Below the pieces are notes generated by a model. That model did not search any database and was not told where the DNA came from. It saw only the letters and a program-made list of their open reading frames with translations. The translations under genes and the position numbers were made by a program. A stretch of DNA of 64,000 nucleotides from a virus, in IMG/VR virus record IMGVR_UViG_3300021959_006010, positions 186,001 through 250,000 of that record; one strand, 5' to 3'. Of this stretch, positions 1 through 64,000 are shown piece by piece. How positions within the stretch are numbered: position 1 is the stretch's first letter; every line of letters begins with the position of its first letter.

Positions 1-32
1 TGCCTCCCGACTACCAAATGCGCTATGTGTAT

Positions 33-61
33 AACATAGCACAACACTACATCTATGTCAA
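33..61 (-). promoter_or_regulatory. Sigma70-type promoter, leftward
   Basis: On the minus strand TTGACA (56-61) and TATGTT (33-38) are separated by 17 bases. It would drive a gene beyond the left edge of the window. Confidence 0.6.
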
Positions 62-65
62 CAGT

Positions 66-206
66 TTATTTGTCAAGTTTTTTCTTTATCCAAAGAACAC
101 TTGCATAAACAGCAAGAGCCCACACTGTTGCGAGTAATATATCGCTCCAGTGTTCTCGCATATTGTAGATAAACTCTATGCCTACTCTTGCTGTATCTGC
201 GTCCAT
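66..206 (-). CDS. Small membrane protein, 46 aa
   Basis: This short frame starts with ATG overlapping the stop codon of the upstream fibre gene (TAATG), so translation is probably coupled. The N-terminal half is polar. The second half holds one hydrophobic segment (around ILLATVWALAVYASVLW) followed by a Lys-rich end (KKKLDK), which suggests one membrane span with a cytoplasmic positive tail. I do not recognise a family. Its place after a fibre/chaperone gene would allow a lysis or membrane role, but nothing in the sequence proves it. Confidence 0.55.
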   Translation of the reverse strand: MDADTARVGIEFIYNMREHWSDILLATVWALAVYASVLWIKKKLDK

Positions 207-1945
207 TAGTGTATACTTGGCAATTTATTATAGTCTACTTGATAGTAGCCTGACTCGTGTATACTCACTGCGTCAGCGTACTCAGTGTCTAATAGCTCTT
301 GTGCCATTACACCCGTATGCTGCTCGTTGCTCCATACATAATTGTATGTGTAAGTGTTAAGTCCTGCAACTACACCTGCAAACTCTACATTCTCTTTTAG
401 ACGCACATCTGAAAACCATTTCTTAGGATTGCTAATGGTTTTCCAGGCTTTGTTAGCCGCGTCTTCAATTGCCTTTTCAGCACTGTTGATTGCATTGTTG
501 CATTGATTAATTGCTGAGTTACAAGCATTGATAGTTGAATTAGCTGCGTTCATCATATTTTGTGCAGACAATGCTTGTTTTGTCCAATTAGCAGCTTCAC
601 TGCCCCAATGTGCTACTGAGTTAGCTGCATTGGTTACTGCGCTAGTTGCATCGTTTACTGCTTTCTCTGTCGCATTTACTGCACTGTTAGCACCTGCTAG
701 TGCTTTTTGTGCGCCTACTTGTGCTTCTTGTGCAACGCCTAGGCTGTAGTTTGCAACTTTAACTGCTTCGTCTTGTGCTGCATCAAGTTGATCAGTCATA
801 TACTTCTGTGCTTTGTCAACTGTGCCGCCTGCATCTAGGATTGCTTGTGCGCCGTCAATGATAGGATTCATATCAATGTCTAGATCAAAGTCTGCGTCTA
901 GTCCAATTAGACAAGCAACCTTACCGTCTACACCAATTGATAGTTTGTTGTCTTCGTATGTTGCGTGAGCACCACCACTTACACCAATTTGTGCACCAGC
1001 ACTTACACCTGCTGAACCACCTGCTTCTACATTACCTACGTGAGCTGAACCACTTGCATCTGCACTAACACTTGCGCCTGCAATGGCACCACCTTCAACA
1101 CTTGCACCGTGTTCGCCAACACTTGCACTTCCGCCTGCTTGTGCATATGCTTCTGCGTGTACACCTGCTTCGCCTTCTGCGCCTGCGTCAACGCTTACAT
1201 CACCAATAGGCGTATCTAGTCCAATGCTTGCATCTGCACTTCCACCTACTGTTGCATCAGCACTTGCACTTGCACCTACTTCTGCGGCTGCACTTGCATC
1301 ACTACCATCCCAGCCGCCACTTGCGTTTGCGTGGGCTTCTACTTCTGCACCTGCTTGAGCGTTTGCTTCTGCACTTGCATCTTCGTGTAGTGTACCAATG
1401 TTACCTAGGTCTTGTTGTGCGTGTGCTTCTGCGCCTGCTTCTGCATCAGCACTAACACCTGCGTGAGCTTCTGCACCTGCTGCAAACGAACTGTCTGTAG
1501 TTTCTACACCAGCACTTGCTCCCGCTTCTGCACTTGCGTGAGCACCTGCACTTGCACTTGCTCCAGCATTTTCGTTGCCTACACTTGTGCTTGTGTCAAC
1601 ACCTGCACTTGCATCTACAACTACTGCGTATTGCGGTTCGCTTACTTTGTCAACATTAGCTTGTGCATCTAGTACAGCAGCGTGAGCAGCATCATATTCT
1701 TCTTGTTTTTTCTTTTGATCTTCAACAGCCGCATCGTGATCTTTTTGCGCTTGATCCAACTGTGCCTGAGCATCTTTTTGTTGTTGCTCTGCTTTTGCTT
1801 TTTCTTGATCAGCGTGTGCTTTATTTGAATCAGCAGTGTTTTTTTGTTGTGTAGCACTGCTTAGTTGATTCTGTGCCTGAGATTTTTCTGCTTCTTTTTG
1901 GTTCTTTTCGTTCTGCGCATTGCGCTTGTCGTCTTCTGCACTCAT
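206..1945 (-). CDS. Ala/Ser/Gly-rich fibre-like protein with C-terminal S74 chaperone domain
   Basis: The 579-residue protein has three parts. Residues 1-100 are a Gln/Lys/Ala-rich coiled coil. Residues about 105-330 are a low-complexity silk-like tract built from Ala-Ser-Ala, Ala-Gly-Ala and Ala-His-Ala units. From about residue 510 there is an intramolecular chaperone motif (SDVRLKENVEF, then TGVMAQE), typical of peptidase S74 domains that trimerise tail fibres and then cleave themselves off. The stretch 370-500 is Ala/Asn-rich and probably helical. A tail-fibre or virion-surface role is inferred from the S74 end. The S74 segment is short, ending about 65 residues after SDVRLKEN. The DNA is correspondingly repetitive (TTGCACTTGC-like units), which creates long spurious frames on the other strand. 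Confidence 0.75.
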   Translation of the reverse strand: MSAEDDKRNAQNEKNQKEAEKSQAQNQLSSATQQKNTADSNKAHADQEKAKAEQQQKDAQAQLDQAQKDHDAAVEDQKKKQEEYDAAHAAVLDAQANVDKVSEPQYAVVVDASAGVDTSTSVGNENAGASASAGAHASAEAGASAGVETTDSSFAAGAEAHAGVSADAEAGAEAHAQQDLGNIGTLHEDASAEANAQAGAEVEAHANASGGWDGSDASAAAEVGASASADATVGGSADASIGLDTPIGDVSVDAGAEGEAGVHAEAYAQAGGSASVGEHGASVEGGAIAGASVSADASGSAHVGNVEAGGSAGVSAGAQIGVSGGAHATYEDNKLSIGVDGKVACLIGLDADFDLDIDMNPIIDGAQAILDAGGTVDKAQKYMTDQLDAAQDEAVKVANYSLGVAQEAQVGAQKALAGANSAVNATEKAVNDATSAVTNAANSVAHWGSEAANWTKQALSAQNMMNAANSTINACNSAINQCNNAINSAEKAIEDAANKAWKTISNPKKWFSDVRLKENVEFAGVVAGLNTYTYNYVWSNEQHTGVMAQELLDTEYADAVSIHESGYYQVDYNKLPSIH

Positions 1946-1976
1946 TGAGTATCTCCTATTGGTTACATAATAGTTA

Positions 1977-2004
1977 TTAAAAAAGGACCCTTTCGGATCC
2001 TTTT
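1977..2004 (-). terminator. Intrinsic terminator
   Basis: Read leftward, AAAGGATCC-GAAA-GGGTCC is followed by six T. It ends the nuclease transcript before the fibre gene. Confidence 0.75.
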
Positions 2005-2010
2005 AATGGT

Positions 2011-2496
2011 TTATTTGCCTTCCATTAGTGCAACAGCTTCGTCATATTCTTCTTGACTTACTACACCTTCGCGAAGTAGCTTCATTCTGTTGGCCATATG
2101 TTTAGTTTGGATTTCTTCTTTTGATCCACCAAAGTATGCAACACAATGTCCTTCTTCAATCATTATGTCTGTTACCTTTTCACGCTTGCCTTCGTAACGC
2201 TCTACCCAAAAGTCGCCTAGGATACGTCCGAACTTGCCTTTCATATCTTCACCGTCTTTATTTTCAGTAGTGATTAGTTTGCCGCCTTCTGCTAGAAGCT
2301 CTTTTAATCTATTCTTTGCTGCTGTGCCAAAGACTTTTTCTACTTTGTCGCTAGTGCGTGACTCTGGTGTGTCAATGCCCATAATGCGTACACGTTCGTC
2401 TTTTAACCATACGCCAAATCCTAAGTCAATGTCTACATCAACTGTATCGCCGTCTACACATTTCAGTAGAACTACGTCATATTCGTTTTGTTGCAT
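2011..2496 (-). CDS. Thermonuclease-like (SNase) protein
   Basis: The 161 residues match the staphylococcal nuclease fold. There is a VDGDTVDVDIDLGFG segment, VRIMGIDTPESR (the loop with the catalytic Arg and metal-binding Asp), and GRILGDFWV with a second Arg. SNase enzymes cut DNA and RNA to 3'-phosphate ends using calcium. No signal peptide is visible, so it probably acts inside the infected cell, for example on host nucleic acid, or is packaged. It is followed directly by a terminator. Family assignment is firm; role is inferred. Confidence 0.85.
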   Translation of the reverse strand: MQQNEYDVVLLKCVDGDTVDVDIDLGFGVWLKDERVRIMGIDTPESRTSDKVEKVFGTAAKNRLKELLAEGGKLITTENKDGEDMKGKFGRILGDFWVERYEGKREKVTDIMIEEGHCVAYFGGSKEEIQTKHMANRMKLLREGVVSQEEYDEAVALMEGK

Positions 2497-2518
2497 TTTT
2501 ACCCTCTCCTGTTAATGC

Positions 2519-2860
2519 TTATTGTTGTGGGTTTTTTGTCCCCCATTTGCGTTCGTATGTGTCATCTGTTCCATACGTGTCTGCCCATTTGTTTTCTGTA
2601 AACTTTGCGAAATCAATTAACATTAAAATTTCTGTATAGTTTTCTTCAATCCATTGTTCGTGATCTTGTAGACGTGCTTTCATTTCTGTTATATCACGTG
2701 CCATATTAACTTCGTTCTCTAAAGCCATACGACTTGTTAGTTCACTTACTTCGCCCTTGAGTGTTTCTATTGTTTGTGCTTGTTGTGCTGTCCACCAAAC
2801 AAATGCACTTACTTGCATAACGATTGCTATAACAACACCTATTCCAAATTTTGCGTTCAT
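2519..2860 (-). CDS. Small membrane-anchored coiled-coil protein
   Basis: The 113-residue protein starts with one hydrophobic segment (GIGVVIAIVMQVSAFVWW), followed by a predicted helical coiled coil rich in Glu, Lys and Met and a charged tail. This resembles small phage lysis-associated or spanin-like membrane proteins, but no lipobox or holin pattern is clear. It sits between the outer-membrane protein gene and the nuclease gene. Confidence 0.6.
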   Translation of the reverse strand: MNAKFGIGVVIAIVMQVSAFVWWTAQQAQTIETLKGEVSELTSRMALENEVNMARDITEMKARLQDHEQWIEENYTEILMLIDFAKFTENKWADTYGTDDTYERKWGTKNPQQ

Positions 2861-2901
2861 AGGAATTCCTTTAAAGTTATATACTATGTTTATTTAGTCA
2901 C

Positions 2902-2931
2902 AAAAAAGGGCAATGTTGCCACTGCCCTTTT
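2902..2931 (-). terminator. Intrinsic terminator
   Basis: Leftward stem AAAGGGCAGTG/CATTGCCCTTT followed by a T run, directly downstream of the outer-membrane protein gene. Confidence 0.8.
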
Positions 2932-2956
2932 ATACTGTTTCTTCTATATGTTTTTA

Positions 2957-3757
2957 TTAGAATGAGAAGCTGATGCCTGCTGTTGGAGCAAAATCTTCTG
3001 CGTCGATGTTGTAGTTAGCACCTGCTGTAAGTTCTGCACCACCGATGTTGTATGTGTACTCGCCACCAATGTTTTGGAACGTATCGTCTGTATCACCATT
3101 TAGATATGCTGTTACGCCCATTACAGATGCAACACCTTCGAAGCCTAATCTTTCAGCATCTACGTCATAAGTAACTGTCTTTGATAGACCAACGCCTGCA
3201 ATTTCAATTCCTCCAGCAGTTGCGCCAAGAACAAAGTTTTCACTGTCCATGTTATAGTCGCCTGCTAGTGTAATGTTTGCTAGACCTGCAACGTTACCCA
3301 TTGTGTAAGCACCTTGAATGTTGCTGATGTCTGTTACGTCTGCTGTCCAGTCAGTAAAACCAACTGCTACGGCTGCATCACCTACAGTTACTTTAATTGA
3401 TTCAGTCATTGCTGGTGCTGCAAGTGTTTGCTCGCCTTCTGCTCCAACAAATACACCATTGTCGTTGCCTAGTGCTACGCCAAGGCTGCCAATTGCTGTT
3501 CCGACAGTCCAAGTATCAAGTTCAATTTGATCAGTGTCGTTTGCAATAAAACCTAAGTCAACAGTTCCAAGTGTTCCTGCTGAAAGTCCTAGGTCTAAGC
3601 CAAGTTCTCCGCCCCAGTCGCCTGATGCTTGTTCGCTGAATGTTAGTTCAACCTCACCAGAAAGAACAGGAGTTGGAACTGCTACGTTTTCCGAGTCAGC
3701 AAATGCTGTTGTACCAACAAGCATTGTTGCTGCAAAAACAGATAATAGTTTACGCAT
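2957..3757 (-). CDS. Outer-membrane beta-barrel (porin-like) protein
   Basis: The 266 residues begin with a clear signal peptide (MRKLLSVFAATMLVGTTAFA, cut before DSEN). They continue as short amphipathic strands with Gly, Asn, Asp turns and end in GISFSF, a C-terminal aromatic residue as expected for BAM-inserted barrels. It should sit in the host outer membrane. Possible roles are a replacement porin for nutrient uptake, masking of the phage receptor, or superinfection exclusion; the sequence does not decide between them. It has its own late promoter and terminator, so it is a single-gene unit. Barrel prediction is strong; function is inferred. Confidence 0.8.
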   Translation of the reverse strand: MRKLLSVFAATMLVGTTAFADSENVAVPTPVLSGEVELTFSEQASGDWGGELGLDLGLSAGTLGTVDLGFIANDTDQIELDTWTVGTAIGSLGVALGNDNGVFVGAEGEQTLAAPAMTESIKVTVGDAAVAVGFTDWTADVTDISNIQGAYTMGNVAGLANITLAGDYNMDSENFVLGATAGGIEIAGVGLSKTVTYDVDAERLGFEGVASVMGVTAYLNGDTDDTFQNIGGEYTYNIGGAELTAGANYNIDAEDFAPTAGISFSF

Positions 3758-3827
3758 TAATAGTTTCCTTTTTTATTTCATTAATTAATAGTAAAGACAA
3801 AGTAACGGGACTACCTTATCACGATTA

Positions 3828-3835
3828 TATTTATA
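3828..3835 (-). promoter_or_regulatory. T4-type late promoter
   Basis: TATAAATA on the minus strand, 70 bases before the outer-membrane protein start codon. Confidence 0.6.
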
Positions 3836-3901
3836 ATTGTTTTTCGCTGCATTGCAATATCTGGATGCTGAAAGTAAAGATGTGTTGCAAGAAAAGCACA
3901 G

Positions 3902-4786
3902 TTATTTGGTTGCTCTATCTCTAGCAAAACTAATAATTTCTTTTGCTACATTTATTCCTGTATACTTTTCAAATCCTTTAAAACCAGGAGCACTGTTTGC
4001 TTCGCATACTTTAAAGTCATCACCATCAAACAACAAATCAATACCGCCAATGTCAAGGCCAAGTGCAGATGTTGTTGCTAGTGCAATTTCTTCTATGCGT
4101 TCGTTCATAGGAAAATTTTCTCCTACTCCTCCCCTAGTAATATTTGCTTTAAAACTTCCGTCTTTGCTACTGCGTTTCATAGCACCTAAAACTTTATCGC
4201 CAACTACATATACTCTAATATCTTCGCCAGGCTTACTATCAATGTATTCTTGTACAATAATTGCTTCGTCGCTTTTGATACCGTGTGCAAACTCTATAAA
4301 GTCTTGTAGTTCTTGTTTGTTGTGTACTAGATAAACACCTTTACCATACGAACCTGCAAAAATTTTAACTACACAAGGAAATCCTAACTCGCTTGCGATT
4401 AGTTTTGGATTCACTGGATCTTTTACTAGTACTGTTTTAGGCGCAGGTAATCCTTTTTCGGCAAACACTTGGGTTGCCCAGAGTTTGTCTTTGGTTACTT
4501 CAATAGCATGTGCATTATTAAGTAACGGAACATTCAACTTTTCTAAATGTCTTAAAACACTAAGACCAAAATATCCTGTGCCGCTGCCTGTTCTAGGAAT
4601 AACAACATCAGGTAAACTTACAATTTTATTTTTATATCTTATACTACGTCTATCATCTCGAGAAACACATATATCTAAATCAGGATGCATTACCAATTCA
4701 AAGTTGCCATTACCTTCTTCAATAAGTCTTTTGTTTTCGTAATTAGTTGTAGGTTGTTTCTTTTGTAAAACTATCCATCCCTTCAC
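3902..4786 (-). CDS. rimK: RimK-like ATP-grasp glutamate ligase
   Basis: The 294-residue protein is about the length of RimK. Visible parts are an N-terminal KRLIEEG segment, the central ATP-grasp (PKTVLVKDPVNP, FPCVVKIFAGSYGKGVYLV), the EYIDSKPGEDIRVYVVGDKVLGAMKR segment, and the C-terminal metal site GGIDLLFDGDDFKVCEANSAPGFKGFE. RimK adds glutamates to the C-terminus of ribosomal protein S6; other family members ligate other amino-acid-like substrates, so the target is open. The start is GTG at 4786, preceded by GAGAGG; no in-frame ATG lies nearby. It directly follows the tmRNA gene on the same strand, which hints at a ribosome-directed pair. Confidence 0.8.
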   Translation of the reverse strand: MKGWIVLQKKQPTTNYENKRLIEEGNGNFELVMHPDLDICVSRDDRRSIRYKNKIVSLPDVVIPRTGSGTGYFGLSVLRHLEKLNVPLLNNAHAIEVTKDKLWATQVFAEKGLPAPKTVLVKDPVNPKLIASELGFPCVVKIFAGSYGKGVYLVHNKQELQDFIEFAHGIKSDEAIIVQEYIDSKPGEDIRVYVVGDKVLGAMKRSSKDGSFKANITRGGVGENFPMNERIEEIALATTSALGLDIGGIDLLFDGDDFKVCEANSAPGFKGFEKYTGINVAKEIISFARDRATK

Positions 4787-4799
4787 CTGGGTGCCCTCT

Positions 4800-5130
4800 C
4801 AATAAAAAGTGGAGAGCATTCTGTTGCCCGGGGCTCTCCATAACCGCGAAGGTGCAGATGTTTAGGCTGCGATTGCTACCTCGTCAAAGTTAGCAAAAAC
4901 TTCAGGTTTAAAATTGCTGTTTGCAATTATTGAATTTGGCTGAATAACGTAGGCCAACACGGTTAACTCCACTTCACTTTCACACCTGTCGATCCTATTT
5001 CGACCCCATCAAAAGCATACCCATATATTATATATTGACCTAGGCTATCTGCCTAGCGGGATATGCTTTTGGTGGAGTCGCCGGGTACCGCCCCCGGGTC
5101 CAGAATGTGTCTACGTTGCTTCAACGCTAA
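4800..5130 (-). ncRNA. ssrA: Transfer-messenger RNA, circularly permuted two-piece form
   Basis: Read leftward, the acceptor piece comes first (about 5130-5070). It ends in a T-arm (CCGGG/CCCGG), the 3' acceptor strand CGACTCC, A and an encoded CCA at 5070. A spacer (5069-5008) able to form a hairpin follows, then the coding piece starting at 5007 with GGGGTCG. GGGGTCG pairs fully with CGACTCC. CAGGTGTG after the 5' end pairs with CACATTCTG before the T-arm, with one bulge, as helix P2. The tag frame at 4924-4862 encodes ANSNFKPEVFANFDEVAIAA and a stop. The permuted order is that of alphaproteobacterial tmRNA. The T-loop reads GGCGGTA, unlike the usual TTCRANN. The 3' end near 4800 is approximate. 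Confidence 0.93.
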
Positions 5131-5136
5131 CAGTAT

Positions 5137-5144
5137 TATTTATA
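5137..5144 (-). promoter_or_regulatory. T4-type late promoter for tmRNA
   Basis: TATAAATA on the minus strand, placing a start site near 5130, at the 5' end of the acceptor piece. Confidence 0.65.
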
Positions 5145-5159
5145 CACTATATTTGTGCA

Positions 5160-5744
5160 TTAGTCAACTTGTTTTGTAATAATTTCGTAAATCTTTTTCC
5201 AATTCCAAACACAGATTGCATTTCCTGTATAATCTTGGTTATGGTCATGATTAATTAGAATACCGTTAAGGCCTAACTCAATACCAGTATCTACGTTTTG
5301 CGGTTTATCTTCAACCCAATAGCATCCGGTACCTTTATACTCTAACAAAACTTCGTCTTTGTCGGCTCCAGTATCTAAATAAACATATTTTTCAAACACG
5401 GTATCGCCAAACATTTCTCTTAAGTTTTTAGTACGCAAATGCTGTGCATACTGATCGTTGCTTAGGCTTGTAATAGCATGGAAAATATAACCGTGTTCGG
5501 TATGTAACTTTTTAACATAATGCATTGCATCACGTAGTGGAGGTAGTTTGCGGATCCAAGCACTCTCATTAAACATACGTACTAAACGCATTGTTTCGTT
5601 TTTTTCTAATCCGTACTTGATATCCATTTTATAATCACCAGTTACTTTAATTGTGTAACCATGGCGTTTCATCCACTGATCAAAGGCGTACTCCCAATCT
5701 AAAAGTACACCATCGCAATCTGTTAAAATAACTTTATTCTTCAT
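5160..5744 (-). CDS. HAD-superfamily phosphatase
   Basis: The 194 residues begin with the HAD motif I (LTDCDGVLLDW) with the nucleophile and acid Asp. They continue with a helical cap, motif II in AITSLS, and a late acidic motif (YWVEDKPQN). Its size fits 5'-nucleotidase-like or polynucleotide phosphatase-like HAD enzymes of T4-like phages. The substrate cannot be read from sequence; nucleotide or DNA-end dephosphorylation is plausible. It has its own consensus promoter upstream and precedes the tmRNA gene, which may also be reached by readthrough. Confidence 0.8.
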   Translation of the reverse strand: MKNKVILTDCDGVLLDWEYAFDQWMKRHGYTIKVTGDYKMDIKYGLEKNETMRLVRMFNESAWIRKLPPLRDAMHYVKKLHTEHGYIFHAITSLSNDQYAQHLRTKNLREMFGDTVFEKYVYLDTGADKDEVLLEYKGTGCYWVEDKPQNVDTGIELGLNGILINHDHNQDYTGNAICVWNWKKIYEIITKQVD

Positions 5745-5773
5745 TTGAGCCTCTTGTTGCCTATTGTGTTAGT

Positions 5774-5802
5774 ATAATAACATATAGTAAAGAGGCTGTC
5801 AA
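5774..5802 (-). promoter_or_regulatory. Sigma70-type promoter for the HAD gene
   Basis: TTGACA (5797-5802) and TATTAT (5774-5779) on the minus strand with a 17-base spacer. Confidence 0.7.
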
Positions 5803-5805
5803 CCT

Positions 5806-6600
5806 TTAAGTTCTATAACCTGCACTTGCCATTGTTGATGTTGCCCAACTAGGATGAGGAACATTCCATGTACGCTTTGGTCCAAGATCTATGTGCATAA
5901 AACTATTATACAGTCCTATACCTTGAGCACCGCTTTCGATTGCAGCAACTAACATACGTTGTCTATCAGCAGTATTTGAACCGATATACGCTAAATCCAT
6001 TGCTTTTCCGTACATATGTTTGCTTGAAGAGGCGCCACCTACACTAGCATTGTAGTTTCTATCTCTATATCCGCTATTTACTGTAATTGTAGTTCCTAGA
6101 CTGCGAGCCATTCTATCTGCAATAGTTTTAATAGCAGGATCAACTCTAGTCCTGTCACTTGGAACTCCCCAGTTTAAAAGTTCGTTGCTTTCGTTCACAG
6201 GATAGTTATTAAAGTCCGGACCTGCTCCTGTACCTCCATTCGGTGGAGCAGCAATTTCTCCTATAGGAGGAGCAGTAGATGATCCAGAACCTCCTGTTGT
6301 ACTTGGTGTTCCTCCGGGAGTATAACTGTATCCTTGGTTTTCTATATATTCGTTTTGTTCTACTTGTTGACCAGCAAGTCTTTCTTGTGTAATCAAAGCA
6401 GTAACGGCTGCTGGGTCAGGTCCCTGAAGTCCTGTAAATCCAGTTACTGCATCTACTTGCACTGCGGCAACTGCACCTGATGCTCCGTCAATCCAAACAG
6501 TTGCATCGTTTTCAATCATTGCGTTTGGTCCTGGATCAGGCCCGTGTAGTCCATGAGACTGATCACTATCTAAATCACCAACACGAATTGCTCTAGGCAT
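5806..6600 (-). CDS. PAAR-like spike tip fused to M15 peptidase
   Basis: The 264-residue protein has an N-terminal region (1-70) with MPRAIRVGD, a Gly/Pro-rich HGLHGPDPGPN segment and VWIDG, matching the layout of PAAR spike tips. A Gly/Ser/Thr/Pro linker spans about 115-145. The C-terminal M15A-type domain has SKHMYGKAMDL (the SxHxxGxAxD zinc site), a later HIDLGP and preceding PAIKTIADRMARSLG. The M15 domain cuts peptide links in peptidoglycan. A baseplate-tip enzyme that opens the cell wall at injection fits both domains; an endolysin role is the alternative. It is followed upstream by a large baseplate-like gene. Confidence 0.75.
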   Translation of the reverse strand: MPRAIRVGDLDSDQSHGLHGPDPGPNAMIENDATVWIDGASGAVAAVQVDAVTGFTGLQGPDPAAVTALITQERLAGQQVEQNEYIENQGYSYTPGGTPSTTGGSGSSTAPPIGEIAAPPNGGTGAGPDFNNYPVNESNELLNWGVPSDRTRVDPAIKTIADRMARSLGTTITVNSGYRDRNYNASVGGASSSKHMYGKAMDLAYIGSNTADRQRMLVAAIESGAQGIGLYNSFMHIDLGPKRTWNVPHPSWATSTMASAGYRT

Positions 6601-6609
6601 ATTTTCTCC

Positions 6610-8589
6610 TTAGTTGTCACCGTAGCCGTCACCTAAGTTCCTTCTTAAGGAAGTTAGATAAGCATTTATTCTATTCAAACTTCTAGCTCTAATCTGTGAT
6701 TGTATTGCAGGATCTATATCAACATTATCATTATCAATTACTTTTTGTAAATAATCATCGCTAATGTTTGTATTGAGTATTCCGCCTTGTTCGATATATA
6801 ACTGCCACAAAATTGCACTTTCAACATCTCTATATTTGTCAGTCATGCGTATTCCGGCACCGTCTCGTTCACCGTCGCCAAGGTCTCGAAGTCTTGCAAT
6901 ATTTTCTCTTATTAGTTTAATATCGCCCTTGATTACTTTAAGTGTTTCGTCCATGCTATTTAGGCTTTCTGCCATCTGCCCAGTATGTCCTGCAATCTTA
7001 GATTGGTTTATAGCAATAGTGTCTAATGCCTCGATTGCTCTATTGAAATGCTCACTGTAATCATATGCAATGTTTTGAGTCTGTGACGTTAATGCTGCGG
7101 CTCCGATGCCGTATGACGAAAGATTAGTTGTACCTATCGCAGAACTTACACTTAAAGGTAAGTCTGTAGTTATGCCATAACCAATAGGCGATGCAACACT
7201 GTCAGGATTTGGGTCAGGTTCGTTTGGATCAATCCTTGACGGTCTTCTATAGTTGTCACTTTCTAAAACAAACACAGTAGTTGACAAGGTGCCTGCTTGA
7301 ACTGTTAACGTACTATCTACTGTTATATCATCGATAATTGAAGCTGTAATAGTTGCAGTGTTACTATAAAGCTGAAAATCGTCTACATCAAACTCTATTA
7401 AATTTGAAGCAATGCCGCTAAAAGTATACGGTTGTACTGTTCCGTCTGGAAATCCTTGCGAAGTAAGTGTAAATGTAACTTGTGACTTACCGCCGCTACG
7501 TCTGTCATTACGTGCTTCTGAAATTATATTAGTACTACTTTCTAAACTAACTAGTTGCTGTTGAGCAGCTAACACATCAGTTACTTCAAATAAGAATCTC
7601 TTGGCTTCAAGTTTTCTGTAAACTGAAAAATTATCTTGCTTGCCTGAAAGATTCCCTGCATCTTTTGCAGCATCTGCGGTTCGCTCGTTATAAAACAATA
7701 CAGGTGTAACTCTAATAAAATTGTCTTCTTGATTAAACAATAAATCAACATCATCATTATATTCTGAAGACGGTGCTCCGTTATTAAAATTGACATTTTG
7801 GAAAAAAGTATCAAGATTTAAAGTTGCTCTAATAGGTTTATAATAATATCCATCAGGATATTCTATTTTAAGAGCTCCAGTTTCGGCAAAGTCAACTGCA
7901 TTTGTAACATTTATTGTTGTTGTATATCTACTTAATGTTTCAGCAGTTGGTATATTAACTTGTACTGAATTTCCTAGTCCTTCTAATATTGTAACACCAT
8001 TTATATCAATAGTGTCTTGCACTTCTGGAAAATCAAGAGTTTCAACATCTAAATTATAAAAGTATGTTTCGTTTTCTACAATCGAAGTTGCTTCGATATT
8101 GTCAATATCTGAAACATCAATAGTAACAGATCCGTAAGTACCTGTAACTCGTATATCACCAAACGATTGTTTGTATCCATCAGGATTACTTAATATTAGA
8201 TCTCTTGTTGCATTGTCTGGAAATTCAAGTATCTCTGCACGGAGTCTTCCTGTTAATAATTCTGCGCCCGACAATACCATAGAATATTCGCCTGCATTTT
8301 CTAAAGCTAGGTAGTAATATTGTTTTACAAATGACGTTCCAGCTGAATTTAGAGGATATACTCGTAGTGCAAATCTATCTGTTGTATAAGATTTTACTAT
8401 ATTAATTTTAAGGACAAATAATTTAGATGACTGATTTAAAATATCAAAAGGATAATAAACTACAGGAACAGGGTCGCCGTCTATAACATCTTGTTCAGTT
8501 ATAAGTGGTACTGGTGATGATACATACTTTTCAAATTCATTAGGTGTTGCGTATTCAAGTGTTGGTATACCGCTTATACTGTAGCTCAT
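6610..8589 (-). CDS. Large structural protein, probably baseplate or tail
   Basis: The 659-residue protein has many beta-rich segments and internal Ig-like stretches (VTFTLTSQGFPDGT, ATITASIIDDITVDSTLTVQAGT). A C-terminal helical part from about 505 (EHFNRAIEALDTIAINQSK, LKVIKGDIKLIRENIARLRD) is likely a coiled coil. I recognise it only as the type of virion protein common in marine T4-like phages. Its position beside the PAAR spike gene supports a baseplate role. Confidence 0.6.
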   Translation of the reverse strand: MSYSISGIPTLEYATPNEFEKYVSSPVPLITEQDVIDGDPVPVVYYPFDILNQSSKLFVLKINIVKSYTTDRFALRVYPLNSAGTSFVKQYYYLALENAGEYSMVLSGAELLTGRLRAEILEFPDNATRDLILSNPDGYKQSFGDIRVTGTYGSVTIDVSDIDNIEATSIVENETYFYNLDVETLDFPEVQDTIDINGVTILEGLGNSVQVNIPTAETLSRYTTTINVTNAVDFAETGALKIEYPDGYYYKPIRATLNLDTFFQNVNFNNGAPSSEYNDDVDLLFNQEDNFIRVTPVLFYNERTADAAKDAGNLSGKQDNFSVYRKLEAKRFLFEVTDVLAAQQQLVSLESSTNIISEARNDRRSGGKSQVTFTLTSQGFPDGTVQPYTFSGIASNLIEFDVDDFQLYSNTATITASIIDDITVDSTLTVQAGTLSTTVFVLESDNYRRPSRIDPNEPDPNPDSVASPIGYGITTDLPLSVSSAIGTTNLSSYGIGAAALTSQTQNIAYDYSEHFNRAIEALDTIAINQSKIAGHTGQMAESLNSMDETLKVIKGDIKLIRENIARLRDLGDGERDGAGIRMTDKYRDVESAILWQLYIEQGGILNTNISDDYLQKVIDNDNVDIDPAIQSQIRARSLNRINAYLTSLRRNLGDGYGDN

Positions 8590-8598
8590 TTATATTCC

Positions 8599-8892
8599 TT
8601 ACATAGTCATCTGTATCCCTGTTGTGCTTGACATATACTGCTTTGCCATCTCACTGTCTGTTTTATGCACAAAAAGGACTGCACTTTTATTTATTGGAAT
8701 TTCACTATCAGGATGTACAGTTACAGCAAACGGTCCTAGTCCGACACCTTGTTGACTCATCATAAGTGCCATTGGTTTCTTAAGAGTAATTGCTTTGTCA
8801 TCTTCTTTTACAAACCGACCAATTACTTCTTCTCCTGCTGTAGTTTTTAATGTAACTACGTCTTGTGCTTTGTATGGGGTTTCAATCAACAT
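8599..8892 (-). CDS. Small protein with Sm-like (LSm/Hfq-type) sequence
   Basis: The 97 residues contain VTLKTTAGEEVIGRFVKEDDKAITLKKPMAL, which matches the strand order of Sm folds (short loop, Gly, then itLknp). A later strand (INKSAVLFVHKT) could complete the barrel. Marine T4-like phages often carry such a gene beside glutaredoxin and nrd genes. RNA binding is possible but not shown. It overlaps the glutaredoxin start by one base. Confidence 0.55.
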   Translation of the reverse strand: MLIETPYKAQDVVTLKTTAGEEVIGRFVKEDDKAITLKKPMALMMSQQGVGLGPFAVTVHPDSEIPINKSAVLFVHKTDSEMAKQYMSSTTGIQMTM

Positions 8893-9149
8893 TATAGTGT
8901 ATGTCCTGTTCCAGTATAACCAGTATCTTCTAAGTATGATGTAAACTGCTCATAGCCGCCTACTTTCAATCCATTAACAACAATCTGCGGTACAGATCTT
9001 GCACCCGGGAATGTTTCTAATAGCTCTTCCTTTGTATAGTCAACGTCTAATGTTTTGTATTCGAAGTTAAAACCTCTTTGTTCGCAGAGTGCCTTTGCTC
9101 GATCGCAAAAAGGACACATAGGCTTTCCATAAATTGTAATCATTGGCAT
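8892..9149 (-). CDS. Glutaredoxin
   Basis: The 85-residue thioredoxin-fold protein has the redox site CPFC at residues 12-15, the cis-Pro motif RSVPQIVVNG and the GGYEQF motif of glutaredoxins. It would re-reduce the phage ribonucleotide reductase, encoded just upstream. ATG at 9149 lies inside the end of the preceding 34-residue gene. Confidence 0.92.
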   Translation of the reverse strand: MPMITIYGKPMCPFCDRAKALCEQRGFNFEYKTLDVDYTKEELLETFPGARSVPQIVVNGLKVGGYEQFTSYLEDTGYTGTGHTL

Positions 9150-9244
9150 AAATCCTCATATTTTGTTGTGTGTGCTCTGTGTAATACGCCATTTGGCACA
9201 TCCTGAGACATGCCAAACAACTTTTTTAAAAAGTTAATAATCAT
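9140..9244 (-). CDS. 34-aa microprotein between nrdB and glutaredoxin
   Basis: The start ATG overlaps the nrdB stop codon (ATGA) and the end overlaps the glutaredoxin start, so it is tightly coupled in the operon. The product begins MIINFLKKLFG and is amphipathic. No known function. Overlap at both ends argues it is real. Confidence 0.55.
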   Translation of the reverse strand: MIINFLKKLFGMSQDVPNGVLHRAHTTKYEDLCQ

Positions 9245-10374
9245 AAACTGAATCCTTTGAATGTATCTTCAGACACATCTTGTTTAGTGCCGCCAATTAC
9301 ATAACTACTTATTTCAGTTTCTTGCGGAGCAACTTGAACGTCTGCTCCACTAATCCATTTCTGTGTCCAAGGCAAAGGATTATTTTTTACATTGTAAGGA
9401 CTCTTTAAATTTACATTTGTCATACGACGAGTTGCAATCCATTCAATGTAATCGCTCAATAGTTGTGTATTAAGACCGATCATTGATCCGTCTTTAAACA
9501 AATAGTCTGCCCAAACTTTTTCTTGATCAACTGCATCAACAAACATTTGAATACATTCTGCTTCTGTTTCTTCTGCAATCTTAGCAAAGTCTGGATCGTC
9601 TTTTTTAAGAATTTTTAATAGCATTTGTGTACTTGCTAGATGCAAGTTTTCGTCACGGGCAATAAGTTTAATAATCTTAGCATTACCTTCCATCTTTTTA
9701 AGTTCTGCGAATGCCCACGAGCAAGCAAAACTCACATAGAAACGGACACCTTCAAGAATATTAACACTCATAAGAGTTAACCATAATTTTTTCTTAAGCT
9801 CGTACAAATCAACAGTTACGTTTTTCTCACCATTGATTTGGTGTTTGCCTTCTCCTAGTAAATTATACCACGCAGACAATTCAATTAGCTCATCGTAATA
9901 TTTTGAAATGTCTTCTGCACAATCAATAATTTCTGCAATGTCCATTAATTCGTCAAACACTTTGCTAGGATTGCTATACACATTTCTAATGATGTGTGTA
10001 TAACTACGACTATGGATTGTTTCAGAGAACGTCCAAGTTTGAATCCAGTTTTCAATTTCTGGCAAACTTACAATAGGTGCAAATGCTTCTACTGGAGCAC
10101 GGCCTTGTACACTATCAAGCAGAATTTGACGCTTTAGATTACTTGTAAAAATATGACGCTCGTGCTCTGTTAGACTCTTAAAGTCTTTTGCATCTTGATA
10201 GATATCTACTTCTTCAGGACGCCAAAAGAATCCTAATTGTTTGTCAGTTAGCCCATCAAACTGTTTATATTTCAACGTATCATAACGCTGAATAGTTGGT
10301 CCACCGGTTGGATCAAGAAAAGCCTTTACAGATGTATGATCGGCACGGTTGTTAATGTCAAAAACGCTTGTCAT
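9241..10374 (-). CDS. nrdB: Ribonucleotide reductase class Ia, beta subunit
   Basis: The 377-residue protein has the diiron and radical motifs of NrdB: EHERHIF, the SETIHSRSYTHIIRN segment with the radical tyrosine, and DENLHLA. With NrdA it converts ribonucleoside diphosphates to deoxy forms for phage DNA synthesis. The C-terminus (DTFKGFSL) fits the peptide that binds NrdA. It has its own promoter 30-60 bases upstream. Confidence 0.95.
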   Translation of the reverse strand: MTSVFDINNRADHTSVKAFLDPTGGPTIQRYDTLKYKQFDGLTDKQLGFFWRPEEVDIYQDAKDFKSLTEHERHIFTSNLKRQILLDSVQGRAPVEAFAPIVSLPEIENWIQTWTFSETIHSRSYTHIIRNVYSNPSKVFDELMDIAEIIDCAEDISKYYDELIELSAWYNLLGEGKHQINGEKNVTVDLYELKKKLWLTLMSVNILEGVRFYVSFACSWAFAELKKMEGNAKIIKLIARDENLHLASTQMLLKILKKDDPDFAKIAEETEAECIQMFVDAVDQEKVWADYLFKDGSMIGLNTQLLSDYIEWIATRRMTNVNLKSPYNVKNNPLPWTQKWISGADVQVAPQETEISSYVIGGTKQDVSEDTFKGFSL

Positions 10375-10403
10375 TTATAATCCTCTATTATATTACTTAG
10401 ATG

Positions 10404-10432
10404 AGTATAACACACTCTTTCGAGTGTGTCAA
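10404..10432 (-). promoter_or_regulatory. Sigma70-type promoter for nrdB
   Basis: TTGACA (10427-10432) and TATACT (10404-10409), 17-base spacer. The spacer itself is a perfect hairpin, CACTC-GAAA-GAGTG. Confidence 0.75.
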
Positions 10433-10434
10433 CT

Positions 10435-12744
10435 TTATATTGTGCAACTTTCGCAAGCTTCGTCGTCTATTGGAGGTAACTCTTCAAGAGGTTCTTTGTC
10501 TTCGCCGACCATCTTGCTTACATCTAACTCGCCTTGACCGTCATAGGTATTGAAATAGTACAACTGCTTACCACCGTATTTATAAAACATCACAAGGTGT
10601 TGCATCATTACGCTCATCGGAATCTTTTCGTCATCAAAGAACTGAGGATTGTAACTTGTGTTTACACTTATACCTTGATCGATATACTTTTGTAACACTG
10701 CCATAATTTTGATATAGCCTTCTGGACTACGCTGGTCCCAAAGCAAATCATATTTGTTTTTTAATCTACGATATTCTGGAACTACTTGTTTTAGAACACC
10801 GTGCTTTGATTGTTTTACGCTGATATAAGCACGAGGTGGCTCAATACCATTTGTTGCGTTAGCAATCTGTGCTGAAGTTTCGCTTGGCATAAGTGCCATT
10901 AGTGTTGAGTTACGGATACCTGTAGTCTTTAATTGCTCACGCAAACCTTTCCAGTCCATACGCTCTTGATGTGGAACTAATTCGTCTAAGTCCTTTTTGT
11001 ATGTTTGGTTAGGTGTAATGCCGTGTCCGTATTTTGTTTCCATAAGACCTGGAATAGCACCTTGCTCTGCTGCTAGGTCGGCACTTGCTTTGATTAGATA
11101 GTAGCTCCACGCTTCTGCATATTCGTCAACAATAGCAAGTCCGTCAGCATCAATATTTTGATAAGAAAGGCCATGTTTTGCCATCCAGTAAGCAAAGTTA
11201 ATAATACCAACACCAATAGGACGGCGTTTTTCTGTAGACAATTGCGCTGCTAAGATTGGATAATTTTGATAACTTAGTAGAGCATCAAGTCCTCTTACTG
11301 CTAACATGCAGATTCTTTCAAAATCTGCAGGAGTTCTTACATTGCCCCAATTGATTGCGCTTAGAGTACATAAACTAATCTCGCCTTCGGGATCGTTAAT
11401 ATCCTTTAATGGTTTAGTTGGCAAATCGATTTCTGCACAAAGATTAGACTGACGAATTGGAGCAACTTCTGGAAGGAATGCACCGTGATCGTTTGCATTG
11501 TCTACGTTCTGTAGGTAGATGCGTCCTGTGTTCTTACGTTCTTCCATAAAGCTAGAAAATAACTCTAGTGCTTTTACAGTTTTTTTACGTAGTCGTGTAT
11601 TGCGTTCTGCTGTTTCGTATAGTTCTTTAAACTTGTCTTGATCTGCATAAAACGCATCGTAAAGTCCTGGCACATCACTAGGCGAGAAAAGAGTTATATC
11701 TCCGCCTGTAATTAGACGCTCGTACATCAATTTATTAAACTGCACACCGTAGTCCATATGACGAACACGATTCTCTTCTGTGCCTTTGTTGTTCTTTAGC
11801 ACTAGCATTTCTTCTGCTTCTAAGTGCCAAATCGGATAGTAGATTGTTGCAGCACCGCCGCGTACACCACCTTGAGAACAAGATTTAGTAGCAGCTTGGA
11901 ACATTTTGTAGAACGGAATAATGCCTGTGTGATATGCATCGCCCTTGCGGATTGGAGATCCGATAGCACGGATATTTCCTCCGCCAATACCAATACCGGC
12001 TTTCTGACTTACATATTTTACTATAGATGAGCTAGTAGCGTTAATGCTGTCAAGGCTGTCGTCAGACTCAATAAGAACACAAGAACTAAACTGTCTTTGC
12101 GGTGTTCGTACACCAGCCATAACAGGAGTAGGTAAGCTAATGTCATGTAAAGATATTGCATCGTAGTATTCCTTTACCCAGCGTAGTCTTTCTTCTTTTG
12201 GGTACTCGGAAAATAATGTAGCGGCAATAAGAACATAACACATTTGCGGTGTTTCAAAAATCTCACCAGTAACTCTGTTCTGTACAAGATACTTGCCACG
12301 TAATTGTTCCATAGCAACATAAGTAAGATTCTCATCTCTTTCATGTTTTACAAAACTATTAATTCTTTCCCACTCTTCGTCGTCGTAACAATTAATTAGT
12401 TCTGGATCATAAAACCCAGCTTCGGTGTTTCGTTCTACTAATTCTCTAACAGTTAAAGGATGATAGTCACCATAAACTTCCTTTCTTAAACCGTAATTGA
12501 TTAGCCTACCGCCTACATACTGATAATTTGGAGTCTCTTCAGTAATTAGATCACTTGCTGCTTTAATAAGTGTTTCTTGAATTTCTTTAGTTGTCATACC
12601 ATTGTAAAACTGGATCTGACTTTTGATTTCTACTTCGCTAGGTGATACACCGGTAATACCTTCACATGCATAAAACACTACTTTGTGCAGTTTATCAATA
12701 TCTAAGGCTTCCTTAGACCCGTTTCTTTTGGTGACTTGAATCAT
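10435..12744 (-). CDS. nrdA: Ribonucleotide reductase class Ia, alpha subunit
   Basis: The 769-residue protein is full length for NrdA. It has an N-terminal ATP-cone (IQVTKRNGSKEALDIDKL), the active-site cysteines in FSSCVLIES, SNLCAEIDLP and ISLCTLSAINWG, the MPSETSAQIANATNGIEP loop, and a redox-active C-terminal CESC four residues before the end region. The paired cysteines are re-reduced by the nearby glutaredoxin. The ATP-cone implies allosteric control by ATP/dATP. Confidence 0.95.
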   Translation of the reverse strand: MIQVTKRNGSKEALDIDKLHKVVFYACEGITGVSPSEVEIKSQIQFYNGMTTKEIQETLIKAASDLITEETPNYQYVGGRLINYGLRKEVYGDYHPLTVRELVERNTEAGFYDPELINCYDDEEWERINSFVKHERDENLTYVAMEQLRGKYLVQNRVTGEIFETPQMCYVLIAATLFSEYPKEERLRWVKEYYDAISLHDISLPTPVMAGVRTPQRQFSSCVLIESDDSLDSINATSSSIVKYVSQKAGIGIGGGNIRAIGSPIRKGDAYHTGIIPFYKMFQAATKSCSQGGVRGGAATIYYPIWHLEAEEMLVLKNNKGTEENRVRHMDYGVQFNKLMYERLITGGDITLFSPSDVPGLYDAFYADQDKFKELYETAERNTRLRKKTVKALELFSSFMEERKNTGRIYLQNVDNANDHGAFLPEVAPIRQSNLCAEIDLPTKPLKDINDPEGEISLCTLSAINWGNVRTPADFERICMLAVRGLDALLSYQNYPILAAQLSTEKRRPIGVGIINFAYWMAKHGLSYQNIDADGLAIVDEYAEAWSYYLIKASADLAAEQGAIPGLMETKYGHGITPNQTYKKDLDELVPHQERMDWKGLREQLKTTGIRNSTLMALMPSETSAQIANATNGIEPPRAYISVKQSKHGVLKQVVPEYRRLKNKYDLLWDQRSPEGYIKIMAVLQKYIDQGISVNTSYNPQFFDDEKIPMSVMMQHLVMFYKYGGKQLYYFNTYDGQGELDVSKMVGEDKEPLEELPPIDDEACESCTI

Positions 12745-12784
12745 TATCTTTTCCTTATTTCTCTTCTTATCAGTAATAGAATAT

Positions 12785-13210
12785 TTATTGAAGGCTATTC
12801 ATAGTATAAGCTTTTTCGACTGTTACAGAATTAGGTAAGTCTTTTCGAAAAATAGGTTTATCTATGTCGTAGCCTAAACACCATTCGTTAACGAACAGCA
12901 AGTAATTTGTTTGTGATTTTTCTCTATCCTGTGTAATATATATTTCAAAATCTTGACCAGAAAAGCGATCAGTTAATTGCAAAGAATAACACATTCCTAA
13001 CAATATACAAAAATCACAATAGATATTTTCGTTGATTAATTCCCAAGGATCCGGCCAAGTTTCTCTATCGTACGGATCTGTTTGTATCAAAACTCTTGGA
13101 ATTTCTTTGTAAAAATTAAAGACATCAAAAATAGGATCGCTAGAATGTTCTAACGATTCTCTAAAGTCATGCCAATTTTTGAGTCTCTCTTCGTAAGAAC
13201 AGTTACGCAT
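12785..13210 (-). CDS. Conserved phage protein, unknown function
   Basis: 141 residues, rich in Trp, Tyr, Asp, with DPYDRETWPDPWELI in the middle. I know this only as a type often found near tail genes in marine T4-like phages. It lies nine bases after the tail-spike gene on the same strand. No catalytic motif is visible. Confidence 0.6.
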   Translation of the reverse strand: MRNCSYEERLKNWHDFRESLEHSSDPIFDVFNFYKEIPRVLIQTDPYDRETWPDPWELINENIYCDFCILLGMCYSLQLTDRFSGQDFEIYITQDREKSQTNYLLFVNEWCLGYDIDKPIFRKDLPNSVTVEKAYTMNSLQ

Positions 13211-13218
13211 GTTTCCTC

Positions 13219-14862
13219 TTATGATTTAACATTAGATGTAAACATGAGTGTTCCTGTGTCTCCCGGATTGGTACTAGATATAACAACAGTGTCATTATTT
13301 GCAAAACTAGATGCCCATACAATATTTTCAGCATAGTTTGAATCGCCAGTAATGTCATAGTCATCGATAATATTCACTTGTTGTGTTGTCGGTTGTATAC
13401 TAATTGTTAATTTACCAAATCTGTAAAACGTTCTTGTTTGCGACTTATAAGAATATTCGATCTCATATGTCTTATCAGTATCAGCAGCAAATCTAAGAAT
13501 GTTAACTGGCGATGTTGTATCCTGTATAGTTAGTGAGTTCGTAAATCCTTCTTTGTACATAACCGGACCTTCGATACTAGGAATAAACACTGTGCTAGTT
13601 AAACTTACTTGTTCTAGGTTATCTCTGCTTCTACCTGTACTTAAAATATACTGTCTTTCTATCCAATCGTCAACCGAAAAGTTTCCAGTATAGTCAAATC
13701 TAATATTAGAAAAGAAGTCTGGAGTATTAACTGCTGTCCATGCTGCTGGACCTGCATATCTATTTCCTACATTATAAAACTTATTGTGTTTTGAAATGTT
13801 GTCAACACCATAGAGCACTGCTAATCCATTAGCATAAATTTCATCAAACTTGTTATCGAGTATAGTGTTATTGTTAGGATAAGGGTTAGATGCTTCGTAA
13901 GAAGGAACGTTTAATCCAAAACCTATTCCGTAAATGCAGTTTTCAAAATTATTTGATTCTATTAAATTGTTCAGTGTAAATGCATCACTATAAACACCAG
14001 CAAAAAGATTTTCAAATACACAGTTTGAAATAGTGTTAGATGATGTGTAAACTACTCTACTATCGCTTGATATTTGTATTCCGAATACTTCTGATACAAT
14101 TGGATCATTGAATCCGTCAACGTTTGAAAATAATTTATCAGTATTATAATTTCCACTAAATTTAATAGAATCAAATACACTGTCTTTACAGTTCCAAAGA
14201 TGTATCATTGGTCTATCGTTTTCTGTTTCGATATTTTCAATAGTCATTCCACTCATGTAAATATTACTTGGTTGGTTTGATGTTGAAACTGTTGTAGTCC
14301 AAACAGGTACTTCGGCTGTTGATAAATCACTAACTGTAATAAATCCTATCGTAGTTCCTTGTATCTTAATAACAGTTTTATCTATGCCTGCTCCTACAAT
14401 TCTTGTATTTTTCGGAAGGTATATTGTTCCTGTTATAAGGTATTCACCAGGCTCTATGTAAAGTATAGCACGATCTTGTACTGTAGTATTAAGGAAAAGC
14501 TGATAAATGGCAGTCTGTAATGCTACAGTGTCGTCTGTAACCCCGTCTCCTACTACACCGAACGCTCTTACACTTACTCTGTCATCTAGTCTGTCTTGTA
14601 AATTACGAGTTACTGTGCCTGCAATACTTGAGCCGGTTCTATAAGTATAAATGTTAGGTAAATCAAATAGGTTATCGTTTTCTGTTAAAATCTTTGTGTT
14701 ACCTACTGCCGGTGCACCTTCTGATACACTACCATTACCTATGTACAAGTTCTGTGTGTCAATTGCCCATCCTAGCTCACCTGAAGCTAATTGGGGCAAG
14801 CCACTTCCTGACTGTTCTTTACCTCTTCGGATTTGTATTCTTGATATCGATACGACTGCCAC
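13219..14862 (-). CDS. Tail spike/fibre with pectate-lyase-type beta helix
   Basis: The 547 residues start with a receptor-protein head (ISRIQIRRGKEQSG, SGELGWAIDTQNLYIGNG), then VSVRAFGVVGDGVTDDTVALQTAI, the hallmark of the pectate_lyase_3 beta-helix family. Repeating Asn-rich beta turns run to about 380 (TISNCVFENL, LIESNNFENCI). A beta-sandwich-like end follows. It probably binds or degrades surface polysaccharide. The catalytic residues of such helices cannot be assigned from sequence. Confidence 0.8.
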   Translation of the reverse strand: MAVVSISRIQIRRGKEQSGSGLPQLASGELGWAIDTQNLYIGNGSVSEGAPAVGNTKILTENDNLFDLPNIYTYRTGSSIAGTVTRNLQDRLDDRVSVRAFGVVGDGVTDDTVALQTAIYQLFLNTTVQDRAILYIEPGEYLITGTIYLPKNTRIVGAGIDKTVIKIQGTTIGFITVSDLSTAEVPVWTTTVSTSNQPSNIYMSGMTIENIETENDRPMIHLWNCKDSVFDSIKFSGNYNTDKLFSNVDGFNDPIVSEVFGIQISSDSRVVYTSSNTISNCVFENLFAGVYSDAFTLNNLIESNNFENCIYGIGFGLNVPSYEASNPYPNNNTILDNKFDEIYANGLAVLYGVDNISKHNKFYNVGNRYAGPAAWTAVNTPDFFSNIRFDYTGNFSVDDWIERQYILSTGRSRDNLEQVSLTSTVFIPSIEGPVMYKEGFTNSLTIQDTTSPVNILRFAADTDKTYEIEYSYKSQTRTFYRFGKLTISIQPTTQQVNIIDDYDITGDSNYAENIVWASSFANNDTVVISSTNPGDTGTLMFTSNVKS

Positions 14863-14893
14863 GTCATTCTCCTACGCATTTAATTTATAGTAT

Positions 14894-15598
14894 TTATGCG
14901 TAGTTCTCGTAATAGTTGTAGACACGTTCCCACCATTCGTTTTCCCAATCAGCAAACTCATCAGGCCAAATATCAAACTGTTGATATTCTCCTGCACGAC
15001 TACACATAAACACATGTCCTTCGCGGATGTTTGTGCCGTGTACTTCGTTGTGTGCTATTGCATATGCTGTTAATTGTAGGAAATAATCATAAACCCATTC
15101 TTCTTTTTTAGGCTTATTAGTTTGCTTGAAATCCATAATACAGGGTTGACCTTTGTAGGTACCAACTAAGTCAGTAGTACCTGCATAAATGTTAGGAACA
15201 TACAAAGGTACTTCGCTCCCCCAAATTTCATCAACATCTACCATGGCTTGCTCTTTAATTTGTGTAGCCATCATATGTGCTTGTTGAGCATAAGGGTTGC
15301 TGCCTGGTTCTGGCCATTCACCTGTTTCAATGTAGTCTTCTAGATACTTGTGCATACGGGTACCTACACCAGCAGCTTCAGTTACAATTTCTTGTGCTTT
15401 CTTTTCGCCTACACGTTTCTTCCAGGCAATAAGATGTGATTTATCTTTAGTAGCGTCAAGGATAGTTGTTACACTAGCAACAGGAGCGCCGCCGGGAGCA
15501 GCGTATCTACGCTTGCCTTCAACTTCTACTCTAGTAAGTTTTTCGTATTTAAATTTAGGAGTTATCAGAGTCAAAATCTGCTTCCTCGTAAGTGTCAA
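14894..15598 (-). CDS. PD-(D/E)XK nuclease, RecB/Cas4-like
   Basis: The 234 residues hold the nuclease core: GTRMHKYLEDYIETG (helix with His), GTTDLVGTYKGQPCIMDFKQ (Asp, then D-x-K), and QLTAYAIAHNE. This order is typical of phage exonucleases of the RecB family. A role in DNA end processing or host DNA breakdown is inferred. Its start overlaps the end of the NifU-type gene by 44 bases. Confidence 0.8.
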   Translation of the reverse strand: MTLTRKQILTLITPKFKYEKLTRVEVEGKRRYAAPGGAPVASVTTILDATKDKSHLIAWKKRVGEKKAQEIVTEAAGVGTRMHKYLEDYIETGEWPEPGSNPYAQQAHMMATQIKEQAMVDVDEIWGSEVPLYVPNIYAGTTDLVGTYKGQPCIMDFKQTNKPKKEEWVYDYFLQLTAYAIAHNEVHGTNIREGHVFMCSRAGEYQQFDIWPDEFADWENEWWERVYNYYENYA

Positions 15599-15902
15599 TC
15601 ATATCCCAGTCATGGAATGGTTGTGTATAAAAAGGATTTACAGAACTAAATGGATCGTCAAAACCTTCTACTACTTGTACTTCGGGAATCATTTGGGTTA
15701 GTAAATTCTCTACTCCCATTTTCAACGTCATGGTACTGCCAGCACATCCAGAACAGGCGCCGCTCATTTCTAGCATTACAACACCATCTGAGTAACTGTG
15801 GAAGTTAACTTCGCCACCATGTGCTGCCACTGACGGTGCAACATGTGTTTCTAATAATTCTTTAATTTCTTTTTCAATTGTTTCTTGAGATCGATTAGTC
15901 AT
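15555..15902 (-). CDS. NifU C-terminal domain (Nfu-type) Fe-S scaffold
   Basis: The 115 residues match the Nfu domain: VAPSVAAHGGEVNFHSYSDG, VMLEMSGACSGCAGSTMTLK with the CxxC cluster-binding pair, and LLTQMIPEV. Nfu proteins carry Fe-S clusters to target enzymes. Here it could mature phage or host Fe-S proteins during infection. A Gly-Asp-rich 30-residue tail follows the domain. It has its own promoter. Confidence 0.88.
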   Translation of the reverse strand: MTNRSQETIEKEIKELLETHVAPSVAAHGGEVNFHSYSDGVVMLEMSGACSGCAGSTMTLKMGVENLLTQMIPEVQVVEGFDDPFSSVNPFYTQPFHDWDMIDTYEEADFDSDNS

Positions 15903-15924
15903 AAAAACTCCTATAATTTATTAT

Positions 15925-15953
15925 ATGTTAGCAGACTTTTCTGTATTTGTCAA
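15925..15953 (-). promoter_or_regulatory. Sigma70-type promoter for the Nfu gene
   Basis: TTGACA (15948-15953) and TAACAT (15925-15930) on the minus strand, 17-base spacer. Confidence 0.6.
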
Positions 15954-15960
15954 GAAAAAA

Positions 15961-16266
15961 TTATAAATCAGATAGATCAGTAGCACGTTTTGCCATGTCA
16001 CCGACTGTATCTTTTTTACTTGGATTAGGAGAATCTACTTTGTCTTTTGATTCTATTCCTACAGTAACGCCGTCAGGATCAAACTGAACTAGATTCTGTA
16101 AATCAATACTAGAATCGTAAGACACTTTGAAACTGTCGTAATCAAACTGAGGGACTCCAGCCTTCTTCATATAAGAATTTAGCTTATCCCAAGAGACTTT
16201 TGTTTTTTTAGGAAGAGTTTTTAAAATTTGAAGAAGTAAGGCAGTTTCTTCTACTGCCTCACTTAC
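15961..16266 (-). CDS. -1 frame extension of the upstream head protein
   Basis: In the -1 frame relative to the 241-residue upstream gene, an open frame of 101 codons follows directly from the A AAA AAG site (continuing VSEAVEETALLLQILKTLPK). The first in-frame ATG (16170) has no Shine-Dalgarno site. The sequence before that ATG reads like normal protein. The most economical reading is a fused product of about 342 residues made by -1 frameshifting. A separate 69-residue gene starting at 16170, or a sequencing error in the A9 run, are the alternatives. Confidence 0.6.
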   Translation of the reverse strand, partial: VSEAVEETALLLQILKTLPKKTKVSWDKLNSYMKKAGVPQFDYDSFKVSYDSSIDLQNLVQFDPDGVTVGIESKDKVDSPNPSKKDTVGDMAKRATDLSDL

Positions 16267-16272
16267 TTTTTT
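16239..16272 (-). promoter_or_regulatory. dnaX-like -1 ribosomal frameshift signal
   Basis: Reading leftward: heptamer A AAA AAG (16272-16266), in phase with the upstream gene, immediately followed by stop TAA, a six-base spacer (TAAGTG), then a perfect 7-bp hairpin AGGCAGT/ACTGCCT with a 7-base loop (16259-16239). Heptamer, spacing and stem-loop match the bacterial dnaX arrangement. Confidence 0.7.
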
Positions 16273-16988
16273 TTTGAACTGCGTTCGATTGACTCACGCT
16301 TTTCGCGACCAGCTTCTTCTTCGCCGCCTGCTGCTGCATCATCTGCACCAAAGTCATCCCCGGCGTCTACATCCATATCCATTGCTGCATCATCTTCTGC
16401 GTCAACGGTAGGCTCCATCCCCATGTCGTCATCGCCCATTGGCTCTTCCATGCCGTCGCCTTCCCCAGTTAGCATCCCTACTCCGTTTGTAAGTGTTGCT
16501 CGTGTGCTTTCCATTGCAGCATACATACTATCCAATGCTGGTTTAATAGTATTAACAAATGCTTCTGACTGCTCTGAGCCCATCTCATCGCGGATAGCAT
16601 CTGCTAGTTCTAACATAGAATCGGACTGCATTTCTGCTGTGTCTTCCATCCAACCAGTAACACGGTCAACCATGTCTTTAGCTGCCATAACTAATTCTGC
16701 TTCGTCTTCTTTGCCTTCACGAACACTTACACGTTCTTCCTCACGCTCAATAATAGCGGCATTTAGAACATCTAAGAACAATTTATCTTTGTTATACTTT
16801 TCAGAATGCACTGAACTAAAACTCTCATTTGTTTCTACTTGCGATAGTTTTGTACGTAGTTTATTGCGAGCATCTTCTAATTGCTCAAACGTAAACTTGT
16901 CTAGGTTAATTCTAGAACCAAACTTTTTAGCTAGGCTTTCGTTAAGTGCCTTAGCTGTAATCGGTTTTGATATCTCTCTAATGTTCAT
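16263..16988 (-). CDS. Virion/prohead protein with acidic C-terminal part
   Basis: The 241 residues have a leader MNIREISKPITAK, then FTFEQLEDARNKLRTKLSQVETNESF, a helical middle (MLELADAIRDEMGSEQSEAF) and a very acidic Asp/Met tract before GREKRESIERSSKKK. It resembles head-core/structural proteins of marine T4-like phages; the exact T4 counterpart is unclear. It ends at a stop directly after a slippery A run, see the frameshift signal. A late-like box GATAAATA lies about 30 bases upstream. Confidence 0.65.
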   Translation of the reverse strand: MNIREISKPITAKALNESLAKKFGSRINLDKFTFEQLEDARNKLRTKLSQVETNESFSSVHSEKYNKDKLFLDVLNAAIIEREEERVSVREGKEDEAELVMAAKDMVDRVTGWMEDTAEMQSDSMLELADAIRDEMGSEQSEAFVNTIKPALDSMYAAMESTRATLTNGVGMLTGEGDGMEEPMGDDDMGMEPTVDAEDDAAMDMDVDAGDDFGADDAAAGGEEEAGREKRESIERSSKKK

Positions 16989-17020
16989 TTATCTCTTCCC
17001 TTAACGGTTATGCTTTAAGT

Positions 17021-17028
17021 TATTTATC
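17021..17028 (-). promoter_or_regulatory. Late-promoter-like box
   Basis: GATAAATA on the minus strand, about 30 bases before the head protein start codon at 16988. Confidence 0.4.
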
Positions 17029-17032
17029 ATTA

Positions 17033-17446
17033 TTACGAAAAGATTATTGTATCTAGATTTTGTTTAGCATATTCAGTCCGATACTTAGCGTCTTCGAATC
17101 TAACTTCAATTATATCTTTTTTAAATTCGTCTTTGGTTTTCTTCATTGTATTTTTATAAAAGATACTATCGTTATAATTCTTTTCAATTATTTGATCCCA
17201 AATCATAACTTGATCTATTACATCAAATCCTTTAGCCATACTTTTTGCAATAGCAACTGCACTTGATTTGCAAAAAGTTTTTGCTACTTGCTTATTTTCT
17301 TTTGTATCATAAACTAGATAACCATTACGTGATTTACGTATAACCATATTTTTGATGCGAATACTATTTCCCTTAACATAAGGAAAATCAATTTCGTTTA
17401 CATTTTGGTTGATTATATCTTCTAATACTTTAACAATATCTTTCAT
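17033..17446 (-). CDS. Hypothetical protein, 137 aa
   Basis: Lys/Asp/Ile-rich protein without known motif. The segment SIRIKNMVIRKSRNGYLVYDTKENKQVAKTFCKSSAVAIAKSMAKG looks like a small alpha/beta module. It overlaps the end of the preceding 69-residue gene by 17 bases and belongs to the head-protein block. Confidence 0.55.
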   Translation of the reverse strand: MKDIVKVLEDIINQNVNEIDFPYVKGNSIRIKNMVIRKSRNGYLVYDTKENKQVAKTFCKSSAVAIAKSMAKGFDVIDQVMIWDQIIEKNYNDSIFYKNTMKKTKDEFKKDIIEVRFEDAKYRTEYAKQNLDTIIFS

Positions 17447-17639
17447 TCTTAACTACCCAAGTTTGATGATTGCGTTGTACTTTACTTACTAAACTTTTCC
17501 GTATTAGGTTGTCTAATGTGGTTTGATCTCTTTCAGTAAAATTGTCGTATGGTGCTACTCCTTGCATTCTTTCTAGCAGGTCTTTTTCTTCGTTTGAAGT
17601 TGCAATTTCAAAACTTGTTATTAATTCGTTAAGCTTCAT
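17430..17639 (-). CDS. Small head-block protein with MKLNELI leader
   Basis: 69 residues starting MKLNELITSFE, one of several neighbouring proteins with a similar short amphipathic start. The rest has a helix-turn-helix-like run (TERDQTTLDNLIRKSLVSKV). Overlaps its upstream neighbour by four bases (ATGA). Confidence 0.55.
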   Translation of the reverse strand: MKLNELITSFEIATSNEEKDLLERMQGVAPYDNFTERDQTTLDNLIRKSLVSKVQRNHQTWVVKNERYC

Positions 17640-17893
17640 TTCTTTGGCATTGTTAATGTAATATTAGAATTTGGTTTAATTTTATTTGGTCCTGCGGGTG
17701 TCTTAGCAGTTAGGTCTACGTTAGTATTTCCTTTATCATCAGTACTTACGTTTGCTTTTTTAAGATCAACTTTAGTAGTTACACCTGGTTTCTTAGGATC
17801 TTCTATTTCAATTTCGGCTCCGGACACACGTTTTACTTTACCTGTTTGCTGTATAGCATTTGGATTAGGTTTTACTATCTCATTAATCTTCAT
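17636..17893 (-). CDS. Small head-block protein with MKINEIV leader
   Basis: 85 residues starting MKINEIVKPN, then a beta-rich polar part (VKRVSGAEIEIEDPKKPGVTT). No catalytic motif. Start and stop overlap neighbouring genes by four bases, so it is translated as part of the head-protein operon. Confidence 0.55.
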   Translation of the reverse strand: MKINEIVKPNPNAIQQTGKVKRVSGAEIEIEDPKKPGVTTKVDLKKANVSTDDKGNTNVDLTAKTPAGPNKIKPNSNITLTMPKK

Positions 17894-18204
17894 ATTCTTT
17901 TCGCCTTGCTCGATCTTTTTCTAATTCTAGAACCAGTATTAATTTTTCCTAGTCTACGTGACGCTGGATTATTTGACTTTGTGCGTTTTGTTTTTATTTT
18001 AATTGCACTGCGTTTCCTTGCTTTTGTTTGTTGAAACGCTTTTCTTTTCTTTGCACTTAAAGGAGCAGTACAGGTACTTGCTTTAGCAACAATACGTCCT
18101 TTTCGCGGTCCGCTATTACAACGATACTTTCGAACGTTAGTGTTTCCCTTACGTCCATAAATACTTTGTGCGCCTTCTTCTATCTCAAATTCAGACGCTC
18201 TCAT
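17890..18204 (-). CDS. Highly basic internal-head-type protein (paralog 1)
   Basis: 104 residues. Leader MRASEFEIEEG contains I-E-E-G, compatible with a T4-like prohead protease site. The rest is very Lys/Arg rich: VRKYRCNSGPRKGRIV, then a Cys (ASTCTAP), FQQTKARKRS and NPASRRLGK. The next gene upstream is a clear paralog. DNA binding inside the capsid is the natural inference for such charge. Confidence 0.65.
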   Translation of the reverse strand: MRASEFEIEEGAQSIYGRKGNTNVRKYRCNSGPRKGRIVAKASTCTAPLSAKKRKAFQQTKARKRSAIKIKTKRTKSNNPASRRLGKINTGSRIRKRSSKAKRI

Positions 18205-18503
18205 CTTCTCATTCCTTTTTTACTACTGATACGATTAAGTGATTGTACTCTTCTACTTGCTGGATTTACTCTTTTAGTTCTTTTTGCTTTTCTTGCCATT
18301 TTTGCACCTAGACGAGCTCTTGTTCTTTTAAATTGAACTCTCTTTTTTATATCTGGTGCAGCAAAACATTGTCCAATATTAGAAACTATTCTATTTTTTC
18401 TAATACCGCTAGAACATCTGTACTTCCGTACGACTTTTTTACCTGAACGAGCCCAGGTTTGTTTTTCGATTAAAAGGTCATTAAAAAACTCACGTAGTAA
18501 CAT
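18201..18503 (-). CDS. Highly basic internal-head-type protein (paralog 2)
   Basis: 100 residues. Leader MLLREFFNDLLIEK, then VVRKYRCSSGIRKNRIV, CFAAPDIKKRVQFKRTRAR and NPASRRVQ, matching paralog 1 motif by motif. A tandem duplication is evident. No Shine-Dalgarno site is obvious ahead of the start. Confidence 0.65.
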   Translation of the reverse strand: MLLREFFNDLLIEKQTWARSGKKVVRKYRCSSGIRKNRIVSNIGQCFAAPDIKKRVQFKRTRARLGAKMARKAKRTKRVNPASRRVQSLNRISSKKGMRR

Positions 18504-18525
18504 ATAGTTATTTATCGCGAGTGAT

Positions 18526-18765
18526 TTATAAGTTCATTAAAATTACAATAATGGTCGATAACAAGCCTGCTACAATAGTTCCTGCGGAACCGATCAAAAC
18601 CTTTGTCATTGATTTCTGGCCATCAACTACGTCTGTATGGAGTTTATCAACTTTTTCTTCAAGTCCGGTTAAACGACGATCAAGCTGCTCATAACGAAGA
18701 GCGCATAGATCTACGTGTGCTTCTAAACTTTCTTTTTCTAACGCTGTTGACGGTAATGTCGACAT
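18526..18765 (-). CDS. Holin-like or XhlA-like membrane protein
   Basis: 79 residues with a helical region carrying a heptad pattern (YEQLDRRLTGLEEKVDKLHTDV), a short charged link and one C-terminal membrane segment (VLIGSAGTIVAGLLSTIIVILM). This layout matches XhlA/hemolysin-type phage membrane proteins, which help lysis. The assignment rests on topology only. Confidence 0.55.
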   Translation of the reverse strand: MSTLPSTALEKESLEAHVDLCALRYEQLDRRLTGLEEKVDKLHTDVVDGQKSMTKVLIGSAGTIVAGLLSTIIVILMNL

Positions 18766-18853
18766 ACAATAATCTCCAATTGATAAAGTAAACTCGTAGT
18801 TGGCCTTTTGTGTGGTTTTTTGTATGCCTTAATAAATGTTGTTATAGTATTAT

Positions 18854-19246
18854 TTATTCGATTTCTTTTAAAAATATGTTTTTATGTTTGCTATTGGTTG
18901 ATAAAAATGTATTATTTTTAAATGTTGCCGTCTCTTCTAAGCCTACTATTATAGGAACAAAATCAAAATCTTTTTCTAATGTTGCTAATGGTACAGCTAT
19001 CTCTCTTTCTATTTCAAAATCGACAATCCATACATTTTGTTCTCCAGTAAATGACGATCCAAACTCTAAATTATCAATGTGTATAGATTTCTTTTGCGGA
19101 GGTTTAGGAATTATTGGATTATATCTTAAACTTAAAGTTTGTAAAAAACTCATATAATTTTGATGCTGACGGTATAGCTTGCTATCGTCTTCTCTTCTAG
19201 CATTTGTTTCTGTTATATCTACTAAAGAATAAAATTTATAATTCAT
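18854..19246 (-). CDS. Conserved virion-block protein, unknown function
   Basis: 130 residues beginning MNYKFYSLVDITETNARRED. It reads like the small structural proteins found in marine T4-like phages. The beta-strand-rich middle ends in IVGLEETATFKNN. No catalytic motif. Confidence 0.6.
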   Translation of the reverse strand: MNYKFYSLVDITETNARREDDSKLYRQHQNYMSFLQTLSLRYNPIIPKPPQKKSIHIDNLEFGSSFTGEQNVWIVDFEIEREIAVPLATLEKDFDFVPIIVGLEETATFKNNTFLSTNSKHKNIFLKEIE

Positions 19247-19263
19247 ACTGTATTTACAGAGAT

Positions 19264-19293
19264 AAAAAAAGCGTCACTTAAAAAGTGACGCTT
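19264..19293 (-). terminator. Intrinsic terminator
   Basis: Leftward AAGCGTCACTT/AAGTGACGCTT followed by seven T, after the 91-residue gene. Confidence 0.9.
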
Positions 19294-19340
19294 CTGTGTG
19301 ACACCTTCCGTATCACGGTCCCTAAGGTAGTTAGGAATTA

Positions 19341-19616
19341 TTACTCAGTAAAGTCTGCTACTAGTGATACAGCTTGACCGATTGTTTCGCCGTCTGCATC
19401 GTCACCGCCTTGTAGAGCAACGTGCATTACTCCGCCGATTGCGCCTGCAATACCTGCGATTGTCCAACCGCCTGCGCCGGCTGCTGTTACAAGTGCTTGT
19501 AGAGCTGCTTCGTCAGCTACAACTGCGTCTGTAGCTACGATTTGTGTACGTGGACCTAAGCCAGAACCTGCGCGAGCTAGGTGGTTTTGTCCGATTGTTG
19601 CATATAAGTCTGCCAT
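19341..19616 (-). CDS. Small Ala/Gly-rich virion-type protein
   Basis: 91 residues with a polar N-terminus (MADLYATIGQNHLARAGS) and a Gly/Ala-rich hydrophobic middle (GGWTIAGIAGAIGGVMHVAL). It has a strong GGAGAAAG ribosome site, its own late promoter and a strong terminator, so it is probably made in large amounts late in infection. A head-decoration or other abundant virion role is a guess. Confidence 0.6.
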   Translation of the reverse strand: MADLYATIGQNHLARAGSGLGPRTQIVATDAVVADEAALQALVTAAGAGGWTIAGIAGAIGGVMHVALQGGDDADGETIGQAVSLVADFTE

Positions 19617-19674
19617 TTTCTTTCTCCTGTTTCTCTAATGACTAAGTTTACTACTCTGTAAACTGTTATACTAT

Positions 19675-19682
19675 TATTTATA
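19675..19682 (-). promoter_or_regulatory. T4-type late promoter
   Basis: TATAAATA on the minus strand, 58 bases before the 91-residue gene. Confidence 0.6.
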
Positions 19683-19710
19683 TAAAAATATAAAAAAACT
19701 TTCTAATAGA

Positions 19711-20064
19711 TTATTTTTTGGCTCTTTTTCTTAAAGCCTTTAAAAGTTGTACAAACCCAGGTCCTGCTGTAACTATATCGTCAATTAATTCTATAACAGG
19801 CTGATATGCTTTAACCATAGAACTAGGAATACTTTTGCCTTCTTGTGCTAGATCTAGAAACTTTTTAATTAGCATTAGGTCTTTGCTGCCAGTAAGTAAT
19901 CTATAAAGTGCTAGATCTCTTGCTTCAACACGTTTAATTACCCTGTCAAGAGCTGCTTCGTCTAGTTGATCAATGTCAACTGACTCTAGCTCTTCTAAGA
20001 ACTGATCCATATCGTGATCAGTAATTAAATCCTCATCGTTAACAATAGATCTAATAAAGTCCAT
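19711..20064 (-). CDS. Hypothetical helical protein, 117 aa
   Basis: Acidic N-terminal half (DQFLEELESVDIDQLDEAALDRVIKRVEAR), then a helical half ending in basic RKRAKK. Probably all alpha. Two bases separate it from the next upstream gene. Confidence 0.55.
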   Translation of the reverse strand: MDFIRSIVNDEDLITDHDMDQFLEELESVDIDQLDEAALDRVIKRVEARDLALYRLLTGSKDLMLIKKFLDLAQEGKSIPSSMVKAYQPVIELIDDIVTAGPGFVQLLKALRKRAKK

Positions 20065-20065
20065 A

Positions 20066-20455
20066 TTAGTTGCGTCTTGCTCTCATGTCTGCTTGACGTG
20101 CAATATCGTCATCGCTTGGTGCTCTATCCATATCGTCATCGTCATCTTCTGGTTCAGGATCTGCTACGCCAGCGCCTACTTCAGCATTTTGTACTTTGCC
20201 AATCAGTGCTTTAAATTCTTCTACGTCATAACCTGCATTTTTAAGTGCTTCTGCAGGACTTTTAGGTCCAAAGTTTGCACCTAGTCTCACAAGCTGGGTT
20301 GTAAGTTCGGCTGCTTTATTAAACTCTTCGTCATCCCATTTAATGCCACTCTTAGGTTCTAATGCTGAACGAATTTTGTGTGCCATTTGGATAAACGGAC
20401 GATGTTTTGGATCGATCTCCATTGATGCTTCAACGATTACTTCATTAATTTTCAT
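20066..20455 (-). CDS. Head-block protein with MKINEVIVEA leader
   Basis: 129 residues. The leader holds I-V-E-A, a plausible prohead protease site after residue 9. The body is helical with a C-terminal acidic run (DPEPEDDDDDMDRAPSDDD) before an Arg-rich end. Overlaps its upstream neighbour by four bases. Confidence 0.6.
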   Translation of the reverse strand: MKINEVIVEASMEIDPKHRPFIQMAHKIRSALEPKSGIKWDDEEFNKAAELTTQLVRLGANFGPKSPAEALKNAGYDVEEFKALIGKVQNAEVGAGVADPEPEDDDDDMDRAPSDDDIARQADMRARRN

Positions 20456-21267
20456 TGTACTATCCTTTGTGTAAGTTCTTTAATTCTGTTTAAGTGTTTG
20501 TCTGCTAAACTTTCATTAGGTAGGCCTTTGCCTTCTTTTTCCATAGTGTCTAACCAAGGTTGGATTAATTCTTTGAAGTTAGGATCTTTCCTAAGTATTG
20601 CAATCATACTTTCTACTGTGTGCGTATCTGATTCTTTTGCATTTGGATCGCCTAATAAAATTTTAGCAATTTCATTCCAGTCTTTGGTAACTACAGCATC
20701 ACCATTATTAGGATCAACAAGTCCAAACTTAGGACTCATTTTATATCCTCTACCTCTTGCTAAACTAGAAAGCAATACTGCTCTGTCTGCGCCACTATAG
20801 TTTTTTGTACCTCCACGCTTTGCACCACGTTGGTAATCAGGATCATCTGTAAGCATAAAGTCTACTTGTACGTAACCGTCATAGCCAACAATAGGCATGC
20901 GGAAGTGTACTTGATCACCGGCACTATGTATCCAGCCCCCTTTAAACTTACGACCTACATTCATTATTTCGTTATCTGGGATGCCTTGTTTTTTGCACCA
21001 TGCAGTAAGTTTTGCAATCAACTCGTCTTTACTTATTTTGTTTAGATCAGTGTTTAAATCTAAGTCGCCGGACGAGTTTAGTTCAAATGATCCGTCTGGA
21101 TCTACCTTCTTGCCTGTTGTACCTAGCATGTCATCGTCAACAAATTCTAAACCTATAATCTTTTCAATCGCAGCGACCGTAGGTCTTACCTTTGGAGTAG
21201 CAATGCGAGTAGTTAAAGGATTTGCATCTTTGTCCTTAAAAACATTTCCACCTTCTTTAAGAATCAT
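20452..21267 (-). CDS. Nucleotidyltransferase-fold protein in the head block
   Basis: 271 residues. After the leader MILKEGG there is ELNSSGDLDLNTD, with the GS-xD-x-D pattern of Pol-beta-type transferases, and YVQVDFMLTD, which could give the third acidic residue. The N-terminal segment TPKVRPTVAAIEKIIG is helical. The substrate is unknown. Its leader and position suggest it may be packaged into the head, like the internal proteins around it. Confidence 0.6.
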   Translation of the reverse strand: MILKEGGNVFKDKDANPLTTRIATPKVRPTVAAIEKIIGLEFVDDDMLGTTGKKVDPDGSFELNSSGDLDLNTDLNKISKDELIAKLTAWCKKQGIPDNEIMNVGRKFKGGWIHSAGDQVHFRMPIVGYDGYVQVDFMLTDDPDYQRGAKRGGTKNYSGADRAVLLSSLARGRGYKMSPKFGLVDPNNGDAVVTKDWNEIAKILLGDPNAKESDTHTVESMIAILRKDPNFKELIQPWLDTMEKEGKGLPNESLADKHLNRIKELTQRIVQ

Positions 21268-21517
21268 TTTTCTTACTCTCTATTACTTTTTGCATCGAAC
21301 GGCGGAATTTTTTAGGGTCGCCGTTTTTAATTGAATTAATAAATCTTCTTTCGAGTTCAAGAGCAGTTGTATCATCATAAACATCATTGATACGATTGAG
21401 TAGATTTATTGCACTCTCAATAATATTATTAGCTGTTGCTTCGATTAATAAATCGTTGTCGCGAGCTTTGTTCAGACTGTTTAGTTCTTCTAAAATACTT
21501 CTTGTACGTTTTCTCAT
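21257..21517 (-). CDS. Small head-block protein with LLIEA motif
   Basis: 86 residues, helical, with NDLLIEATANN at about 21-31 (candidate prohead protease site). The C-terminal part is basic (KKFRRSMQKVIESKKND). It overlaps the nucleotidyltransferase-like gene by 11 bases. Confidence 0.55.
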   Translation of the reverse strand: MRKRTRSILEELNSLNKARDNDLLIEATANNIIESAINLLNRINDVYDDTTALELERRFINSIKNGDPKKFRRSMQKVIESKKNDS

Positions 21518-21566
21518 GGTTTAATTTCCTTACATGTATTTAGTGTAGAAAAACCAAAGGTGGGAT

Positions 21567-21597
21567 AAAAAAATAGGAGGCTAACCGTGGCCTCCTG
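21567..21597 (-). terminator. Intrinsic terminator
   Basis: Leftward AGGAGGC/GCCTCCT stem followed by ATTTTTTT, after the peroxiredoxin gene. Confidence 0.85.
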
Positions 21598-21634
21598 CGT
21601 GTGTGTTACGGCACAACCCGGTAGTATCTACTTC

Positions 21635-22183
21635 TTAATCTATCATTACTTCTTCTTTATCAAGATAAGCGATACAATTTTCTGGAGTTGATTCGATATA
21701 GGGATCTTCATCTAGTCCGTCGTTGTTGATGCCAGGTTCCTGCCACCACTTCTCCACAACACCGTCGTTGATGATAGCCATAAAGCGCCAACTTCGATTT
21801 CCAAACCCTAAATGGTTCTTACCGATCAACATGCCCAAGTAACGAGTCATGTTTCCCGAACCGTCTGGAATAACTTTAACACGTTCGATACACTGTGCTT
21901 TAGCCCATGCATTCATAACAAACGCATCGTTAACACTCATGCAGTAAACTTCGTCAATATTAAAGCCTTTAATCTTATTATAATTTTCTTCAAAGCCTGG
22001 AAGTTGATAAGTTGAACAAGTAGGCGTAAATGCACCTGGCAAGCTAAACAATACAACTCTTTTACCTTTAAAGTAATCATCAGTAGTCTTGTCTTCCCAA
22101 CGGAAAGGATTTGGACCTTCGATACTATCGTCACGTACTCGTGTTTTAAATGTTACCTGAGGTAACTTAAATCCTTCAATCAT
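21635..22183 (-). CDS. Peroxiredoxin (Prx5-type)
   Basis: 182 residues. Motifs: VVLFSLPGAFTPTCS with the peroxidatic Cys, a distal YCMSVNDAFVMNAWAKAQ segment and RSWRFMAIINDGVVEKWWQEPG, all typical of Prx5/AhpE-like enzymes. It reduces peroxides, and could protect infected cells or be recycled by the nearby phage glutaredoxin. A late promoter lies upstream. Confidence 0.92.
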   Translation of the reverse strand: MIEGFKLPQVTFKTRVRDDSIEGPNPFRWEDKTTDDYFKGKRVVLFSLPGAFTPTCSTYQLPGFEENYNKIKGFNIDEVYCMSVNDAFVMNAWAKAQCIERVKVIPDGSGNMTRYLGMLIGKNHLGFGNRSWRFMAIINDGVVEKWWQEPGINNDGLDEDPYIESTPENCIAYLDKEEVMID

Positions 22184-22218
22184 AAATTTCTCCTGTGTCT
22201 GACTGTGTTTTAGATTTT

Positions 22219-22226
22219 TATTTATA
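22219..22226 (-). promoter_or_regulatory. T4-type late promoter
   Basis: TATAAATA on the minus strand, overlapping the end of prs and 35 bases before the peroxiredoxin start. Confidence 0.55.
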
Positions 22227-23181
22227 CAAACAAACTGCTAACAGATTCTTCGTTTGTAATTCTTCGTATTGCTTCTCCAACTAAAGGAGCAATACTAACT
22301 TGTCTTGTCTTCTTGCAATTCTTAGGACAACGATCGGCAATACTGTCTGTTACTACAAGTTCGTCAAGAACACTTTTTTCTACTTTTTGACATGCTTCTC
22401 CTGACAATACACCGTGTGTAATATAAGCACGAACACTAAGAGCACCTGCATCCATAATTGCTTGTGCTGCCTTACATAGTGTACCTCCAGAGTCAACAAT
22501 ATCATCAACTAGAATTGCATGTTTTCCTTTGACATCTCCGATAAGATTCATTACTTCTGATTTACCTGCTTCAGGACGCATTTTATCTACGATAGCAATG
22601 TCTCCGTTGAACATATCTGCAAACTTTCTAGCACGTACTGCGCCACCTGCATCGGGTGATACAAATACTGTACTTTGTTGATTGATATCTGGATCGTCAA
22701 GAATACCAATTGATCGCTTGATGTCTTTTGCAAACACCACACGACTTGTTAAATCGTCTACTGGTATGTCAAAGAAACCTTGTATCTGACCTGCGTGTAG
22801 ATCCATTGTAAGAATCCTATCAGCGCCTGCTGTTGTGATTAAGTTAGCAACCAACTTTGCTGTAATAGGTGTACGACTTGCACTTTTGCGGTCTTGTCGT
22901 GCATATCCAAAGTATGGGATTACTGCTGTAATACGACTTGCACTGCTGCGTTTAGCAGCGTCGATCATAATCATTAGTTCCATTAGACTATCATTAACAG
23001 GAGTAGCCGTTGGCTGTATAATAAAAACATCTTCGCCGCGGATGTTTTCTAAAAACTCAACACTAGTTTCGCCGTCAGCAAATGTACTTACTTTTGCCGG
23101 AACTAGAGATGCAAAAGTGTGTTCTGCAATACTCTCTGCTAATTTCGGGTTAGCATTGCCCGCGATAATCTTCATTTTCAA
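22222..23181 (-). CDS. prs: Ribose-phosphate pyrophosphokinase
   Basis: The 319-residue protein is full length. It has the N-terminal [22 protein letters not shown], the catalytic loop region [36 protein letters not shown], and the PRPP site [19 protein letters not shown]. It makes PRPP from ribose 5-phosphate and ATP for nucleotide and NAD synthesis. Its own sigma70-type promoter suggests early expression. Confidence 0.95.
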
Positions 23182-23215
23182 TTGGTTTCCTCTCTGTCAG
23201 ATATCAAGTGTTTAT

Positions 23216-23244
23216 ATTAAAACATACTTTAGTTTAAAAGTCAA
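23216..23244 (-). promoter_or_regulatory. Sigma70-type promoter for prs
   Basis: TTGACT (23239-23244) and TTTAAT (23216-23221) on the minus strand, 17-base spacer. Confidence 0.5.
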
Positions 23245-23245
23245 G

Positions 23246-23272
23246 AAAAAAGGGGCTCGTCGTTGCCCCTTT
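23246..23272 (-). terminator. Intrinsic terminator
   Basis: Leftward AAAGGGGC/GCCCCTTTT stem with a T run, after the transporter gene. Confidence 0.85.
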
Positions 23273-23278
23273 AGCTTA

Positions 23279-24235
23279 TTAAAGTCCGTTAGGAACAATA
23301 ATCCAATGTATTGCTAGAACCAGTGCAACTGATGCACCCAAGCCTACCATCATTTTACCAAAGTCTTTTGCTACTAGCGGAAACACTGCTTTTGTTTTCT
23401 TCTTGCCTGAGAACTGTGCAATAGCAAGTTCGCGTCCTGCAAGTAAACCTACGAACACCCAAGTTGTACTCATTGGAATGTCGTTTAGTTCTTTGAAGAA
23501 ATAAAGTGTTAACCAATAGAACAAGTCAATCAGTGTAGCACTTCTTACATAACGAGTGTTGTGTTTTTCAAGAACAATCTTTTGTATCTTGCCACCGTTC
23601 TCTCTAAACATAAAGAACAAACCTGCCACAAACACGACACTAATAAACAGCATCAAGTCTATGCTAAGTTCTCTTGGAAGGAACACTGCAATGTTTGCCA
23701 TATCGTGACTCAACCAAGTCCACCATAGTCCGGCAGTTGCTACCCATTGTGCTATTCGCCAATACGATTTATGTTCTTCCTTTACAGGCTTTGCTTCGTC
23801 TAGCCATTTGCTAACAAAGTACCATACTCCGTAAGCAAATAATGCCGCAATGCCGTAACCCATGATAGATTTCATCAACATCTTTTCCAGCACAAAGGTA
23901 CTTGCAAAAGCACTAAGCACTAGGAACGATGTCGATACCGGCACACCTACCCTTGTAAGTATAACAAGTATAAGTGGTGCCATTGCGTGATACCATTGCA
24001 CTTCTACAAACGGAATACGATTTAACCGTCCGTAAGAAATGTCACCATAGACAAAGTAGCCATACCACAATGCCCATAATAAAACCGCACTAGCTGCGGC
24101 CCAAAGTATTTTATAGTTGAATCTCTCATTGTTTGATGCAATCCAAGTACCGAGAGTTTGTACTGAATCGTTTGCTATAACCGCATAGGCGGCCAGTAAG
24201 AAGCCAACAAGACTCCATAGTGTAAAAGCGTCCAT
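23279..24235 (-). CDS. PiT-type inorganic phosphate transporter
   Basis: 318 residues with about eight to nine membrane segments. The twin PiT motifs are visible in altered form: ANDSVQTLGTWI near the start and PMSTTWVFVGLLAGRELA in the second half, plus SHDMANIAVFLPREL. PiT proteins import phosphate, often as a metal complex, with cations. Shorter than bacterial PiT (about 400-500). It would feed phosphate to DNA synthesis. A leader of two hairpins precedes the start. Confidence 0.85.
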   Translation of the reverse strand: MDAFTLWSLVGFLLAAYAVIANDSVQTLGTWIASNNERFNYKILWAAASAVLLWALWYGYFVYGDISYGRLNRIPFVEVQWYHAMAPLILVILTRVGVPVSTSFLVLSAFASTFVLEKMLMKSIMGYGIAALFAYGVWYFVSKWLDEAKPVKEEHKSYWRIAQWVATAGLWWTWLSHDMANIAVFLPRELSIDLMLFISVVFVAGLFFMFRENGGKIQKIVLEKHNTRYVRSATLIDLFYWLTLYFFKELNDIPMSTTWVFVGLLAGRELAIAQFSGKKKTKAVFPLVAKDFGKMMVGLGASVALVLAIHWIIVPNGL

Positions 24236-24317
24236 TTTTTATCTCCTCGCTTGACGGCTTTACCCCGTCGCTCACTATTAAGACCGAGCTCGACGTCTGC
24301 TCGGCATTGTTATTTAC

Positions 24318-24346
24318 ATAATAATTTATAAATTAGTAGTTGTCAA
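24318..24346 (-). promoter_or_regulatory. Sigma70-type promoter for the transporter
   Basis: TTGACA (24341-24346) and TATTAT (24318-24323), 17-base spacer, minus strand. The leader then forms CCGAGC/GCTCGG and GACGG/CCGTC hairpins (24299-24250). Confidence 0.7.
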
Positions 24347-24444
24347 GAACTAAATACTCTCGGCAAGATAAGTTCTCGACCTGAGTAGTTGGTAGCACAA
24401 CTCGCGCTCGCGTCACAAAGCATCATTACATTACGGAGAAAACA

Positions 24445-24618
24445 ATGACTAATTTAGCAAACCTAATAGGTCGTGTAATGATGACTGCGGTCAATATTCC
24501 ACGATCAAAAAAAGAAACAGTATCTGAACTACGCAAGTGGGCAGAAACAGAATACCGCAACGACAAGAGCTATGCTCTTGAATGTTTATTATCGGGTAAA
24601 AAAGTAGATATACAATAA
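24445..24618 (+). CDS. Hypothetical protein, 57 aa
   Basis: ATG preceded by GGAG at good distance. Product begins MTNLANLIGRVMMTAV and continues with a polar helical region (KKETVSELRKWAETEYRND). It opens the rightward DUF1127 cluster. Confidence 0.65.
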   Translation: MTNLANLIGRVMMTAVNIPRSKKETVSELRKWAETEYRNDKSYALECLLSGKKVDIQ

Positions 24619-24627
24619 ATGCATAAC

Positions 24628-24675
24628 GGCAATGCACAAATTAGTTGACTAAAATGGTTGATTTTTGTGCATTGC
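24628..24675 (+). other. 12-bp inverted repeat
   Basis: GCAATGCACAAA and TTTGTGCATTGC face each other across a 23-base loop after the 57-residue gene. No T run follows, so it may be a processing or stability hairpin. Confidence 0.5.
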
Positions 24676-24688
24676 AATGCTACTTTAG

Positions 24689-24696
24689 TATAAATA
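24689..24696 (+). promoter_or_regulatory. T4-type late promoter, rightward
   Basis: TATAAATA on the plus strand upstream of the structured leader of the DUF1127 gene. Confidence 0.55.
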
Positions 24697-24865
24697 CTTT
24701 CGAAATAGGACAGTGATCCTGCACTATTTCAAATCTCCAAGAGCGTCTTCAGCTCTATAAAAATGACGAAGGGCATTTCCTATGCCTTAAAAAGGTAGCG
24801 CCGGGAGAGACCGGGGTCGTAACACCTACATTACACATACACATATAGAAACAGGAGAATGTAGC
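24697..24865 (+). ncRNA. Structured 5' leader of the DUF1127 gene
   Basis: The 169-base leader can form four successive hairpins: GAAATAG/CTATTTC, AGAGC/GCTCT, AAGGGCAT/ATGCCTT with one bulge, and CCGG-GAGAGA-CCGG. It is far longer than the 30-45 base leaders of other small genes. It could be a regulatory leader or a released small RNA. It resembles no riboswitch class I know. Confidence 0.45.
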
Positions 24866-25114
24866 ATGACTACACTAATAATGACGGCTGACAAAATCGG
24901 CTTACACTCACTTGCAGAGTGGTTCAAAGACTTGCAAGAAAATCTAAGACGTGCAAAACTTGCTCGTCAAACAATCAAAGAACTTTCAGCTCTAAACGAT
25001 CGCGAACTAAAAGACATTGGTATTGCTCGTGGAGAGATTTGGAGTATTGCTCACGACTTTAGACATCTTAAAGATGCTGCTGAAGCAAATGTTAATCTAA
25101 GGGGGTGGGTATAA
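24866..25114 (+). CDS. DUF1127 (YjiS-like) protein
   Basis: 82 residues with the DUF1127 core RQTIKELSALNDRELKDIGIARGEI. Such small proteins are common in alphaproteobacteria. One member in Rhodobacter (CcaF1) binds RNA and acts on small RNAs with CCUCCUCCC loops. Whether this one binds RNA is not known. A strong AGGAG site precedes the ATG. Confidence 0.85.
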   Translation: MTTLIMTADKIGLHSLAEWFKDLQENLRRAKLARQTIKELSALNDRELKDIGIARGEIWSIAHDFRHLKDAAEANVNLRGWV

Positions 25115-25323
25115 TGGCTGTAGCATATAGACAACCAACTTTTAAAAATCCTCTTCCGTACATCTTCAAATGGATTAGTTCAGTTGCAATAGGTATCTTT
25201 GTAGGTATGATTGCAATAGGCGAAAATGCTGGTCGTGCAAGAGCGGCTGCTGAACTTGCTCGTTTAGGTTATATGGAAGAAGCAAAGCGTATTATGTTAA
25301 GACAGGACCAAGACAATGTCTAA
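25114..25323 (+). CDS. Small membrane protein, 69 aa
   Basis: The ATG overlaps the DUF1127 stop (TAATG) and follows a GGGGG-rich ribosome site. One membrane segment (FKWISSVAIGIFVGMIAIGENAG) is followed by a charged helix (RARAAAELARLGYMEEAKR). Function unknown. Confidence 0.7.
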   Translation: MAVAYRQPTFKNPLPYIFKWISSVAIGIFVGMIAIGENAGRARAAAELARLGYMEEAKRIMLRQDQDNV

Positions 25324-25417
25324 TTTTATCAGAGGCACACTAACAATGTTAGGCGTATTCAGTATCCTTGCAGCATTACTTCTCGTAAACGGATTACATT
25401 ACGCAGGTGTATTATAA
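25316..25417 (+). CDS. Membrane microprotein, 33 aa
   Basis: Overlaps the end of the preceding gene by eight bases. A single hydrophobic segment (MLGVFSILAALLLVNGL) makes up most of the product. Coupled translation likely. Confidence 0.6.
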   Translation: MSNFIRGTLTMLGVFSILAALLLVNGLHYAGVL

Positions 25418-25425
25418 GTATTGCT

Positions 25426-25608
25426 ATGGCAAAACCTAATACAAAATTTAATCTAAACGTAAGAGACTTAGAGCTGATTGAGTCAGCTCTATTCCTATTT
25501 CAAACAAATGCAGATGATGCGAGCAAACGTGAGATACAAGAACTTCGAGCAAAACTGCATCATCAAAAAGTTTGGTATAGACCAAAAAAAGATTATGTTA
25601 GTGGTTGA
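25426..25608 (+). CDS. Conserved small phage protein, 60 aa
   Basis: Contains FNLNVRDLELIESALF and SKREIQELRAKLHHQKVWYRPK, a helical pattern found in marine T4-like phages. Its TGA stop lies inside the -35 box (TTGACA) of the next promoter. Confidence 0.65.
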   Translation: MAKPNTKFNLNVRDLELIESALFLFQTNADDASKREIQELRAKLHHQKVWYRPKKDYVSG

Positions 25609-25633
25609 CAAACACTAAATAATACGTTACATT
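25605..25633 (+). promoter_or_regulatory. Sigma70-type promoter
   Basis: TTGACA (25605-25610) and TACATT (25628-25633), 17-base spacer. The upstream gene's stop codon is part of the -35 box. Confidence 0.6.
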
Positions 25634-25675
25634 AATAATGTAGCCAACTACACACATACACAGAAGGAGAATATT

Positions 25676-25990
25676 ATGAGCGTAGAAACAAAGTACGGCG
25701 AAACTATCTTGAAACAAACACAAGAGATTGCAGATATGTTCAAGCAAGCAATGCCAAAAGTCACAACAAATAAAAATGGATACGAAATCCGCACCAAGGT
25801 GCTAGAAATGGCACAAAACAATGTATGGCAAGATTACCACGCCAAACTAGGTGCGTTTGAAACTGCTGTTACTAAGGAAGGTGACGAAGTTGTAACTAAA
25901 GTGTCAATGCCAGAAGTACCAGGCGTTGATGCTGTAATGGAAGCAGCTGAGAAGTTTTACGATTTTGTAAACGGCAAAACTAATAAATAA
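25676..25990 (+). CDS. Hypothetical protein, 104 aa
   Basis: Strong GAAGGAGAA site before the ATG. The product is helical at its ends (KYGETILKQTQEIADMFKQAM, VMEAAEKFYDFVNG) with a beta hairpin in between. A conserved type in marine phages; function unknown. Confidence 0.65.
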   Translation: MSVETKYGETILKQTQEIADMFKQAMPKVTTNKNGYEIRTKVLEMAQNNVWQDYHAKLGAFETAVTKEGDEVVTKVSMPEVPGVDAVMEAAEKFYDFVNGKTNK

Positions 25991-26019
25991 AAGTACAATA
26001 ATAACTATTACCTTTTTAG

Positions 26020-26096
26020 GGCATAGCCCTTTATTATAATAATTTACAACAAGCAGCCCCTCGTTTAGTTCTACTAGGCGGGGGGTTAATCTTTTA
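26020..26096. terminator. Convergent terminator region
   Basis: Two hairpins between converging genes: AGGGC-ATA-GCCCT followed by TTTATTATAAT (rightward), and a CCCC...GGGG stem with inner TTAGT/ACTAG at 26056-26087. Confidence 0.6.
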
Positions 26097-26855
26097 AGGG
26101 CCGAGATTGTTAAGTTGGGTTTGATTGTCTTTTTCGTGTAGGATGCCTTCACAAAACACACCAATAAACTGTGTGCCTGCTGATCCTTTTAGTTGGAACT
26201 CAATGTCTGTGCATTCATCATATACAAACGGTAACTGTCTGTCAATGATCATCTGCTCAAGGAACTCTGTTTGAGCAACACGAAGGACAACACCAGTCTT
26301 TAGTCTAGCAACATTGCGGAAGGCCAGTGTTCTATTGTTGAGTGAGGCGCTGGCACAGAACGCTGATATACGAAGCAGAGCAAACTGATAGCCTCTTGGC
26401 ACGGTGTAGATACTTGCTTGATTCTTGCCTGTGCCTGCTAACATTTTAGCATAGGTAACAGTGTTGCCTGCGTTGGTTAATGTAATGTCATTGTTTGGAT
26501 CACCAAACGCTCCTCCTGGTGTAGCAATCGTAACCAAGTCATTTATTCTCAAGTATTGATTAGTTGTTGTCTGTGTCACAGGAGTTGCTGTTAGTGTGAT
26601 AGTTTCTTGTATCTCATCATAGTTCTCATCCAACCCTTTGATGAGGACGGTGTAGCCTGCGTCTGCTGTGTTCCAGCGTAGCGTCATTGTTTCAGCGGCT
26701 GTGGGATAGGTGTAGGCTGTTGCGTTCTCCCAGGCTGGGATAAAGGTTGTGCCTATAGAAGCATTGTAACCAAAGATGTTGCGTACTGAATTACCTTTGC
26801 TTTTGCCTAATGCAACAGCACTGTGCCAATCTATATAATTACGATTACTTGCCAA
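26094..26855 (-). CDS. Structural protein, probably tail or baseplate
   Basis: 253 residues, beta-rich, starting MASNRNYIDWHSAVALGKSKG. Contains FGYNASIGTTFIPAWENATAY and TVLIKGLDENYDEIQETITLT. I recognise the pattern only as a virion protein of marine T4-like phages. Gene ends at the convergent terminator. Confidence 0.6.
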   Translation of the reverse strand: MASNRNYIDWHSAVALGKSKGNSVRNIFGYNASIGTTFIPAWENATAYTYPTAAETMTLRWNTADAGYTVLIKGLDENYDEIQETITLTATPVTQTTTNQYLRINDLVTIATPGGAFGDPNNDITLTNAGNTVTYAKMLAGTGKNQASIYTVPRGYQFALLRISAFCASASLNNRTLAFRNVARLKTGVVLRVAQTEFLEQMIIDRQLPFVYDECTDIEFQLKGSAGTQFIGVFCEGILHEKDNQTQLNNLGP

Positions 26856-26858
26856 AGG

Positions 26859-27848
26859 TTATAGCCCCCATTTGTTTGATAGATAGTTTTCAACGTTAGC
26901 ATATTCTGTTGCACCAAGTACCCTACTAAACATGATAACTTCACCTACAAATCCTGTTAAGTTGCTTGTGCTTGGATCTCTTGCACCAATATAATAAGTG
27001 TCTGCTGTTGCTTGAGTTGATCCGCCTGCTACTGCTGTTGCTTCTTGCGTTTTATCTAATCTATAAGTTAAACTAGTATTAGCACCGTCGTATACTAGAG
27101 TATGGATGTGCCAGTTAGTATCAATCGGTGTCGTACCTGTAGCAGTGCCACCTGATACGTTTGCTGCAAAGTTAGTACCATTAGAGTAAATGCTTAACCC
27201 GCCTTCGTTAGTTGATCCAAAGTATTGTGTTCCTGTGGTTGTTACAAGAGCGCCTACAATAAAGATTGTAAATGCGTCAGCACTTGTTATTGCTGTAAAT
27301 GGATTGATGCTTAGATTGTCGTTGCCGTCAAACTCTAAATAGCCGTAGCCATTTTGCAGTACTGTATTTTCGTAACTAGGTTTGGCACTGCCGCCATTAG
27401 GATTGGCATTGTGGGCAAAGTTTGATTTATCAGTCCATTGTGTAATCTGTCCTTCGTCTGTAGCATTAGGTATATAGGTACTTAGGTCAGCACCGTCATA
27501 CCAAATCTGTAGGTCAGCAATACTTCCACCGTCAACTGATTCTTCAATACTTGTAGGCTCTGCAATAGCACCAACTGCAATCCAAGGACGCTTAGGTAGT
27601 AGTCCGCCTGTGTTTGGATTGTCATCTGCACCTGGAACATTTACATTATAGATATCCGGTAAACTTGTTATATCATATGTATTGTTTGGACGATATGCAA
27701 TAGCAGTATCATCATCAATTCCATTGTCACTCCAAGTGCCGCCACCTTCAGTAATAACTCTGCCTTTGCGTTTTGCCGCAGCAAGATCGAGTTTAGCAAG
27801 TTGTCTTGCATCTTTAGTTGGGATTGTTGATATACCGTTGGCTGCCAT
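26859..27848 (-). CDS. Concanavalin/LamG-like structural protein
   Basis: 329 residues. From about residue 110 a lectin-like beta sandwich is seen (LQIWYDGADLSTY, WTDKSNFAHNANPNG, YLEFDGNDNLSI, DTNWHIHTLVYDG, YYIGARDPSTSNLTGFVGEVIMFSRVL). Such domains bind sugars on virion surfaces. The N-terminal 100 residues include YNVNVPGADDNPNTGG, typical of marine phage structural proteins. Confidence 0.7.
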   Translation of the reverse strand: MAANGISTIPTKDARQLAKLDLAAAKRKGRVITEGGGTWSDNGIDDDTAIAYRPNNTYDITSLPDIYNVNVPGADDNPNTGGLLPKRPWIAVGAIAEPTSIEESVDGGSIADLQIWYDGADLSTYIPNATDEGQITQWTDKSNFAHNANPNGGSAKPSYENTVLQNGYGYLEFDGNDNLSINPFTAITSADAFTIFIVGALVTTTGTQYFGSTNEGGLSIYSNGTNFAANVSGGTATGTTPIDTNWHIHTLVYDGANTSLTYRLDKTQEATAVAGGSTQATADTYYIGARDPSTSNLTGFVGEVIMFSRVLGATEYANVENYLSNKWGL

Positions 27849-27858
27849 TGTCTATTCC

Positions 27859-27924
27859 TTAGCACTTGCAGTTTGAACCGCAGTTGCAATTTTCACATTT
27901 ACAATTTGTGTTATTACATTTCAT
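27859..27924 (-). CDS. Metallothionein-like Cys-rich microprotein, 21 aa
   Basis: The 21-residue frame holds seven cysteines at positions 3, 8, 10, 13, 15, 19 and 21, with three CxC pairs (CKC, CNC, CKC) and otherwise Asn, Lys, Gly, Ser, Glu, Thr. It has no aromatic residue and is metallothionein-like in composition. The ATG overlaps the stop codon of the gene before it (TAATG), with GAGAGGA upstream as ribosome site. Metal binding (zinc, copper, cadmium) is inferred from spacing alone. Confidence 0.65.
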   Translation of the reverse strand: MKCNNTNCKCENCNCGSNCKC

Positions 27925-28205
27925 TATTCATATCCTCTCGGGTCTTTAATTCTAATATCTGCAGGGTCCTTAGGACCGTTTACTCCGCCGCCTGCAAGTG
28001 TTGTAACTGCGTCAACTGGAGCAACAACCTCATTTGGTGTGTTTGAATACTCGCCAAAACTATTTGCATCTAGCATTGCTAAGATTTGACGGAATCTATC
28101 GTTTGGTTCGTCATTTTGATGTATATGGACATCTGCCTTTACCTTTTGCTCATCTTCAGCATCAAGTATATCTAGAACAGCTCTTAATAGGTCTCTTGCA
28201 CTCAT
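27924..28205 (-). CDS. Small virion-block protein, 93 aa
   Basis: Starts MSARDLLRAVLDILDAEDEQKV, followed by VHIHQNDEPNDRFRQILAMLDANS and a Gly-Pro-rich C-terminus. Function unknown; co-transcribed with the microprotein and structural genes. Confidence 0.55.
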   Translation of the reverse strand: MSARDLLRAVLDILDAEDEQKVKADVHIHQNDEPNDRFRQILAMLDANSFGEYSNTPNEVVAPVDAVTTLAGGGVNGPKDPADIRIKDPRGYE

Positions 28206-28245
28206 ATGTTAAACTCCATTGTTACGTATTTAGTTAAATAGGATT

Positions 28246-29445
28246 ATGATAGATAAAGAACCTTTTGAACAAGTAATAGAAACTCTAAAACAAGAAGGCA
28301 AATATCGAGTGTTTAACGATATACTTCGAGAAAGAGGAGATTTTCCAAAAAGTATATGGTATGGTCCGTATGCTATTAAAAATATTACTAATTGGTGTTC
28401 AAATGACTATCTCGGCATGGGTCAAAACAAAGTTGTTATTGATGCTATGCACACTGCACTTGACCAAACAGGAAGTGGGTCAGGTGGAACTAGAAACATT
28501 GGCGGCACATCACATTATCATGTAGCGTTGGAAAGAGAACTAGCGTCTTTGCATAGCAAGGATGGTGCGCTTTTATACTCGTCAGCGTATGTTGCCAATG
28601 AGTGGTCACTAATCGCTTTAAGCAAGATCATTCCCAACATTGTGTTCTTGAGTGATTCAAAAAATCACGCAAGCCTCATACAGGGTATCCGGCACAGTGG
28701 TGCTGACAAGTTAATTTGGCAGCACAATGATATGAGCGATTTAGAGGAGAAATTGGTACAGGTTGCCGCCAGGAATCAAGTCCCCTGCATTGTATTCGAG
28801 TCCGTATATAGTATGGATGGCGATGTGAGTCCAATTTCTTCGATCTGCGATCTAGCAGACGCTTATGGTGCTATAACCTATATTGACGAAGTCCACGCTG
28901 TAGGGTTGTATGGAACAGGTGGAGCAGGGTATCTAGAACATCTAGGTATTCAATCAAGAGTTGATATAGTTAATGGTACATTAGGTAAGGCCTTTGGTGT
29001 TCAGGGCGGTTATATTGCAAGTAACGGGACCGTCGTAGACGCAATTCGCAGTATAGCAAGTGGATTTATTTTTACTACCAGTATGAGTCCTGTGATTTGT
29101 GCTGGCGCCCTAGCATCAATTAAATATTTACGAGACCATAACGAACTAAGAGAACAACACCAAGAAAGAGCAGCTACACTAACACGTATGTTAAAAGAAG
29201 CTGATATCGAAATACATGCAGATGCATGTACCCATATTGTTCCTGTTATGGTGCGTGATGCTGTACGTTGTAAAGCCATGAGTGACTCGTTGCTTAACGA
29301 CTATGGTATATACATACAACCGATCAACTATCCGACAGTTGCGGTTGGAGAAGAGCGTCTTCGCATCGCGCCTACTCCGTTACATACTGATGCGATGATG
29401 AGCGACCTAGTTGTCGCACTAAGAAAGGTCTTTAATGCAAATTAA
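28246..29445 (+). CDS. hemA: 5-aminolevulinate synthase (C4 pathway)
   Basis: 399 residues, full length. Motifs in order: [85 protein letters not shown] and [13 protein letters not shown], where Lys248 should hold PLP. The enzyme condenses glycine and succinyl-CoA to 5-aminolevulinate, the first heme precursor. That pathway is used by alphaproteobacteria. The next gene starts inside its last codons. Confidence 0.95.
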
Positions 29446-29851
29446 AAAATACGCTTACATTGCACTCGGTTTATTTTGTGTAGGGATGGCTTACGTAGGA
29501 TTCGTAGTGCCTGGCATACCTTTTAGTATTTTCCTTGTTATTGCTGCTTGGGCATTTGCAAAGAGTTCTCCGAGACTACACGCATGGTTGTACAACCATC
29601 CTTGGTTTGGAGAGTTCCTTACAAACTGGACACACAAAAAAGTATTTCCTACCAAAGGAAAATACCTAATGCTGTTAGTAATGAGTAGCAGTTTAGCATT
29701 TCTTTGGTTCTCTACAGGCAACATCAAGGCTGTAGCATGGAGCGGCGGGTTTATGGTATTAGTTGCTATATGGGCTTGGCGTTACCCGGGTTCAGTTGAA
29801 GAACAAGAACGCAGAGTCAAAGAAGGTAAAAAAATTGCATGGCTCAAGTAA
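29435..29851 (+). CDS. DUF454 (YbaN-like) inner-membrane protein
   Basis: 138 residues with four hydrophobic segments: [41 protein letters not shown] matches the YbaN core, then [15 protein letters not shown] and [16 protein letters not shown]. Its start overlaps hemA by 11 bases, so the two are coupled. Function of the family is not known to me; the heme link is by position. Confidence 0.8.
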
Positions 29852-30356
29852 GCCATGTACTCCAACTAGGATGTCTTATCTCAAATTCAATCTGCTTACG
29901 ATTATTTGCTAATTCGTAATAGGTTGGACGATAAGGCATCATTTTTGGTCTTATGTTTGTTTTGTTACCTTTTCGTGAGTTACAAGGGTTACAAGCACTG
30001 ACAATATTTTCCCATGCAGTTTTTCCTCCCTTTGAAATAGGGTGTACATGATCAAGTGTTAGTTCTTTTTGGGAAAATTTAGAGTTGCAGTATTGGCAGA
30101 CGAACATATCTCTTAGGTGGACGTTGTATTTGGAAAAACGTGGATTCCGTCGCCGCTTGTACATGTCTTTCAACATAATTACTGCGGGAACCCGTGTCTC
30201 CCAACTGCTACTTCGTACTATCCAATCATCGTACCATTCTAGTACGTGTACTTTCTCTAGCCAAAGATATGTGATTGCTTCTTTCCACTGAATAGTGGAG
30301 GGTGGTAGTAGTGATACAGGCTGTCCGTCTGCATTGAGTACAAGTGTGTCTGCCAT
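29844..30356 (-). CDS. HNH endonuclease
   Basis: 170 residues. The C-terminal half has the zinc-type HNH core: CQYCNSKFSQKELTLDHVHPISKGGKTAWENIVSACNPCNSRKGN, with two CxxC pairs and the H-N-N triad. The N-terminal half (VLNADGQPVSLLPPSTIQWKEAITYLWLEKVHVLEW) is the part shared with a family common in marine bacteria and phages. A DNA-cutting role is likely. A late promoter lies 26 bases upstream. Confidence 0.88.
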   Translation of the reverse strand: MADTLVLNADGQPVSLLPPSTIQWKEAITYLWLEKVHVLEWYDDWIVRSSSWETRVPAVIMLKDMYKRRRNPRFSKYNVHLRDMFVCQYCNSKFSQKELTLDHVHPISKGGKTAWENIVSACNPCNSRKGNKTNIRPKMMPYRPTYYELANNRKQIEFEIRHPSWSTWLT

Positions 30357-30382
30357 TGTGATCCTCTTGCGCTTTATACTAT

Positions 30383-30390
30383 TATTTATA
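30383..30390 (-). promoter_or_regulatory. T4-type late promoter for HNH gene
   Basis: TATAAATA on the minus strand, 26 bases before the HNH start codon. Confidence 0.65.
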
Positions 30391-30592
30391 AATCAATCGA
30401 ATCGACTGGTATGCAAACGGCCTGTTGATTGGTGTGGAAGTATCCGTCGCCTCGTCCGACTTGTAATGAAAGAGCTTCTCGTGCAGAAAAGCATTCGTAC
30501 ATATCTACAAAGGTAACTCCAGGACCCATAGCATTGATTGCTAGCGGTTCGTTTCCACTCACTATTATATAAACCAACATCCATTTGATCAT
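30386..30592 (-). CDS. Conserved small phage protein, 68 aa
   Basis: Contains a hydrophobic start (MIKWMLVYIIVSGNEPLAINA) and MGPGVTFVDMYECFSAREAL, a pattern found in marine T4-like phages. It overlaps its upstream neighbour by four bases. Confidence 0.65.
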   Translation of the reverse strand: MIKWMLVYIIVSGNEPLAINAMGPGVTFVDMYECFSAREALSLQVGRGDGYFHTNQQAVCIPVDSIDL

Positions 30593-30843
30593 GTTTCTTG
30601 CGCTCCGTCATTGAGCAACAAGAAACGTTTGAGTTTGTCTTCTCTCATGCAGTACACACGGTCAATGGACTTTCCGCCAAATTGCACCATCATGTCACGA
30701 CGAATTCCACTTGCATTAGATTGTACCCACGACTGACAAGTTTCTAAACTTTCGTGTGAGGGTTCAGTGTAAAGATAAGTGTCTTGTGTTCCGTCTGCAT
30801 ACAAACCTATGAGCAGTACAAACACATACCAGCTGCCTGTCAT
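30589..30843 (-). CDS. Small exported or membrane protein, 84 aa
   Basis: The start ATG at 30843 overlaps the stop of the upstream gene (ATGA). It opens with a hydrophobic segment (WYVFVLLIGLYADG) and has three cysteines downstream, which may form disulfides outside the cytoplasm. Function unknown. Confidence 0.6.
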   Translation of the reverse strand: MTGSWYVFVLLIGLYADGTQDTYLYTEPSHESLETCQSWVQSNASGIRRDMMVQFGGKSIDRVYCMREDKLKRFLLLNDGAQET

Positions 30844-31211
30844 CTTTCCGGCTCCCACAGCATTGGACCTGAGTAGGGTTCAAAACGATTTCCTACTGCT
30901 TGCATGCATGCTGTTCCGTCTGGGTATAGCACAACAAAACTAAAAGTGCCTGTGTCCGGATTAACAAACATCATACCACGTCCTTGAAACCATTCTCCAC
31001 TCACATGCTGACTTATTACTGTGCTTTCGAACAAAGGATTTTCTGTGTACTTTGCAATGTTAGTCATCAGTTGTTGAACACTGTCACACTGCTGTTGTAC
31101 ATAAAACAATCTAGGACCAGTCAAGGGCTGTTGGGGTTGTGGTTCTTCTTGGGCTGAGGCGGGCGCAACAATGCTGAGCAACACCAGACCAAGTGCAAGT
31201 TGCTTCCACAT
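30840..31211 (-). CDS. Secreted hypothetical protein with signal peptide
   Basis: ATG at 31211 follows AGGAG. The first 20 residues are a signal peptide (MWKQLALGLVLLSIVAPASA). The mature part (QEEPQPQQPLTGPRLFYVQQQCDS) looks like a periplasmic protein. A similar pattern is widespread in marine phages. Role unknown. Confidence 0.7.
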   Translation of the reverse strand: MWKQLALGLVLLSIVAPASAQEEPQPQQPLTGPRLFYVQQQCDSVQQLMTNIAKYTENPLFESTVISQHVSGEWFQGRGMMFVNPDTGTFSFVVLYPDGTACMQAVGNRFEPYSGPMLWEPER

Positions 31212-31226
31212 TGTAATCTCCTGTTG

Positions 31227-31234
31227 TAACAAGT
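31227..31234 (-). promoter_or_regulatory. Late-promoter-like box
   Basis: CATAAATA on the minus strand 16 bases before the secreted-protein gene; one mismatch to TATAAATA. Confidence 0.35.
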
Positions 31235-31242
31235 ATTTATGT

Positions 31243-31800
31243 TTAGGCTAGATAATTGTCAAACACTCTTGAGCTGTGAGTTTGTACTGCTGCGCTCCAT
31301 TGACTGAGACTGTTGGTTTCAAACACTATACTGTCTGTGGCAGCTGTGGGCAACCAAAGTCCCATGTCTATTTCTTGTTCAAGTTGTCCTGGGCGCCAAG
31401 TTGCACAACCTATGATCATTTTCCAATACACAGGTTCTACTTGTGTGGCCATGCGTTCCAACATCCAACGATCCGAAGTTATCGAATAGTGTTCGCCAAC
31501 TCGGCGTGTGTTTGCGCTTGACCATTCTGATGAGTGCAGTAGAAATGCTGCTCTAGGATTTGTTGGACCTCCGCGATAGACCGATCGATTCTCCAGTAGA
31601 TCAACAAACTCTCCTGGAAAGCCTTCGTGCAGTGTAGCATTAGGCAATGGTGCGTTTACTATGAGTCCTTGGGTGACATTTGGTGCGTGTTCGAATACGT
31701 ATACACATGTTCTCGCAAACTCACTGCCGTCCAGTCGGGGTGTTGCAATAAGTGCAGTGTCAGCCCAGTCATTAACTCCAATCGGGAAGTGGTCCGCCAT
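31243..31800 (-). CDS. AlgH/YqgE family protein
   Basis: 185 residues starting MADHFPIGVNDW. Motifs are TALIATPRLDGSEFARTCVYVFEHAPNVTQGLIVNAPL, VYRGGPTNPRAAFLLHSS and MIIGCATWRPGQLEQEID, all fitting the AlgH/YqgE family. Family members are conserved bacterial proteins of unclear biochemical role, linked to transcription and alginate control. Start at 31800 was chosen over upstream codons because the family begins there. Confidence 0.85.
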   Translation of the reverse strand: MADHFPIGVNDWADTALIATPRLDGSEFARTCVYVFEHAPNVTQGLIVNAPLPNATLHEGFPGEFVDLLENRSVYRGGPTNPRAAFLLHSSEWSSANTRRVGEHYSITSDRWMLERMATQVEPVYWKMIIGCATWRPGQLEQEIDMGLWLPTAATDSIVFETNSLSQWSAAVQTHSSRVFDNYLA

Positions 31801-32017
31801 ACTTCTTTCCCTTGATTTTCTTACCACCTACTTTGACACGTTTTTTGCCCAGTTTGTGACTTTTGTTTCCGTCACGTCGACGATAGCCTTGCGATTTGCA
31901 TGATGCGAGTGCGCTGGCACCCAGCGCCGAGTCCGGCTTTGATGATGTGCAAAGGCTGCGGCTAGCTTGCCAATCCTCTAGATCTTGTTCGCTTGTGAAT
32001 ACTTCTTCTACTCTCAT
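31772..32017 (-). CDS. Small basic virion-type protein, 81 aa
   Basis: Starts MRVEEVFTSEQDLEDW, similar to the leaders of the head block, and ends with GKKRVKVGGKKIKGKKYGGPLPDWS, a basic end known to me from marine T4-like phage proteins. It overlaps the AlgH gene by 29 bases. Likely packaged, by analogy. Confidence 0.65.
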   Translation of the reverse strand: MRVEEVFTSEQDLEDWQASRSLCTSSKPDSALGASALASCKSQGYRRRDGNKSHKLGKKRVKVGGKKIKGKKYGGPLPDWS

Positions 32018-32031
32018 ACAGTTATTTAGTC

Positions 32032-32247
32032 TCAGCGATAGCGATCCGCAGGATTTTCCAACTGGTGATCATCATCCGAACTGAGACAGAATGTGAGTGC
32101 CTTTCTCGGACCCCTTGTGGTATTGATATTGATCTCCCCTGAACGCTCGTGAAATTCTATTTTGGTTATTTCTGCGGGCTCTCGATTCTTGCCTACAAGA
32201 ATGGTTTGGCCTAGTTCTAGATTTAGGCTGATATTGCGTAATGTCAT
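32032..32247 (-). CDS. Small hypothetical protein, 71 aa
   Basis: Beta-rich: ISLNLELGQTILVGKNREPAEITKIEFHERSGEININTTRGPRKALTFCL. Reads like a small barrel. A late promoter lies 38 bases upstream. Confidence 0.6.
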   Translation of the reverse strand: MTLRNISLNLELGQTILVGKNREPAEITKIEFHERSGEININTTRGPRKALTFCLSSDDDHQLENPADRYR

Positions 32248-32285
32248 GGGAGTTCTCCTTGATCAGTTTTTGAAACGTGTACAAA

Positions 32286-32293
32286 TATTTATA
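32286..32293 (-). promoter_or_regulatory. T4-type late promoter, leftward
   Basis: TATAAATA on the minus strand, at the divergence point between leftward late and rightward early genes. Confidence 0.55.
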
Positions 32294-32299
32294 CTAAGT

Positions 32300-32617
32300 A
32301 TGAGTATGAATATGAAAAGCGAACCCACTGTGGGCAAACTAGAAACAGTCAACAAATACACACCCGAAACCATCACCTCAGGGCAATCATACGCATGTCT
32401 CTACTCAACACGCATACAGTTAACTGAAGATGGTCGCATACCAGAACCAGGCGAAGCTGCACCAAGATCAGAACCTCTAACTGGCTTTGCTGTGATACAT
32501 CAGAGAGATTTAAACAATCGTCGTCTTACAGTAGTAGATGTTAACCTTGCTATTGAACTAGTGGTAGATTTTGATGATGTGTGGGACATTGACGAAGCTG
32601 TATTCCAAGACGCCTGA
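32300..32617 (+). CDS. Hypothetical protein, 105 aa
   Basis: Begins MSMNMKSEPTVGKLETVNKYTP. Acidic C-terminus. No clear ribosome site and no GAGGGC leader, unlike the genes downstream. Unknown function. Confidence 0.5.
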   Translation: MSMNMKSEPTVGKLETVNKYTPETITSGQSYACLYSTRIQLTEDGRIPEPGEAAPRSEPLTGFAVIHQRDLNNRRLTVVDVNLAIELVVDFDDVWDIDEAVFQDA

Positions 32618-32666
32618 AAGGCTTTAGCCCAAAACAAAAGACCCCGCTGTACGTGTAAATACTAGT

Positions 32667-32873
32667 ATGAAACTACTACTACACAGAGAACTCACATGGC
32701 GAGAAGAATGCTTTGTACACGCTCTTACAGGCGGTGACTATGACATCACACCTAGAGTTACTCATGACGAAATCTCACAGTACGAAATGCACATACCAAG
32801 TGATGCGCTTAATAGTAGAGACACTACACTACTGTTATTAGCACTAAGTGAATGTGTTACACGTGGCGAGTAG
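32667..32873 (+). CDS. Small hypothetical protein, 68 aa
   Basis: Begins MKLLLHRELTWREECFVHALTGGDY. No family seen. Followed after three bases by a CCCCGCTG element. Confidence 0.5.
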   Translation: MKLLLHRELTWREECFVHALTGGDYDITPRVTHDEISQYEMHIPSDALNSRDTTLLLLALSECVTRGE

Positions 32874-33448
32874 TAGAGGCCCCGCTGCTAATGCACGTAT
32901 AAAGGAAGAAAGCTCAAACCAACCTGAGTCTTATAGTAGTAGTATAGCTATAGAGGCAGGTTGAACACTGTGTAGTAACCCGTTGATGTGTATAGAGAAT
33001 ATAGTAGAGAAATATGAAAAAGTATTTGAACTATGCCTCCATCGTCCTCAGCCAACGGTTTAGAAATCCTATATAAATTCTTGAAAAAAGTGAAGAAAAA
33101 CCATGAACTACCACAATAGGCCCCGCTGCTATGCGTGTGTAAGCGGTCTAAGACGCCATTTTACCAGGATGGGACTGATTCTGCCCAAAGATCAATGACT
33201 TATATAGAGAACCTCAACCAGCCCCGCAGGGGCCCCTACACTACTACTACGCATAGACTCTACTACTACACTACTAACACTATAGATATCAATGACTTAG
33301 ACTACTACACTACTATAGTAGTTCAACACTACACTATAAGTCATTGATATTACTACACTACTATACACTACACTACTACTATACAAATCAATCGCTTAGT
33401 GTAGGGTGTTCAAGTTCTGGCGTCTTTTGGTTTCTTTTAAAAAAATGG
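32874..33448. other. Gene-free control region, candidate origin
   Basis: No convincing gene in about 640 bases. It holds two CCCCGCTG elements, many TACTACACTA runs, a 14-bp palindrome ACTACTATAGTAGT (33309-33322), and repeated 12-mers (next entry). It sits where leftward late and rightward early transcription diverge, which would suit a replication origin or master control region. Confidence 0.4.
33191..33399 (+). repeat. ATCAATGACTTA iterons and inverted repeat
   Basis: ATCAATGACTTA occurs at 33191 and 33288 in direct orientation and at 33337-33348 inverted, and a variant ATCAATCGCTTA at 33388. The second and third copies form a 14-bp inverted repeat (ATATCAATGACTTA / TAAGTCATTGATAT) with a 37-base loop that contains the palindrome. 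Confidence 0.65.
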
Positions 33449-33477
33449 TTGACAGGTTGTGGTTTTGATCATATACT
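33449..33477 (+). promoter_or_regulatory. Early promoter
   Basis: TTGACA - 17 - TATACT, leader with GAGGGA before the ATG at 33515. Confidence 0.8.
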
Positions 33478-33514
33478 ATAAAGACAGTTAGGGTAACACA
33501 CAGAGGGAAATCAC

Positions 33515-33799
33515 ATGTTGAAATATCAGAATCTTGCACAGGTAGGCGACCGTATCAGAGCGTATGACTTCCGCGGTGGTCGTGACTACTACATAGAAGG
33601 GGTCGTTACTGCCAAAGGTCGTATTGAAACTCCTCGAGGGGTGTTGATGTATACAGGCTACACCGTTGACATAGATGTGGACACAATGCCTGGTGCTGGC
33701 CGTGTGGGAGATGTTGGTTATGTGCCGTTTGAAACAAGCTTGGACTACGATGAGAGAATTGAACTGGTGGACACGGAGTTTGCATACTGGGGCAGCTGA
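33515..33799 (+). CDS. Conserved phage protein, 94 aa
   Basis: Beta-rich small protein (LAQVGDRIRAYDFRGGRDYYIEGVVTAKGRIETPRGVLMYTGYTVDID), resembling a small KOW/SH3-like barrel. First gene of the rightward early block. Function unknown. Confidence 0.7.
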   Translation: MLKYQNLAQVGDRIRAYDFRGGRDYYIEGVVTAKGRIETPRGVLMYTGYTVDIDVDTMPGAGRVGDVGYVPFETSLDYDERIELVDTEFAYWGS

Positions 33800-33835
33800 T
33801 GAAAAGAACACGCGAACACGAGAACAAAAAAACGG

Positions 33836-33864
33836 TTGACAGGCGTGTGTGTTGAGGCTATACT
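33836..33864 (+). promoter_or_regulatory. Early promoter
   Basis: TTGACA - 17 - TATACT; leader ends in GAGGGC. Confidence 0.8.
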
Positions 33865-33896
33865 GTGTGTATAGTTAAAAACATAGAGGGCACACT

Positions 33897-34064
33897 ATGC
33901 AAACGAACACAAACGAATGGACAACACAGCAGAAGCGCAGGTTAGCGGATGCAGTATTTGAAGCAATTGCACTAGCAGAAGCACTGCGTTTAGACTACAG
34001 GGTGGATGCTGTAGCAGAATTTGCAGAGGACTTGTATGCTGCTGTAGAAGAAGACGCAGTATAA
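33897..34064 (+). CDS. Early protein, 55 aa
   Basis: Short helical acidic protein (RRLADAVFEAIALAEALRLDY ... EDLYAAVEEDAV). Own promoter and GAGGGC leader argue it is real. No family. Confidence 0.6.
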   Translation: MQTNTNEWTTQQKRRLADAVFEAIALAEALRLDYRVDAVAEFAEDLYAAVEEDAV

Positions 34065-34081
34065 AAAGTTTAAAAAAACAC

Positions 34082-34110
34082 TTGACAGTGTGCGTGTACT
34101 GTGTTATAGT
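34082..34110 (+). promoter_or_regulatory. Early promoter
   Basis: TTGACA - 17 - TATAGT; leader GTGAGGGC. Confidence 0.8.
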
Positions 34111-34148
34111 ATACGCATACTAAACATTGCAACAAAAGTGAGGGCTTT

Positions 34149-34598
34149 ATGCAAACAATTAACTACAGCACTACAGTAGCGGACTACTACGAGCACTTAA
34201 CAAATGAGTGTGCGGATGAGACACGTTTTACTATGGATGAACAGTGCTTTGTGCTTGAGTTTTTAGCAGACACACTAAACGCACTTACACAGCTAAACAG
34301 TGAAACACTACGTGAGGAGGGCAACTTTGCACGTATGCAAGACTGTGCGGAAGTAGCGGACAACTACGTAATGCTATTAAACAAGTGCAACAGTGAGTAT
34401 GATGGCGAGGACTGCTATACGTTTACGCTAGAAGATGCGGGTGCTGCTATTTGCAGTTATGACACAGAGTACAGGGAGTGCATATGCGAGCAGTTTGAAG
34501 ATGCGCTAAACGAGTACTTTGCACTTGTACAGCAAAACAAACTGCAAAAACTTGACATTGCAAACTGTTTAGCATGGCGTGTGTTTAACAGTTACTAG
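34149..34598 (+). CDS. Early acidic protein, 149 aa
   Basis: Helical, acidic, with seven cysteines in all. MQTINYSTTVADYYEHLTNECADETRFTMDEQC opens it. No known motif. Strong promoter and GAGGGC leader suggest high early expression, for example a host-takeover factor. Confidence 0.65.
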   Translation: MQTINYSTTVADYYEHLTNECADETRFTMDEQCFVLEFLADTLNALTQLNSETLREEGNFARMQDCAEVADNYVMLLNKCNSEYDGEDCYTFTLEDAGAAICSYDTEYRECICEQFEDALNEYFALVQQNKLQKLDIANCLAWRVFNSY

Positions 34599-34609
34599 AA
34601 ACAAAACAC

Positions 34610-34638
34610 TTGACAAGTACTGTAGCACATGCTATAGT
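34610..34638 (+). promoter_or_regulatory. Early promoter
   Basis: TTGACA - 17 - TATAGT; leader AGAGGGC. Confidence 0.8.
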
Positions 34639-34672
34639 ACTTGTACACATTAAATGCATTAGAGGGCAAACT

Positions 34673-34885
34673 ATGCAAGTACACATACTACAACTACAAG
34701 GCACTGGCGACGACGAGTACGCATGGGAAAACGCAAGCGTTTTTGCAAGCTGGGAAGAAGCACAGGAACGTGCTGCGCAAATGAGCAAAGAAGACATAGC
34801 GGAGTACGGCGAAGCGTTTTGGATAATGGGCGAGAACATGCGCATTGAAACGCACGACTTAGTAGACAACAACTGGGGCTACTAA
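34673..34885 (+). CDS. Early protein, 70 aa
   Basis: ATG at 34673 follows GAGGGCAAACT. Contains WENASVFASWEEAQERAAQMSKEDIAEYGEAFWIMGENM, a helical pattern. Start is set by the leader, not by the earlier in-frame codon. Confidence 0.65.
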   Translation: MQVHILQLQGTGDDEYAWENASVFASWEEAQERAAQMSKEDIAEYGEAFWIMGENMRIETHDLVDNNWGY

Positions 34886-34950
34886 TACGCAGGCCCCGCT
34901 GCTATAAGGGCTGCTATACTACAGTATAGGCAAACTATACACAGTTGCAC

Positions 34951-34978
34951 TTGCATTTTGGTGCAACTGTGTTATATT
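34951..34978 (+). promoter_or_regulatory. Weak early promoter
   Basis: TTGCAT - 16 - TATATT; leader GAGGGC before the ATG at 35010. Confidence 0.5.
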
Positions 34979-35009
34979 GTTAGCATAACGCATATAGGAG
35001 GGCAAACAT

Positions 35010-35324
35010 ATGCAAGCAACTGTAATTAAAACACTAGACAGTGCAGTGCGTGTAACACTAGTAGAAGATGACGCGGAGTGGCGTGCAGAGTTTGAAGAAT
35101 ACGGATACGACACAGACATGTGGGCTGCATACGGAGACGGAGATGTGTGGCGAGACAACGTACAAGTTACGCATACACTAAACGATGAAGAGTACGGCTT
35201 TATTTGCGGCAATAGTAGTGACAGACGTGTGTACGGCTTTACAGTAGATGTACACAGAGCAGAAGAAGCAGATGGCAACTTTAGCTTTTGGGTAACAGAA
35301 GAACAATACGAACAAATAGGATAA
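35010..35324 (+). CDS. Early acidic protein, 104 aa
   Basis: Begins MQATVIKTLDSAVRVTLVEDD, rich in Asp, Glu, Tyr, Trp. An acidic DNA-mimic or binding protein is possible but unproven. Confidence 0.65.
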   Translation: MQATVIKTLDSAVRVTLVEDDAEWRAEFEEYGYDTDMWAAYGDGDVWRDNVQVTHTLNDEEYGFICGNSSDRRVYGFTVDVHRAEEADGNFSFWVTEEQYEQIG

Positions 35325-35331
35325 AAAGAGG

Positions 35332-35360
35332 TTGACAACGTGTGTATGCTATGCTATAGT
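35332..35360 (+). promoter_or_regulatory. Early promoter
   Basis: TTGACA - 17 - TATAGT; leader GAGGGC. Confidence 0.8.
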
Positions 35361-35395
35361 GTACACACACTAACACAGCATAGAGAGGGCTTTTT

Positions 35396-35665
35396 ATGCA
35401 AAACACAAATACAAAAACTGCACGTAGTATTGTACGCAACATCCTAAAGCAAAACAATGTTATGTATTCCTCGCAAAGTTATACCGACAAATGTGCTAAT
35501 CCTGCATTACGTAACTTGTGCTTCCTAACAAAAAACTTAACGCCTGCAGTTGTGCAACAAATTTCCTCTGCGCTTAACGTTACAAAAGTGCATGCAACAA
35601 AGCCTATGTTTTACAATGTGCATCCGGATGCACGTTATTTGCGCATAGTGCATTGCGCAAAATAA
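35396..35665 (+). CDS. Early basic protein, 89 aa, no Gly/Glu/Trp
   Basis: Lys/Asn/Thr-rich product without a single Gly, Glu or Trp. The coding strand has only one GG and two GA dinucleotides. No known domain. A strong hairpin terminator follows. Confidence 0.6.
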   Translation: MQNTNTKTARSIVRNILKQNNVMYSSQSYTDKCANPALRNLCFLTKNLTPAVVQQISSALNVTKVHATKPMFYNVHPDARYLRIVHCAK

Positions 35666-35674
35666 AACTCAATA

Positions 35675-35720
35675 AAAACAAGCACTTAGCAGAAAAATTA
35701 TAAGTGCTTGTTTTTAAACA
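35675..35720 (+). terminator. Intrinsic terminator
   Basis: AAAAACAAGCACTTA / TAAGTGCTTGTTTTT stem-loop with T run. A second copy of the left arm lies at about 45044. Confidence 0.85.
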
Positions 35721-35731
35721 AAACTTTTTGC

Positions 35732-35760
35732 TTTACAAATGCATAAACTTGTAGTATATT
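35732..35760 (+). promoter_or_regulatory. Early promoter
   Basis: TTTACA - 17 - TATATT, partly overlapping the tail of the terminator region. Leader has GAGGAGC. Confidence 0.55.
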
Positions 35761-35801
35761 GTTTGTATAAGTTAACAAGCATACATGCAGAGGAGCACAT
35801 T

Positions 35802-36050
35802 ATGCAAAACACAAACTACGTATTTTTAAACGCACAAAACGCTGCAATTGTTGTAACAGTAAACAATGTAGTTGTTGCTACAGACGTACAAACAGCAGAC
35901 GCACTTGTACAAGTGTTTTTAACACACAACATTAATGTGCTTACAGACACTATTATGTGCAGCAGCAGCATAGATTTTGCTGAAGAGGAGGGCTTTGCTA
36001 CAGACGCTTGTGCGCATAATATTATAGAGGACGCTTTAGCACAGTTGTAA
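35802..36050 (+). CDS. Early protein, 82 aa
   Basis: Begins MQNTNYVFLNAQNAAIVVTVNNVVVATDVQ, beta-rich, then an acidic helix. Start chosen at the ATG behind the leader. Confidence 0.6.
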   Translation: MQNTNYVFLNAQNAAIVVTVNNVVVATDVQTADALVQVFLTHNINVLTDTIMCSSSIDFAEEEGFATDACAHNIIEDALAQL

Positions 36051-36064
36051 TATACTAAAGTATT

Positions 36065-36098
36065 GCAAGCACTATACTACGTAGTGCTTGCTTTTTTT
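36065..36098 (+). terminator. Intrinsic terminator
   Basis: GCAAGCACTA / TAGTGCTTGC perfect 10-bp stem followed by seven T. Confidence 0.9.
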
Positions 36099-36115
36099 GT
36101 AACTTGTGTTATATT
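36088..36115 (+). promoter_or_regulatory. Weak early promoter overlapping a terminator
   Basis: TTGCTT - 16 - TATATT. The -35 region is part of the preceding terminator stem and T run. Confidence 0.45.
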
Positions 36116-36152
36116 GTTTGTATAACGTAACAGCAAATGCGAGGGCCGCAAC

Positions 36153-36503
36153 ATGCAAAACAACATTAAGCGTAACAGCGTAGTAGTAGTAAACTATAAA
36201 AACACACAGCGTTTAGCACTTGTTAAAAGTGTACGTGCTAACAACATGCTAAACGTAACTATGTATTTGTTTGCTAATGCAAGCATAGCTAGCGACTACT
36301 TAGTGCATGCAAGTACAGTAACGCTAACAAGTGTTAGTGCTAAACAGTTTACGCATTTAGCTAAAAGCTATCCCAACTATGCGTGTACTAGTGCTAACAG
36401 CAAACTATTGTTTAAGCTACAGCAACAAGCAGACGCAGCTTATCCGCAGTATGCAGCACTACGCAACAACTATGCAAAGTATACTAGTGCGTTTGCTGCA
36501 TAG
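36153..36503 (+). CDS. Early basic protein, 116 aa, no Gly/Glu/Trp
   Basis: Leader GAGGGCC. Product rich in Asn, Ala, Ser, Tyr, Lys. The gene has no GG dinucleotide and only two GA in 351 bases. No known family. Composition suggests either strong selection on the mRNA sequence or an unusual origin. Confidence 0.6.
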   Translation: MQNNIKRNSVVVVNYKNTQRLALVKSVRANNMLNVTMYLFANASIASDYLVHASTVTLTSVSAKQFTHLAKSYPNYACTSANSKLLFKLQQQADAAYPQYAALRNNYAKYTSAFAA

Positions 36504-36519
36504 TACGCTTAAAAAACAC

Positions 36520-36548
36520 TTGACAACTGTGTGTATGTGTGCTACTAT
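36520..36548 (+). promoter_or_regulatory. Early promoter
   Basis: TTGACA - 17 - TACTAT; leader GAGGGC. Confidence 0.65.
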
Positions 36549-36583
36549 GTACACATACACTAAAGCATAACGGAGGGCAGTTT

Positions 36584-36832
36584 ATGCAAAACACACAGTA
36601 CGAAAACGCAGTTATTGCTGCAATTGAAAATTTTGCAAACAGCATTGCAAATTGTGCGCACGACAGCGTAGTAGAAAACAACGACTACGCAATTACAGAC
36701 AGCATAGACAGCATTAACTTTTTGTTTAGCAACTACACAAAATACGACAGTGTACAAGCACTTGCAAACGCTGCACTAGACAGCACACTAGACACTGTAG
36801 TACGTGAAAGCATACATGCACAATTAACGTAA
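36584..36832 (+). CDS. Early protein, 82 aa
   Basis: MQNTQYENAVIAAIENFANSI opens a helical acidic product. ATG at 36584 sits behind GAGGGCAGTTT. No family. Confidence 0.6.
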   Translation: MQNTQYENAVIAAIENFANSIANCAHDSVVENNDYAITDSIDSINFLFSNYTKYDSVQALANAALDSTLDTVVRESIHAQLT

Positions 36833-36840
36833 AAAAGTAG

Positions 36841-36869
36841 TTGACAACTGCGTGTACATATGCTATAGT
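36841..36869 (+). promoter_or_regulatory. Early promoter
   Basis: TTGACA - 17 - TATAGT; leader GAGGGC. Confidence 0.8.
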
Positions 36870-36903
36870 GTATGTACACGTTAACAATGTAAGAGGGCAT
36901 CTT

Positions 36904-37236
36904 ATGTATTACATTTACGAGAACAGCACAACCTACATTATTGGCAAGCCGGACCGCAATGGTGTAGCCCGTCCGGATCATCGCCAGTCGTATAAGACTA
37001 TGGCCGCAGCGAAAGCAGCACTCACACGCATCTGCAAGGCAGAAGGCTTGTTGCCAACCGATCCCAACTATGCACTGTATCGCTATTCGATTGCAGAGGC
37101 CAGCTACTTCCACAGCATGATTGAAAAGAAAGTACTGCGTAAAGTACTAGAAGGCTTTGGTGGCAAGGAGTATTACGAACCTGTTAACACTCCTGCCTAT
37201 ATGTCACCTGCAAGCGAAACCTACTGGAGCATGTAA
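36904..37236 (+). CDS. Early protein, 110 aa
   Basis: Begins MYYIYENSTTYIIGKPDRNG; base use is ordinary again from here on, unlike the preceding genes. Contains YKTMAAAKAALTRICK, a possible nucleic-acid-binding helix. Unknown function. Confidence 0.6.
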   Translation: MYYIYENSTTYIIGKPDRNGVARPDHRQSYKTMAAAKAALTRICKAEGLLPTDPNYALYRYSIAEASYFHSMIEKKVLRKVLEGFGGKEYYEPVNTPAYMSPASETYWSM

Positions 37237-37237
37237 G

Positions 37238-37426
37238 ATGGATCTACTCCAACGATACCCGAACGCACTCGAGCAGCTAGAAATCCTCAAAAAAGATTAT
37301 TTAGGGGTTGACAATTCTGTAGAGGAGTGCTATATTAGTAGTATAACAAATGGAGGGCAATCCAATGCAAGTAGACCGCGAAAGACTGGAACGCATCGTC
37401 AAGATGGCAGAGAATCTCTACTCTGA
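37238..37426 (+). CDS. Possible coupled small protein
   Basis: ATG starts two bases after the preceding stop; the first 30 codons (MDLLQRYPNALEQLEILKKD) look like protein. It then runs across the next promoter and gene start, where the reading looks random. Real status uncertain. Confidence 0.3.
   Translation: MDLLQRYPNALEQLEILKKDYLGVDNSVEECYISSITNGGQSNASRPRKTGTHRQDGRESLL
37308..37336 (+). promoter_or_regulatory. Early promoter
   Basis: TTGACA - 17 - TATATT; leader GGAGGGC. Confidence 0.75.
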
Positions 37427-37529
37427 CGGTGAGTACCGCGATATGGTGTTCGATATACTGCGCACAGAACCTGAGCGTAGTGACAGCGACATTGCAAATG
37501 AATTAGCTATGCGTTGGTACGCTCCGTAA
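37365..37529 (+). CDS. Early protein, 54 aa
   Basis: MQVDRERLERIVKMAENLYSD, helical, then an acidic helix (EPERSDSDIANELAMRWY) resembling a small winged-helix or HTH-like piece. Too short for assignment. Confidence 0.6.
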   Translation: MQVDRERLERIVKMAENLYSDGEYRDMVFDILRTEPERSDSDIANELAMRWYAP

Positions 37530-37537
37530 AAAAGAGG

Positions 37538-37566
37538 TTGACACTGTAGCACTTCGGTGCTATAGT
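37538..37566 (+). promoter_or_regulatory. Early promoter
   Basis: TTGACA - 17 - TATAGT; leader GAGGGC. Confidence 0.8.
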
Positions 37567-37597
37567 GTATGTATAAGTTAACAAAGAGGGCTACACA

Positions 37598-37810
37598 ATG
37601 ACAGATTATTTGTACAACACTGCTTACAAGCTAGGCTGTTACCAAGCTATTGCAGATATGATGCGCCGCGAGATCCGCAACCTTGACGCTGCACAAGCAG
37701 CAGACGACGAGTTTATGGCTGACTGGGCTATGCGCAACCTGCGCTCGCTTGCTACACAGCTTGACGAAGCAGAAGAAAAAATGAAAAAAGAGGTTGACAC
37801 TGTAGCATAG
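37598..37810 (+). CDS. Early protein, 70 aa
   Basis: All-helical (CYQAIADMMRREIRNLDAAQAADDEF). Its last codons (EVDTVA) are spelled by the -35 region of the next promoter. Confidence 0.6.
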   Translation: MTDYLYNTAYKLGCYQAIADMMRREIRNLDAAQAADDEFMADWAMRNLRSLATQLDEAEEKMKKEVDTVA

Positions 37811-37822
37811 TGGTGCTATAGT
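37794..37822 (+). promoter_or_regulatory. Early promoter inside a gene end
   Basis: TTGACA - 17 - TATAGT; the -35 box lies within the last codons of the upstream gene. Leader GAGGGC. Confidence 0.8.
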
Positions 37823-37859
37823 ATATACATAACGTAACAAAAGCAAGAGGGCTTACAAA

Positions 37860-38303
37860 ATGGGTACACGTTCAGCAATCGGTTACAAAACACCAGAAGG
37901 CAAAGTTCGCGCAAAATACAGCCACTACGATGGCTACCCTGCCTACACTGGCAAGATGCTGCAAGAGCACTACCAGGAGGCACGTAAGATTGCACAGATG
38001 GTAGAGCTAGGCGACCAGTCGTTTATCGCTCCAAACGTATTTCCAACAGACAAGTCGCACAGTTTTAACACGCCGCAAGAAGATGTGATTGTGTTTTACG
38101 GACGCGACAGAGGCGAGTCTAATGTAGACGCAAAAGACTTTGACACTGTGCAGGAGTTTGTAGACTACTACGAAGGCGCAGGCTGCGAGTACTTCTACTT
38201 GCACACAGCAAACGGTTGGATCGTACACGACCGCTATGGCGTAGGCAACGATGCTAACGGCTATCCTGTGTTTGACATGCTAGAAAATAAATTGCCTGCA
38301 TAG
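37860..38303 (+). CDS. Conserved phage protein, 147 aa
   Basis: Begins MGTRSAIGYKTPEGKVRAKYSHYDGYPAYTGKMLQEHY, a pattern seen in many T4-like and other large phages as a short conserved protein. Contains FYGRDRGESNVDAKDF and YFYLHTANGWIVHDR. Function unknown. Confidence 0.7.
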   Translation: MGTRSAIGYKTPEGKVRAKYSHYDGYPAYTGKMLQEHYQEARKIAQMVELGDQSFIAPNVFPTDKSHSFNTPQEDVIVFYGRDRGESNVDAKDFDTVQEFVDYYEGAGCEYFYLHTANGWIVHDRYGVGNDANGYPVFDMLENKLPA

Positions 38304-38314
38304 GAAAAAAGATG

Positions 38315-38343
38315 TTGACAGTATGCGCTTTTGAGTGCATACT
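38315..38343 (+). promoter_or_regulatory. Early promoter
   Basis: TTGACA - 17 - CATACT; leader AGAGGGA. It probably also transcribes the tRNA cluster. Confidence 0.65.
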
Positions 38344-38371
38344 GTTTATATAAGTTAGCAAAGAGGGAACA

Positions 38372-38545
38372 ATGAACGAACTGCTAGAAATGATTGAGGA
38401 CTTGGAAACAATCCAAACACTCACTATGCACCCGGCGCTAGACGAGACTGTTGAGCGCATCCTTGCAAAATACGAAGAGCGCCGCGAAGCATGGGAAGCA
38501 GAGCTTGAGCGCCAATACGAAATGTTCAAAGAGGAACTTGTATAA
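38372..38545 (+). CDS. Early acidic helical protein, 57 aa
   Basis: MNELLEMIEDLETIQTLTMH, then a Glu/Arg-rich coiled coil (ERILAKYEERREAWEAELER). Lies directly before the tRNAs. Confidence 0.6.
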   Translation: MNELLEMIEDLETIQTLTMHPALDETVERILAKYEERREAWEAELERQYEMFKEELV

Positions 38546-38552
38546 ATGAATA

Positions 38553-38629
38553 GGGCCTTTAGCTCAATCGGTTAGAGCACCGGACTCATAATCCGTAGGT
38601 TGCGAGTTCGAGTCTCGCAGGGCCCACCA
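38553..38629 (+). tRNA. tRNA with CAU anticodon (Ile2 or Met)
   Basis: Full cloverleaf of 77 bases with encoded CCA. Acceptor GGGCCTT/AGGGCCC, anticodon loop CTCATAA. CAU can be elongator Met, or Ile2 if the C is lysidinylated by TilS; sequence alone does not settle this. Confidence 0.93.
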
Positions 38630-38634
38630 AGTAA

Positions 38635-38711
38635 CTGCCCTTAGCTCAGCTGGATAGAGCAACAGCCTTCTAAGCTGTGGGTCGTAGGTTCGAATCCTAC
38701 AGGGCAGGCCA
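38635..38711 (+). tRNA. tRNA-Arg (UCU)
   Basis: 77 bases, acceptor CTGCCCT/AGGGCAG, anticodon loop CTTCTAA, encoded CCA. Reads AGA, a codon used often in the AT-rich phage genes. Confidence 0.95.
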
Positions 38712-38715
38712 ATTA

Positions 38716-38799
38716 GCCCGCGTGGTGGAATAGGTAGACACAAGGGACTTAAAATCCCTCGCTTATGGCGTGCCAGTTCGAGTCTGGCCGCGGGCACCA
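38716..38799 (+). tRNA. tRNA-Leu (UAA)
   Basis: 84 bases with long variable arm, acceptor GCCCGCG/CGCGGGC, anticodon loop CTTAAAA, encoded CCA. Reads UUA. Confidence 0.95.
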
Positions 38800-38818
38800 A
38801 ACAAAGAGGAACAGGACA

Positions 38819-38974
38819 ATGATGTGTCCAGAATGTAACATGTCGAAACCTTGGACAAGCTCACGCTGTCCTAACTGCAACCAGAGTGTTGGCATTGTGT
38901 TCGGACTATGGTGGAACACACTTCGAGTGGTACTGACTCTTGCACTGTTCGTTTTTATTGTAAGTTTATTTTAA
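38819..38974 (+). CDS. Zinc-ribbon membrane protein, 51 aa
   Basis: Start at 38819 after AGAGGAACAG. Two CxxC pairs (CPEC, CPNC) form a small zinc ribbon, followed by one membrane segment (VVLTLALFVFIVSLF). Unknown role. Confidence 0.7.
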   Translation: MMCPECNMSKPWTSSRCPNCNQSVGIVFGLWWNTLRVVLTLALFVFIVSLF

Positions 38975-38982
38975 AAAAGTGG

Positions 38983-39010
38983 TTGACAAAGGCAACAAAG
39001 GCTGTATACT
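38983..39010 (+). promoter_or_regulatory. Early promoter
   Basis: TTGACA - 16 - TATACT; leader AGAGGGC before the ATPase. Confidence 0.75.
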
Positions 39011-39046
39011 GTACACAGTTAGATAGAAAACACAGAGGGCAACTAG

Positions 39047-40045
39047 ATGAATATCACTATCGTAGAAGGCACATATAAAATTCGAGGCAACGACACTTCA
39101 GTAGCAGGTCAAACGTTTCCTCTAGTAGAAGAGTTTAGAATGGGTAAGAATGGCGGGTACGTAACTGTTGATGGATCAGCAGTAGCAGGCTTCCCGGATC
39201 GTAATATCAAGATCAAGGTTGTAAGCGCCGACAGTTACGTACCCGCGGGGGAAGGCCCCGCTGATAGACAGCGCGAAGAAAGCGATGAAGAGATCATCGA
39301 ACGAATTCGCACTCGCTTTGACATGCTAAAAGAAATGACCAAGGCTGTCAAGAAGCAAGATGTCAAAGCAATGATCGTAAGTGGCCCTCCAGGTGTTGGT
39401 AAGAGCCACGGCGTAGAAGAAGTACTTGATCGCTATAACACTATGCAGATGTTAGGCGGAGGCAAGCAGTTCGAAGTTATCAAAGGTGCTATGTCGCCCA
39501 TTGGTTTGTACTGCAAGCTTTTCAAGATGGCAGACAAAGGTAAGGTTGTAGTGTTTGACGACTGTGACTCGATCTTCCAGGACGAGCTAAGCCTTAACAT
39601 CCTAAAGGCTGCTCTGGATTCAAAGAAAGATCGTTGGATCCACTGGAACACTGATTCGTTCAAGTTGCGCAACGAAGGTGTGCCAGACAAGTTCAAGTTC
39701 GAAGCAAGTGCGATCTTTATCACGAACCTAAAGTTTGACAAAGTCAAAGGTAAGATGCGTGAGCACTTGGAAGCACTAGAGTCACGCTGTCACTACATGG
39801 ACCTTACCATTGACACAGAACGAGACAAGATGCTCAGAATCAAGCAGGTCATTCGTGACGGTATGCTAGATAGCTATAAGCTGAGTGATGAGATCAAAGA
39901 AGAGATTGTAGACTTCTGCGATATTAATAAGAAGCGACTACGTGAATTGTCCCTAAGAACAGTTTTGAAAGTCGCCGATTTGGCACTTGCCTTTCCAGAT
40001 CGTTGGGAAGCATTTGCCGAAAATACCGTGATGCGTCGAGCCTAG
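39047..40045 (+). CDS. AAA+ ATPase
   Basis: 332 residues. Walker A SGPPGVGKSHG at about 113, Walker B VVFDDCDSIF at about 167, sensor 1 SAIFITNLKF and an Arg-containing SRCHYMDLTI segment. C-terminal helical domain follows. The first 90 residues are beta-rich with an acidic link (RQREESDEEIIER). Similar ATPases are common in marine T4-like phages; the partner is unknown. Its mRNA continues into the four-hairpin RNA. Confidence 0.85.
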   Translation: MNITIVEGTYKIRGNDTSVAGQTFPLVEEFRMGKNGGYVTVDGSAVAGFPDRNIKIKVVSADSYVPAGEGPADRQREESDEEIIERIRTRFDMLKEMTKAVKKQDVKAMIVSGPPGVGKSHGVEEVLDRYNTMQMLGGGKQFEVIKGAMSPIGLYCKLFKMADKGKVVVFDDCDSIFQDELSLNILKAALDSKKDRWIHWNTDSFKLRNEGVPDKFKFEASAIFITNLKFDKVKGKMREHLEALESRCHYMDLTIDTERDKMLRIKQVIRDGMLDSYKLSDEIKEEIVDFCDINKKRLRELSLRTVLKVADLALAFPDRWEAFAENTVMRRA

Positions 40046-40212
40046 CTCCGCTGATTGGTAGACACTGTGAGCGGGTCCGCCCTCAACTTGCTCACAGTAC
40101 ATTGTGGTTGGACCGCCCTCATCCAACTACAGTAGAGTAGACGAACGCCCTCACGCTCTACTCTAATAGTGCCCTCGCAGTGTATGCCCTCACACTGCGG
40201 GGGCTTTTTTTT
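40046..40212 (+). ncRNA. Four-hairpin RNA with GCCCTC in every loop
   Basis: Directly after the ATPase stop codon. Hairpin 1: ACTGTGAGC/GCTCACAGT (40064-40098), loop with GCCCTC at 40079. Hairpin 2: GTGGTTGGA/TCCAACTAC (40104-40130, one GU, extendable by three pairs), loop CCGCCCTCA. Hairpin 3: AGAGTAG/CTACTCT (40134-40164), GCCCTC at 40147. Hairpin 4: 13-bp stem GCCCTCGCAGTGT/ACACTGCGGGGGC (40171-40204, one GU), loop ATGCCCTC, then eight T as terminator. Each loop complements GAGGGC, the motif of early leaders. No separate promoter is visible; it is probably cut from the ATPase mRNA. Confidence 0.85.
40171..40212 (+). terminator. Intrinsic terminator with GCCCTC loop
   Basis: Last hairpin of the four-hairpin RNA, followed by eight T. 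Confidence 0.9.
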
Positions 40213-40223
40213 GAAAAAAATGG

Positions 40224-40252
40224 TTGACAAGCTATAGGTTCGGTGTTATATT
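40224..40252 (+). promoter_or_regulatory. Early promoter
   Basis: TTGACA - 17 - TATATT; leader AGAGGGC. Confidence 0.8.
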
Positions 40253-40289
40253 ATTAGTATAAGTTGAAACACTGTAAGAGGGCAAACAG

Positions 40290-40484
40290 ATGATTAAGGT
40301 ACACAACAGAGGTTACGGAACTGGCGAAGCACGTTACATTCCGTTGAGCGAAGTAAACATCCACACACAAAAGATCTGTGAGTTTACAGGCGCTCCGTAC
40401 ATTATCTTCGAGCACAAAGACTATCCGTTGGGTTCTTTGAGTGCTACATTTGATGGCACCTACTGGGACTGTGATTTAGACTAA
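40290..40484 (+). CDS. Early protein, 64 aa
   Basis: MIKVHNRGYGTGEARYIPLSEVNIH, beta-rich small protein ending in an acidic tail. Unknown. Confidence 0.6.
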   Translation: MIKVHNRGYGTGEARYIPLSEVNIHTQKICEFTGAPYIIFEHKDYPLGSLSATFDGTYWDCDLD

Positions 40485-40495
40485 GGGAGAATACG

Positions 40496-40666
40496 ATGTA
40501 CGAAGATGAGAACGAAGATTTGATCATTGCTGTACTGGAGCAGATCCGCGAGGATGTCAGCAACGGAGACCTCACAGCAATCGAACAGTTGATTGAAATG
40601 CAGGCACCTTACGCACTGCTGAACTTCCTACCTGAAGAGAAACAGAAACAATTTATGGAAGATTAG
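40496..40666 (+). CDS. Early acidic protein, 56 aa
   Basis: ATG behind AAGGGAG, 11 bases after the preceding stop. Helical and acidic (MYEDENEDLIIAVLEQIREDV). Its stop abuts the structured RNA. Confidence 0.6.
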   Translation: MYEDENEDLIIAVLEQIREDVSNGDLTAIEQLIEMQAPYALLNFLPEEKQKQFMED

Positions 40667-40810
40667 GAGACTATTTTCCGGATGCGTCCGTGTAGAGGAC
40701 CCGGCCGGCTAAAAGCACCATTGTTAGTTTCAGTCAAGCTAGAGCGGCAACGTCAATAAGGCCGTGCGGTGCGATTGGAGATACTAGGGGCGTATTCGGA
40801 AAATAGTTTC
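40667..40810 (+). ncRNA. Structured RNA of unknown class
   Basis: A 144-base element closed by a 23-pair stem (40667-40689 with 40788-40810) that includes at least four GU pairs, which points to RNA rather than DNA symmetry. Inside, GCACC (40715-40719) can pair with GGTGC (40768-40772), ATTG with CAAT, and CGGCC (40702-40706) with GGCCG (40760-40764), the last crossing the first as a possible pseudoknot. It lies between a stop codon and the next promoter. Confidence 0.65.
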
Positions 40811-40820
40811 AAATTAGGGG

Positions 40821-40849
40821 TTGACAAATCCCACAGTAGATCATATACT
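40821..40849 (+). promoter_or_regulatory. Early promoter
   Basis: TTGACA - 17 - TATACT; leader AGAGGGC. Confidence 0.8.
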
Positions 40850-40885
40850 GTATATAACAGTTAGGAAATAGCAAGAGGGCAAATC

Positions 40886-41194
40886 ATGCAATTCGTAATT
40901 ACTACACAGTTCCTGGAAAACTACGGCGCACACTGCGAGGACGGTAAGTTCAAGTCCGGCAATGCATATTGGAAGATGAAGGGAGGCACAGACTACTGTG
41001 TGTCAGGTCTTGATCGCATCCAAGATGCGGTTGCGTTCGTGGCAGCCAAGGAGATGCATAATAGCATCGGCGCTAAGGAGTTTCCAGTAGAGTGGAAGAC
41101 CTATGCAGAGTGGGAGCGTGATCTTCCGGAAGACGAGGACTACAGAGAGTTCTTGCTCGAGCAACTGAAACACGTAGACCCGAGGGAGGTGTAA
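40886..41194 (+). CDS. Conserved phage protein, 102 aa
   Basis: MQFVITTQFLENYGAHCEDGKFKSGNAYWKMKGG opens a pattern common in large phages. Ends acidic with LEQLKHVDPREV. Function unknown. Confidence 0.7.
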   Translation: MQFVITTQFLENYGAHCEDGKFKSGNAYWKMKGGTDYCVSGLDRIQDAVAFVAAKEMHNSIGAKEFPVEWKTYAEWERDLPEDEDYREFLLEQLKHVDPREV

Positions 41195-41195
41195 T

Positions 41196-41357
41196 ATGTT
41201 TCGTCAATATTTCGTATACTACGATGGTCGGTTCCAAGGAACTGTAATGGCACTTTCAGAACAGAGTGCGCTGGACAAAGGTTGCCAGATGGTAGGTGTG
41301 AGTGCTAGTGCCTACTCGGGTCGAGCACGCCGTTTGGTAGAAGTAATTCGCAAATAG
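41196..41357 (+). CDS. Small conserved protein, 53 aa
   Basis: ATG behind GGGAGG at the end of the preceding gene. MFRQYFVYYDGRFQGTVMALSEQSALDKGCQMVGVS has the strand-turn-helix form of small phage proteins seen elsewhere. Confidence 0.6.
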   Translation: MFRQYFVYYDGRFQGTVMALSEQSALDKGCQMVGVSASAYSGRARRLVEVIRK

Positions 41358-41360
41358 AGG

Positions 41361-41389
41361 TTGACAAACCGTCAATCCTTTGTTATAGT
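41361..41389 (+). promoter_or_regulatory. Early promoter
   Basis: TTGACA - 17 - TATAGT; leader GAGGGC. Confidence 0.8.
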
Positions 41390-41422
41390 GTATGTATAAG
41401 TTAAACAAACGAGGGCAAAGAT

Positions 41423-41650
41423 ATGTTTAATGCACGAGACGAAGCACTAGAATTGGTAGAGAACGGCGTAGTGTCAGCAGAGTATTTGCTAACAGCCTGC
41501 CTCAAGTATATGTCAACAGACGATGTTGCAGACATGCTAGATGCTAACGAACTTTCCGATCGCTTCCTAGAAGATGACGAGCCAGACGTAGACGAGGCTC
41601 AGGAGTGGGAAGACTTTGGCGAAGTTGGTTACGAACCGGAGTATATCTAA
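41423..41650 (+). CDS. Early acidic protein, 75 aa
   Basis: Helical, acidic (LLTACLKYMSTDDVADMLDANELSDRF) with Asp/Glu-rich tail. Stop overlaps the next start (TAATG). Confidence 0.65.
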   Translation: MFNARDEALELVENGVVSAEYLLTACLKYMSTDDVADMLDANELSDRFLEDDEPDVDEAQEWEDFGEVGYEPEYI

Positions 41651-41811
41651 TGGCAGGAGCAGACAACACTCGTCGCATTTACATCACAGTCGCGCTGGAG
41701 ATACTGCGTGACGCAAACGAACAGGAAGTAATCGCAGAGTGCGATTACACCTTTGAACATCCCGACATTGTCGATACGGAAATTATGGGAGAGGACGAAT
41801 ACTATGCCTAA
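41650..41811 (+). CDS. Early acidic protein, 53 aa
   Basis: Start coupled to the previous stop. MAGADNTRRIYITVALEILRDAN, then a negatively charged end. It overlaps the next gene by eight bases. Confidence 0.6.
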   Translation: MAGADNTRRIYITVALEILRDANEQEVIAECDYTFEHPDIVDTEIMGEDEYYA

Positions 41812-42355
41812 TTGGTGCAATAACTCATTTTCAATCACCGGCTCTACTGAGTCAATCAAAGAACTGTGGGACACAGCACAGACTGCCGACAACGGTGAAT
41901 TCGGCTTGCTCAATGCTATTATGCCAATGCCCAAAGAGCTAGAAGGCACAACGGCTCCTAGCGAAGGTGGCGACAACTGGTATAACTGGCGAGTAGAGAA
42001 CTGGGGCACCAAGTGGGAGGTCTCAGACGAAGGACTCGAGTATACGGATCACGGAGATGGCACTGCATCAATCGATGGTTGGTTTGACAGTGCATGGGCT
42101 CCACCCATTGGTGTGTATGAGCAATTGGCTGCCGACTTTGACTCGTGTGTGATCGAGTGCTCTTACTACGAGCCCGGCATGGACTTCGGAGGCTTTTGGT
42201 CAAGTGAGAAAGGAGACATCTACTTTGAAAGCCTAGACGATATGCTAAAAGAAGATCCGGACACTTGGAGCGACGAGTTCCGAGAATTTGAAGCAGAGTA
42301 TGATCTGCTGTCAGAAGAGTGGCGCTTCGAAGACGAAGAAGTAGAATTAGATTAA
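41804..42355 (+). CDS. Api92-like ferredoxin-fold protein
   Basis: 183 residues starting MPNWCNNSFSITGS, the signature of the Api92-like ferredoxin-like domain of phages. Later VENWGTKWEVSD and FDSAWAPPIGVYEQLAADFD also fit. The family is common in phages and plasmids; its role is not clear. Start at 41804 is set by homology of the MPNWC opening. Confidence 0.82.
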   Translation: MPNWCNNSFSITGSTESIKELWDTAQTADNGEFGLLNAIMPMPKELEGTTAPSEGGDNWYNWRVENWGTKWEVSDEGLEYTDHGDGTASIDGWFDSAWAPPIGVYEQLAADFDSCVIECSYYEPGMDFGGFWSSEKGDIYFESLDDMLKEDPDTWSDEFREFEAEYDLLSEEWRFEDEEVELD

Positions 42356-42364
42356 AAAAAGAGG

Positions 42365-42393
42365 TTGACACAGTGAGCCATTGGTGCTATAGT
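42365..42393 (+). promoter_or_regulatory. Early promoter
   Basis: TTGACA - 17 - TATAGT; leader GGAGGGC. Confidence 0.8.
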
Positions 42394-42418
42394 ATAGATA
42401 ACAGTTAGGAGGGCACCT

Positions 42419-42679
42419 ATGGCTTACTGGACACACACCGTCAAACCAATTGGTTGTTTCGTAGAGAAAGAGGTAGGCAACTACTTCGAGTATAGCGTCA
42501 ACGACGATCCACTCACAGGCTTCAACGAAGACTTCCCACACAAGATTTGGGTAGGAGACGGCTACCGTTATGGAAATGTCAAGAAGACGGTTGCTGTGAT
42601 CTGTGTAGACGAAGACGAATACGGCTTGCCTGTAGTAGAGAAGTGGTTCTTGAAAAAGAATACAGCTTATGCAAATTAG
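42419..42679 (+). CDS. Early protein, 86 aa
   Basis: Begins MAYWTHTVKPIGCFVEKEVGNYFEYSVND; aromatic and acidic, beta-rich. Unknown. Confidence 0.6.
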   Translation: MAYWTHTVKPIGCFVEKEVGNYFEYSVNDDPLTGFNEDFPHKIWVGDGYRYGNVKKTVAVICVDEDEYGLPVVEKWFLKKNTAYAN

Positions 42680-42682
42680 GGG

Positions 42683-42711
42683 TTGACAAAACACTAGACT
42701 GAGTGCATACT
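42683..42711 (+). promoter_or_regulatory. Early promoter
   Basis: TTGACA - 17 - CATACT; leader GGAGGGC. Confidence 0.75.
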
Positions 42712-42745
42712 GTATATATAGTTAGAAATTAGGAGGGCTCCTACA

Positions 42746-42961
42746 ATGGCAACAGAATTAAAAAGCACAACAGAAGATGTTAGCTTGACACGCTTTTGGG
42801 GCGGCGAAGCTCGCGGCACTTGTGTACAGGTTACAACAACCTACACAGCAGATCCAAAAGACTTCTTTAAGCATATAAGTTTGACACGCGAAGAGGCTGC
42901 AAGTGTAGCAGCCGACTTGATGAAGTTTGCACAAGGCACAGAAGAGGAGCACTGGGCATGA
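42746..42961 (+). CDS. Early protein, 71 aa
   Basis: Beta-hairpin region (SLTRFWGGEARGTCVQVTTTY) then a helix (LTREEAASVAADLMKFAQG). Overlaps the next start (ATGA). Confidence 0.65.
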   Translation: MATELKSTTEDVSLTRFWGGEARGTCVQVTTTYTADPKDFFKHISLTREEAASVAADLMKFAQGTEEEHWA

Positions 42962-43164
42962 TTAAGTCACTATTGGTTGGATTGTTTGTAGGCGGCGCAT
43001 TGTTTGTTCTTGCAGACTATGCGCTTTCGATTCCAGACGTAAAGATGAGCTATGCTACAAACACCTGCGTAGAAGTTATCAATTATCCTAGTACGCTGTT
43101 TGGCACTACCAACTTCAGCTGTGAGTTGATGCCAACAAAATTTAATCACATTTGGGTAAAATAG
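42958..43164 (+). CDS. Small membrane or exported protein, 68 aa
   Basis: Starts MIKSLLVGLFVGGALFVLADYALS, a membrane segment or signal anchor, followed by a part with two cysteines. Unknown role. Confidence 0.6.
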   Translation: MIKSLLVGLFVGGALFVLADYALSIPDVKMSYATNTCVEVINYPSTLFGTTNFSCELMPTKFNHIWVK

Positions 43165-43167
43165 GGG

Positions 43168-43196
43168 TTGACAAAACCCCTAGCTGGTGGTATACT
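43168..43196 (+). promoter_or_regulatory. Early promoter
   Basis: TTGACA - 17 - TATACT; leader GAGGGT. Confidence 0.75.
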
Positions 43197-43228
43197 GTAT
43201 ATAACAGTTAGGAAACGAGGGTTAGAAA

Positions 43229-43579
43229 ATGAAAAAATTCGCAATCAACACAGCAAGCAATCTAATGTCAGCAGCCGTAATTGGCGGCGTATTGTTGTTC
43301 GCGGCGGCACCAGCACACGCTTGGGGCGAACGTGAGCAAGGCATTCTTACTGGAGTGATTGGCACACTGATCATCCAAGACATCAATCGTGGCAACAACG
43401 GTCACACCACACACGGTCATCAGCATCCGCAACAGCCTGTAGTCATCCAGCACACCACTCGCAACTGCGGCGTTGAAGTTCGCACAGTATACACAGACGG
43501 TGGCACACGTTCGATTACCGATACTGTTGATGCGTGTACTGGTCGATTGATTCAACGTGTAGAACGCAAGAGCTGGTAA
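43229..43579 (+). CDS. Secreted His-rich protein, 116 aa
   Basis: Signal peptide with cleavage after AAAPAHA. The mature part has a Gly/Ala segment and a His-rich stretch (HTTHGHQHPQQP), then two cysteines (NCGVEV, DACTG). It could bind metal in the periplasm. No family recognised. Confidence 0.65.
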   Translation: MKKFAINTASNLMSAAVIGGVLLFAAAPAHAWGEREQGILTGVIGTLIIQDINRGNNGHTTHGHQHPQQPVVIQHTTRNCGVEVRTVYTDGGTRSITDTVDACTGRLIQRVERKSW

Positions 43580-43580
43580 T

Positions 43581-43760
43581 ATGTATATAGTCGAAGACAA
43601 CGACGGTCGTACGATTGCAATATGCAGTCGGCTAGAAGATGCTCGTGCATACACGGCAACCAACCTTGATAATGTAACCTATACCATAAAGGAAAACACA
43701 TGCAATTCTTCGAAGCAACAGAACAGCAACGAAAGCTCGCAGACATCGGCCGACAAATGA
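43581..43760 (+). CDS. Small early protein with overlapping 3' end
   Basis: ATG one base after the preceding stop. First 40 residues (MYIVEDNDGRTIAICSRLED) look real; the last 20 are Ser/Asn/Gln-rich and overlap the next gene by 61 bases, where that gene's start lies. Confidence 0.5.
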   Translation: MYIVEDNDGRTIAICSRLEDARAYTATNLDNVTYTIKENTCNSSKQQNSNESSQTSADK

Positions 43761-43969
43761 TGGACTGGAGCGAGAACTACGGTCGCACCCAAGGCCTACG
43801 AGACGTAACGGACAACGGCCTGCGAACACTGAACGAAATGAGTCACGTGGGCAACATGCTCACTCACTACGGTGCTCCTTATGGAACTAGTTCCAAAGAC
43901 TTCTCAGAAGCAGACCGCAAATTAATTGCTCAGTTCCTACAGAAAGAGGTTGACATCGAGCGCAAGTGA
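43700..43969 (+). CDS. Early protein, 89 aa
   Basis: Helical (FFEATEQQRKLADIGRQMMDWSENYG). Its last codons (KEVDIERK) hold the -35 box of the next promoter. Confidence 0.6.
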   Translation: MQFFEATEQQRKLADIGRQMMDWSENYGRTQGLRDVTDNGLRTLNEMSHVGNMLTHYGAPYGTSSKDFSEADRKLIAQFLQKEVDIERK

Positions 43970-43978
43970 TGGTATACT
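43950..43978 (+). promoter_or_regulatory. Early promoter inside a gene end
   Basis: TTGACA - 17 - TATACT; -35 box within the upstream gene. Leader AGAGGGC. Confidence 0.8.
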
Positions 43979-44011
43979 GTATATAACAGTTAAGCAATAG
44001 AGGGCAAAACT

Positions 44012-44287
44012 ATGCGTAAACTACAGCAATTCGTCGACGATCAGAACGTGTGGAGATCACTCTTCAACACTGCAGAGATCACTTTCCCACTAAGCCAAGC
44101 ACATGTAAACGACTTAGGCAAGAGCATTGACTCAAAGCTTTCGCCAGAAAACCTACATCAAGACGGAGAGCGCGACTACAAAGAAGCGATCCGCATTGGC
44201 AACTACCTTAACGATGTACTGGACGAGCTGAATGCATACTGCAAACAGAACAGTCTAGTAGAACCAACTGTATGGGAGGCATGGTAA
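44012..44287 (+). CDS. Early protein, 91 aa
   Basis: MRKLQQFVDDQNVWRSLFNTAEITFP, mostly helical. Stop overlaps the next start (TAATG). Confidence 0.6.
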   Translation: MRKLQQFVDDQNVWRSLFNTAEITFPLSQAHVNDLGKSIDSKLSPENLHQDGERDYKEAIRIGNYLNDVLDELNAYCKQNSLVEPTVWEAW

Positions 44288-44532
44288 TGAACCTAGCACA
44301 AACATTCTTCCAGGCTGTTAACAAACCTGAGAACTGGTACAAAGAAGACGGCATGAGCCGCATCAATTGGAACTTCGTAGACGCTGACTGCTACATGGCA
44401 TGCGGCAGAGAGTATCCAACAACAGATGCATTCTACGACGAGTGGAACGCATTGTGCGACATCTATGTTGCAAGCTATAACAGCCACAGTCTACAAATGA
44501 ACCAAATACTGGTTGACACAGTACCGGCTTGA
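44287..44532 (+). CDS. Early protein, 81 aa
   Basis: Begins MNLAQTFFQAVNKPENWYKEDG, coupled to the gene before. Last codons (LVDTVPA) contain the next -35 box. Confidence 0.6.
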   Translation: MNLAQTFFQAVNKPENWYKEDGMSRINWNFVDADCYMACGREYPTTDAFYDEWNALCDIYVASYNSHSLQMNQILVDTVPA

Positions 44533-44541
44533 AGCTATACT
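44513..44541 (+). promoter_or_regulatory. Early promoter inside a gene end
   Basis: TTGACA - 17 - TATACT; -35 box within the upstream gene. Leader AGAGGGC. Confidence 0.8.
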
Positions 44542-44577
44542 GTAAGAGTAAGTTAAACAAAGCAAGAGGGCATTGCA

Positions 44578-44922
44578 ATGAACTACACTGTAAACGAAAT
44601 CCAAAACATCCTAGCAGAAGCAACTGAAGCAGCCTACACTGCCGCGGACGCATTTGAACAGGAATACTTTCCGGACAACGGCTGGGGAGCATGTGGCTTT
44701 GCTTGGGTAGACATATTCGGCATTAAAGGCAACACCAAGCTGGGCCGTGCGCTTAAGGCAGCAGGCATTACTAAGAGCTACAACGGCGCACACCAAATAT
44801 GGAACCCGTCAAAGTATCCTACACAGAATGTAGACACACTAGAAGCAGGTGCACGAGCGGCAGCAGATGTGTTCCGCAAGTATGGCTTTGACAAAACATA
44901 CGCAGGCAGTCGACTAGACTAA
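44578..44922 (+). CDS. Conserved early protein, 114 aa
   Basis: MNYTVNEIQNILAEATEAAYTAADAFEQEYFPDNGWGACGFAWVDI: helix followed by a Gly-rich turn. Ends FRKYGFDKTYAGSRLD. Last gene of the block before a terminator. Confidence 0.65.
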   Translation: MNYTVNEIQNILAEATEAAYTAADAFEQEYFPDNGWGACGFAWVDIFGIKGNTKLGRALKAAGITKSYNGAHQIWNPSKYPTQNVDTLEAGARAAADVFRKYGFDKTYAGSRLD

Positions 44923-44948
44923 TACGATCAAACAGTAGAGAGACTAGG

Positions 44949-44976
44949 GGCAAGTTCTAACGCTTGCCTTTTTTCT
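44949..44976 (+). terminator. Intrinsic terminator
   Basis: GGCAAG/CTTGCC stem followed by six T; ends the early block. Confidence 0.8.
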
Positions 44977-44979
44977 TTT

Positions 44980-45421
44980 CAAAATAAAAAAATAAAAAAA
45001 TTTTTTCTCGAGGGGGGCCGGGGCTTATATAAAAAGTCTTGTAAAAACAAGCACTTAGCTTAATGAGCAGTTTTAAAAATGGTGTGATGCAAAATCACCA
45101 CCTCACTTCTATAAGTACTCCACCACAATTTTTTGCGCAGCAGATTTTTTTACCCTGTAGACCCATTTCGGACAATGTATATAAAAGCCTCTACACAATA
45201 AGCGTATACTCGCGCAACACAATAAGCGTAGGGAGCTCTTGTGTAACAAAGCGAGCTCTGCGTAACACACACGTGAGTGCAAGAGTCGCTTCCTGAAAGG
45301 AAAGACTCTCCAACGAGCGTGTTAGTTGTCGCTTTGCGAAGCAAAAGACGACTTTGAGTTTGCTCATATATAGCGTGTACTACAGAACCTCTACAGTGTG
45401 CGCTATACAGTGATAAGTAAT
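44980..45421. other. Non-coding region with repeats
   Basis: About 440 bases without a convincing gene. It has an A/T run (44983-45007), a partial copy of the AAACAAGCACTTA element (45044), two CACAATAAGCGTA direct repeats (about 45194 and 45218), GAGCTC arms (45234/45253), an AGAGTC...GACTCT hairpin (45282-45309) and a TTTGC-GAA-GCAAA mini-hairpin (45333-45345). Confidence 0.5.
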
Positions 45422-45801
45422 ATGGACATTATGTACGAAATAAAACTTATATATACTCCTGAGCCATACTCGCTAACTCTAAAAGAGTCAATCACATACT
45501 GTGCTACAGTAGAGTTATTCTTGCGCGGCATACACACATCACAGTGCAGTGCCAGTAGAATAGCTTTTGAGTCAGATAGAGATCGCATGCTAGGTTTGCT
45601 TATACTATCAGAGAGTACAAGCTTTACTCCTGTAATTATATAGGTGTCTGTGCGCTAATATAAGCGTCATACAGCAGGTTTAGGATTGTTTGGCATCGTG
45701 TGCAACTAAACGCTGATTTTCTTGCGCAAAAGCGTTTACCGCTTCGCGGCTTGTAGGTTTACCGCAGCGGCTTCGCCGTTTTTTGGGCTTAAACGCTTCG
45801 C
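45336..45801. repeat. GCGAAGC mini-hairpin cluster
   Basis: GCGAAGC at 45336-45342, and its complement GCTTCGC at 45741, 45770 and 45795. Each is flanked by complementary bases to form short GAA-loop stems (for example CCGC-GAA-GCGG). The three right copies lie after the end of the leftward GNAT-like gene. Confidence 0.6.
45422..45643 (+). CDS. Possible small protein, 73 aa
   Basis: MDIMYEIKLIYTPEPYSLTLKESITYC opens a plausible protein, but no promoter or ribosome site of the early type precedes it. Possibly an unannotated gene. Confidence 0.4.
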   Translation: MDIMYEIKLIYTPEPYSLTLKESITYCATVELFLRGIHTSQCSASRIAFESDRDRMLGLLILSESTSFTPVII

Positions 45802-45807
45802 GCTTGT

Positions 45808-46245
45808 TTAGAACTTGTACTCGAAGTTTTGGCAGGTCTTGCCCTTGCGTAGCAACTGTGCTCCGTTGCGTGTGTGGAAACGTTCTGCCATTTCTGTTAG
45901 GGGACTCAGTGTGCAGTAGCGTTGTATGTGTGGATGATCACGCTGTATAACTTCTGCTGTAGAGAATATGATGTCTCGTCCTGCGCCTCGCGCATAACTC
46001 CATACTGTATAGAACATTGCAGTGTCGGGCCGGGTGTTGTGCGCAAGTTCTTCTTCAGTTAGTGCCGTGCCCTGTGTATATGCTACACACAGTACAGCAG
46101 CTACCACACCGTCCCATTCCAGCGCATATACTTCTCTGCCGTCTCGAAGTCTCCATTCTAGATCAATGTGTGGACGAACAGGATCGTCCAGTATATAACT
46201 CTTTTTCCAATCTCTAGTGTCAAACTGTACCAGTTGCGTTTCCAT
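45808..46245 (-). CDS. GNAT-like acetyltransferase
   Basis: 145 residues with strand-helix order of the GNAT fold (REVYALEWDGVVAAVLCVAY, AMFYTVWSYARGAGRDIIFSTAEVI, then YCTLSPLTEMAERFHTRNGAQLLRKG). The CoA loop is not sharp. It follows gp41 with no gap. Similar proteins occur in marine T4-like phages. Confidence 0.6.
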   Translation of the reverse strand: METQLVQFDTRDWKKSYILDDPVRPHIDLEWRLRDGREVYALEWDGVVAAVLCVAYTQGTALTEEELAHNTRPDTAMFYTVWSYARGAGRDIIFSTAEVIQRDHPHIQRYCTLSPLTEMAERFHTRNGAQLLRKGKTCQNFEYKF

Positions 46246-47658
46246 TTATTCTCCTAGGTTATTAAGAAATGCTTTGAGTTTTGAACTGTCTGTTTCAGCT
46301 CGTATCTTTCCTACACTTGCGCCTTCGCTTGGATCTTCCTGCGGCTGTGCTTGTGTGCGTTTGATGTTTGCTACAATTGAACTTGCAGTTGTGTTGCCTG
46401 TGCTGGTAGCAGCTTCGTCATCTTCTCCAATGTCAAATATGCGCAGTGTGTCTACATCAAAACCTAGATCTACTTTTTGTCCTACGCCCGAACTTGATCG
46501 TGTCTTCATCAGCTGTATTTGATAGCGTCCACGCTCACGCATTGCTCTACTAGTAAAGATACCAATTAGATTGTCTGCTGTGTTAATCTTTGAAATACCA
46601 CCCGAGATGTGGCTGTGATCAAACTCAATCTCTTCAACACTAGAACGATTCAACTGACTTGCTGTTACAAAGATACAGTTTAGTTCCATTGCCAAGTTGC
46701 GTAGTTCTTCTGACACATACTTGTCTTTAACAAACAAGTTCTCTGCTGAAATCTTTTGTCCAATTGGATGCATAAGATCTAGATAGTCTATGAGCAGTAC
46801 ATCCACTTTGCGTCCTGTCTTGATCTCATACTCCTTGAGGTACGCTCTAACATCGTTTGCGTTCTTGCCTGTGGGCATGTACTTGACTTGAAACGCACCA
46901 CTCTTCTTGCCAATCATCTTGACTTTCATTTCAACATCATCAAGACTCTTAAAGATATCACGACTTGGAATCTCTGAAGTCATAGCATCAAGACGCATGC
47001 TCACTAGATTCTCTGAAAGCTCAAATGTCAAGTACATCACGTTCATGCCTGCAAGACACCAGTTAACACCTAGGTTAGCCATAAACAAACTCTTGCCCGA
47101 ACCCGAACCACCTGCAAAGATGTTAAGCTCGCCTCTGTTGAATCCGCCAAACAGTTTCTTGTCTAGTGCGGGCCAGCCTGTGCTTACTTGTCCGTTCTTG
47201 TCTTTGATTGCTTCTAGTCGACTGCGCGGATCAGCAAAGTAGTCTGTGCCTAGATCCTTTTGCAGTCCAATCTGTACTGCTCGCTTAACCAAATCCTCAA
47301 CCGGGCCGTACTCGCCTTTCTCAAGCAAGTCTGCTGAGTCAAGTATTGCTTTCTCAAGTGCCTTGTGTCTACTGAACGTTTCGAACTCCTGTAGCAGCCA
47401 GTCATAGTGATTCTCCTGTAGGTCACCTGGATCTTTTAGTTGTGCGTCTGTAGCTGCATTGATCATATCAAATGTAGGCAATGCATTATGTTCTTCTACA
47501 TAGTCCTTTAAAAACTTTGCTGGTTCTACCAAACGTCTGTCAAATGTCTTTGGATCAAACACACCCTGACAGCGTACAAAGCTCTCAGCGTCTGTCATAA
47601 ACATTTCTAAATATACTTTTTGGATATCATATCCATAGTCGGTGTTTTGTCTTGTCAT
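46246..47658 (-). CDS. 41: Replicative DNA helicase (T4 gp41-like)
   Basis: 470 residues. N-terminal helical half, then Walker A FAGGSGSGKSLFMANL, LTFELSENLVSMRLDAM, Walker B VLLIDYLDLMHP, VTASQLNRSS and an arginine finger region RGRYQIQLMKTRSSSG. It is the DnaB-type hexameric helicase that works with primase gp61. Acidic C-terminal tail. Its own promoter lies upstream. Confidence 0.95.
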   Translation of the reverse strand: MTRQNTDYGYDIQKVYLEMFMTDAESFVRCQGVFDPKTFDRRLVEPAKFLKDYVEEHNALPTFDMINAATDAQLKDPGDLQENHYDWLLQEFETFSRHKALEKAILDSADLLEKGEYGPVEDLVKRAVQIGLQKDLGTDYFADPRSRLEAIKDKNGQVSTGWPALDKKLFGGFNRGELNIFAGGSGSGKSLFMANLGVNWCLAGMNVMYLTFELSENLVSMRLDAMTSEIPSRDIFKSLDDVEMKVKMIGKKSGAFQVKYMPTGKNANDVRAYLKEYEIKTGRKVDVLLIDYLDLMHPIGQKISAENLFVKDKYVSEELRNLAMELNCIFVTASQLNRSSVEEIEFDHSHISGGISKINTADNLIGIFTSRAMRERGRYQIQLMKTRSSSGVGQKVDLGFDVDTLRIFDIGEDDEAATSTGNTTASSIVANIKRTQAQPQEDPSEGASVGKIRAETDSSKLKAFLNNLGE

Positions 47659-47718
47659 TCTTTTGTGTGCCTTACGTTAGTTCTTGCTTTTACACTACCA
47701 CAGTTTTTACAATAAACT

Positions 47719-47746
47719 ATTGTAACATAAAATTTATGTTTGTCAA
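47719..47746 (-). promoter_or_regulatory. Sigma70-type promoter for gp41
   Basis: TTGACA (47741-47746), TACAAT (47719-47724), 16-base spacer that is nearly a palindrome (ACATAAATTTTATGT). Confidence 0.65.
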
Positions 47747-47776
47747 CTTCAAGAGTCTGATTGTGTTCTGTTATTT

Positions 47777-49246
47777 CTACTTGTTTGCAGCAGCCGTCCA
47801 AACCTTAACTCCATATTGTTTTTCAAATGCTTGTGCATCTTCTACAGTGTTAACAATGGGTTTACCCTTGATGTTAAGTGAGGTATTTAGTAGCACAGGA
47901 CAGCCTGTAGCTTCGTACCAACGTTCTAGCAGTTTTCTAAAGCCCACGCTTTGCGTTGAAGAAACTGTCTGTACCCGAGAGGTGCCGTCCCTGTGCGTGA
48001 TTGCAGGTAGTCCAGGATCCTTGCAAGTTGCAGTGTATTGCATGTAGGGGTTTGCATATCCGTCGAAATAGGTAGACGCATGTTCCTCCAATACTGCTGG
48101 CGCAAAAGGTCTAAACTTCTGTCGTTGTTTGATTTCGTTAACTCTATCTTTAATGTCTGGCCTTCTGGGGTCTGCAAGGAGGGAGCGGTGTCCAAAAGCT
48201 CTGGGCCCGAACTCTGCCCTGCCGTTGGCCACGCCAACAATACCAGTAGTAAGCAACTCGTTAAGTACTTCTTCAACAGGATAATCTCCTTCTATGTTAT
48301 AACCTGTGTACACATGATCCATTTCCATGTGTTGTTTTTTATGGGCTAGTACACAACCTATTGCACTGCCTGCATCACCCGGGTTAGGCATGATCCATAC
48401 GTTATCGAAAAACTTGTATGCTAAATGGTTAGCACTGCAATTTAACGCACATCCTCCCATTAACACAAGGTTTTTGCTAGGCGCCATTATGCGGGCTACA
48501 TTCAAAATACCTTGAAAAATCTTTTCATACAGGTTCTGGGCTGCTGCCGCTATGTCAAAATAGTCTTGTTCAGTGGTCAAATCCTTGCGCCAGTCTAAGC
48601 ACCCTCTATGTAAATTGCGTTTAAAAGTAATAGGGTGTCCATAAGGGTCAACAAAATCTTCAACCATAGCTTGGTACAAACGATCTGGGTCACCGTATGC
48701 AGCCATACCCATAAGAATGTATTCGTCTTCTTGAGGTTTTAATCCAACCCTTTGCGTGATTGCCGAGTACCATAGTCCCACGGAATGTGGATATTTTTGG
48801 GAATAGACCTTTTTGAGTCTTCCTTCTTTACCATGCCAGATAGTAAGTGTATCAAACTCTCCAATGCTGTCGATACTAATAACGCAGGCTTCTGTAAAAG
48901 GACTAGTATAATAACCGGCAGCAGCATGGGAAAGATGATGATCAGTATACCTAATAGGAGCATGTATCCCATAAGATCCAAGATACTTACGAATATTGTT
49001 TTCACCCAACCGTATTCCTTGCCCTGCTCTAAATTGTCTAACAGTTTTGACAAGGGGTCTTTCATACCAAATAATTTCATCTGGTTCTCCCCATTTCCTT
49101 GCATATTCAATTAACTCGTTATTTAAGTCGGGGTCGTTTTTTATACCGCTAAAACGTTCGCTATGACTCGCAAACTCTAGTCCGTCTTCTGAAAAAACAG
49201 CTAGAGCAGCATCATGACTGTTAGCACTTATACCCCATGTAATCAT
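47777..49246 (-). CDS. Carbamoyltransferase (NodU/CmcH family)
   Basis: 489 residues. N-terminal actin-like part: WGISANSHDAALAVF, HHLSHAAAGYYTSPF and VISIDSIGEFDT. C-terminal YrdC-like part: VGVANGRAEFGPRAFGHRSLLADPR, VLLNTSLNIKGKPIVNT. These enzymes transfer carbamoyl groups from carbamoyl phosphate to hydroxyls of sugars or antibiotics. In phages, DNA base or glycan modification is the common suggestion. About 80 residues shorter than NodU. Confidence 0.9.
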   Translation of the reverse strand: MITWGISANSHDAALAVFSEDGLEFASHSERFSGIKNDPDLNNELIEYARKWGEPDEIIWYERPLVKTVRQFRAGQGIRLGENNIRKYLGSYGIHAPIRYTDHHLSHAAAGYYTSPFTEACVISIDSIGEFDTLTIWHGKEGRLKKVYSQKYPHSVGLWYSAITQRVGLKPQEDEYILMGMAAYGDPDRLYQAMVEDFVDPYGHPITFKRNLHRGCLDWRKDLTTEQDYFDIAAAAQNLYEKIFQGILNVARIMAPSKNLVLMGGCALNCSANHLAYKFFDNVWIMPNPGDAGSAIGCVLAHKKQHMEMDHVYTGYNIEGDYPVEEVLNELLTTGIVGVANGRAEFGPRAFGHRSLLADPRRPDIKDRVNEIKQRQKFRPFAPAVLEEHASTYFDGYANPYMQYTATCKDPGLPAITHRDGTSRVQTVSSTQSVGFRKLLERWYEATGCPVLLNTSLNIKGKPIVNTVEDAQAFEKQYGVKVWTAAANK

Positions 49247-49455
49247 ACAGTTATATCTACTTTACTTCCTTGCTGTACAGGATACACAACTTCTCCTTTT
49301 GCATTATAAGTTGTATAAACTACTTCGGATATTTTTGACGAGCCGCCGTCTTTTTGTGTATGTTGAACGTGCGTTACAGTTTCAACAGGTCCAGATGTTT
49401 GAACTCTAGTATAAGCACTTATTACGTTAATTGGGCTAATAGGATCGATACTCAT
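49243..49455 (-). CDS. Small phage protein, 70 aa
   Basis: MSIDPISPINVISAYTRVQTSGP, then a beta-rich tail (EVVYTTYNAKGEVVYPVQQGSKVDITV). Overlaps the genes on both sides by four bases. Unknown function. Confidence 0.55.
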   Translation of the reverse strand: MSIDPISPINVISAYTRVQTSGPVETVTHVQHTQKDGGSSKISEVVYTTYNAKGEVVYPVQQGSKVDITV

Positions 49456-49574
49456 TTGTAAATAAAAGGGTCCTTTTCTCTAAGTTCTTTTAATCGTTTC
49501 CTTATTTTAATTTCTTCTTTAATTTTATCATATGGCCAGCGTATCCAAGACCAAATCGTTTTTAACCAAACCAT
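49452..49574 (-). CDS. Conserved 40-aa protein after primase
   Basis: Starts MVWLKTIWSWIRWPYD, with an amphipathic Trp-rich helix, then KRLKELREKDPFIYK. The ending type (ELREKDPFIY) is known to me from marine T4-like phages. Overlaps primase by 13 bases and the next gene by four. Confidence 0.65.
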   Translation of the reverse strand: MVWLKTIWSWIRWPYDKIKEEIKIRKRLKELREKDPFIYK

Positions 49575-50545
49575 TTTTTTGCTCCTAGTCTAATTTTAAG
49601 AGGTGACTCTTCTGCACTTGTTGCAATACTATGCAATGTGTATAGTCTACCGTACTTATCTACTGCATCACCTATGTCATTAATGTCTTGTGTCCAGTTT
49701 GGCATACTAACGCTAAATCCTAGTTCAATTGCACGTTCAACAAGTTTGCTACCAGCCTTGTCTCTATCTGGTACAACAATAATCTGCTTCTGCAATCTAT
49801 TCAACAGCATTGCTTGTTGATCGCTTATTTCTGATCCGCCTAATGCACAACCTTCTACATGTATAGCATCAATCTGTCCTTCGCACACAATAGCAAATAC
49901 TTTGTTATAACCTTGTTCGTCTAATCCGTATACAAAGCCAGGCTGTACTTCTGTAAGGTATTTTGGCTTTTTATCTGGTACAACACTTCGAGCAGTCCAG
50001 CCTACGATGCGTCCTTCAAAGTAGAAGGGAATAATAAGACGATCACGATAACCTAAACTAGGTGACCAGTAGTAGTCTGTATCATCTACGTTTAGATTAC
50101 GTGACGCCATATATTCAAGTACAGACATACTAAACTTGTTAAAATCTGTAATGTCTGTAATTTTAACAGCATCATCTGGTAACGGAACAGTATTGAAGGT
50201 AGGCAACTCTGCTATGCGAGTTTTAGCCTCAACACCCTCGTTTTCTCTCATTACTTCTAGTGCTACCTTGTTGATTATATCGTCAGGTGCTCCTGTCCAC
50301 TGTAAGAGCTTACGCAGTTTATGAGAAAAGTTTCTGCCCGGTTGCCAGGATGCTTTGAAGCCGCAGTTAAAGCAATGATAACTTACGCCTCCATCGGGGT
50401 TGCTTATTAAGCCACCGCGTCCACGAGTGTCTGCCGTATGTCCATTATGATGGCAACACGGCGCATTAAAGGATAGCCAGCCACTAGGAGTTTGTTTCCT
50501 TTTAGCAGGCAAGTATGTCAGAACTGTATCGTTAACTACACTCAT
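49562..50545 (-). CDS. 61: DNA primase (T4 gp61-like)
   Basis: 327 residues. N-terminal zinc part: CCHHNGHT ... YHCFNCGFK. TOPRIM region: VCEGQIDAIHVEG and VVPDRDKAG. It lays RNA primers for lagging-strand synthesis with helicase gp41. A consensus promoter precedes it. Confidence 0.93.
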   Translation of the reverse strand: MSVVNDTVLTYLPAKRKQTPSGWLSFNAPCCHHNGHTADTRGRGGLISNPDGGVSYHCFNCGFKASWQPGRNFSHKLRKLLQWTGAPDDIINKVALEVMRENEGVEAKTRIAELPTFNTVPLPDDAVKITDITDFNKFSMSVLEYMASRNLNVDDTDYYWSPSLGYRDRLIIPFYFEGRIVGWTARSVVPDKKPKYLTEVQPGFVYGLDEQGYNKVFAIVCEGQIDAIHVEGCALGGSEISDQQAMLLNRLQKQIIVVPDRDKAGSKLVERAIELGFSVSMPNWTQDINDIGDAVDKYGRLYTLHSIATSAEESPLKIRLGAKKWFG

Positions 50546-50551
50546 ACTATT

Positions 50552-50580
50552 ATTATAGCGTGGTTAGTTTAAAATGTCAA
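50552..50580 (-). promoter_or_regulatory. Full-consensus sigma70 promoter for primase
   Basis: TTGACA (50575-50580) and TATAAT (50552-50557), 17-base spacer: a perfect match to consensus. Confidence 0.85.
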
Positions 50581-51357
50581 TCAGTTTCTAACTAAAATTT
50601 TCTCAATTGTGTTAACAGGAGTTACACTTGTTCTAAATCTCAAGTAACTAAAAACACCATTAAAGTTTACAGCAACTGGTTCAGTTTCTGCACCAGTAAA
50701 TGTTACAGTACTAATGTCAGTCCAAATGTCTGTATTATTTCCTGTTATTTGATTTTGTAACGTTGCTTGTACTGTAACCGTTCCTGCGTAACCACTAGAA
50801 TAAATGGCAGCAGTATGTAGTGCTTCGTTTCCATTAATACCGGGCTGTGCTTCAAGTGTTTCTGAAATAAATTCAGGTTCGTTAATTGTTTCTCTTTGAA
50901 ATTGCGATACTTGATATGTATCTCTAGGTCCAGGAAATGCTTCGCTGCTAACAAATATCGATCCTGAATTTCCATAATGTACATCTGTGTATGTTAACTT
51001 TTTATCATTGTTACTGTCAACTAGATAAATGTTATAACTAAGATACTGTTGTTTTACATTTAGTAAATCATTATCTCCAACAATTACTTTACAAAGACCT
51101 TTATTAGAAATAAGAACTTCAGCGTCCTTTTCTAAAATAAGATTTTTATCTTCGTCGAACGCAATAAACTTAATTTCGTATCCACTAAGACTTACAGGTT
51201 TTTGATCTCTATTTAATATTTGAAATTCAAGGTCATTATCAATGCCTTTATAAACGGAAATTGTTCTTTTATACACAGGTCTATACTCCACGGCGAAACC
51301 AACATCATTAGCAATGATGGCAGTTCTGTTTGAGACTAAATATCTAGCAGTTAACAT
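50581..51357 (-). CDS. Structural protein with BppU-like N-terminal domain
   Basis: 258 residues. KGIDNDLEFQILNRDQKPVSLSGYEIKFIAFDEDKN resembles the N-terminal beta-sandwich of baseplate upper proteins. The C-terminal half is another beta domain (GTVTVQATLQNQITGNNTDIW). Likely tail or baseplate. It lies within the replication block. Confidence 0.6.
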   Translation of the reverse strand: MLTARYLVSNRTAIIANDVGFAVEYRPVYKRTISVYKGIDNDLEFQILNRDQKPVSLSGYEIKFIAFDEDKNLILEKDAEVLISNKGLCKVIVGDNDLLNVKQQYLSYNIYLVDSNNDKKLTYTDVHYGNSGSIFVSSEAFPGPRDTYQVSQFQRETINEPEFISETLEAQPGINGNEALHTAAIYSSGYAGTVTVQATLQNQITGNNTDIWTDISTVTFTGAETEPVAVNFNGVFSYLRFRTSVTPVNTIEKILVRN

Positions 51358-51391
51358 AGTAATTGTATTTATTGGATTTATTAAATAAAAA

Positions 51392-51763
51392 ATGTTATTA
51401 AAAGATATACAAGAGAACTTTCCTTTTATTAGTGTTATAAGTTACGGCGGCGCAGAGTATGTCGGGATTATAATTAATCAAGACCAATGGGTAACTTCTA
51501 TGTACATCTATACAGATTTGAGATCCGAAATCGATAAGATCGAATTTTTAGAACTAGGAGATGTATGGTGGTGGGAGTCAAATAGGATGTTACCTATTAA
51601 TATTTTTCTTAAAGAAGAAATGGAAAAATTTGTTTATGCAATTACAACAATGAACTCAAAAAACGTAGTTGTAAAAGCAGGGCCGTGTGTTAATTTAAAC
51701 AATCTTAACATTAAGAGAGTTAAAAGAAAAAATGTACAACTTGTAAGAAAGCCTAAGGACTAA
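51392..51763 (+). CDS. Hypothetical protein, 123 aa, lone rightward gene
   Basis: MLLKDIQENFPFISVISYGGAEYVGIIINQDQWVTSMYIY, then a basic C-terminus. The only rightward gene in the right-hand block. It overlaps the following leftward gene end by 11 bases. Known to me as a marine T4-like phage type. Confidence 0.65.
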   Translation: MLLKDIQENFPFISVISYGGAEYVGIIINQDQWVTSMYIYTDLRSEIDKIEFLELGDVWWWESNRMLPINIFLKEEMEKFVYAITTMNSKNVVVKAGPCVNLNNLNIKRVKRKNVQLVRKPKD

Positions 51764-52313
51764 ACTGTTCGCATAGTAAGTTTATATGTACTACTACTGC
51801 GAAAGCATAACTCATAGCATGTGCTTTTTTAAAGTAGTACTCATCACCTTCGGGTTTTAACCAAACTTCTTTTTCTATCGTTTGCCAAGTTTCGTTGACA
51901 AGATGCCTCTTTGCAGGCCGTATTATCGCCAGTACTGCTGCTAACTGCTCCACTGACTTTGGCTGCAACTTCCGCAATATGTCTCCATGTCCGCTGACGT
52001 GGAATAGTAAGTTGCTGAAGTCTTCGTGCTCCAATAGTTCCCATTGTGGTTCCCTTTCCATTAGTTGTTGTAGGTGAGCTTCGTCTTTAACATCTTTATA
52101 GATACTTACATTAAGAAAATCTAATTTAAAATATCCTCTGTCTTCTGCTGTTTTGTGATCAATAGTAGATAGGTTATCTATTGGGTTATGAGGTATTTCA
52201 GTTGTGTAAACTCCAGTATTATGTTTTTTGCCCGTTTCGAGTTTAGCTACACGATGCCGTAACTTTGACAAAAGAATATCTCGATCTGCAAAATCTATAT
52301 CAATATCAGGCAT
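51753..52313 (-). CDS. Minimal C-family DNA polymerase (DnaE)-like palm protein
   Basis: 186 residues that read as a condensed DnaE palm and helical region. MPDIDIDF matches PDFDVDF (catalytic Asp pair, here Asp3 and Asp5). KHNTGVYTTEIPHNPIDNL matches the KHAGGVVI segment. YFKLDFLN matches VKFDFLG (third catalytic Asp, here Asp65). VEQLAAVLAIIRPAKRH matches the ALYRPGP motif, and YYFKKAHAMSYAFAVV matches FNKSHAAAYAL. DnaE is about 1,100 residues; exonuclease, fingers tip and beta-binding parts are absent. Whether it polymerises is open. Overlaps its neighbour by one base. Confidence 0.7.
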   Translation of the reverse strand: MPDIDIDFADRDILLSKLRHRVAKLETGKKHNTGVYTTEIPHNPIDNLSTIDHKTAEDRGYFKLDFLNVSIYKDVKDEAHLQQLMEREPQWELLEHEDFSNLLFHVSGHGDILRKLQPKSVEQLAAVLAIIRPAKRHLVNETWQTIEKEVWLKPEGDEYYFKKAHAMSYAFAVVVHINLLCEQFSP

Positions 52314-52711
52314 TACAGTTTACCTTCTTCTCTCATTTTTGCTCTAATCTTAGTTGCACTAATGTCGTGTACATCTTCGCCTAGGTCATGCTCAGTAAAA
52401 GTATACCCGACACCCCTACCATAACTAATGTCCACAATGTTAGGCACTTCCAAAATAATATATTTCTCGCCATATAAAAATCCCTCTCTAAACAGTGCTA
52501 CTCTAATATTCTTCTTTACTTCGTATACATCAAACGGATTATCATTATTGCCCATGCCTGCGTCAACACCCTGAACGTCACGTATCATTATACATACTTG
52601 TCCAGTTTCTGCAAGTGCCTTTTTAAATAATGCAGTGTGGCCATCATGCCACGGTTGCCACCGTCCTAGCATTTGTGCTGTAGGTTTTTTTGAATCAAAC
52701 TTTATTTCCAT
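52313..52711 (-). CDS. Nucleotidyltransferase (HIGH-type)
   Basis: 132 residues. GRWQPWHDGHTALFKKALAETG is the HxGH nucleotide-binding motif and ISATKIRAKMREEGKL the ISTTKIR-like motif of cytidylyl/adenylyltransferases. The size matches single-domain NMN or glycerol-3-phosphate type enzymes. It pairs with the next kinase gene. Substrate not known. Confidence 0.85.
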   Translation of the reverse strand: MEIKFDSKKPTAQMLGRWQPWHDGHTALFKKALAETGQVCIMIRDVQGVDAGMGNNDNPFDVYEVKKNIRVALFREGFLYGEKYIILEVPNIVDISYGRGVGYTFTEHDLGEDVHDISATKIRAKMREEGKL

Positions 52712-52968
52712 TATTCGAATCCTAATGATGATAAAAACAAAATAACTAATACTACTATTATTTTTGTTAATAACATTTTTCCTGCTTCTTTGCCAACTTC
52801 TTTAGGTGCAGGTTTCCAAGTTTCCCACTTACCTAGTTTGGCCCATTCTTCTTTACTTGTCCACAAACTGCCAACATGTTTTAACCATTCTTTAAAAGAT
52901 TTGTCACTATGACGTTTACGTTCTCTTCGCCATTCTGATAATATATCAAATATATCTTTAAACGTCAT
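52711..52968 (-). CDS. Small protein with C-terminal membrane anchor
   Basis: Starts MTFKDIFDILSEWRRERKRHSD. A charged Trp-rich N-terminal part precedes one membrane segment (LLTKIIVVLVILFLSSLG) at the end. ATG at 52968 was preferred because it overlaps the kinase end by 11 bases. Confidence 0.6.
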   Translation of the reverse strand: MTFKDIFDILSEWRRERKRHSDKSFKEWLKHVGSLWTSKEEWAKLGKWETWKPAPKEVGKEAGKMLLTKIIVVLVILFLSSLGFE

Positions 52969-53392
52969 CTTTAAATTCCATATAGCGTTGTACAACTTTA
53001 AACAATTGCTGGTGTGTATCATCAAACCACTGTGCTACATGATAATTAACATATGCCTTATAAGGACGTTCAAATATTTTATTTGTATCATCATACTCGC
53101 TTTTGTTAACAGTATCCATCCAGATAGCAAAATCAGCATCAAATACTTTGCGTATTTCGTCCGTTGGTGCTACAAAGTCTGCTATGGCAATTTTGCCTGC
53201 CATAGTAACACCGTCGGCTAAATGCCGCATTCGTTCTGCTTGACGCATTCGCCCGGACGGGCTAAAATCCCAATCGTTATATTGTTCTCTTATATTGTCA
53301 GCATTAAGATGCACTCCGCCAAGTAACTCTGCAAACGGTTTAGCAAGAGTTGTTTTTCCTGATCCTGGCAATCCAAAAATTAATATTCTCAT
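52958..53392 (-). CDS. P-loop kinase similar to APS kinase
   Basis: 144 residues. Walker A GLPGSGKTTLAKP at 7-19, NADNIREQYNDWDFS with the substrate Asp region, and ADGVTMAGKIAIADFVAPTDEIRK. The order matches CysC-type adenylylsulfate kinases, but the family also phosphorylates other small molecules. Next to a nucleotidyltransferase, a small sugar or polyol pathway is possible. Confidence 0.8.
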   Translation of the reverse strand: MRILIFGLPGSGKTTLAKPFAELLGGVHLNADNIREQYNDWDFSPSGRMRQAERMRHLADGVTMAGKIAIADFVAPTDEIRKVFDADFAIWMDTVNKSEYDDTNKIFERPYKAYVNYHVAQWFDDTHQQLFKVVQRYMEFKDDV

Positions 53393-54087
53393 AGTTTAGA
53401 TTCCTTTGCAACTTCTTTAACTAGTTGCACATCGCTCGTTTGTCTATTAAAACGCATTGCCCAGTGTTGAGGATTAATAACATGATACACCATACTCAAC
53501 TGCTCGTCGTTAAACTTGCCTAACATTTCTTTACCAGACTTACAATTAAGAATGAGCCAAGGACTAATCTTTCCATCTTTAATATCCCATACTGCTCGAT
53601 TAAGACTTACATAAAGAAAGTAATGATTCCACGGAGCACTTTTATCTTCTGCCCAACTAACCATATTATTAATACTACGTTCTAATGCTGTATGCACATC
53701 TTCTTTAAGAATTAATTCTAATGCATACTTTTCGTACAATTCTTCTTTGCACCAGTGGTCTAGTTTAACTCCGCTAGTAACTACATAGTCGATATATTTT
53801 TCTGGGTATAAAGGTTTAACATTGCTAAGAAAACTACCAAACTTTACAAAAGCATTATAATATTGACTGTTACAAAAATCTTCGTAGGTCTTTTCCTTTT
53901 TAGTGCCTGCACTTAATTTGTAAAATCTTTGGAATGCATAAAAGCCATGCCGTACACGTTTTTCGTCTTTTTGTAATGCTCTACGTTTTTTCTCACACAT
54001 ATGAGCAGCAAGAGTTTTTTCTCTTACATAACCACTACCACAGTATTCGCAAACATATGGTTTATTAGAGTTTGACGTCGACGCCAT
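53389..54087 (-). CDS. Zinc-finger protein near clamp loader
   Basis: About 232 residues from MASTSNSNKP. The CEYCGSGYVREKTLAAHMC segment is a CCHC zinc finger, followed by a basic stretch (EKKRRALQKDEKRVRHG) and a long helical domain. It overlaps gp62 by 23 bases. Conserved in marine T4-like phages as far as I know. A replication or transcription role is inferred from position. Confidence 0.6.
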   Translation of the reverse strand: MASTSNSNKPYVCEYCGSGYVREKTLAAHMCEKKRRALQKDEKRVRHGFYAFQRFYKLSAGTKKEKTYEDFCNSQYYNAFVKFGSFLSNVKPLYPEKYIDYVVTSGVKLDHWCKEELYEKYALELILKEDVHTALERSINNMVSWAEDKSAPWNHYFLYVSLNRAVWDIKDGKISPWLILNCKSGKEMLGKFNDEQLSMVYHVINPQHWAMRFNRQTSDVQLVKEVAKESKL

Positions 54088-54529
54088 GTTCTTCAGCCAA
54101 TTCTCTGAGTTCTTTTTTTGTAGATAATCTAGCAAGTAACTCTACCTCGTCTTGTTTCATATTCGGATAAACTTCTTGTAAAAGCTTAATTGCTTTTGAA
54201 TTAGAATCACCTTTTTTCTTAAATCCTATATATGGGTGGAATTCTATTTTACCTGTATTACTACTCATACATAAAAGTTGCCACATCAGTTCTTGATGTC
54301 CGTTTTCTTTGCCGACACCAATAGTATTGAAATGTTTATTGTAATATTCGTTAGTTTTAAAAACAGCAAGTTCTTGTTTTTCTCTCGATCCTTGAACATT
54401 ACTAACATACCTATTTAGTAACCAAAAGCCGACTTGCTTTTTTTGGTCAGAACTAAGTTCTTTCCAAACACTCTTTGCTCCCATATCTACAGCAGCTAAT
54501 ATATCTTTAAGTGGAATTTTATCTGTCAT
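54065..54529 (-). CDS. 62: Clamp-loader small subunit (T4 gp62-like)
   Basis: 154 residues. IPLKDILAAVDMGAKSVWKELSSDQKKQVGFWLLNRYVSNVQGSREKQELAV and the later IEFHPYIGFKKKG match the short gp62 proteins of marine T4-like phages. With gp44 it loads the gp45 clamp; neither of those genes is in this window. It has its own promoter. Confidence 0.72.
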   Translation of the reverse strand: MTDKIPLKDILAAVDMGAKSVWKELSSDQKKQVGFWLLNRYVSNVQGSREKQELAVFKTNEYYNKHFNTIGVGKENGHQELMWQLLCMSSNTGKIEFHPYIGFKKKGDSNSKAIKLLQEVYPNMKQDEVELLARLSTKKELRELAEEHGVDVKL

Positions 54530-54794
54530 CTTTAATAATATAATATGTTTGAACTAATCTGTCAAGTTGTTTTTTAAGAGTAGAGTTAACTTGTGCAAGT
54601 TCGCATAATGTCTTCCACTCTCCGTAATCGAGTAATTCGCCTTGTGCTCTTGCTACACTAGCCGGGTCCCCGCCTATTATCCATCTTGGTTTACTACTAT
54701 GCGGAGGATCTCGATAACGAGCATAAACAACACCATCGCTACGTTCGTATATTAATGCTTCGCCTGGAATAAGTTTATCTTGCATCTGTTTCAT
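54519..54794 (-). CDS. Conserved marine T4-like phage protein, 91 aa
   Basis: Contains LIPGEALIYERSDGVVYARYRDPPHSSKPRWIIGGDPASVARAQG, a well conserved block in marine T4-like phages. Function unknown. Overlaps gp62 by 11 bases and contains the gp62 promoter in its end. Confidence 0.75.
   Translation of the reverse strand: MKQMQDKLIPGEALIYERSDGVVYARYRDPPHSSKPRWIIGGDPASVARAQGELLDYGEWKTLCELAQVNSTLKKQLDRLVQTYYIIKDDR
54537..54565 (-). promoter_or_regulatory. Sigma70-type promoter for gp62
   Basis: TTGACA (54560-54565) and TATATT (54537-54542), 17-base spacer, within the end of the upstream gene. Confidence 0.7.
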
Positions 54795-55406
54795 TTAGAT
54801 TACCTTTAAATTTCCTGATACCGACAAACGTGTAGTATCTGTTTTGAATGGATTAGTGTAATGATCTAAATTAGCTGGAAAAATTATAAAATCTCTATTA
54901 GACGGATAATATGCTAGATAATCTGTTGACTTAAAAATATCCTTGTGTTGGTCTGTACTAAAATATCTAAACACAATATTTCCCGGACAATATTGCATGT
55001 CTACATCTTTTAAATTATTAATTTCTTTAGATAGATCAGGAATGTCAAGATAAAGTACAAACGAAGCATCGCAATCACTATGATAGTGGGGCGGTCTCCA
55101 TTCGTTTTGTTTTTGTATATTAATCCATGCATTAACTAATGTTAATTTTTTGTTGCCGATATTATTAGAACTCCAGTTTCTTTCGTATACATTAACATAC
55201 ATATCAAAATAAGGCTGAAGTGCAGTTTTTAAAAAATTTACACTGTCGTCATCAAAATTATACTCTTCTTCAAGATTTGATAATCTATGATCTAACGGTT
55301 GATTAAGACCTTTAGATCTTTCTAATATATTCAATCTTAAATCTTCCGTTATTTCTGTTTTTAACAGCAACGGTCCCCATTGGGCAAGTGTATAATTTAA
55401 ATTCAT
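54795..55406 (-). CDS. 2-oxoglutarate/Fe(II) oxygenase
   Basis: 203 residues. PPHYHSDCDASFVLYLDIPDL holds the HxD iron site, FPANLDHYTNPFKTDTTRLSVSGN holds the distal His and the Arg that binds 2-oxoglutarate. Fold is the double-stranded beta helix of the short phage oxygenases (prolyl-hydroxylase-like). Target unknown. Confidence 0.82.
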   Translation of the reverse strand: MNLNYTLAQWGPLLLKTEITEDLRLNILERSKGLNQPLDHRLSNLEEEYNFDDDSVNFLKTALQPYFDMYVNVYERNWSSNNIGNKKLTLVNAWINIQKQNEWRPPHYHSDCDASFVLYLDIPDLSKEINNLKDVDMQYCPGNIVFRYFSTDQHKDIFKSTDYLAYYPSNRDFIIFPANLDHYTNPFKTDTTRLSVSGNLKVI

Positions 55407-55913
55407 TTACAACAACTTATCATATTCTATAACTTCGCATTGTCTGCTGATATCTTTTACAAAGTAAGCACACAACGGTTTTTCACCTTCTGTAATAGGA
55501 ACACTTAACAACTGTCCGTTTTTCATTTTAGGAAAATACCATTTGACATCATTGTAAAAATTAACAATCTCAATATCAGCAAATTCAGTCTTATAACTAC
55601 TCAAAGGATTAAACAAAAATGCTTCGAAGCCTCTATTGTTTAAACTTGTAAGTGGAAGTATTTCTAAGTCGTTTCCGCTTTCAGAACAACCTACTGCAAT
55701 ACTCCAATCAACCGGCATTGTAATCTCATGCCCACCTATTCTTAAAACCATTGCCGGAGCACTAAAGGATTCTAAAAAAATTAAAGGTATAAAAAAGAAA
55801 TCTGGTTCTTTTGGGTCACTATTGTCTAATACGCTAAATCGTATATCTTCGTCTATTTCTTCAGGCAATTTATCTAATAAAAAGCACTCATTATCTAATG
55901 TTAATATTCTCAT
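55407..55913 (-). CDS. Conserved phage protein, 168 aa
   Basis: MRILTLDNECFLLDKLPEEID, later APAMVLRIGGHEITMPVDWSIAVGCSESGNDLEILPLTSLNNRGFEAFLFNP. Beta-rich. Found in marine T4-like phages next to uvsW; the function is unknown. Confidence 0.65.
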   Translation of the reverse strand: MRILTLDNECFLLDKLPEEIDEDIRFSVLDNSDPKEPDFFFIPLIFLESFSAPAMVLRIGGHEITMPVDWSIAVGCSESGNDLEILPLTSLNNRGFEAFLFNPLSSYKTEFADIEIVNFYNDVKWYFPKMKNGQLLSVPITEGEKPLCAYFVKDISRQCEVIEYDKLL

Positions 55914-57377
55914 TTATTTCCAATCCACTTTTTCTATTGTAAAGGGATATTGGGCTTCCTTGTAAAATTTCTTTCTTTGGGTAAGGTGCCGCTTCGCAAA
56001 CTTACAAGTACTTGTAAGATCCCATATTTGAACGAAGTCTTTGTCCTTTGCCTTTCTTACGCCTCTACCAATACTTTGAATAACCCTAACAAAAGACTTG
56101 CCAGGCTCAATAAGAACAAGATTAAAGATACGCGGTATATTAATCCCAACGGCTGCGACTCCATAGGTTGCGATAACAACATGATTAGTCCCTTCATTAA
56201 TTTCATCGTAAGCTTCCTTCCTGTCTTTTAATTTAACATCGCCTTTGACAAAGGTCGATCCTGGTATAAGTTCTTGTAGCATTTCGCCTGCACTAATACG
56301 GTCTACAAGTATTAGAGTATTGCCTGATTCTTTTACATTGTTTAATATTTTGCCTAAGTATTCTACTCGTTCTTTATTTGTAACTAGATATTTTAATTCT
56401 TCTTGATAATTAGTATGTGCTACTGTATCCATTAACTGTACAATATTAACATGGCATTGAGATAACACACCTTTGTCTTGTAATTCCTTAGCACTAATCT
56501 GTCCTATAACAGGACCTAAACTAGCATGTATACTTTCAAATTCAAACTTTTCTTTAGGTACTGTGCCAGTTAGTCCCCAACGTATAGGAGCGTTGCGTAG
56601 GTTGCGTGTAAGCAGATTCTTTAGCACCTCTGCCTTTGCTTGGTGTACTTCGTCGACAATAATAGTGCTGACACCGTCTAAGAACTCTGCGAGACTTAGT
56701 ACTGCACTGCCGTCTTTGAACTTCTTGTCTAGAATGTTCAAGCTCTGCCATGTACAGATAGTGTGAGTCTTACCTAACTCTTTTCTGTCTCCGAAGTACA
56801 CCCCTACGTCTAACCCACAATTGATGTAGTCTTCTTCTGTTTGTGTAACAAGTGACTTGTTAGGCACAATTACAAGACTACGTCCGTACGGCTCACTTAT
56901 GTGTGACAGTGTGGCTGTGGTAATTGTTTTACCTGCACCTGTTGCAATCTCTTGCAAGCTCTGTGGGTTTTGTAAAAAGTTGTTGATTGCTGTAACTTGA
57001 TAGTCACGCAACATGATCAGTTCACCCTCTGCCGGGTGTCCTTTGGGCCAACGCACATCCATGTCAGCCCAATAGCTTTCTGTAATAGGCTGAAAGTCTA
57101 ATTTAATAGGATGTCGTCTGTCTTCAATGTCTACAATATTTACTTTGTTCTTTTCAAGAACATCAACAATGACATCAAGATGATTAACGTAGCCTGTGCC
57201 GCCAATACCAAAGAAAGCAACTTTACCGTCCCATCTTCCCAATTTATACTGGGGCATGTATCGAGCATAAGGCACTTCAAACTTAAGAGCATTGGAGAGT
57301 TTTCGTCTGACATCTACATCTAATCCTTCTAGTTTGATGTTTACTTCATCTTCGATTATTAGTTTGCAACTACTCAT
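55914..57377 (-). CDS. uvsW: Recombination DNA-RNA helicase (T4 UvsW-like)
   Basis: 487 residues. N-terminal ssDNA-binding part, then Walker A EIATGAGKTITTATL, Walker B TIIVDEVHQAK, motif III WGLTGTVPK, and motif VI VIQSIGRGVRKAKD. In T4 it resolves R-loops and branched intermediates and switches replication from origin to recombination dependent mode. Confidence 0.94.
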   Translation of the reverse strand: MSSCKLIIEDEVNIKLEGLDVDVRRKLSNALKFEVPYARYMPQYKLGRWDGKVAFFGIGGTGYVNHLDVIVDVLEKNKVNIVDIEDRRHPIKLDFQPITESYWADMDVRWPKGHPAEGELIMLRDYQVTAINNFLQNPQSLQEIATGAGKTITTATLSHISEPYGRSLVIVPNKSLVTQTEEDYINCGLDVGVYFGDRKELGKTHTICTWQSLNILDKKFKDGSAVLSLAEFLDGVSTIIVDEVHQAKAEVLKNLLTRNLRNAPIRWGLTGTVPKEKFEFESIHASLGPVIGQISAKELQDKGVLSQCHVNIVQLMDTVAHTNYQEELKYLVTNKERVEYLGKILNNVKESGNTLILVDRISAGEMLQELIPGSTFVKGDVKLKDRKEAYDEINEGTNHVVIATYGVAAVGINIPRIFNLVLIEPGKSFVRVIQSIGRGVRKAKDKDFVQIWDLTSTCKFAKRHLTQRKKFYKEAQYPFTIEKVDWK

Positions 57378-58648
57378 ACAATTTTATCCATTGAATAATA
57401 TGGCTTTCTTAAAAAAGAAAAATTTGATTCTTTTTCGTCGTGTATCAAAACTAAGTCAGTTCCTTCTAGCCAAGATTCAAATTTCGAACTAGTTCTATAA
57501 CTCGAAAGTAATAATACAGACTTAAAATTCCAGTCTGCTTTTAAAAGAGGCTTTGACATTTTACTTTTACTAGTATAAACTACTTTAGTATTTTTGTCAA
57601 CATAATTGTTTAATTGCTTGTCTTTAACATAATAATTAAAATCGGTTTCGCCGTCTAATCTAAACATTACGCTTATTTCTTGAGACATTAGTCTATTACG
57701 TAATATCTCGTAAGTGTTTAATAATTGAGATTCTGCTTGATACTCATCGCATACTATTAAAAGAGGAAACCGTTCTAATTCAAAAAACGAATCTAATACT
57801 GATTGTAAATTTCTAGAATTACGATCAACAAACACAGAACCTGTTGATCTATTTGCGATTCTAACTGAAAGGTCACTAAACTTTTTAGAACTTTTGTTTA
57901 AGGCGTCTTCGTCAAAATATCGAAGTCCATACATTAAACTCCTGTCTTTATAAAGTAGTAAATTATCTTCGTCTGGTTTTCCTAATTCAGAATTTAATGT
58001 GTTATTTGCATTTTCTGAAATGTTACATAAATTATAATTATAAACTCCGGGTATGTACGAATCTCTATTATCGTTAAAAGTTTCTATTTCTTTGTAAATG
58101 TCTAATACTTCTTGAGAAATTACAAAGTTAGAATTAGAAAATAGTTTAACTAAATTATAAAGATTATTTTCTTTTAATAAAAAGAAATGTTCATGAGATC
58201 CTTTTTCGTGATGATAGGACCTATCCATTCTTGCTTTATTCACTATGATTTGTAATTTAGATATATCCTTTTTCGAGAACGGAAAACGAACTTTAATCCA
58301 TTTCCAATTTTGCTTGTATGATTCGTATACGTTGTTAGGACCTACCATTTCTGCATGACTAACAATTTTAATATATTTGCTACGATCTATTTCTCGCAAT
58401 GGCTGTCTTAGATTATCGATTGCTGAATCAAAATCATAACCGTTTTCGATAAATTGATCGCGATAATCTAAAAGCTTTGATTGCATTAACGCATGTTGTC
58501 TATCAGTTAATGCTGTGCCTCTAAACGATTGCCTTGCTATGCTTTGCATAATAGTTGCATCGTTTTGATTAAGTTTTAGATTGTTGCTTCTATGCAATCC
58601 AGCAATTAATTCTAAGAGATCTTCAATTGTAGTAATATCATTTTTCAT
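57374..58648 (-). CDS. Hypothetical protein, 424 aa
   Basis: No motif recognised. Lys/Asn/Leu/Ser-rich. N-terminal part helical (TIEDLLELIAGLHRSNNLKL), C-terminal part may be an alpha/beta domain (PLLIVCDEYQAESQLLNTYEILR, NFKSVLLLSSYRTSSKFE) near a helicase-like DEYQ string, but no Walker A is seen. It overlaps uvsW by four bases and has a consensus promoter. Confidence 0.6.
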   Translation of the reverse strand: MKNDITTIEDLLELIAGLHRSNNLKLNQNDATIMQSIARQSFRGTALTDRQHALMQSKLLDYRDQFIENGYDFDSAIDNLRQPLREIDRSKYIKIVSHAEMVGPNNVYESYKQNWKWIKVRFPFSKKDISKLQIIVNKARMDRSYHHEKGSHEHFFLLKENNLYNLVKLFSNSNFVISQEVLDIYKEIETFNDNRDSYIPGVYNYNLCNISENANNTLNSELGKPDEDNLLLYKDRSLMYGLRYFDEDALNKSSKKFSDLSVRIANRSTGSVFVDRNSRNLQSVLDSFFELERFPLLIVCDEYQAESQLLNTYEILRNRLMSQEISVMFRLDGETDFNYYVKDKQLNNYVDKNTKVVYTSKSKMSKPLLKADWNFKSVLLLSSYRTSSKFESWLEGTDLVLIHDEKESNFSFLRKPYYSMDKIV

Positions 58649-58654
58649 AAGTTA

Positions 58655-58683
58655 ATTATAACTTAAGATTAAGAAAAAGTCAA
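58655..58683 (-). promoter_or_regulatory. Sigma70-type promoter
   Basis: TTGACT (58678-58683) and TATAAT (58655-58660), 17-base spacer; drives the 424-residue gene and probably uvsW. Confidence 0.75.
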
Positions 58684-59438
58684 GATCTTTCTATATCTTC
58701 TTCAGTGCAGTCAGTACCATATTGAATTTCTACTAACTTTAAAGGTTCAGAAGATTCGTTAGCAAGCTGATGCCATGTGTTTGCAGGAATATGCAAATTT
58801 TGGTGCTTTGTGTAAACGCCGTAAAGTTCTACATCAGTTGCAGTATTTAAAGTATAAACTGTTGCAGTTCCTTGATCAACAAACCAGTGCTCGCTTCGTT
58901 TTTGATGGCGTTGCATTGATAGATGTTGTCCTGGTTCTACTGTTAATTCTTTCACTTTTACTTCCTTTCCTGATCTATGCAAGACTCGATAATATCCCCA
59001 CGGCCTTTCAGTCTTGTCAGTTTTCCAGTCTTCTAATAACCAACTGCTTGAATTCTTTTTATTTTCGCCGCCGACGCCAAACACAAACTCTACATCTGTA
59101 AATTTCATTTCCGGTATATTAGAGCGTGATCGATCACCGCCATTTGCGAATACAACTTTTGTCCGACTGCCCTTTGTAGATAGTACTTGAAATATTGCAT
59201 TATTAGCAGTATCATCTTCGTCTCGAAAACCAATAACTTCGTCTACACATGCAAGTTCTTTTATAATTGCACAACGTTCTTCAAAGGGCATAAAAGGCCT
59301 GCCTTTTTTACGAGCAAGCCATTCGTCTGAATTAACACCTACCACAAGATGATCGCCTAATTCTTTTGCTGATTTAAAATATTCTATATGTCCACTATGC
59401 AGTGGATCAAAACCACCAGTAACTAAAACTACCTTCAT
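58680..59438 (-). CDS. Cytidylyltransferase fused to cupin
   Basis: 252 residues. N-terminal half: VTGGFDPLHSGHIEYFKSAKELGDHLVVGVNSD (HxGH) and RPFMPFEERCAIIKEL, like RfaE/glycerol-phosphate cytidylyltransferases. C-terminal half: ERPWGYYRVLHRSGKEVKVKELTVEPGQHLSMQRHQKRSEHWFV, a cupin of the mannose-6-phosphate isomerase II type. Likely makes or processes nucleotide sugars for glycan or DNA modification. The same fusion is known in marine phages. Confidence 0.85.
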   Translation of the reverse strand: MKVVLVTGGFDPLHSGHIEYFKSAKELGDHLVVGVNSDEWLARKKGRPFMPFEERCAIIKELACVDEVIGFRDEDDTANNAIFQVLSTKGSRTKVVFANGGDRSRSNIPEMKFTDVEFVFGVGGENKKNSSSWLLEDWKTDKTERPWGYYRVLHRSGKEVKVKELTVEPGQHLSMQRHQKRSEHWFVDQGTATVYTLNTATDVELYGVYTKHQNLHIPANTWHQLANESSEPLKLVEIQYGTDCTEEDIERS

Positions 59439-59893
59439 TATAGAGTTGCATCTTCCATTCCTGCTACACGTAGTTTAACTACGTTAGTAATTTGCCATTG
59501 TTTTTGATCAAGTGCTTTGAGTACACCTAACCATTTGTTACGCATTAGTGCAAATTCGTTGATAATCTTTTCATAGTCAACAACGTCTGCCTCACCGTCG
59601 ACATATTTTTCAACGTCACGGCTTGACAGAGCTCGTTGATAATTTTCAAGATATTTTTTGAAATACGAGCTACGCAATCTACGTAGCTCGATATTTAGAT
59701 AATTTAGGATTGCTTCAATTTCTTGAAGCTGATTAAATCGATGTTCGACAATACCAGGCATAGCGGCTGCACTTTTTTCAACATTGCCCACAAGTTTGCA
59801 TTCTGCTTTAGCTTGTGTAAGTTCAGTTTCGTAATATGCAACAGCTTGTGGTATTTTACTAACATCACGAGAAATCTCGCTATACCAGCCCAT
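59438..59893 (-). CDS. Conserved protein near uvsX, possibly UvsY-like
   Basis: 151 residues, all helical (LTQAKAECKLVGNVEKSAAAMPGIVEHRFNQLQEIEAILNYLNIELRRLRSSYFKKYLENY). The family is conserved in marine T4-like phages in this position. T4 has uvsY as mediator for uvsX; a similar role is plausible by position, but sequence similarity is not clear to me. Confidence 0.6.
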   Translation of the reverse strand: MGWYSEISRDVSKIPQAVAYYETELTQAKAECKLVGNVEKSAAAMPGIVEHRFNQLQEIEAILNYLNIELRRLRSSYFKKYLENYQRALSSRDVEKYVDGEADVVDYEKIINEFALMRNKWLGVLKALDQKQWQITNVVKLRVAGMEDATL

Positions 59894-60135
59894 TACTCAT
59901 CCCATTCGTTATAATCATCGTCGCTTTCGTCATCCATATAAGATCCAACATCTAGATAATAATTAATTGCTACATCTAAAAATGCATCGTGACCGAGTAA
60001 ACTTAAAAATGTTTCGTCGTCAACACCATAGTCAGCAAGCAAATCAATATATTTTTCAGTAATTATATCAATTTGCTTTTTATCTAAATATTCTTTAAAA
60101 AGACTCCATACATCCAGGATTTGTTCTTCATTCAT
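59893..60135 (-). CDS. Conserved small acidic protein, 80 aa
   Basis: Contains LFKEYLDKKQIDIITEKYIDLLADYGVDDETFLSLLGHDAFLDVAINYYLD, then an acidic tail. Conserved between uvsX and the UvsY-like gene in marine T4-like phages. Start and stop overlap neighbours. Confidence 0.7.
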   Translation of the reverse strand: MNEEQILDVWSLFKEYLDKKQIDIITEKYIDLLADYGVDDETFLSLLGHDAFLDVAINYYLDVGSYMDDESDDDYNEWDE

Positions 60136-61219
60136 TAGTTAGTGCTTCCTCAACAAAGGTATCAGTTGCTTCTTCGTCAACTTCAGGGGTATTTACCACA
60201 GAAGCTTCTCTAATTAAGTAATCTGACATTACCTTGTCAAGTAAATCACCATTCCAATTTTTACGGTATTCAAGTAGTTCTTCGCCTTCTACAGTTTCAT
60301 ACTTTAGACGATTGCCTTGCTTAACAATAACGCCTTTTGCTTCAAACAGTTCGAGCAAGCCGCTATATGGATTCATACCTGTTTCATATGGAATCTTAAC
60401 TTGTACACCTTCAAACGGTTTAGCATAACGTGTTTTCATAACCTTACAGGCTGCACGAATACCACGTACTTCACTAATCTTGTTACCGTCTTCATCTTCT
60501 TTTAGTTTCAACTTCTTCATTGCAACTACAATAGATGATGCATAGATAAAGCCTTGACCGCCGCTAATCTTATCGTCTGGGTCAAACATATCTTGCGATG
60601 CATAAGTGTGGTTAGTTGCTACAAGTCCTACATTATGCGAACCAAACATATTAACAGTGTTACGAACAAGTGATGTTAGTGCTTTAGGCTTACGACCCAT
60701 ATCACCTTTCATATCACCCTTGTTAAACTGGTCTACGTCTGTAGGTGTTAGTAACATACCTAGTGAGTCAACTACAAACAGTACCTTAGGGCGATCTTCT
60801 TCCGCCATTACTTTGTAGTCTGCCATAAACGTACTAATAGTCTTAGCAACATCATCAATCATTGACATATTAAGTTTTAGTAGTTTATCTTCTGATGTAT
60901 CTACATCAAGTGCTTGTAGCCAAGCTTCGTCAAGTGCGTTCTCTGAGTCAATAAGAACTACAAAGATACCTTGGTCTTGTGCTGACTTTACAATGTTACC
61001 AGAACAGATATATGATTTACCTGCACCTGATTCGCCAGCAAACACACTAACTTTACCTAGTGGAATACCTTTATTCCAATCACCTGAAATAAGATAGTTG
61101 AGTGCATAATTGCCTGTACTAATCCAATCAGTGGGATCATTAAATCCTGCACTCATACCTGAAATAGATTTAGTTAAAGAAGTTCGAAACTTAGTAGGAT
61201 CGAATGCTTTATTAGCCAT
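60128..61219 (-). CDS. uvsX: RecA-like recombinase (T4 UvsX)
   Basis: 363 residues. Walker A FAGESGAGKSYICSG at about 57-71, Walker B VLFVVDSLGMLLT, and the long loop KISGGQGFIYASSIVVAMKKLK. It forms filaments on ssDNA and drives recombination-dependent replication. Preceded by a terminator after gp32 and GGAG ribosome site. Confidence 0.95.
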   Translation of the reverse strand: MANKAFDPTKFRTSLTKSISGMSAGFNDPTDWISTGNYALNYLISGDWNKGIPLGKVSVFAGESGAGKSYICSGNIVKSAQDQGIFVVLIDSENALDEAWLQALDVDTSEDKLLKLNMSMIDDVAKTISTFMADYKVMAEEDRPKVLFVVDSLGMLLTPTDVDQFNKGDMKGDMGRKPKALTSLVRNTVNMFGSHNVGLVATNHTYASQDMFDPDDKISGGQGFIYASSIVVAMKKLKLKEDEDGNKISEVRGIRAACKVMKTRYAKPFEGVQVKIPYETGMNPYSGLLELFEAKGVIVKQGNRLKYETVEGEELLEYRKNWNGDLLDKVMSDYLIREASVVNTPEVDEEATDTFVEEALTNE

Positions 61220-61247
61220 ATTAATCTCCTAATCTAAAAAGCAAAAT

Positions 61248-61276
61248 GGGTTGCAATCTTCAGACTGCAACCCTTT
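61248..61276 (-). terminator. Terminator between gp32 and uvsX
   Basis: GGGTTGCA/TGCAACCC stem with following ATTTTG; likely attenuates readthrough into uvsX while keeping gp32 highly expressed. Confidence 0.75.
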
Positions 61277-61281
61277 TAGTA

Positions 61282-62259
61282 TTACTGTCCTTGACGAGCA
61301 CGGATCATTGCAAGAATGTCTTGTGCGCCGCCTGCATCACCTGCTGGTGCAGATTCTTGCGCAGGCGCTGCTACTGGAGCAGGTTCTTGCGCAACTTCCT
61401 GCGCAGGTGCGCTCTGGCTAGTAGCAGTTGCTTGTGCGCTAGGTGCTGTGTTTGGATCACCTGTACGTGCTTGCATACCTGCTGGACGGAAGTAATTACT
61501 CCAACGATCTGCATCATATGCTTCGCCGTCTACTGACGCTTCAAACATTTCCTGCATCACCTTAACAGCCGTTTCGTCTGGCTTTTTAGGTAGGAAGTCA
61601 TTTAGATTAAACAATCCATGTGTGTTGACTGCATTCATCTCTGCATCACCGAGTGGACGATCTCTACGTGCCCAGTTAGATGTTGAATAGTCTGCATATC
61701 CGCCTTTTGAAGTTTTATTAAGACGGAAGTCTACACCTGCTGTGTAATCTGTTGGCAATTCTTCCATATCGGGATCCATAAGAGCCTGTTTAATGATCTG
61801 GAAGATTTGAGGACCAATAATAAATCTACGGATTGGATTTTCCGGAGTAGTGTCCTCTGCTAGTGGATTATCCACAACAAAGCCTTGGAAGATATACGAA
61901 CGCTTTTTCCAATACTTACGACCCATATCTTCTAGACTTGGATCTTTAAACCAGCCACGTACTTCGTTAAGAATGTTACATGTCTCGCCGTACATTTCCA
62001 TACACGGAATTTGTACTTGTACTGGACGTGAGTCAGTTTCACCTTTGATGCCAGCAAATGGAAGTTTAATAACAAGACGCTCTGTCCAGAAAAAAGTATT
62101 GTCTGGATTGCCGTCAGGAAGGAAACGAAGTGTTGCACTTTCGCCTTCTTTCATATTCCAAAATGGGTAAATTCCGTTATCGCCACCGCCGCTATTGTTG
62201 CCGCTTGTACGATTTTCTTGTTCTTTGAGCTTTGCTCGGATTTCTGCTAATGATGCCAT
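61282..62259 (-). CDS. 32: ssDNA-binding protein (T4 gp32-like)
   Basis: 325 residues. N-terminal cooperativity region (MASLAEIRAKLKEQENRTSG), core with aromatic and basic residues (GMKEGESATLRFLPDG type start, LVIKLPFAGIKGETDSRPVQVQIPCMEMYGETCNILNEVRGWF, WKKRSYIFQGFV), and a Pro/Ala/Gln-rich acidic tail from about 265. It coats ssDNA and contacts the replication proteins. Own promoter. Confidence 0.93.
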   Translation of the reverse strand: MASLAEIRAKLKEQENRTSGNNSGGGDNGIYPFWNMKEGESATLRFLPDGNPDNTFFWTERLVIKLPFAGIKGETDSRPVQVQIPCMEMYGETCNILNEVRGWFKDPSLEDMGRKYWKKRSYIFQGFVVDNPLAEDTTPENPIRRFIIGPQIFQIIKQALMDPDMEELPTDYTAGVDFRLNKTSKGGYADYSTSNWARRDRPLGDAEMNAVNTHGLFNLNDFLPKKPDETAVKVMQEMFEASVDGEAYDADRWSNYFRPAGMQARTGDPNTAPSAQATATSQSAPAQEVAQEPAPVAAPAQESAPAGDAGGAQDILAMIRARQGQ

Positions 62260-62321
62260 AGTTAGTGCCTCCTAAATGTTATGCCTATGTGCTTGTGCCT
62301 AATTCGTATAGCACAGTTAAT

Positions 62322-62350
62322 ACTATACGATAGTATTTATCAAAAGTCAA
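62322..62350 (-). promoter_or_regulatory. Sigma70-type promoter for gp32
   Basis: TTGACT (62345-62350) and TATAGT (62322-62327), 17-base spacer. Confidence 0.75.
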
Positions 62351-62386
62351 CCACTTTTTAATAAATTTTTTCAAAGAATTAGCGGA

Positions 62387-64000
62387 TTATCTTAAACCCG
62401 CTAACTCTCTCATTCTGTTGTATTCAAAGTCTTGTTCTGGTTCTTTATAACCAAATTTTTCTGAGACTAGGTTATTAATTTGTTCAATAAACGCCTTAGC
62501 TGGTTCTATAAACTCTTCGCCATAATCTTTCTCTACCATGGTAAGAACTGCTGTTTCTCCCTTAGGGAATTGTCCGGTGTGCCTATCAAAGTAACTTAGT
62601 ATAAACTCGCCTAATGGAGTCTTTTGATCCTTTTCTAGTGTAATTTCATCACCGTCTGGACCTTGTACCTTGTCGCCTTTTTTCTTGCCATCCATTTTAG
62701 CCTTGCGTATTGCGTGTGCATATGCATTGCCTTCACCCATGCCGTAATCGTCTATAATGTGGTCGTGCATACGTTGTTCGATTTCGTCGTGATCATCATC
62801 TGGATGCCATCCATTATCAACGGCTACATCATCATACATATCTTGTAGATAGTTTTGTATGTCCGGACCCATTTTGCCTCTTAATGCATCTGATAGAAGC
62901 TCTCCACTGTCATCAGCTGCAATCTTTTCCATTGCTTGGATAAGCTGATCTTTCATTGAGCCTTCAGCAAACTGTCCTAATGATTGATCAAATAGCTCTT
63001 CTAAATCATCTTCTTCTTTTACACATGAGCCTTTTTCGCCACGCTTTTTACCAGGAACTTTTTTGTATCCATCCCAGCACTTGTCATACATTTTATCGTT
63101 ACCGTGACGTTCGCCTTCGTCTACTAAATCCTCTGGACCTAGTTCTTTTGCTTTATTTGCTTCGCCTACTAGATTGTAAATGTATGGAAATACATCTTTT
63201 AATTCTTCGTTAAACTGACGAATTGTAAGTTGGTCAACCCAAGAATCTTGTATGTCTTGTGGTACGTCTTCAAATACTGGAGATTCAAAATTTGCAATAG
63301 CATCTTCATAAAAACTTTTCTTTTGGAGACTTTCAATAGTTTTCTTTACAGTGCTAATGCGTTCTTTAACTACATCCATATATTCGCTTAGACTTTCTGC
63401 CATTACAGCAGAACGACCCATATAAGTTTTAAACTTACGTAGTTTGCTCATTTCTTCTGACATGCTTACAATATGTTTGCCAAAATCATCGTAAGCATTT
63501 CCGCCTTCGCTTACATGACGAGCCATTGCTCTTGCACCACTTAAATGTTTAAACGGATATTTAAAACGTTCACCTTCGGCACTTTCGATGTAAATAGCGC
63601 CTACTTTTTGTGTACGTCCAGTAGCACTTTCTTGGTTAATATTTTCTGTGTGCTTAATAATTAAACGTGCATTGTCTATATCTTGATAACTTACACGGCC
63701 TGTTCCGTATAGCTTCGACTCGTTCATTTGTTCGTCTCCAAAAGTATTTTTTGCAAGGTATTGATAATCTCTTTTTTCTAAATTTGATTTATTAATATTT
63801 CTTGTATTAAAATTTAACATACGTTTTTTACTAAATTTACGCAATTCTTTTAAGAAGTTATACCAATCTTTTTTTGATAATTCAGTTTCTCCTTCAACAA
63901 CGTCGGTGGAGTACATAACTGTAATACCATTTTTTTCATCTAAACTTACACTAATTTTTCCTAAGTCAGCATCTTTGCCTTTATAAGGAAATTCAAAAAA
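62387..64000 (-). CDS. Large virion-type protein, 5' end outside window
   Basis: The open frame runs to the right edge, so the true start lies beyond 64000; an internal ATG is at 63916. At least 537 residues. Contains GRVSYQDIDNARLIIKHTENI, KYMYDKCWDGYKKVPGKKRGEKGSCVKEEDD-type segment (from YDKCWDG) and acidic tract KMGPDIQNYLQDMYDDVAVDNG. I recognise the YDKCWDGYKKVPGKKRGEKG block from marine T4-like phages, where it occurs in structural proteins. Ends RMRELAGLR. Confidence 0.6.
   Translation of the reverse strand, partial: FFEFPYKGKDADLGKISVSLDEKNGITVMYSTDVVEGETELSKKDWYNFLKELRKFSKKRMLNFNTRNINKSNLEKRDYQYLAKNTFGDEQMNESKLYGTGRVSYQDIDNARLIIKHTENINQESATGRTQKVGAIYIESAEGERFKYPFKHLSGARAMARHVSEGGNAYDDFGKHIVSMSEEMSKLRKFKTYMGRSAVMAESLSEYMDVVKERISTVKKTIESLQKKSFYEDAIANFESPVFEDVPQDIQDSWVDQLTIRQFNEELKDVFPYIYNLVGEANKAKELGPEDLVDEGERHGNDKMYDKCWDGYKKVPGKKRGEKGSCVKEEDDLEELFDQSLGQFAEGSMKDQLIQAMEKIAADDSGELLSDALRGKMGPDIQNYLQDMYDDVAVDNGWHPDDDHDEIEQRMHDHIIDDYGMGEGNAYAHAIRKAKMDGKKKGDKVQGPDGDEITLEKDQKTPLGEFILSYFDRHTGQFPKGETAVLTMVEKDYGEEFIEPAKAFIEQINNLVSEKFGYKEPEQDFEYNRMRELAGLR

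Follow-up and report, generated by a model that had tools for sequence, protein, structure and literature searches.

The locus considered here raises a simple question, namely why the message of a phage AAA+ ATPase should end in a series of hairpins whose loops are complementary to the ribosome-binding leaders of early genes. The window, that is, the whole stretch of 64,000 nt that was analysed, is part of a 275-kb virus record, and the positions of the relevant features are collected in Table 1.

The hairpin array and the early leaders

After the stop codon of the ATPase gene, four hairpins with GCCCTC in the loop follow one another, a fifth copy lies in the stem of the last one, and this last hairpin is a terminator; this description, made in the initial annotation, was found to be exact as regards both positions and folding. 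The GCCCTC copies of the window are located at 40079, 40115, 40147, 40171 and 40186. The array region of 201 nt has a minimum free energy (MFE) of -79.6 kcal/mol, compared to -56.4 kcal/mol in shuffles (z -5.2, reached by 0 of 200), and the stem of H4 shows covariation with the terminators of relatives. In Rfam, the array has no match above the curated threshold. A sub-threshold likeness to the cyanobacterial NsiR1 was seen at 40135-40212 on the plus strand (26.5 bits, the threshold being 39). The AlphaFold model of the ATPase (pLDDT 84) has the AAA+ fold, and its structural neighbours are MoxR- and clamp-loader-like.

Table 1. Positions in the window of the ATPase gene, the hairpin array and the early leader motifs.
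Feature	Position	Strand	Remarks
ATPase promoter and leader	38983..39046	+	TTGACA-16-TATACT; GAGGGC at 39035-39040
AAA+ ATPase gene	39047..40045	+	332 aa; PHROG 1250, T4 NrdC.10-like; transcript ends in hairpin array
3'UTR hairpin array and terminator	40046..40212	+	fold z -5.2; kept in all close relatives
Hairpin H1	40064..40098	+	loop GCCCTC 40079-40084
Hairpin H2	40101..40133	+	loop GCCCTC 40115-40120
Hairpin H3	40133..40165	+	loop GCCCTC 40147-40152
Hairpin H4, intrinsic terminator	40171..40212	+	stem-loop 40171-40204; loop GCCCTC 40186-40191
Fifth GCCCTC copy	40171-40176	+	5' arm of H4
U tract of H4	40205-40212	+	eight U
Leader motif GAGGGC	33886..33891	+	
Leader motif GAGGGC	34140..34145	+	
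Leader motif GAGGGC	34662..34667	+	
Leader motif GAGGGC	34998..35003	+	
Leader motif GAGGGC	35385..35390	+	
Leader motif GAGGGC	36141..36146	+	
Leader motif GAGGGC	36573..36578	+	
Leader motif GAGGGC	36893..36898	+	
Leader motif GAGGGC	37353..37358	+	
Leader motif GAGGGC	37586..37591	+	
Leader motif GAGGGC	37847..37852	+	
Leader motif GAGGGC	39035..39040	+	the ATPase's own; partner kept in all clades
Leader motif GAGGGC	40278..40283	+	
Leader motif GAGGGC	40875..40880	+	
Leader motif GAGGGC	41411..41416	+	
Leader motif GAGGGC	42409..42414	+	
Leader motif GAGGGC	42733..42738	+	
Leader motif GAGGGC	44000..44005	+	
Leader motif GAGGGC	44566..44571	+	

The window contains 28 copies of GAGGGC where 9.6 would be expected, and no shuffle reached that number. 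Between 33.4 and 44.6 kb there are 23 promoter-led early units, of which 19 have GAGGGC in the leader, three have GAGGGA or GAGGGT (33.5, 38.4 and 43.2 kb) and one has GAGGAGC (35.79 kb); the initial annotation had given the same figures. Each early leader has one promoter of the form TTGACA-17-TATAAT, and the leaders are alike also beyond the motif (GTTAG..ACA). It had further been argued that the GC following GAGG exceeds what ribosome binding demands and needs another explanation. Indeed, GC follows GAGG at 17 of 21 early starts vs 5 of 55 in the rest of this genome of 275 kb (P = 3e-9, Fisher test), such that the GC is early-specific and not accounted for by ribosome binding. Since the late strand uses other extensions, it is not a Shine-Dalgarno (SD) habit of the phage either. 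Outside the early block, the leader of a minus-strand gene (L001:1501-1521; G000:176876-176896) was observed to carry two GAGGGC copies 9 nt apart.

Loop and leader across related phages

The ATPase relatives listed fall into clade A with 13 close relatives, its sister clade B with at least about 50 contigs, and clade C with at least about 70. Leaders that are kept without the hairpins, which would speak against a connection between the two, are not seen in clade A, as in all 13 of the relatives listed GCCCTC is found no further than ca 200 nt from the stop codon of the ATPase, and the leaders have GAGGGC or AGGGC. The stem sequences of this clade are unrelated between contigs. In five aligned 11-bp hairpins every position pairs, double-sided changes are found in 8 of the 11 pairs, and GCCCTC is invariant. 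In one member, L027, most leaders now read AAGGGC and the loops are still GCCCTC, which leaves 5 bp; here the change is on the SD side (G to A), and the GGGC, which is dispensable for the ribosome, is kept.

In clade B, where the ATPase has ca 50-60% identity, the early leaders have GGAGCGAA and the loops TTCGCTCC. The hairpins, with the loop ATTCGCTCC, are placed either directly after the ATPase or 600-950 nt further on, past one or two small genes. In clade C, the loop/leader pair differs per contig, being TAGCTCC/GGAGCTA, TTGCTCC/GGAGCAA or GAATGCTCC/GGAGCATTC, and L117 of this clade has the loop TTCGCTCC with the leader GGAGCGAA. The same motifs were recovered by an unbiased search for heptamers downstream of the ATPase that are complementary to the contig's own leaders. 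The covariation of loop and leader in related phages, which the initial annotation had proposed as a check, is thus seen as a co-change across clades A, B and C.

The first 3 nt of the extension match in 232 of 393 cases, compared to 165.7 expected with permuted loops, the maximum in 20,000 permutations of loops among contigs, in which kinship is ignored, being 194. As a strand control, the commonest leader heptamer was sought downstream of the ATPase, where 43 of 59 contigs have its antisense, 7 the sense form, 2 the reverse and 1 the complement. On the ATPase tree, the matched states switch several times inside clade C over short branches. In a supported subclade of seven rows they are AA (L114, L115), GA (L117), AT (L119, L122) and TA (L172), and in another one AA (L109-L112) and TA (L113). 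We read at least five apparent matched co-changes from the tree, the independent ones being few, such that independent-pair and sign tests have too few pairs to reach significance. Imperfect loop/leader pairs are found in L140, L155, L161 and L171 (loop GTCTAGCTCC, leader GGAGCAGAC), L096 and L233.

The viral collection was also scanned with the 15-nt TTCGCTCC loop only, which gave at least 66 contigs outside the ATPase-derived set. Among the matches listed, the promoter-led leaders have GGAGCGA in 128 of 367 cases, GAGGGC in 1 and GGAGCTA in 5, and in all 25 of the listed contigs with an ATPase the loop lies 0-1.5 kb downstream of it on the same strand. The remaining contigs, without an ATPase in the available DNA, may hold second copies or be fragments. 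Extra hairpins with the same loop far from the ATPase were seen in the clade B contigs L034 (8.1 kb past), L049 (9.4 kb past), L032 and L053; these are possibly second copies of the regulator.

The partner that is constant over all clades, overlooked in the initial annotation, is the ATPase's own leader, which the loop matches in every clade. This leader and the loop share at least 7 nt in 107 of 133 array contigs, compared to 24% with everything outside the core shuffled. Whole records of clade A contain 5-22 GAGGGC..ATG and 0-1 GGAGCGA..ATG (2-3 GAGGGC..ATG in that of L027), those of clade B contain 7-16 GGAGCGA..ATG, and in those of clade C there is little besides the ATPase's own GGAGCTA leader. 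From these sequences we infer that the common core is an autoregulation of the ATPase message, to which an early regulon would have been added in clades A and B.

A possible mechanism and its alternatives

The motif of the array is exposed, its unpaired probability being 0.74-0.80 compared to 0.42-0.47 with shuffled flanks, and the leaders are likewise mostly unpaired (0.72). A stricter test, which counts only motifs inside a hairpin loop, was passed by 36 of 131 vs 5.5% in controls, and was superseded by the accessibility test because many copies sit in large loops or in linkers. In the predicted folds, some half of the motifs of clade C and a third of those of clade B are outside hairpin loops, in linkers or mixed folds. 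The duplex energies are -10.6 to -17.2 kcal/mol for leader-loop and -4.9 to -8.0 kcal/mol for leader-anti-SD pairing. Kissing loops are beyond what RNAcofold can model. Since the SD core is common to the clades, the matrix of duplex energies gives a between-clade specificity that is graded and not absolute.

With the array, the leaders, their joint change across clades, the exposure of the motif and the coupling to the ATPase all established at the sequence level, the pairing of the array RNA with the early leaders, as predicted in the initial annotation, is very well supported, most strongly by the joint change. We consider it probable that a 3'UTR RNA is at work here, which by pairing with the SD and a phage-specific extension represses both the early regulon and the message it comes from. 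The array would act as the 3'UTR of the ATPase message, or as an RNA processed from that message, and would offer several copies antisense to the SD core and to the extension just 3' of it. On the ATPase message, each loop would pair with the ribosome-binding site, over 6 bp here and 7-10 nt in relatives, and in clades A and B it would do so on ca 5-22 other early messages as well. As the leader-loop pairing is calculated to be about twice as strong as that of the leader with the anti-SD, the 30S subunit would be excluded and translation repressed, and the duplex may become exposed to RNase III. Because the array and its targets share a class of early promoter, the result would be an autoregulated early repressor network. 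Repression, the production, processing and stability of the RNA, the timing and the division between cis and trans action are what we infer here.

The same observations could in principle be accounted for in other ways. Given that the array ends in a terminator and that the SD core is part of the motif, one could see here ordinary terminators and a host-specific SD consensus, whose complementarity has no function. However, the extension lacks complementarity to 16S rRNA, it is early-specific (17/21 vs 5/55 in the same genome), and the loop matches it in three clades; the co-change of loop and leader refutes this as a full explanation, and we give it hardly any credence. It is nearly as improbable that a DNA-binding or shared RNA-binding protein reads the motif at both sites without any RNA-RNA pairing. 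Regulators of the CsrB type are titrated by repeated loop motifs, and the initial annotation had envisaged loops that imitate the leaders and bind a protein shared with them, but for a protein motif one would expect copies in the case of RNA, and one orientation or the other in the case of DNA. The array carries the antisense (43 vs 7 sense contigs), with the motif unpaired in hairpins with covarying stems, and the loops are always the complement of the leaders, never a copy. A protein sponge of the CsrB type, which requires loops that copy the target site, was rejected on the same grounds.

An unlikely option, though less so than the others, is an autoregulation acting only in cis, as in icaR, in which case the motif in the other early leaders would come from a copied promoter-leader cassette. 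The ATPase leader is the one partner that the loop matches throughout the clades, there is hardly any other match in clade C, and the early leaders resemble each other outside the motif (GTTAG..ACA), all of which would fit. Against this, 5-22 early genes of clades A and B retain the motif, which is altered as a set between the clades, the 4-5 copies in the array of the window exceed the needs of one target, and the leaders of L027 have drifted on the SD side with the non-SD GGGC retained. Finally, pairing by itself leaves the sign of the effect undefined, and long 5'-3' pairings can protect messages, such that the array might activate or stabilise the early messages or be a sponge titrated by their leaders. 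This is rather improbable, as the pairing covers the SD itself, where that of icaR (PMC3868564) and LhrC (PMC4132741) blocks initiation.

A single sequence element thus predicts regulator, targets and specificity across over a hundred contigs of uncultured phages. The natural compensatory changes already present would provide a test bed for regulon-scale RNA-RNA co-evolution, and the matched leader-RNA pairs are candidates for synthetic translation control. To our knowledge, early-gene shut-off in large phages without a RegA-like protein is largely unknown. A wider proposal, which we make tentatively and regard as somewhat doubtful, is that of a widespread phage system with a lineage-specific address code, consisting of SD extension and antisense loop, that arose from ATPase autoregulation and was extended at least twice to an early regulon, replacing a protein repressor. 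The divergence of the code may be driven by superinfection immunity, because an incoming phage that shares the code of a resident one would be silenced by the RNA of the latter as well; a parallel case is that of plasmids made incompatible by antisense RNA.

Relation to known systems and surroundings of the locus

The array works like αr14/cuckoo, LhrC, OppZ and icaR, and belongs to none of them. In the αr14/cuckoo RNAs of Alphaproteobacteria (CcsR, NfeR1), several hairpins of differing stem sequence each present one common anti-SD motif in unpaired form (PMC10746234), and the phage array likewise has several hairpins, one shared motif and unlike stems. However, its motif is GCCCTC, TTCGCTCC or TAGCTCC instead of CCUCCUCCC, and the exact CCTCCTCCC is absent from the window, where the loops carry GCCCTC. 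The CcsR RNAs arise by processing from the 3' portion of a coding mRNA (PMC10253847), which is a further resemblance, but the gene upstream of the phage array encodes the AAA+ ATPase and not DUF1127. Further differences are that the array is phage-borne, that loop and leader co-change, and that the extension lies outside the SD. The comparison with cuckoo RNAs in the initial annotation is thus a good analogy, but membership fails since the CCUCCUCCC motif is absent.

Like the icaR 3'UTR of Staphylococcus aureus, which pairs with its own SD, blocks initiation and is a substrate of RNase III (PMC3868564), the array has, within the 3'UTR, a motif that is complementary to the SD of its own message; icaR, however, has one gene and one motif, whereas the phage array has several copies and, in clades A and B, a regulon. 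As looked for in the OppZ/CarZ type, the 3'UTR is complementary to its own transcript, overlapping the ribosome-binding site. OppZ/CarZ of Vibrio cholerae is likewise derived from a 3'UTR and represses the operon that it comes from (PMC7398697), but OppZ pairs in the intergenic region of the operon, needs Hfq and RNase E, and has no loop array. LhrC of Listeria differs in that it consists of stand-alone bacterial sRNA genes with a general UCCC motif and without a dedicated regulon-wide leader extension.

The design of the proposed network would be that of T4 RegA, an early repressor of ca 30 messages, for which it and the ribosome compete (PMC3014915), with an RNA instead of a protein. RegA (PF01818) was found in none of the 13 array-bearing records searched, which are incomplete or of unknown completeness, and is present in three control phages, T4-like or Vibrio. 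PA5oct and RDJL6 are without the array and without RegA as well.

No earlier report of the array RNA was found in the open-licence literature, and no cultured phage carrying the array was found. A nucleotide search against named phages gave matches to tRNAs only and was discarded. The ATPase relatives in named phages (PA5oct, T4-likes, and Cronobacter, Vibrio, Aeromonas, Roseobacter and Agrobacterium phages) have no clear array, and downstream of the ATPases of other groups, with the leaders GGAGTTT, AAGGAACCC, AAAGGGC and GGAGAAAC, an array was not seen. PA5oct and RDJL6 have 8-nt complements, which could be chance. In PA5oct (L022) and cultured PA5oct-like phages, the complement is between the ATPase leader and the terminator stem, and may be either chance or a remote relic. 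An RNA-seq-based annotation of PA5oct has reportedly been published.

As to the surroundings, three tRNA genes (Met-CAT, Arg-TCT and Leu-TAA) are located a short way upstream of the ATPase, still within the early region (38553-38799, plus strand). Between two early genes there is a structured element of 148 nt (40668-40815, plus strand; MFE -53.9, z -4.1) with a long terminal inverted repeat, ACTATTTTCCG...CGGAAAATAGT, which has no Rfam match and was not seen in the clade A relatives. When genome contigs were scanned, the matches were metagenome-assembled genomes only. On the minus strand, at 4771-5171, the window also contains a phage-borne permuted tmRNA of the alphaproteobacterial type with the tag ANSNFKPEVFANFDEVAIAA, and this type hints at an alphaproteobacterial host.

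What the first reader, a model, noticed from the sequence alone, without database searches (positions are those of the whole stretch)
51753..52313. 186-residue protein keeping DnaE catalytic motifs
Seen in order: PDIDIDF, KH-x-TGV, FKLDFLN, LAAVLAIIRP, KKAHAMSYAF, which match PDFDVDF, KHAGGVVI, VKFDFLG, ALVALFRPGP and NKSHAAAYAL of C-family polymerases, including all three catalytic aspartates. Size is about one sixth of DnaE. T4-like phages replicate with a B-family polymerase, so a miniature C-family palm would need a separate job such as repair, terminal transfer or regulation.
Basis: partly seen in the sequence, partly recalled or inferred. Interest (0 to 1): 0.75.

Follow-up and report, generated by a model that had tools for sequence, protein, structure and literature searches.

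The report
Half of a split phage polymerase
This small phage gene makes one half of a stripped-down bacterial-type DNA polymerase whose other half is encoded about 120,000 bases away; the arrangement was predicted in print in 2021 for related giant phages, and I found no report of a test of what it does.

Summary
In detail: window 51753-52313(-) encodes 186 aa with the C-family (DnaE) catalytic motifs in order. It is not a complete miniature palm. The same 275-kb record encodes a 184-aa protein about 120 kb away that ends where this one begins: it carries GRGS and matches E. coli DNA polymerase III alpha 278-393, while the window protein matches 400-781. Models have pLDDT 93.5 and, for a 91%-identical relative of the N-half, 90.5. 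The three catalytic Asp are invariant in 88 aligned relatives and GRGS in 86; the break point is nearly fixed; median dN/dS is 0.145 and 0.196; 59 of 60 listed phage records with one half also list the other. The record has an 890-aa B-family polymerase frame and no full DnaE. Iyer et al. 2021 already described this split minimal Pol III alpha (passages). So: a new member of a known kind. Best mechanism: a two-chain (~370 aa) nucleotidyltransferase/DNA polymerase beside the B-family enzyme; association, catalysis and role are inferred.

The parts
51753..52313 (-). C-terminal half of the split minimal DNA polymerase III alpha (186 aa; phrog_11778)
   Evidence: ORF; PHROG E 5.6e-61; model aligns to E. 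coli alpha 400-781, T. aquaticus alpha 461-838
52293..52307 (-). DIDID, residues 3-7: first two catalytic Asp (D3, D5)
   Evidence: D3, D5, D7 invariant in the 88 sequences of A3; aligned with MPDIDTDF at 461 of the T. aquaticus chain
52119..52121 (-). D65 of FKLDFLN: third catalytic Asp, aligned with E. coli alpha D555
   Evidence: invariant in the 88 sequences; position by hhalign (E 0.0026 but probability only 11%)
51915..51920 (-). R132-P133 of the finger motif LAAVLAIIRP
   Evidence: invariant in the 88 sequences; aligned with E. coli LFRPGP ending at 642
51819..51827 (-). K163-A-H165 of the finger motif KKAHAMSYAF
   Evidence: H165 invariant, K163 in at least 90%
51392..51763 (+). convergent 123-aa gene (phrog_11637, unknown) overlapping the 3' end of the C-half gene by 11 bp; constant neighbour
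   Evidence: homologue in 77 of 80 near and 78 of 80 far IMG/VR C-half loci and 8 of 10 isolates, convergent in every one of these hits, overlapping in 46 of 77, 59 of 76 and 7 of 8 measured
49562..50545 (-). DNA primase (phrog_47), linked to the C-half
   Evidence: E 1.5e-42; homologue in 69 of 80 near, 55 of 80 far loci (flanks differ in length) and 8 of 10 isolates
46246..47658 (-). DnaB/gp41-like replicative helicase (phrog_19), linked to the C-half
   Evidence: E 3.1e-70; 52 of 80 near, 14 of 80 far, 7 of 10 isolates (short flanks lower the counts)
53389..54135 (-). 248-aa gene of unknown function (phrog_11058), constant neighbour of the C-half
   Evidence: 80 of 80 near, 75 of 80 far, 8 of 10 isolates; no Pfam match at E 0.01

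Best explanation
The gene encodes the C-terminal half (end of the palm with all three catalytic Asp, plus a shortened finger region) of a two-chain minimal C-family DNA polymerase. The N-terminal half, a 184-aa protein at G000:C1:117381-117935(-), about 120 kb away and outside the window, supplies helices of the palm region and the GRGS nucleotide-phosphate-binding loop. The two chains most likely associate without being joined to rebuild one Pol-beta-type nucleotidyltransferase active site (~370 aa in all, against 1160 for E. coli alpha), without the PHP domain, the thumb-sized insert and the C-terminal clamp/OB/tau parts. Shown here: homology, predicted fold, tiling, nearly fixed break point, co-occurrence, purifying selection, presence of a separate B-family polymerase and absence of a full DnaE. 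Inferred: physical association and catalysis (also proposed by Iyer et al. 2021). Weaker inference (about 0.35): it extends RNA primers or fills gaps beside the B-family replicase, as DnaE does before PolC in Bacillus subtilis (recalled); Iyer et al. already suggested synthesis of one strand or repair.
For: Second C-family piece in the same record (PF07733 E 4.4e-11, the only match at E <= 1; ORF). N-half model (of L085, 91% identical to the own copy) residues 74-184 align to E. coli alpha 278-393, Z 11.0, rmsd 3.2, 107 residues; C-half 1-186 to 400-781, Z 9.0, rmsd 4.0, 181 residues: adjacent, no overlap. R153-G154-S155 of the N-half aligns with E. coli R362-G363-S364 (hhalign probability 89%, E 2e-6). 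The invariant N-half columns include G152 R153 G154 S155 (86 sequences). Break point: of 80 far N-half ORFs, 71 end 1-6 aa after EF(L/F/M/I) (9 did not fit that pattern); of 78 far C-half ORFs with the motif, 72 have a start codon 1-6 aa before DIDID. Co-occurrence: 59 of 60 listed phage records with C also list N; of 27 records searched whole 22 hold both, among them 10 of 10 isolates. B-family polymerase in the own record (890-aa frame) and 25 of 27. Full DnaE over cut-off in 0 of 23. dN/dS medians 0.145 (C, 105 pairs) and 0.196 (N, 463 pairs).
Against: No complex was predicted or tested: the structure tool takes single, unaltered chains only. Thumb and clamp-binding parts are missing, so processivity and even DNA binding are open. 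G008 and G011 have a B-family polymerase and the C-half but no detected N-half, and G012 (543 kb) has the N-half but no detected C-half; G002 lacks N and G016 lacks C, both also without a detected B-family polymerase; these records may be fragments. PP728206 (109 kb, unverified) has C but no N. The N-half model phrog_11127 also rings in 8 of 14 cellular control genomes, so by itself it is not specific; phrog_11778 rings in 0 of 14. The fold scores are in the range where the tool warns of common arrangements (C-half Z below 10; helical N-half Z up to 13.4), although unrelated rows drop to Z 3.5 and 2.6. The role suggested by gene linkage is confounded by shared ancestry, and in XacN1 and RAS14 the primase was not found near the C-half. 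C-half to E. coli DnaE by hhalign alone is weak (probability 11%).
Confidence: 0.85

Rival explanations
1. The two halves assemble into a nucleotidyltransferase that is not a processive DNA polymerase: for example template-independent end addition or short-patch end repair during recombination-dependent replication.
For: Thumb-sized and finger-sized segments are missing: D5-D65 are 60 residues apart against about 152 in E. coli, R132 to the end 54 against about 142. The neighbourhood includes a UvsW-type helicase, and UvsX and UvsY lie nearby in the window.
Against: Finger residues R132-P133, K135, H165 are invariant, as one would expect if an incoming nucleotide on a template is still bound (inference).
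Confidence: 0.25
2. The pair is catalytically inactive and acts as a scaffold or as a decoy that binds host Pol III accessory proteins.
For: Neither half aligns with the E. coli alpha region beyond residue 781, where clamp and tau binding lie (recalled), so the pair cannot simply replace host Pol III.
Against: The catalytic residues are invariant in the 88 and 86 sequences aligned; a decoy would be expected to keep the binding domains, not the active site.
Confidence: 0.08
3. The halves are ligated in trans (split intein or RNA trans-splicing) into one chain.
For: Split DnaE inteins are well known in cyanobacteria (recalled; titles and abstract starts in the listing), and a split intein was reported in the B-family polymerase of the related phage MIJ3 (PMC6892783, passages).
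Against: There is no room for intein halves: in most members the N-half stops 1-6 aa after the last DnaE-like residues and the C-half begins 1-6 aa before DIDID. RNA trans-splicing was not tested.
Confidence: 0.02
4. Decaying fragments of a once full-length dnaE.
For: Size and missing domains; the CBB authors wrote that their 172-aa protein, the N-half, 'appears to be truncated' (PMC5259590, passages).
Against: Purifying selection, intact frames in distant phages and a nearly fixed break point, co-retention.
Confidence: 0.02

Closest known systems
Split minimal DNA polymerase III alpha of group 2.2 jumbo phages (Iyer et al. 2021, PMC7824862; here phrog_11127 + phrog_11778)
   Same: [quoted passage not shown] The window phage matches on these points; Atu_ph07, named there in group 2.2, holds both halves found here.
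   Different: This copy comes from a metagenomic (IMG/VR) record that I did not place in a group by phylogeny. The deeper alignments, models, tiling onto E. coli alpha, break-point, selection and linkage tests are additions of this report; I did not see the paper's figures or supplements.
Bacterial DNA polymerase III alpha (DnaE, C family; Pfam PF07733 + PF17657)
   Same: Palm and part of the finger fold, GRGS, PDxDxDF, KxD and RP / KxH motifs in the same order.
   Different: Two chains, ~370 aa together; no PHP domain, thumb-sized insert or region beyond E. coli residue 781 in the alignments.
Split-intein DnaE of cyanobacteria (recalled)
   Same: DnaE encoded in two distant genes.
   Different: No room for intein halves here; not a full-length DnaE.

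Membership tests
C-family DNA polymerase (Pol III alpha) catalytic core | three catalytic Asp (PDxDxDF and KxD) in order | tested here: met
   D3, D5, D65 and K63 invariant in the 88 sequences; D65 aligned with E. coli D555 (low probability); fold alignment
C-family DNA polymerase (Pol III alpha) catalytic core | GRGS motif before the first Asp pair, in this protein | tested here: not met
   absent from the 186-aa sequence: this protein alone is not a complete C-family core
C-family DNA polymerase (Pol III alpha) catalytic core | GRGS motif, in the pair of proteins | tested here: met
   in the partner: G152 R153 G154 S155 invariant in 86 sequences, aligned with E. coli R362-S364
C-family DNA polymerase (Pol III alpha) catalytic core | Pol III alpha palm/finger fold | tested here: met
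   top 14 entries all DNA polymerases of this type, Z 6.2-9.8; N-half Z 8.3-13.4 for 13 such entries. Foldseek alone gave E 1.7e-3 at best for the C-half and 5.7e-4 for the N-half
Full-length DnaE (TIGR00594) | score above the family cut-off of 434 bits | tested here: not met
   0 of 23 records over the cut-off; best 42.2 bits
Split minimal Pol III alpha of group 2.2 jumbo phages | N-half and C-half as separate, distant genes | tested here: met
   own record: 117381-117935 and 237753-238313 of 275366 bp
Split minimal Pol III alpha of group 2.2 jumbo phages | accompanied by a family B polymerase | tested here: met
   890-aa frame with PF00136
Split minimal Pol III alpha of group 2.2 jumbo phages | no other Pol III alpha domains in the genome | tested here: inconclusive
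   no full DnaE and one PF07733 match; PHP, OB and other domains were not searched for one by one
Split minimal Pol III alpha of group 2.2 jumbo phages | polymerase activity of the reconstituted pair | not testable with these tools
   needs purified proteins
Split-intein DnaE | intein halves at the break | tested here: not met
   no extra residues at the break in the own pair and most members

The most novel reading that the evidence does not exclude
The two 184-186 aa proteins form a C-family DNA polymerase of unusually small size: an obligate heterodimer whose active site is built from two separately placed genes and which acts as the phage's primer-extending or gap-filling enzyme between the DnaG-type primase and the B-family replicase, a C-family/B-family division of labour inside one virus.
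Probability: 0.3. Interest if true: 0.75.

Novelty: new member of a known kind. Interest (0 to 1): 0.42.

Why it matters
If the pair is active it would mark out the minimum needed for C-family catalysis, help explain why a large lineage of giant phages keeps two unrelated DNA polymerases, and give a natural two-part polymerase. An active site split between two genes is a clean, testable prediction. It also bears on annotation: of the 60 C-half records listed, 31 carry only 'hypothetical protein', 7 'putative membrane protein', 6 nothing and 16 a polymerase name (my count from that list), and the CBB and Atu_ph07 genome papers discuss only one alpha piece in the passages I saw.

Tried and rejected
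Chance motif match: rejected. Sequence-only proof of homology to DnaE for the C-half: weak in every test (66 of 88 members match the Pfam finger model at E <= 1, best 0.0011), so I relied on fold plus context. Natural fusion of the two halves: no far frame is long enough except one N-half frame of 310 aa (L269), which looks like a stop-to-stop extension upstream (three of the 80 C-half frames were cut or misread and say nothing). In BFVD the matches are mostly larger Pol III alpha-type proteins, but one unnamed 374-aa protein (A0A249Y020, E 0.04, probability 0.99) has the size a fused form would have; I could not read it, so fusion elsewhere is not excluded. DnaQ-like exonuclease as constant partner: in 12 of 23 records and not in the own one, so not constant. 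Split intein: no room.

Rows dropped: 'near' loci are those, 'far' those fetched with the 121Q-headed alignments A1 and A2; the far N-half set still holds members close to the window phage, at least 2 of them lying in near loci. A3 = window + 15 of 80 near + 72 of 80 far (the rest without the motif, without a stop, short or duplicate); A4 = 13 of 80 near + 73 of 80 far. The tool lists 60 of 63 C-half and 60 of 425 N-half records, so co-occurrence was counted on the listed 60. The 17 large IMG/VR records were picked because they hold one half; 4 of them plus G012 or others lacking a half were left out of the 23 records, which took only those with both halves and the own record. Coevolution between halves was not attempted. 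hhalign used a single E. coli sequence as template.

Papers: passages only, for PMC7824862, PMC6892783, PMC5259590, PMC6102473, PMC12619734, PMC11079468, PMC8504454, PMC11242549, PMC9123017, PMC10673249. No paper reporting a biochemical test of the split enzyme showed in the listings of searches; I saw titles and abstract starts there, and the library lacks most subscription journals and preprints. Recalled, from no call: catalytic role of E. coli D401/D403/D555, Bacillus DnaE-to-PolC handoff, role of the GS-type motif in Pol-beta-like enzymes, E. coli alpha domain boundaries, cyanobacterial split-intein DnaE.

Full report
What is there. Window 51753-52313(-) is an intact 186-aa ORF starting with ATG. 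The protein belongs to PHROG family phrog_11778, annotated 'DNA polymerase' (E 5.6e-61). The window is bases 186001-250000 of a 275,366-bp virus record.

It is half of something. Searching the own record with the Pfam Pol III alpha domain PF07733 gave one hit at E <= 1, not this gene but a 184-aa ORF at 117381-117935(-). It is phrog_11127 'DNA polymerase' (E 4.4e-39) and over the PF07733 cut-off (E 3.2e-10). Its C-terminus reads ...VWGVGRGSSVASYVLYLIGVHRINSIKYSLDWREFLR, stop; in E. coli DnaE the matching stretch ends at 393-395, just before the place (400) where the window protein's match begins. hhalign of the N-half family against E. coli DnaE aligns to 272-395 (probability 89%, E 2e-6), placing R-G-S on R362-G363-S364.

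Structure. AlphaFold2 gave pLDDT 93.5, pTM 0.83 for the window protein (88 sequences) and pLDDT 90.5, pTM 0.70 for the N-half of L085 (86 sequences; L085 is 91% identical to the own copy). VIA-align on Foldseek's candidates: the C-half aligns from residue 1 to 186 with E. coli alpha 400-781 (Z 9.0, rmsd 4.0, 181 residues) and T. aquaticus alpha 461-838 (Z 9.8, rmsd 3.6, 184 residues); the top 14 entries are all DNA polymerases (11 Pol III alpha; 3 titled only 'DNA polymerase', PolC by my reading of their numbering) and the next, unrelated row is at Z 3.5. The N-half aligns over 74-184 with E. coli 278-393 (Z 11.0, rmsd 3.2, 107 residues); the 13 top entries are of the same kinds, the next at Z 2.6; residues 1-68 of the N-half are not covered by those alignments. 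The tool warns that Z under 8, or under about 13 for helical proteins, can reflect a common arrangement; the gap to unrelated rows and the agreement of position are what I rely on. Foldseek alone was borderline (C-half best E 1.7e-3; N-half 5.7e-4). The two halves thus tile one palm plus a trimmed finger region. The C-half model has five strands, the first and last carrying the three Asp; the N-half is mostly helical and carries the GRGS loop. Compared with E. coli, about 92 residues are missing between D5 and D65 (the place of the thumb, recalled) and about 88 between R132 and the end.

Conservation and selection. A3 (88 C-half sequences): D3 D5 D7 H31 G34 P41 K63 D65 P89 W91 R132 P133 K135 W151 H165 Y169 N178 invariant. 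A4 (86 N-half sequences): R115 E119 L132 W149 G150 G152 R153 G154 S155 L162 invariant. Nei-Gojobori dN/dS for pairs with 0.05 < dS < 1: C-half median 0.145 (105 pairs, range 0.07-0.295), N-half 0.196 (463 pairs, range 0.046-0.558). The break is nearly fixed: the 80 near C-half loci all begin with ATG at the match start, and the 80 near N-half loci end in EFLR (74), EFLRD (4) or EFMR (2); in the far loci 71 of 80 N-halves end 1-6 aa after the EFL-type motif (9 did not fit the pattern used) and 72 of 78 C-halves have a start 1-6 aa before DIDID, the other 6 at 9-18. In 121Q and RaK2 the C-half starts 15 aa before DIDID. This leaves no room for intein halves.

Co-occurrence and the rest of the replisome. 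Of the 60 C-half phage records listed, 59 are also in the N-half list (comparison); the exception, PP728206, is a 109-kb 'unverified' record in which the N-half model finds nothing. In 27 records searched whole (10 isolates, 17 large IMG/VR records chosen because they hold one half) the N-half is in 24, the C-half in 25, both in 22, and both in 10 of 10 isolates. Incomplete are G002, G008, G011 (no N) and G012, G016 (no C); G002 and G016 also lack a detectable B-family polymerase and may be fragments, but G008, G011 and G012 have one. Control: the N-half family also rings in 8 of 14 cellular control genomes, the C-half family in 0 of 14. In the 10 isolates the two genes are about 14 kb (RAS14) to 224 kb (Phosso) apart. 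A B-family polymerase is present in the own record (890-aa frame) and 25 of 27. None of 23 records holding both halves (own included) has a DnaE over the TIGR00594 cut-off; the single match in each is the N-half and ends at model position 385-395. A DnaQ-type exonuclease is in 12 of 23, not in the own record.

Neighbourhood. Around the C-half, in order: UvsW-type helicase, phrog_11058 protein, C-half, convergent phrog_11637 gene, structural protein, primase, gp41-type helicase. Homologues of the window's phrog_11637 gene were found in 77/80 near, 78/80 far and 8/10 isolate loci, all convergent, of phrog_11058 in 80/80, 75/80 and 8/10, of the primase in 69/80, 55/80 and 8/10 (flanks differ in length, so low counts for farther genes are not absences). 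XacN1 and RAS14 are the two isolates without detectable homologues of these three. The N-half sits by a GroES co-chaperonin (71/80, 73/80, 8/9) and, in 121Q, RaK2, Atu_ph07, SCTP-2 and XacN1 as annotated, near the clamp loader (in MIJ3 the gene there is named dnaX).

Prior knowledge. Iyer et al. 2021 (PMC7824862; [quoted passage not shown] Earlier genome papers discuss one piece: CBB (truncated 172-aa alpha) and Atu_ph07 (gp316). A marine jumbo-phage survey found PF07733 in 51.9% of its cluster PGC_A, which is likely the N-half (my inference). No biochemical test showed in my searches.

How it most likely works. The Asp of this protein would hold the metal ions and the GRGS loop of the partner the triphosphate of the incoming nucleotide; neither chain alone has a full site. 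The residue roles come from C-family enzymology (recalled), their places from the alignments; assembly and catalysis are inferred. For its job I favour a short-range polymerase beside the B-family replicase: extending primers or filling gaps. Support is only the linkage to primase, helicase and UvsW. End-processing in recombination is the main rival.

Verdict. Observation confirmed; interpretation partly right (it is the catalytic-Asp half of a split enzyme, not a self-sufficient mini-palm); the kind was predicted in 2021 and is here extended to a metagenomic phage with structural and population evidence.

Noticed in passing
window 51392-51763 (+): 123-aa phrog_11637 gene of unknown function, convergent with the polymerase C-half in every locus where a homologue was found (77/80, 78/80, 8/10) and overlapping it in 46 of 77, 59 of 76 and 7 of 8 measured. 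Tight linkage suggests shared function or regulation.
   Followed up: partly
window 53389-54135 (-): phrog_11058 protein of unknown function with a Cys/His cluster near its start (YVCEYCGSGYVREKTLAAHMCEKK) like a zinc finger; linked to the C-half in 80/80, 75/80 and 8/10 loci; no Pfam match at E 0.01.
   Followed up: partly
window 52313-52711 and 52958-53392 (-): The two parts of family phrog_10255 (230 positions: matched at 2-102 by one ORF and 123-228 by the other) occur here as two separate ORFs: another protein split or fused between phages.
   Followed up: no
window 58680-59438 (-): One ORF joins a cytidylyltransferase-like domain with a mannose-6-phosphate isomerase-type cupin.
   Followed up: no
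window 47777-49246 (-): Nol-like carbamoyltransferase, 489 aa, between helicase and primase; in the seven isolates where both are visible the two are direct neighbours.
   Followed up: partly
L082 263-1045 (-): The N-half neighbourhood in the own record holds a GroES-type co-chaperonin (635-1045) and what looks like a MazG-type protein (263-625; by eye, from the arrangement in Phosso); GroES homologues in 71/80, 73/80 and 8/9 N-half loci.
   Followed up: partly
[quoted passage not shown] possible lineage-specific docking part.
   Followed up: no
BFVD A0A249Y020: Unnamed 374-aa viral protein matching the C-half fold (E 0.04, probability 0.99): the size a natural fusion of both halves would have; not readable here.
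   Followed up: no
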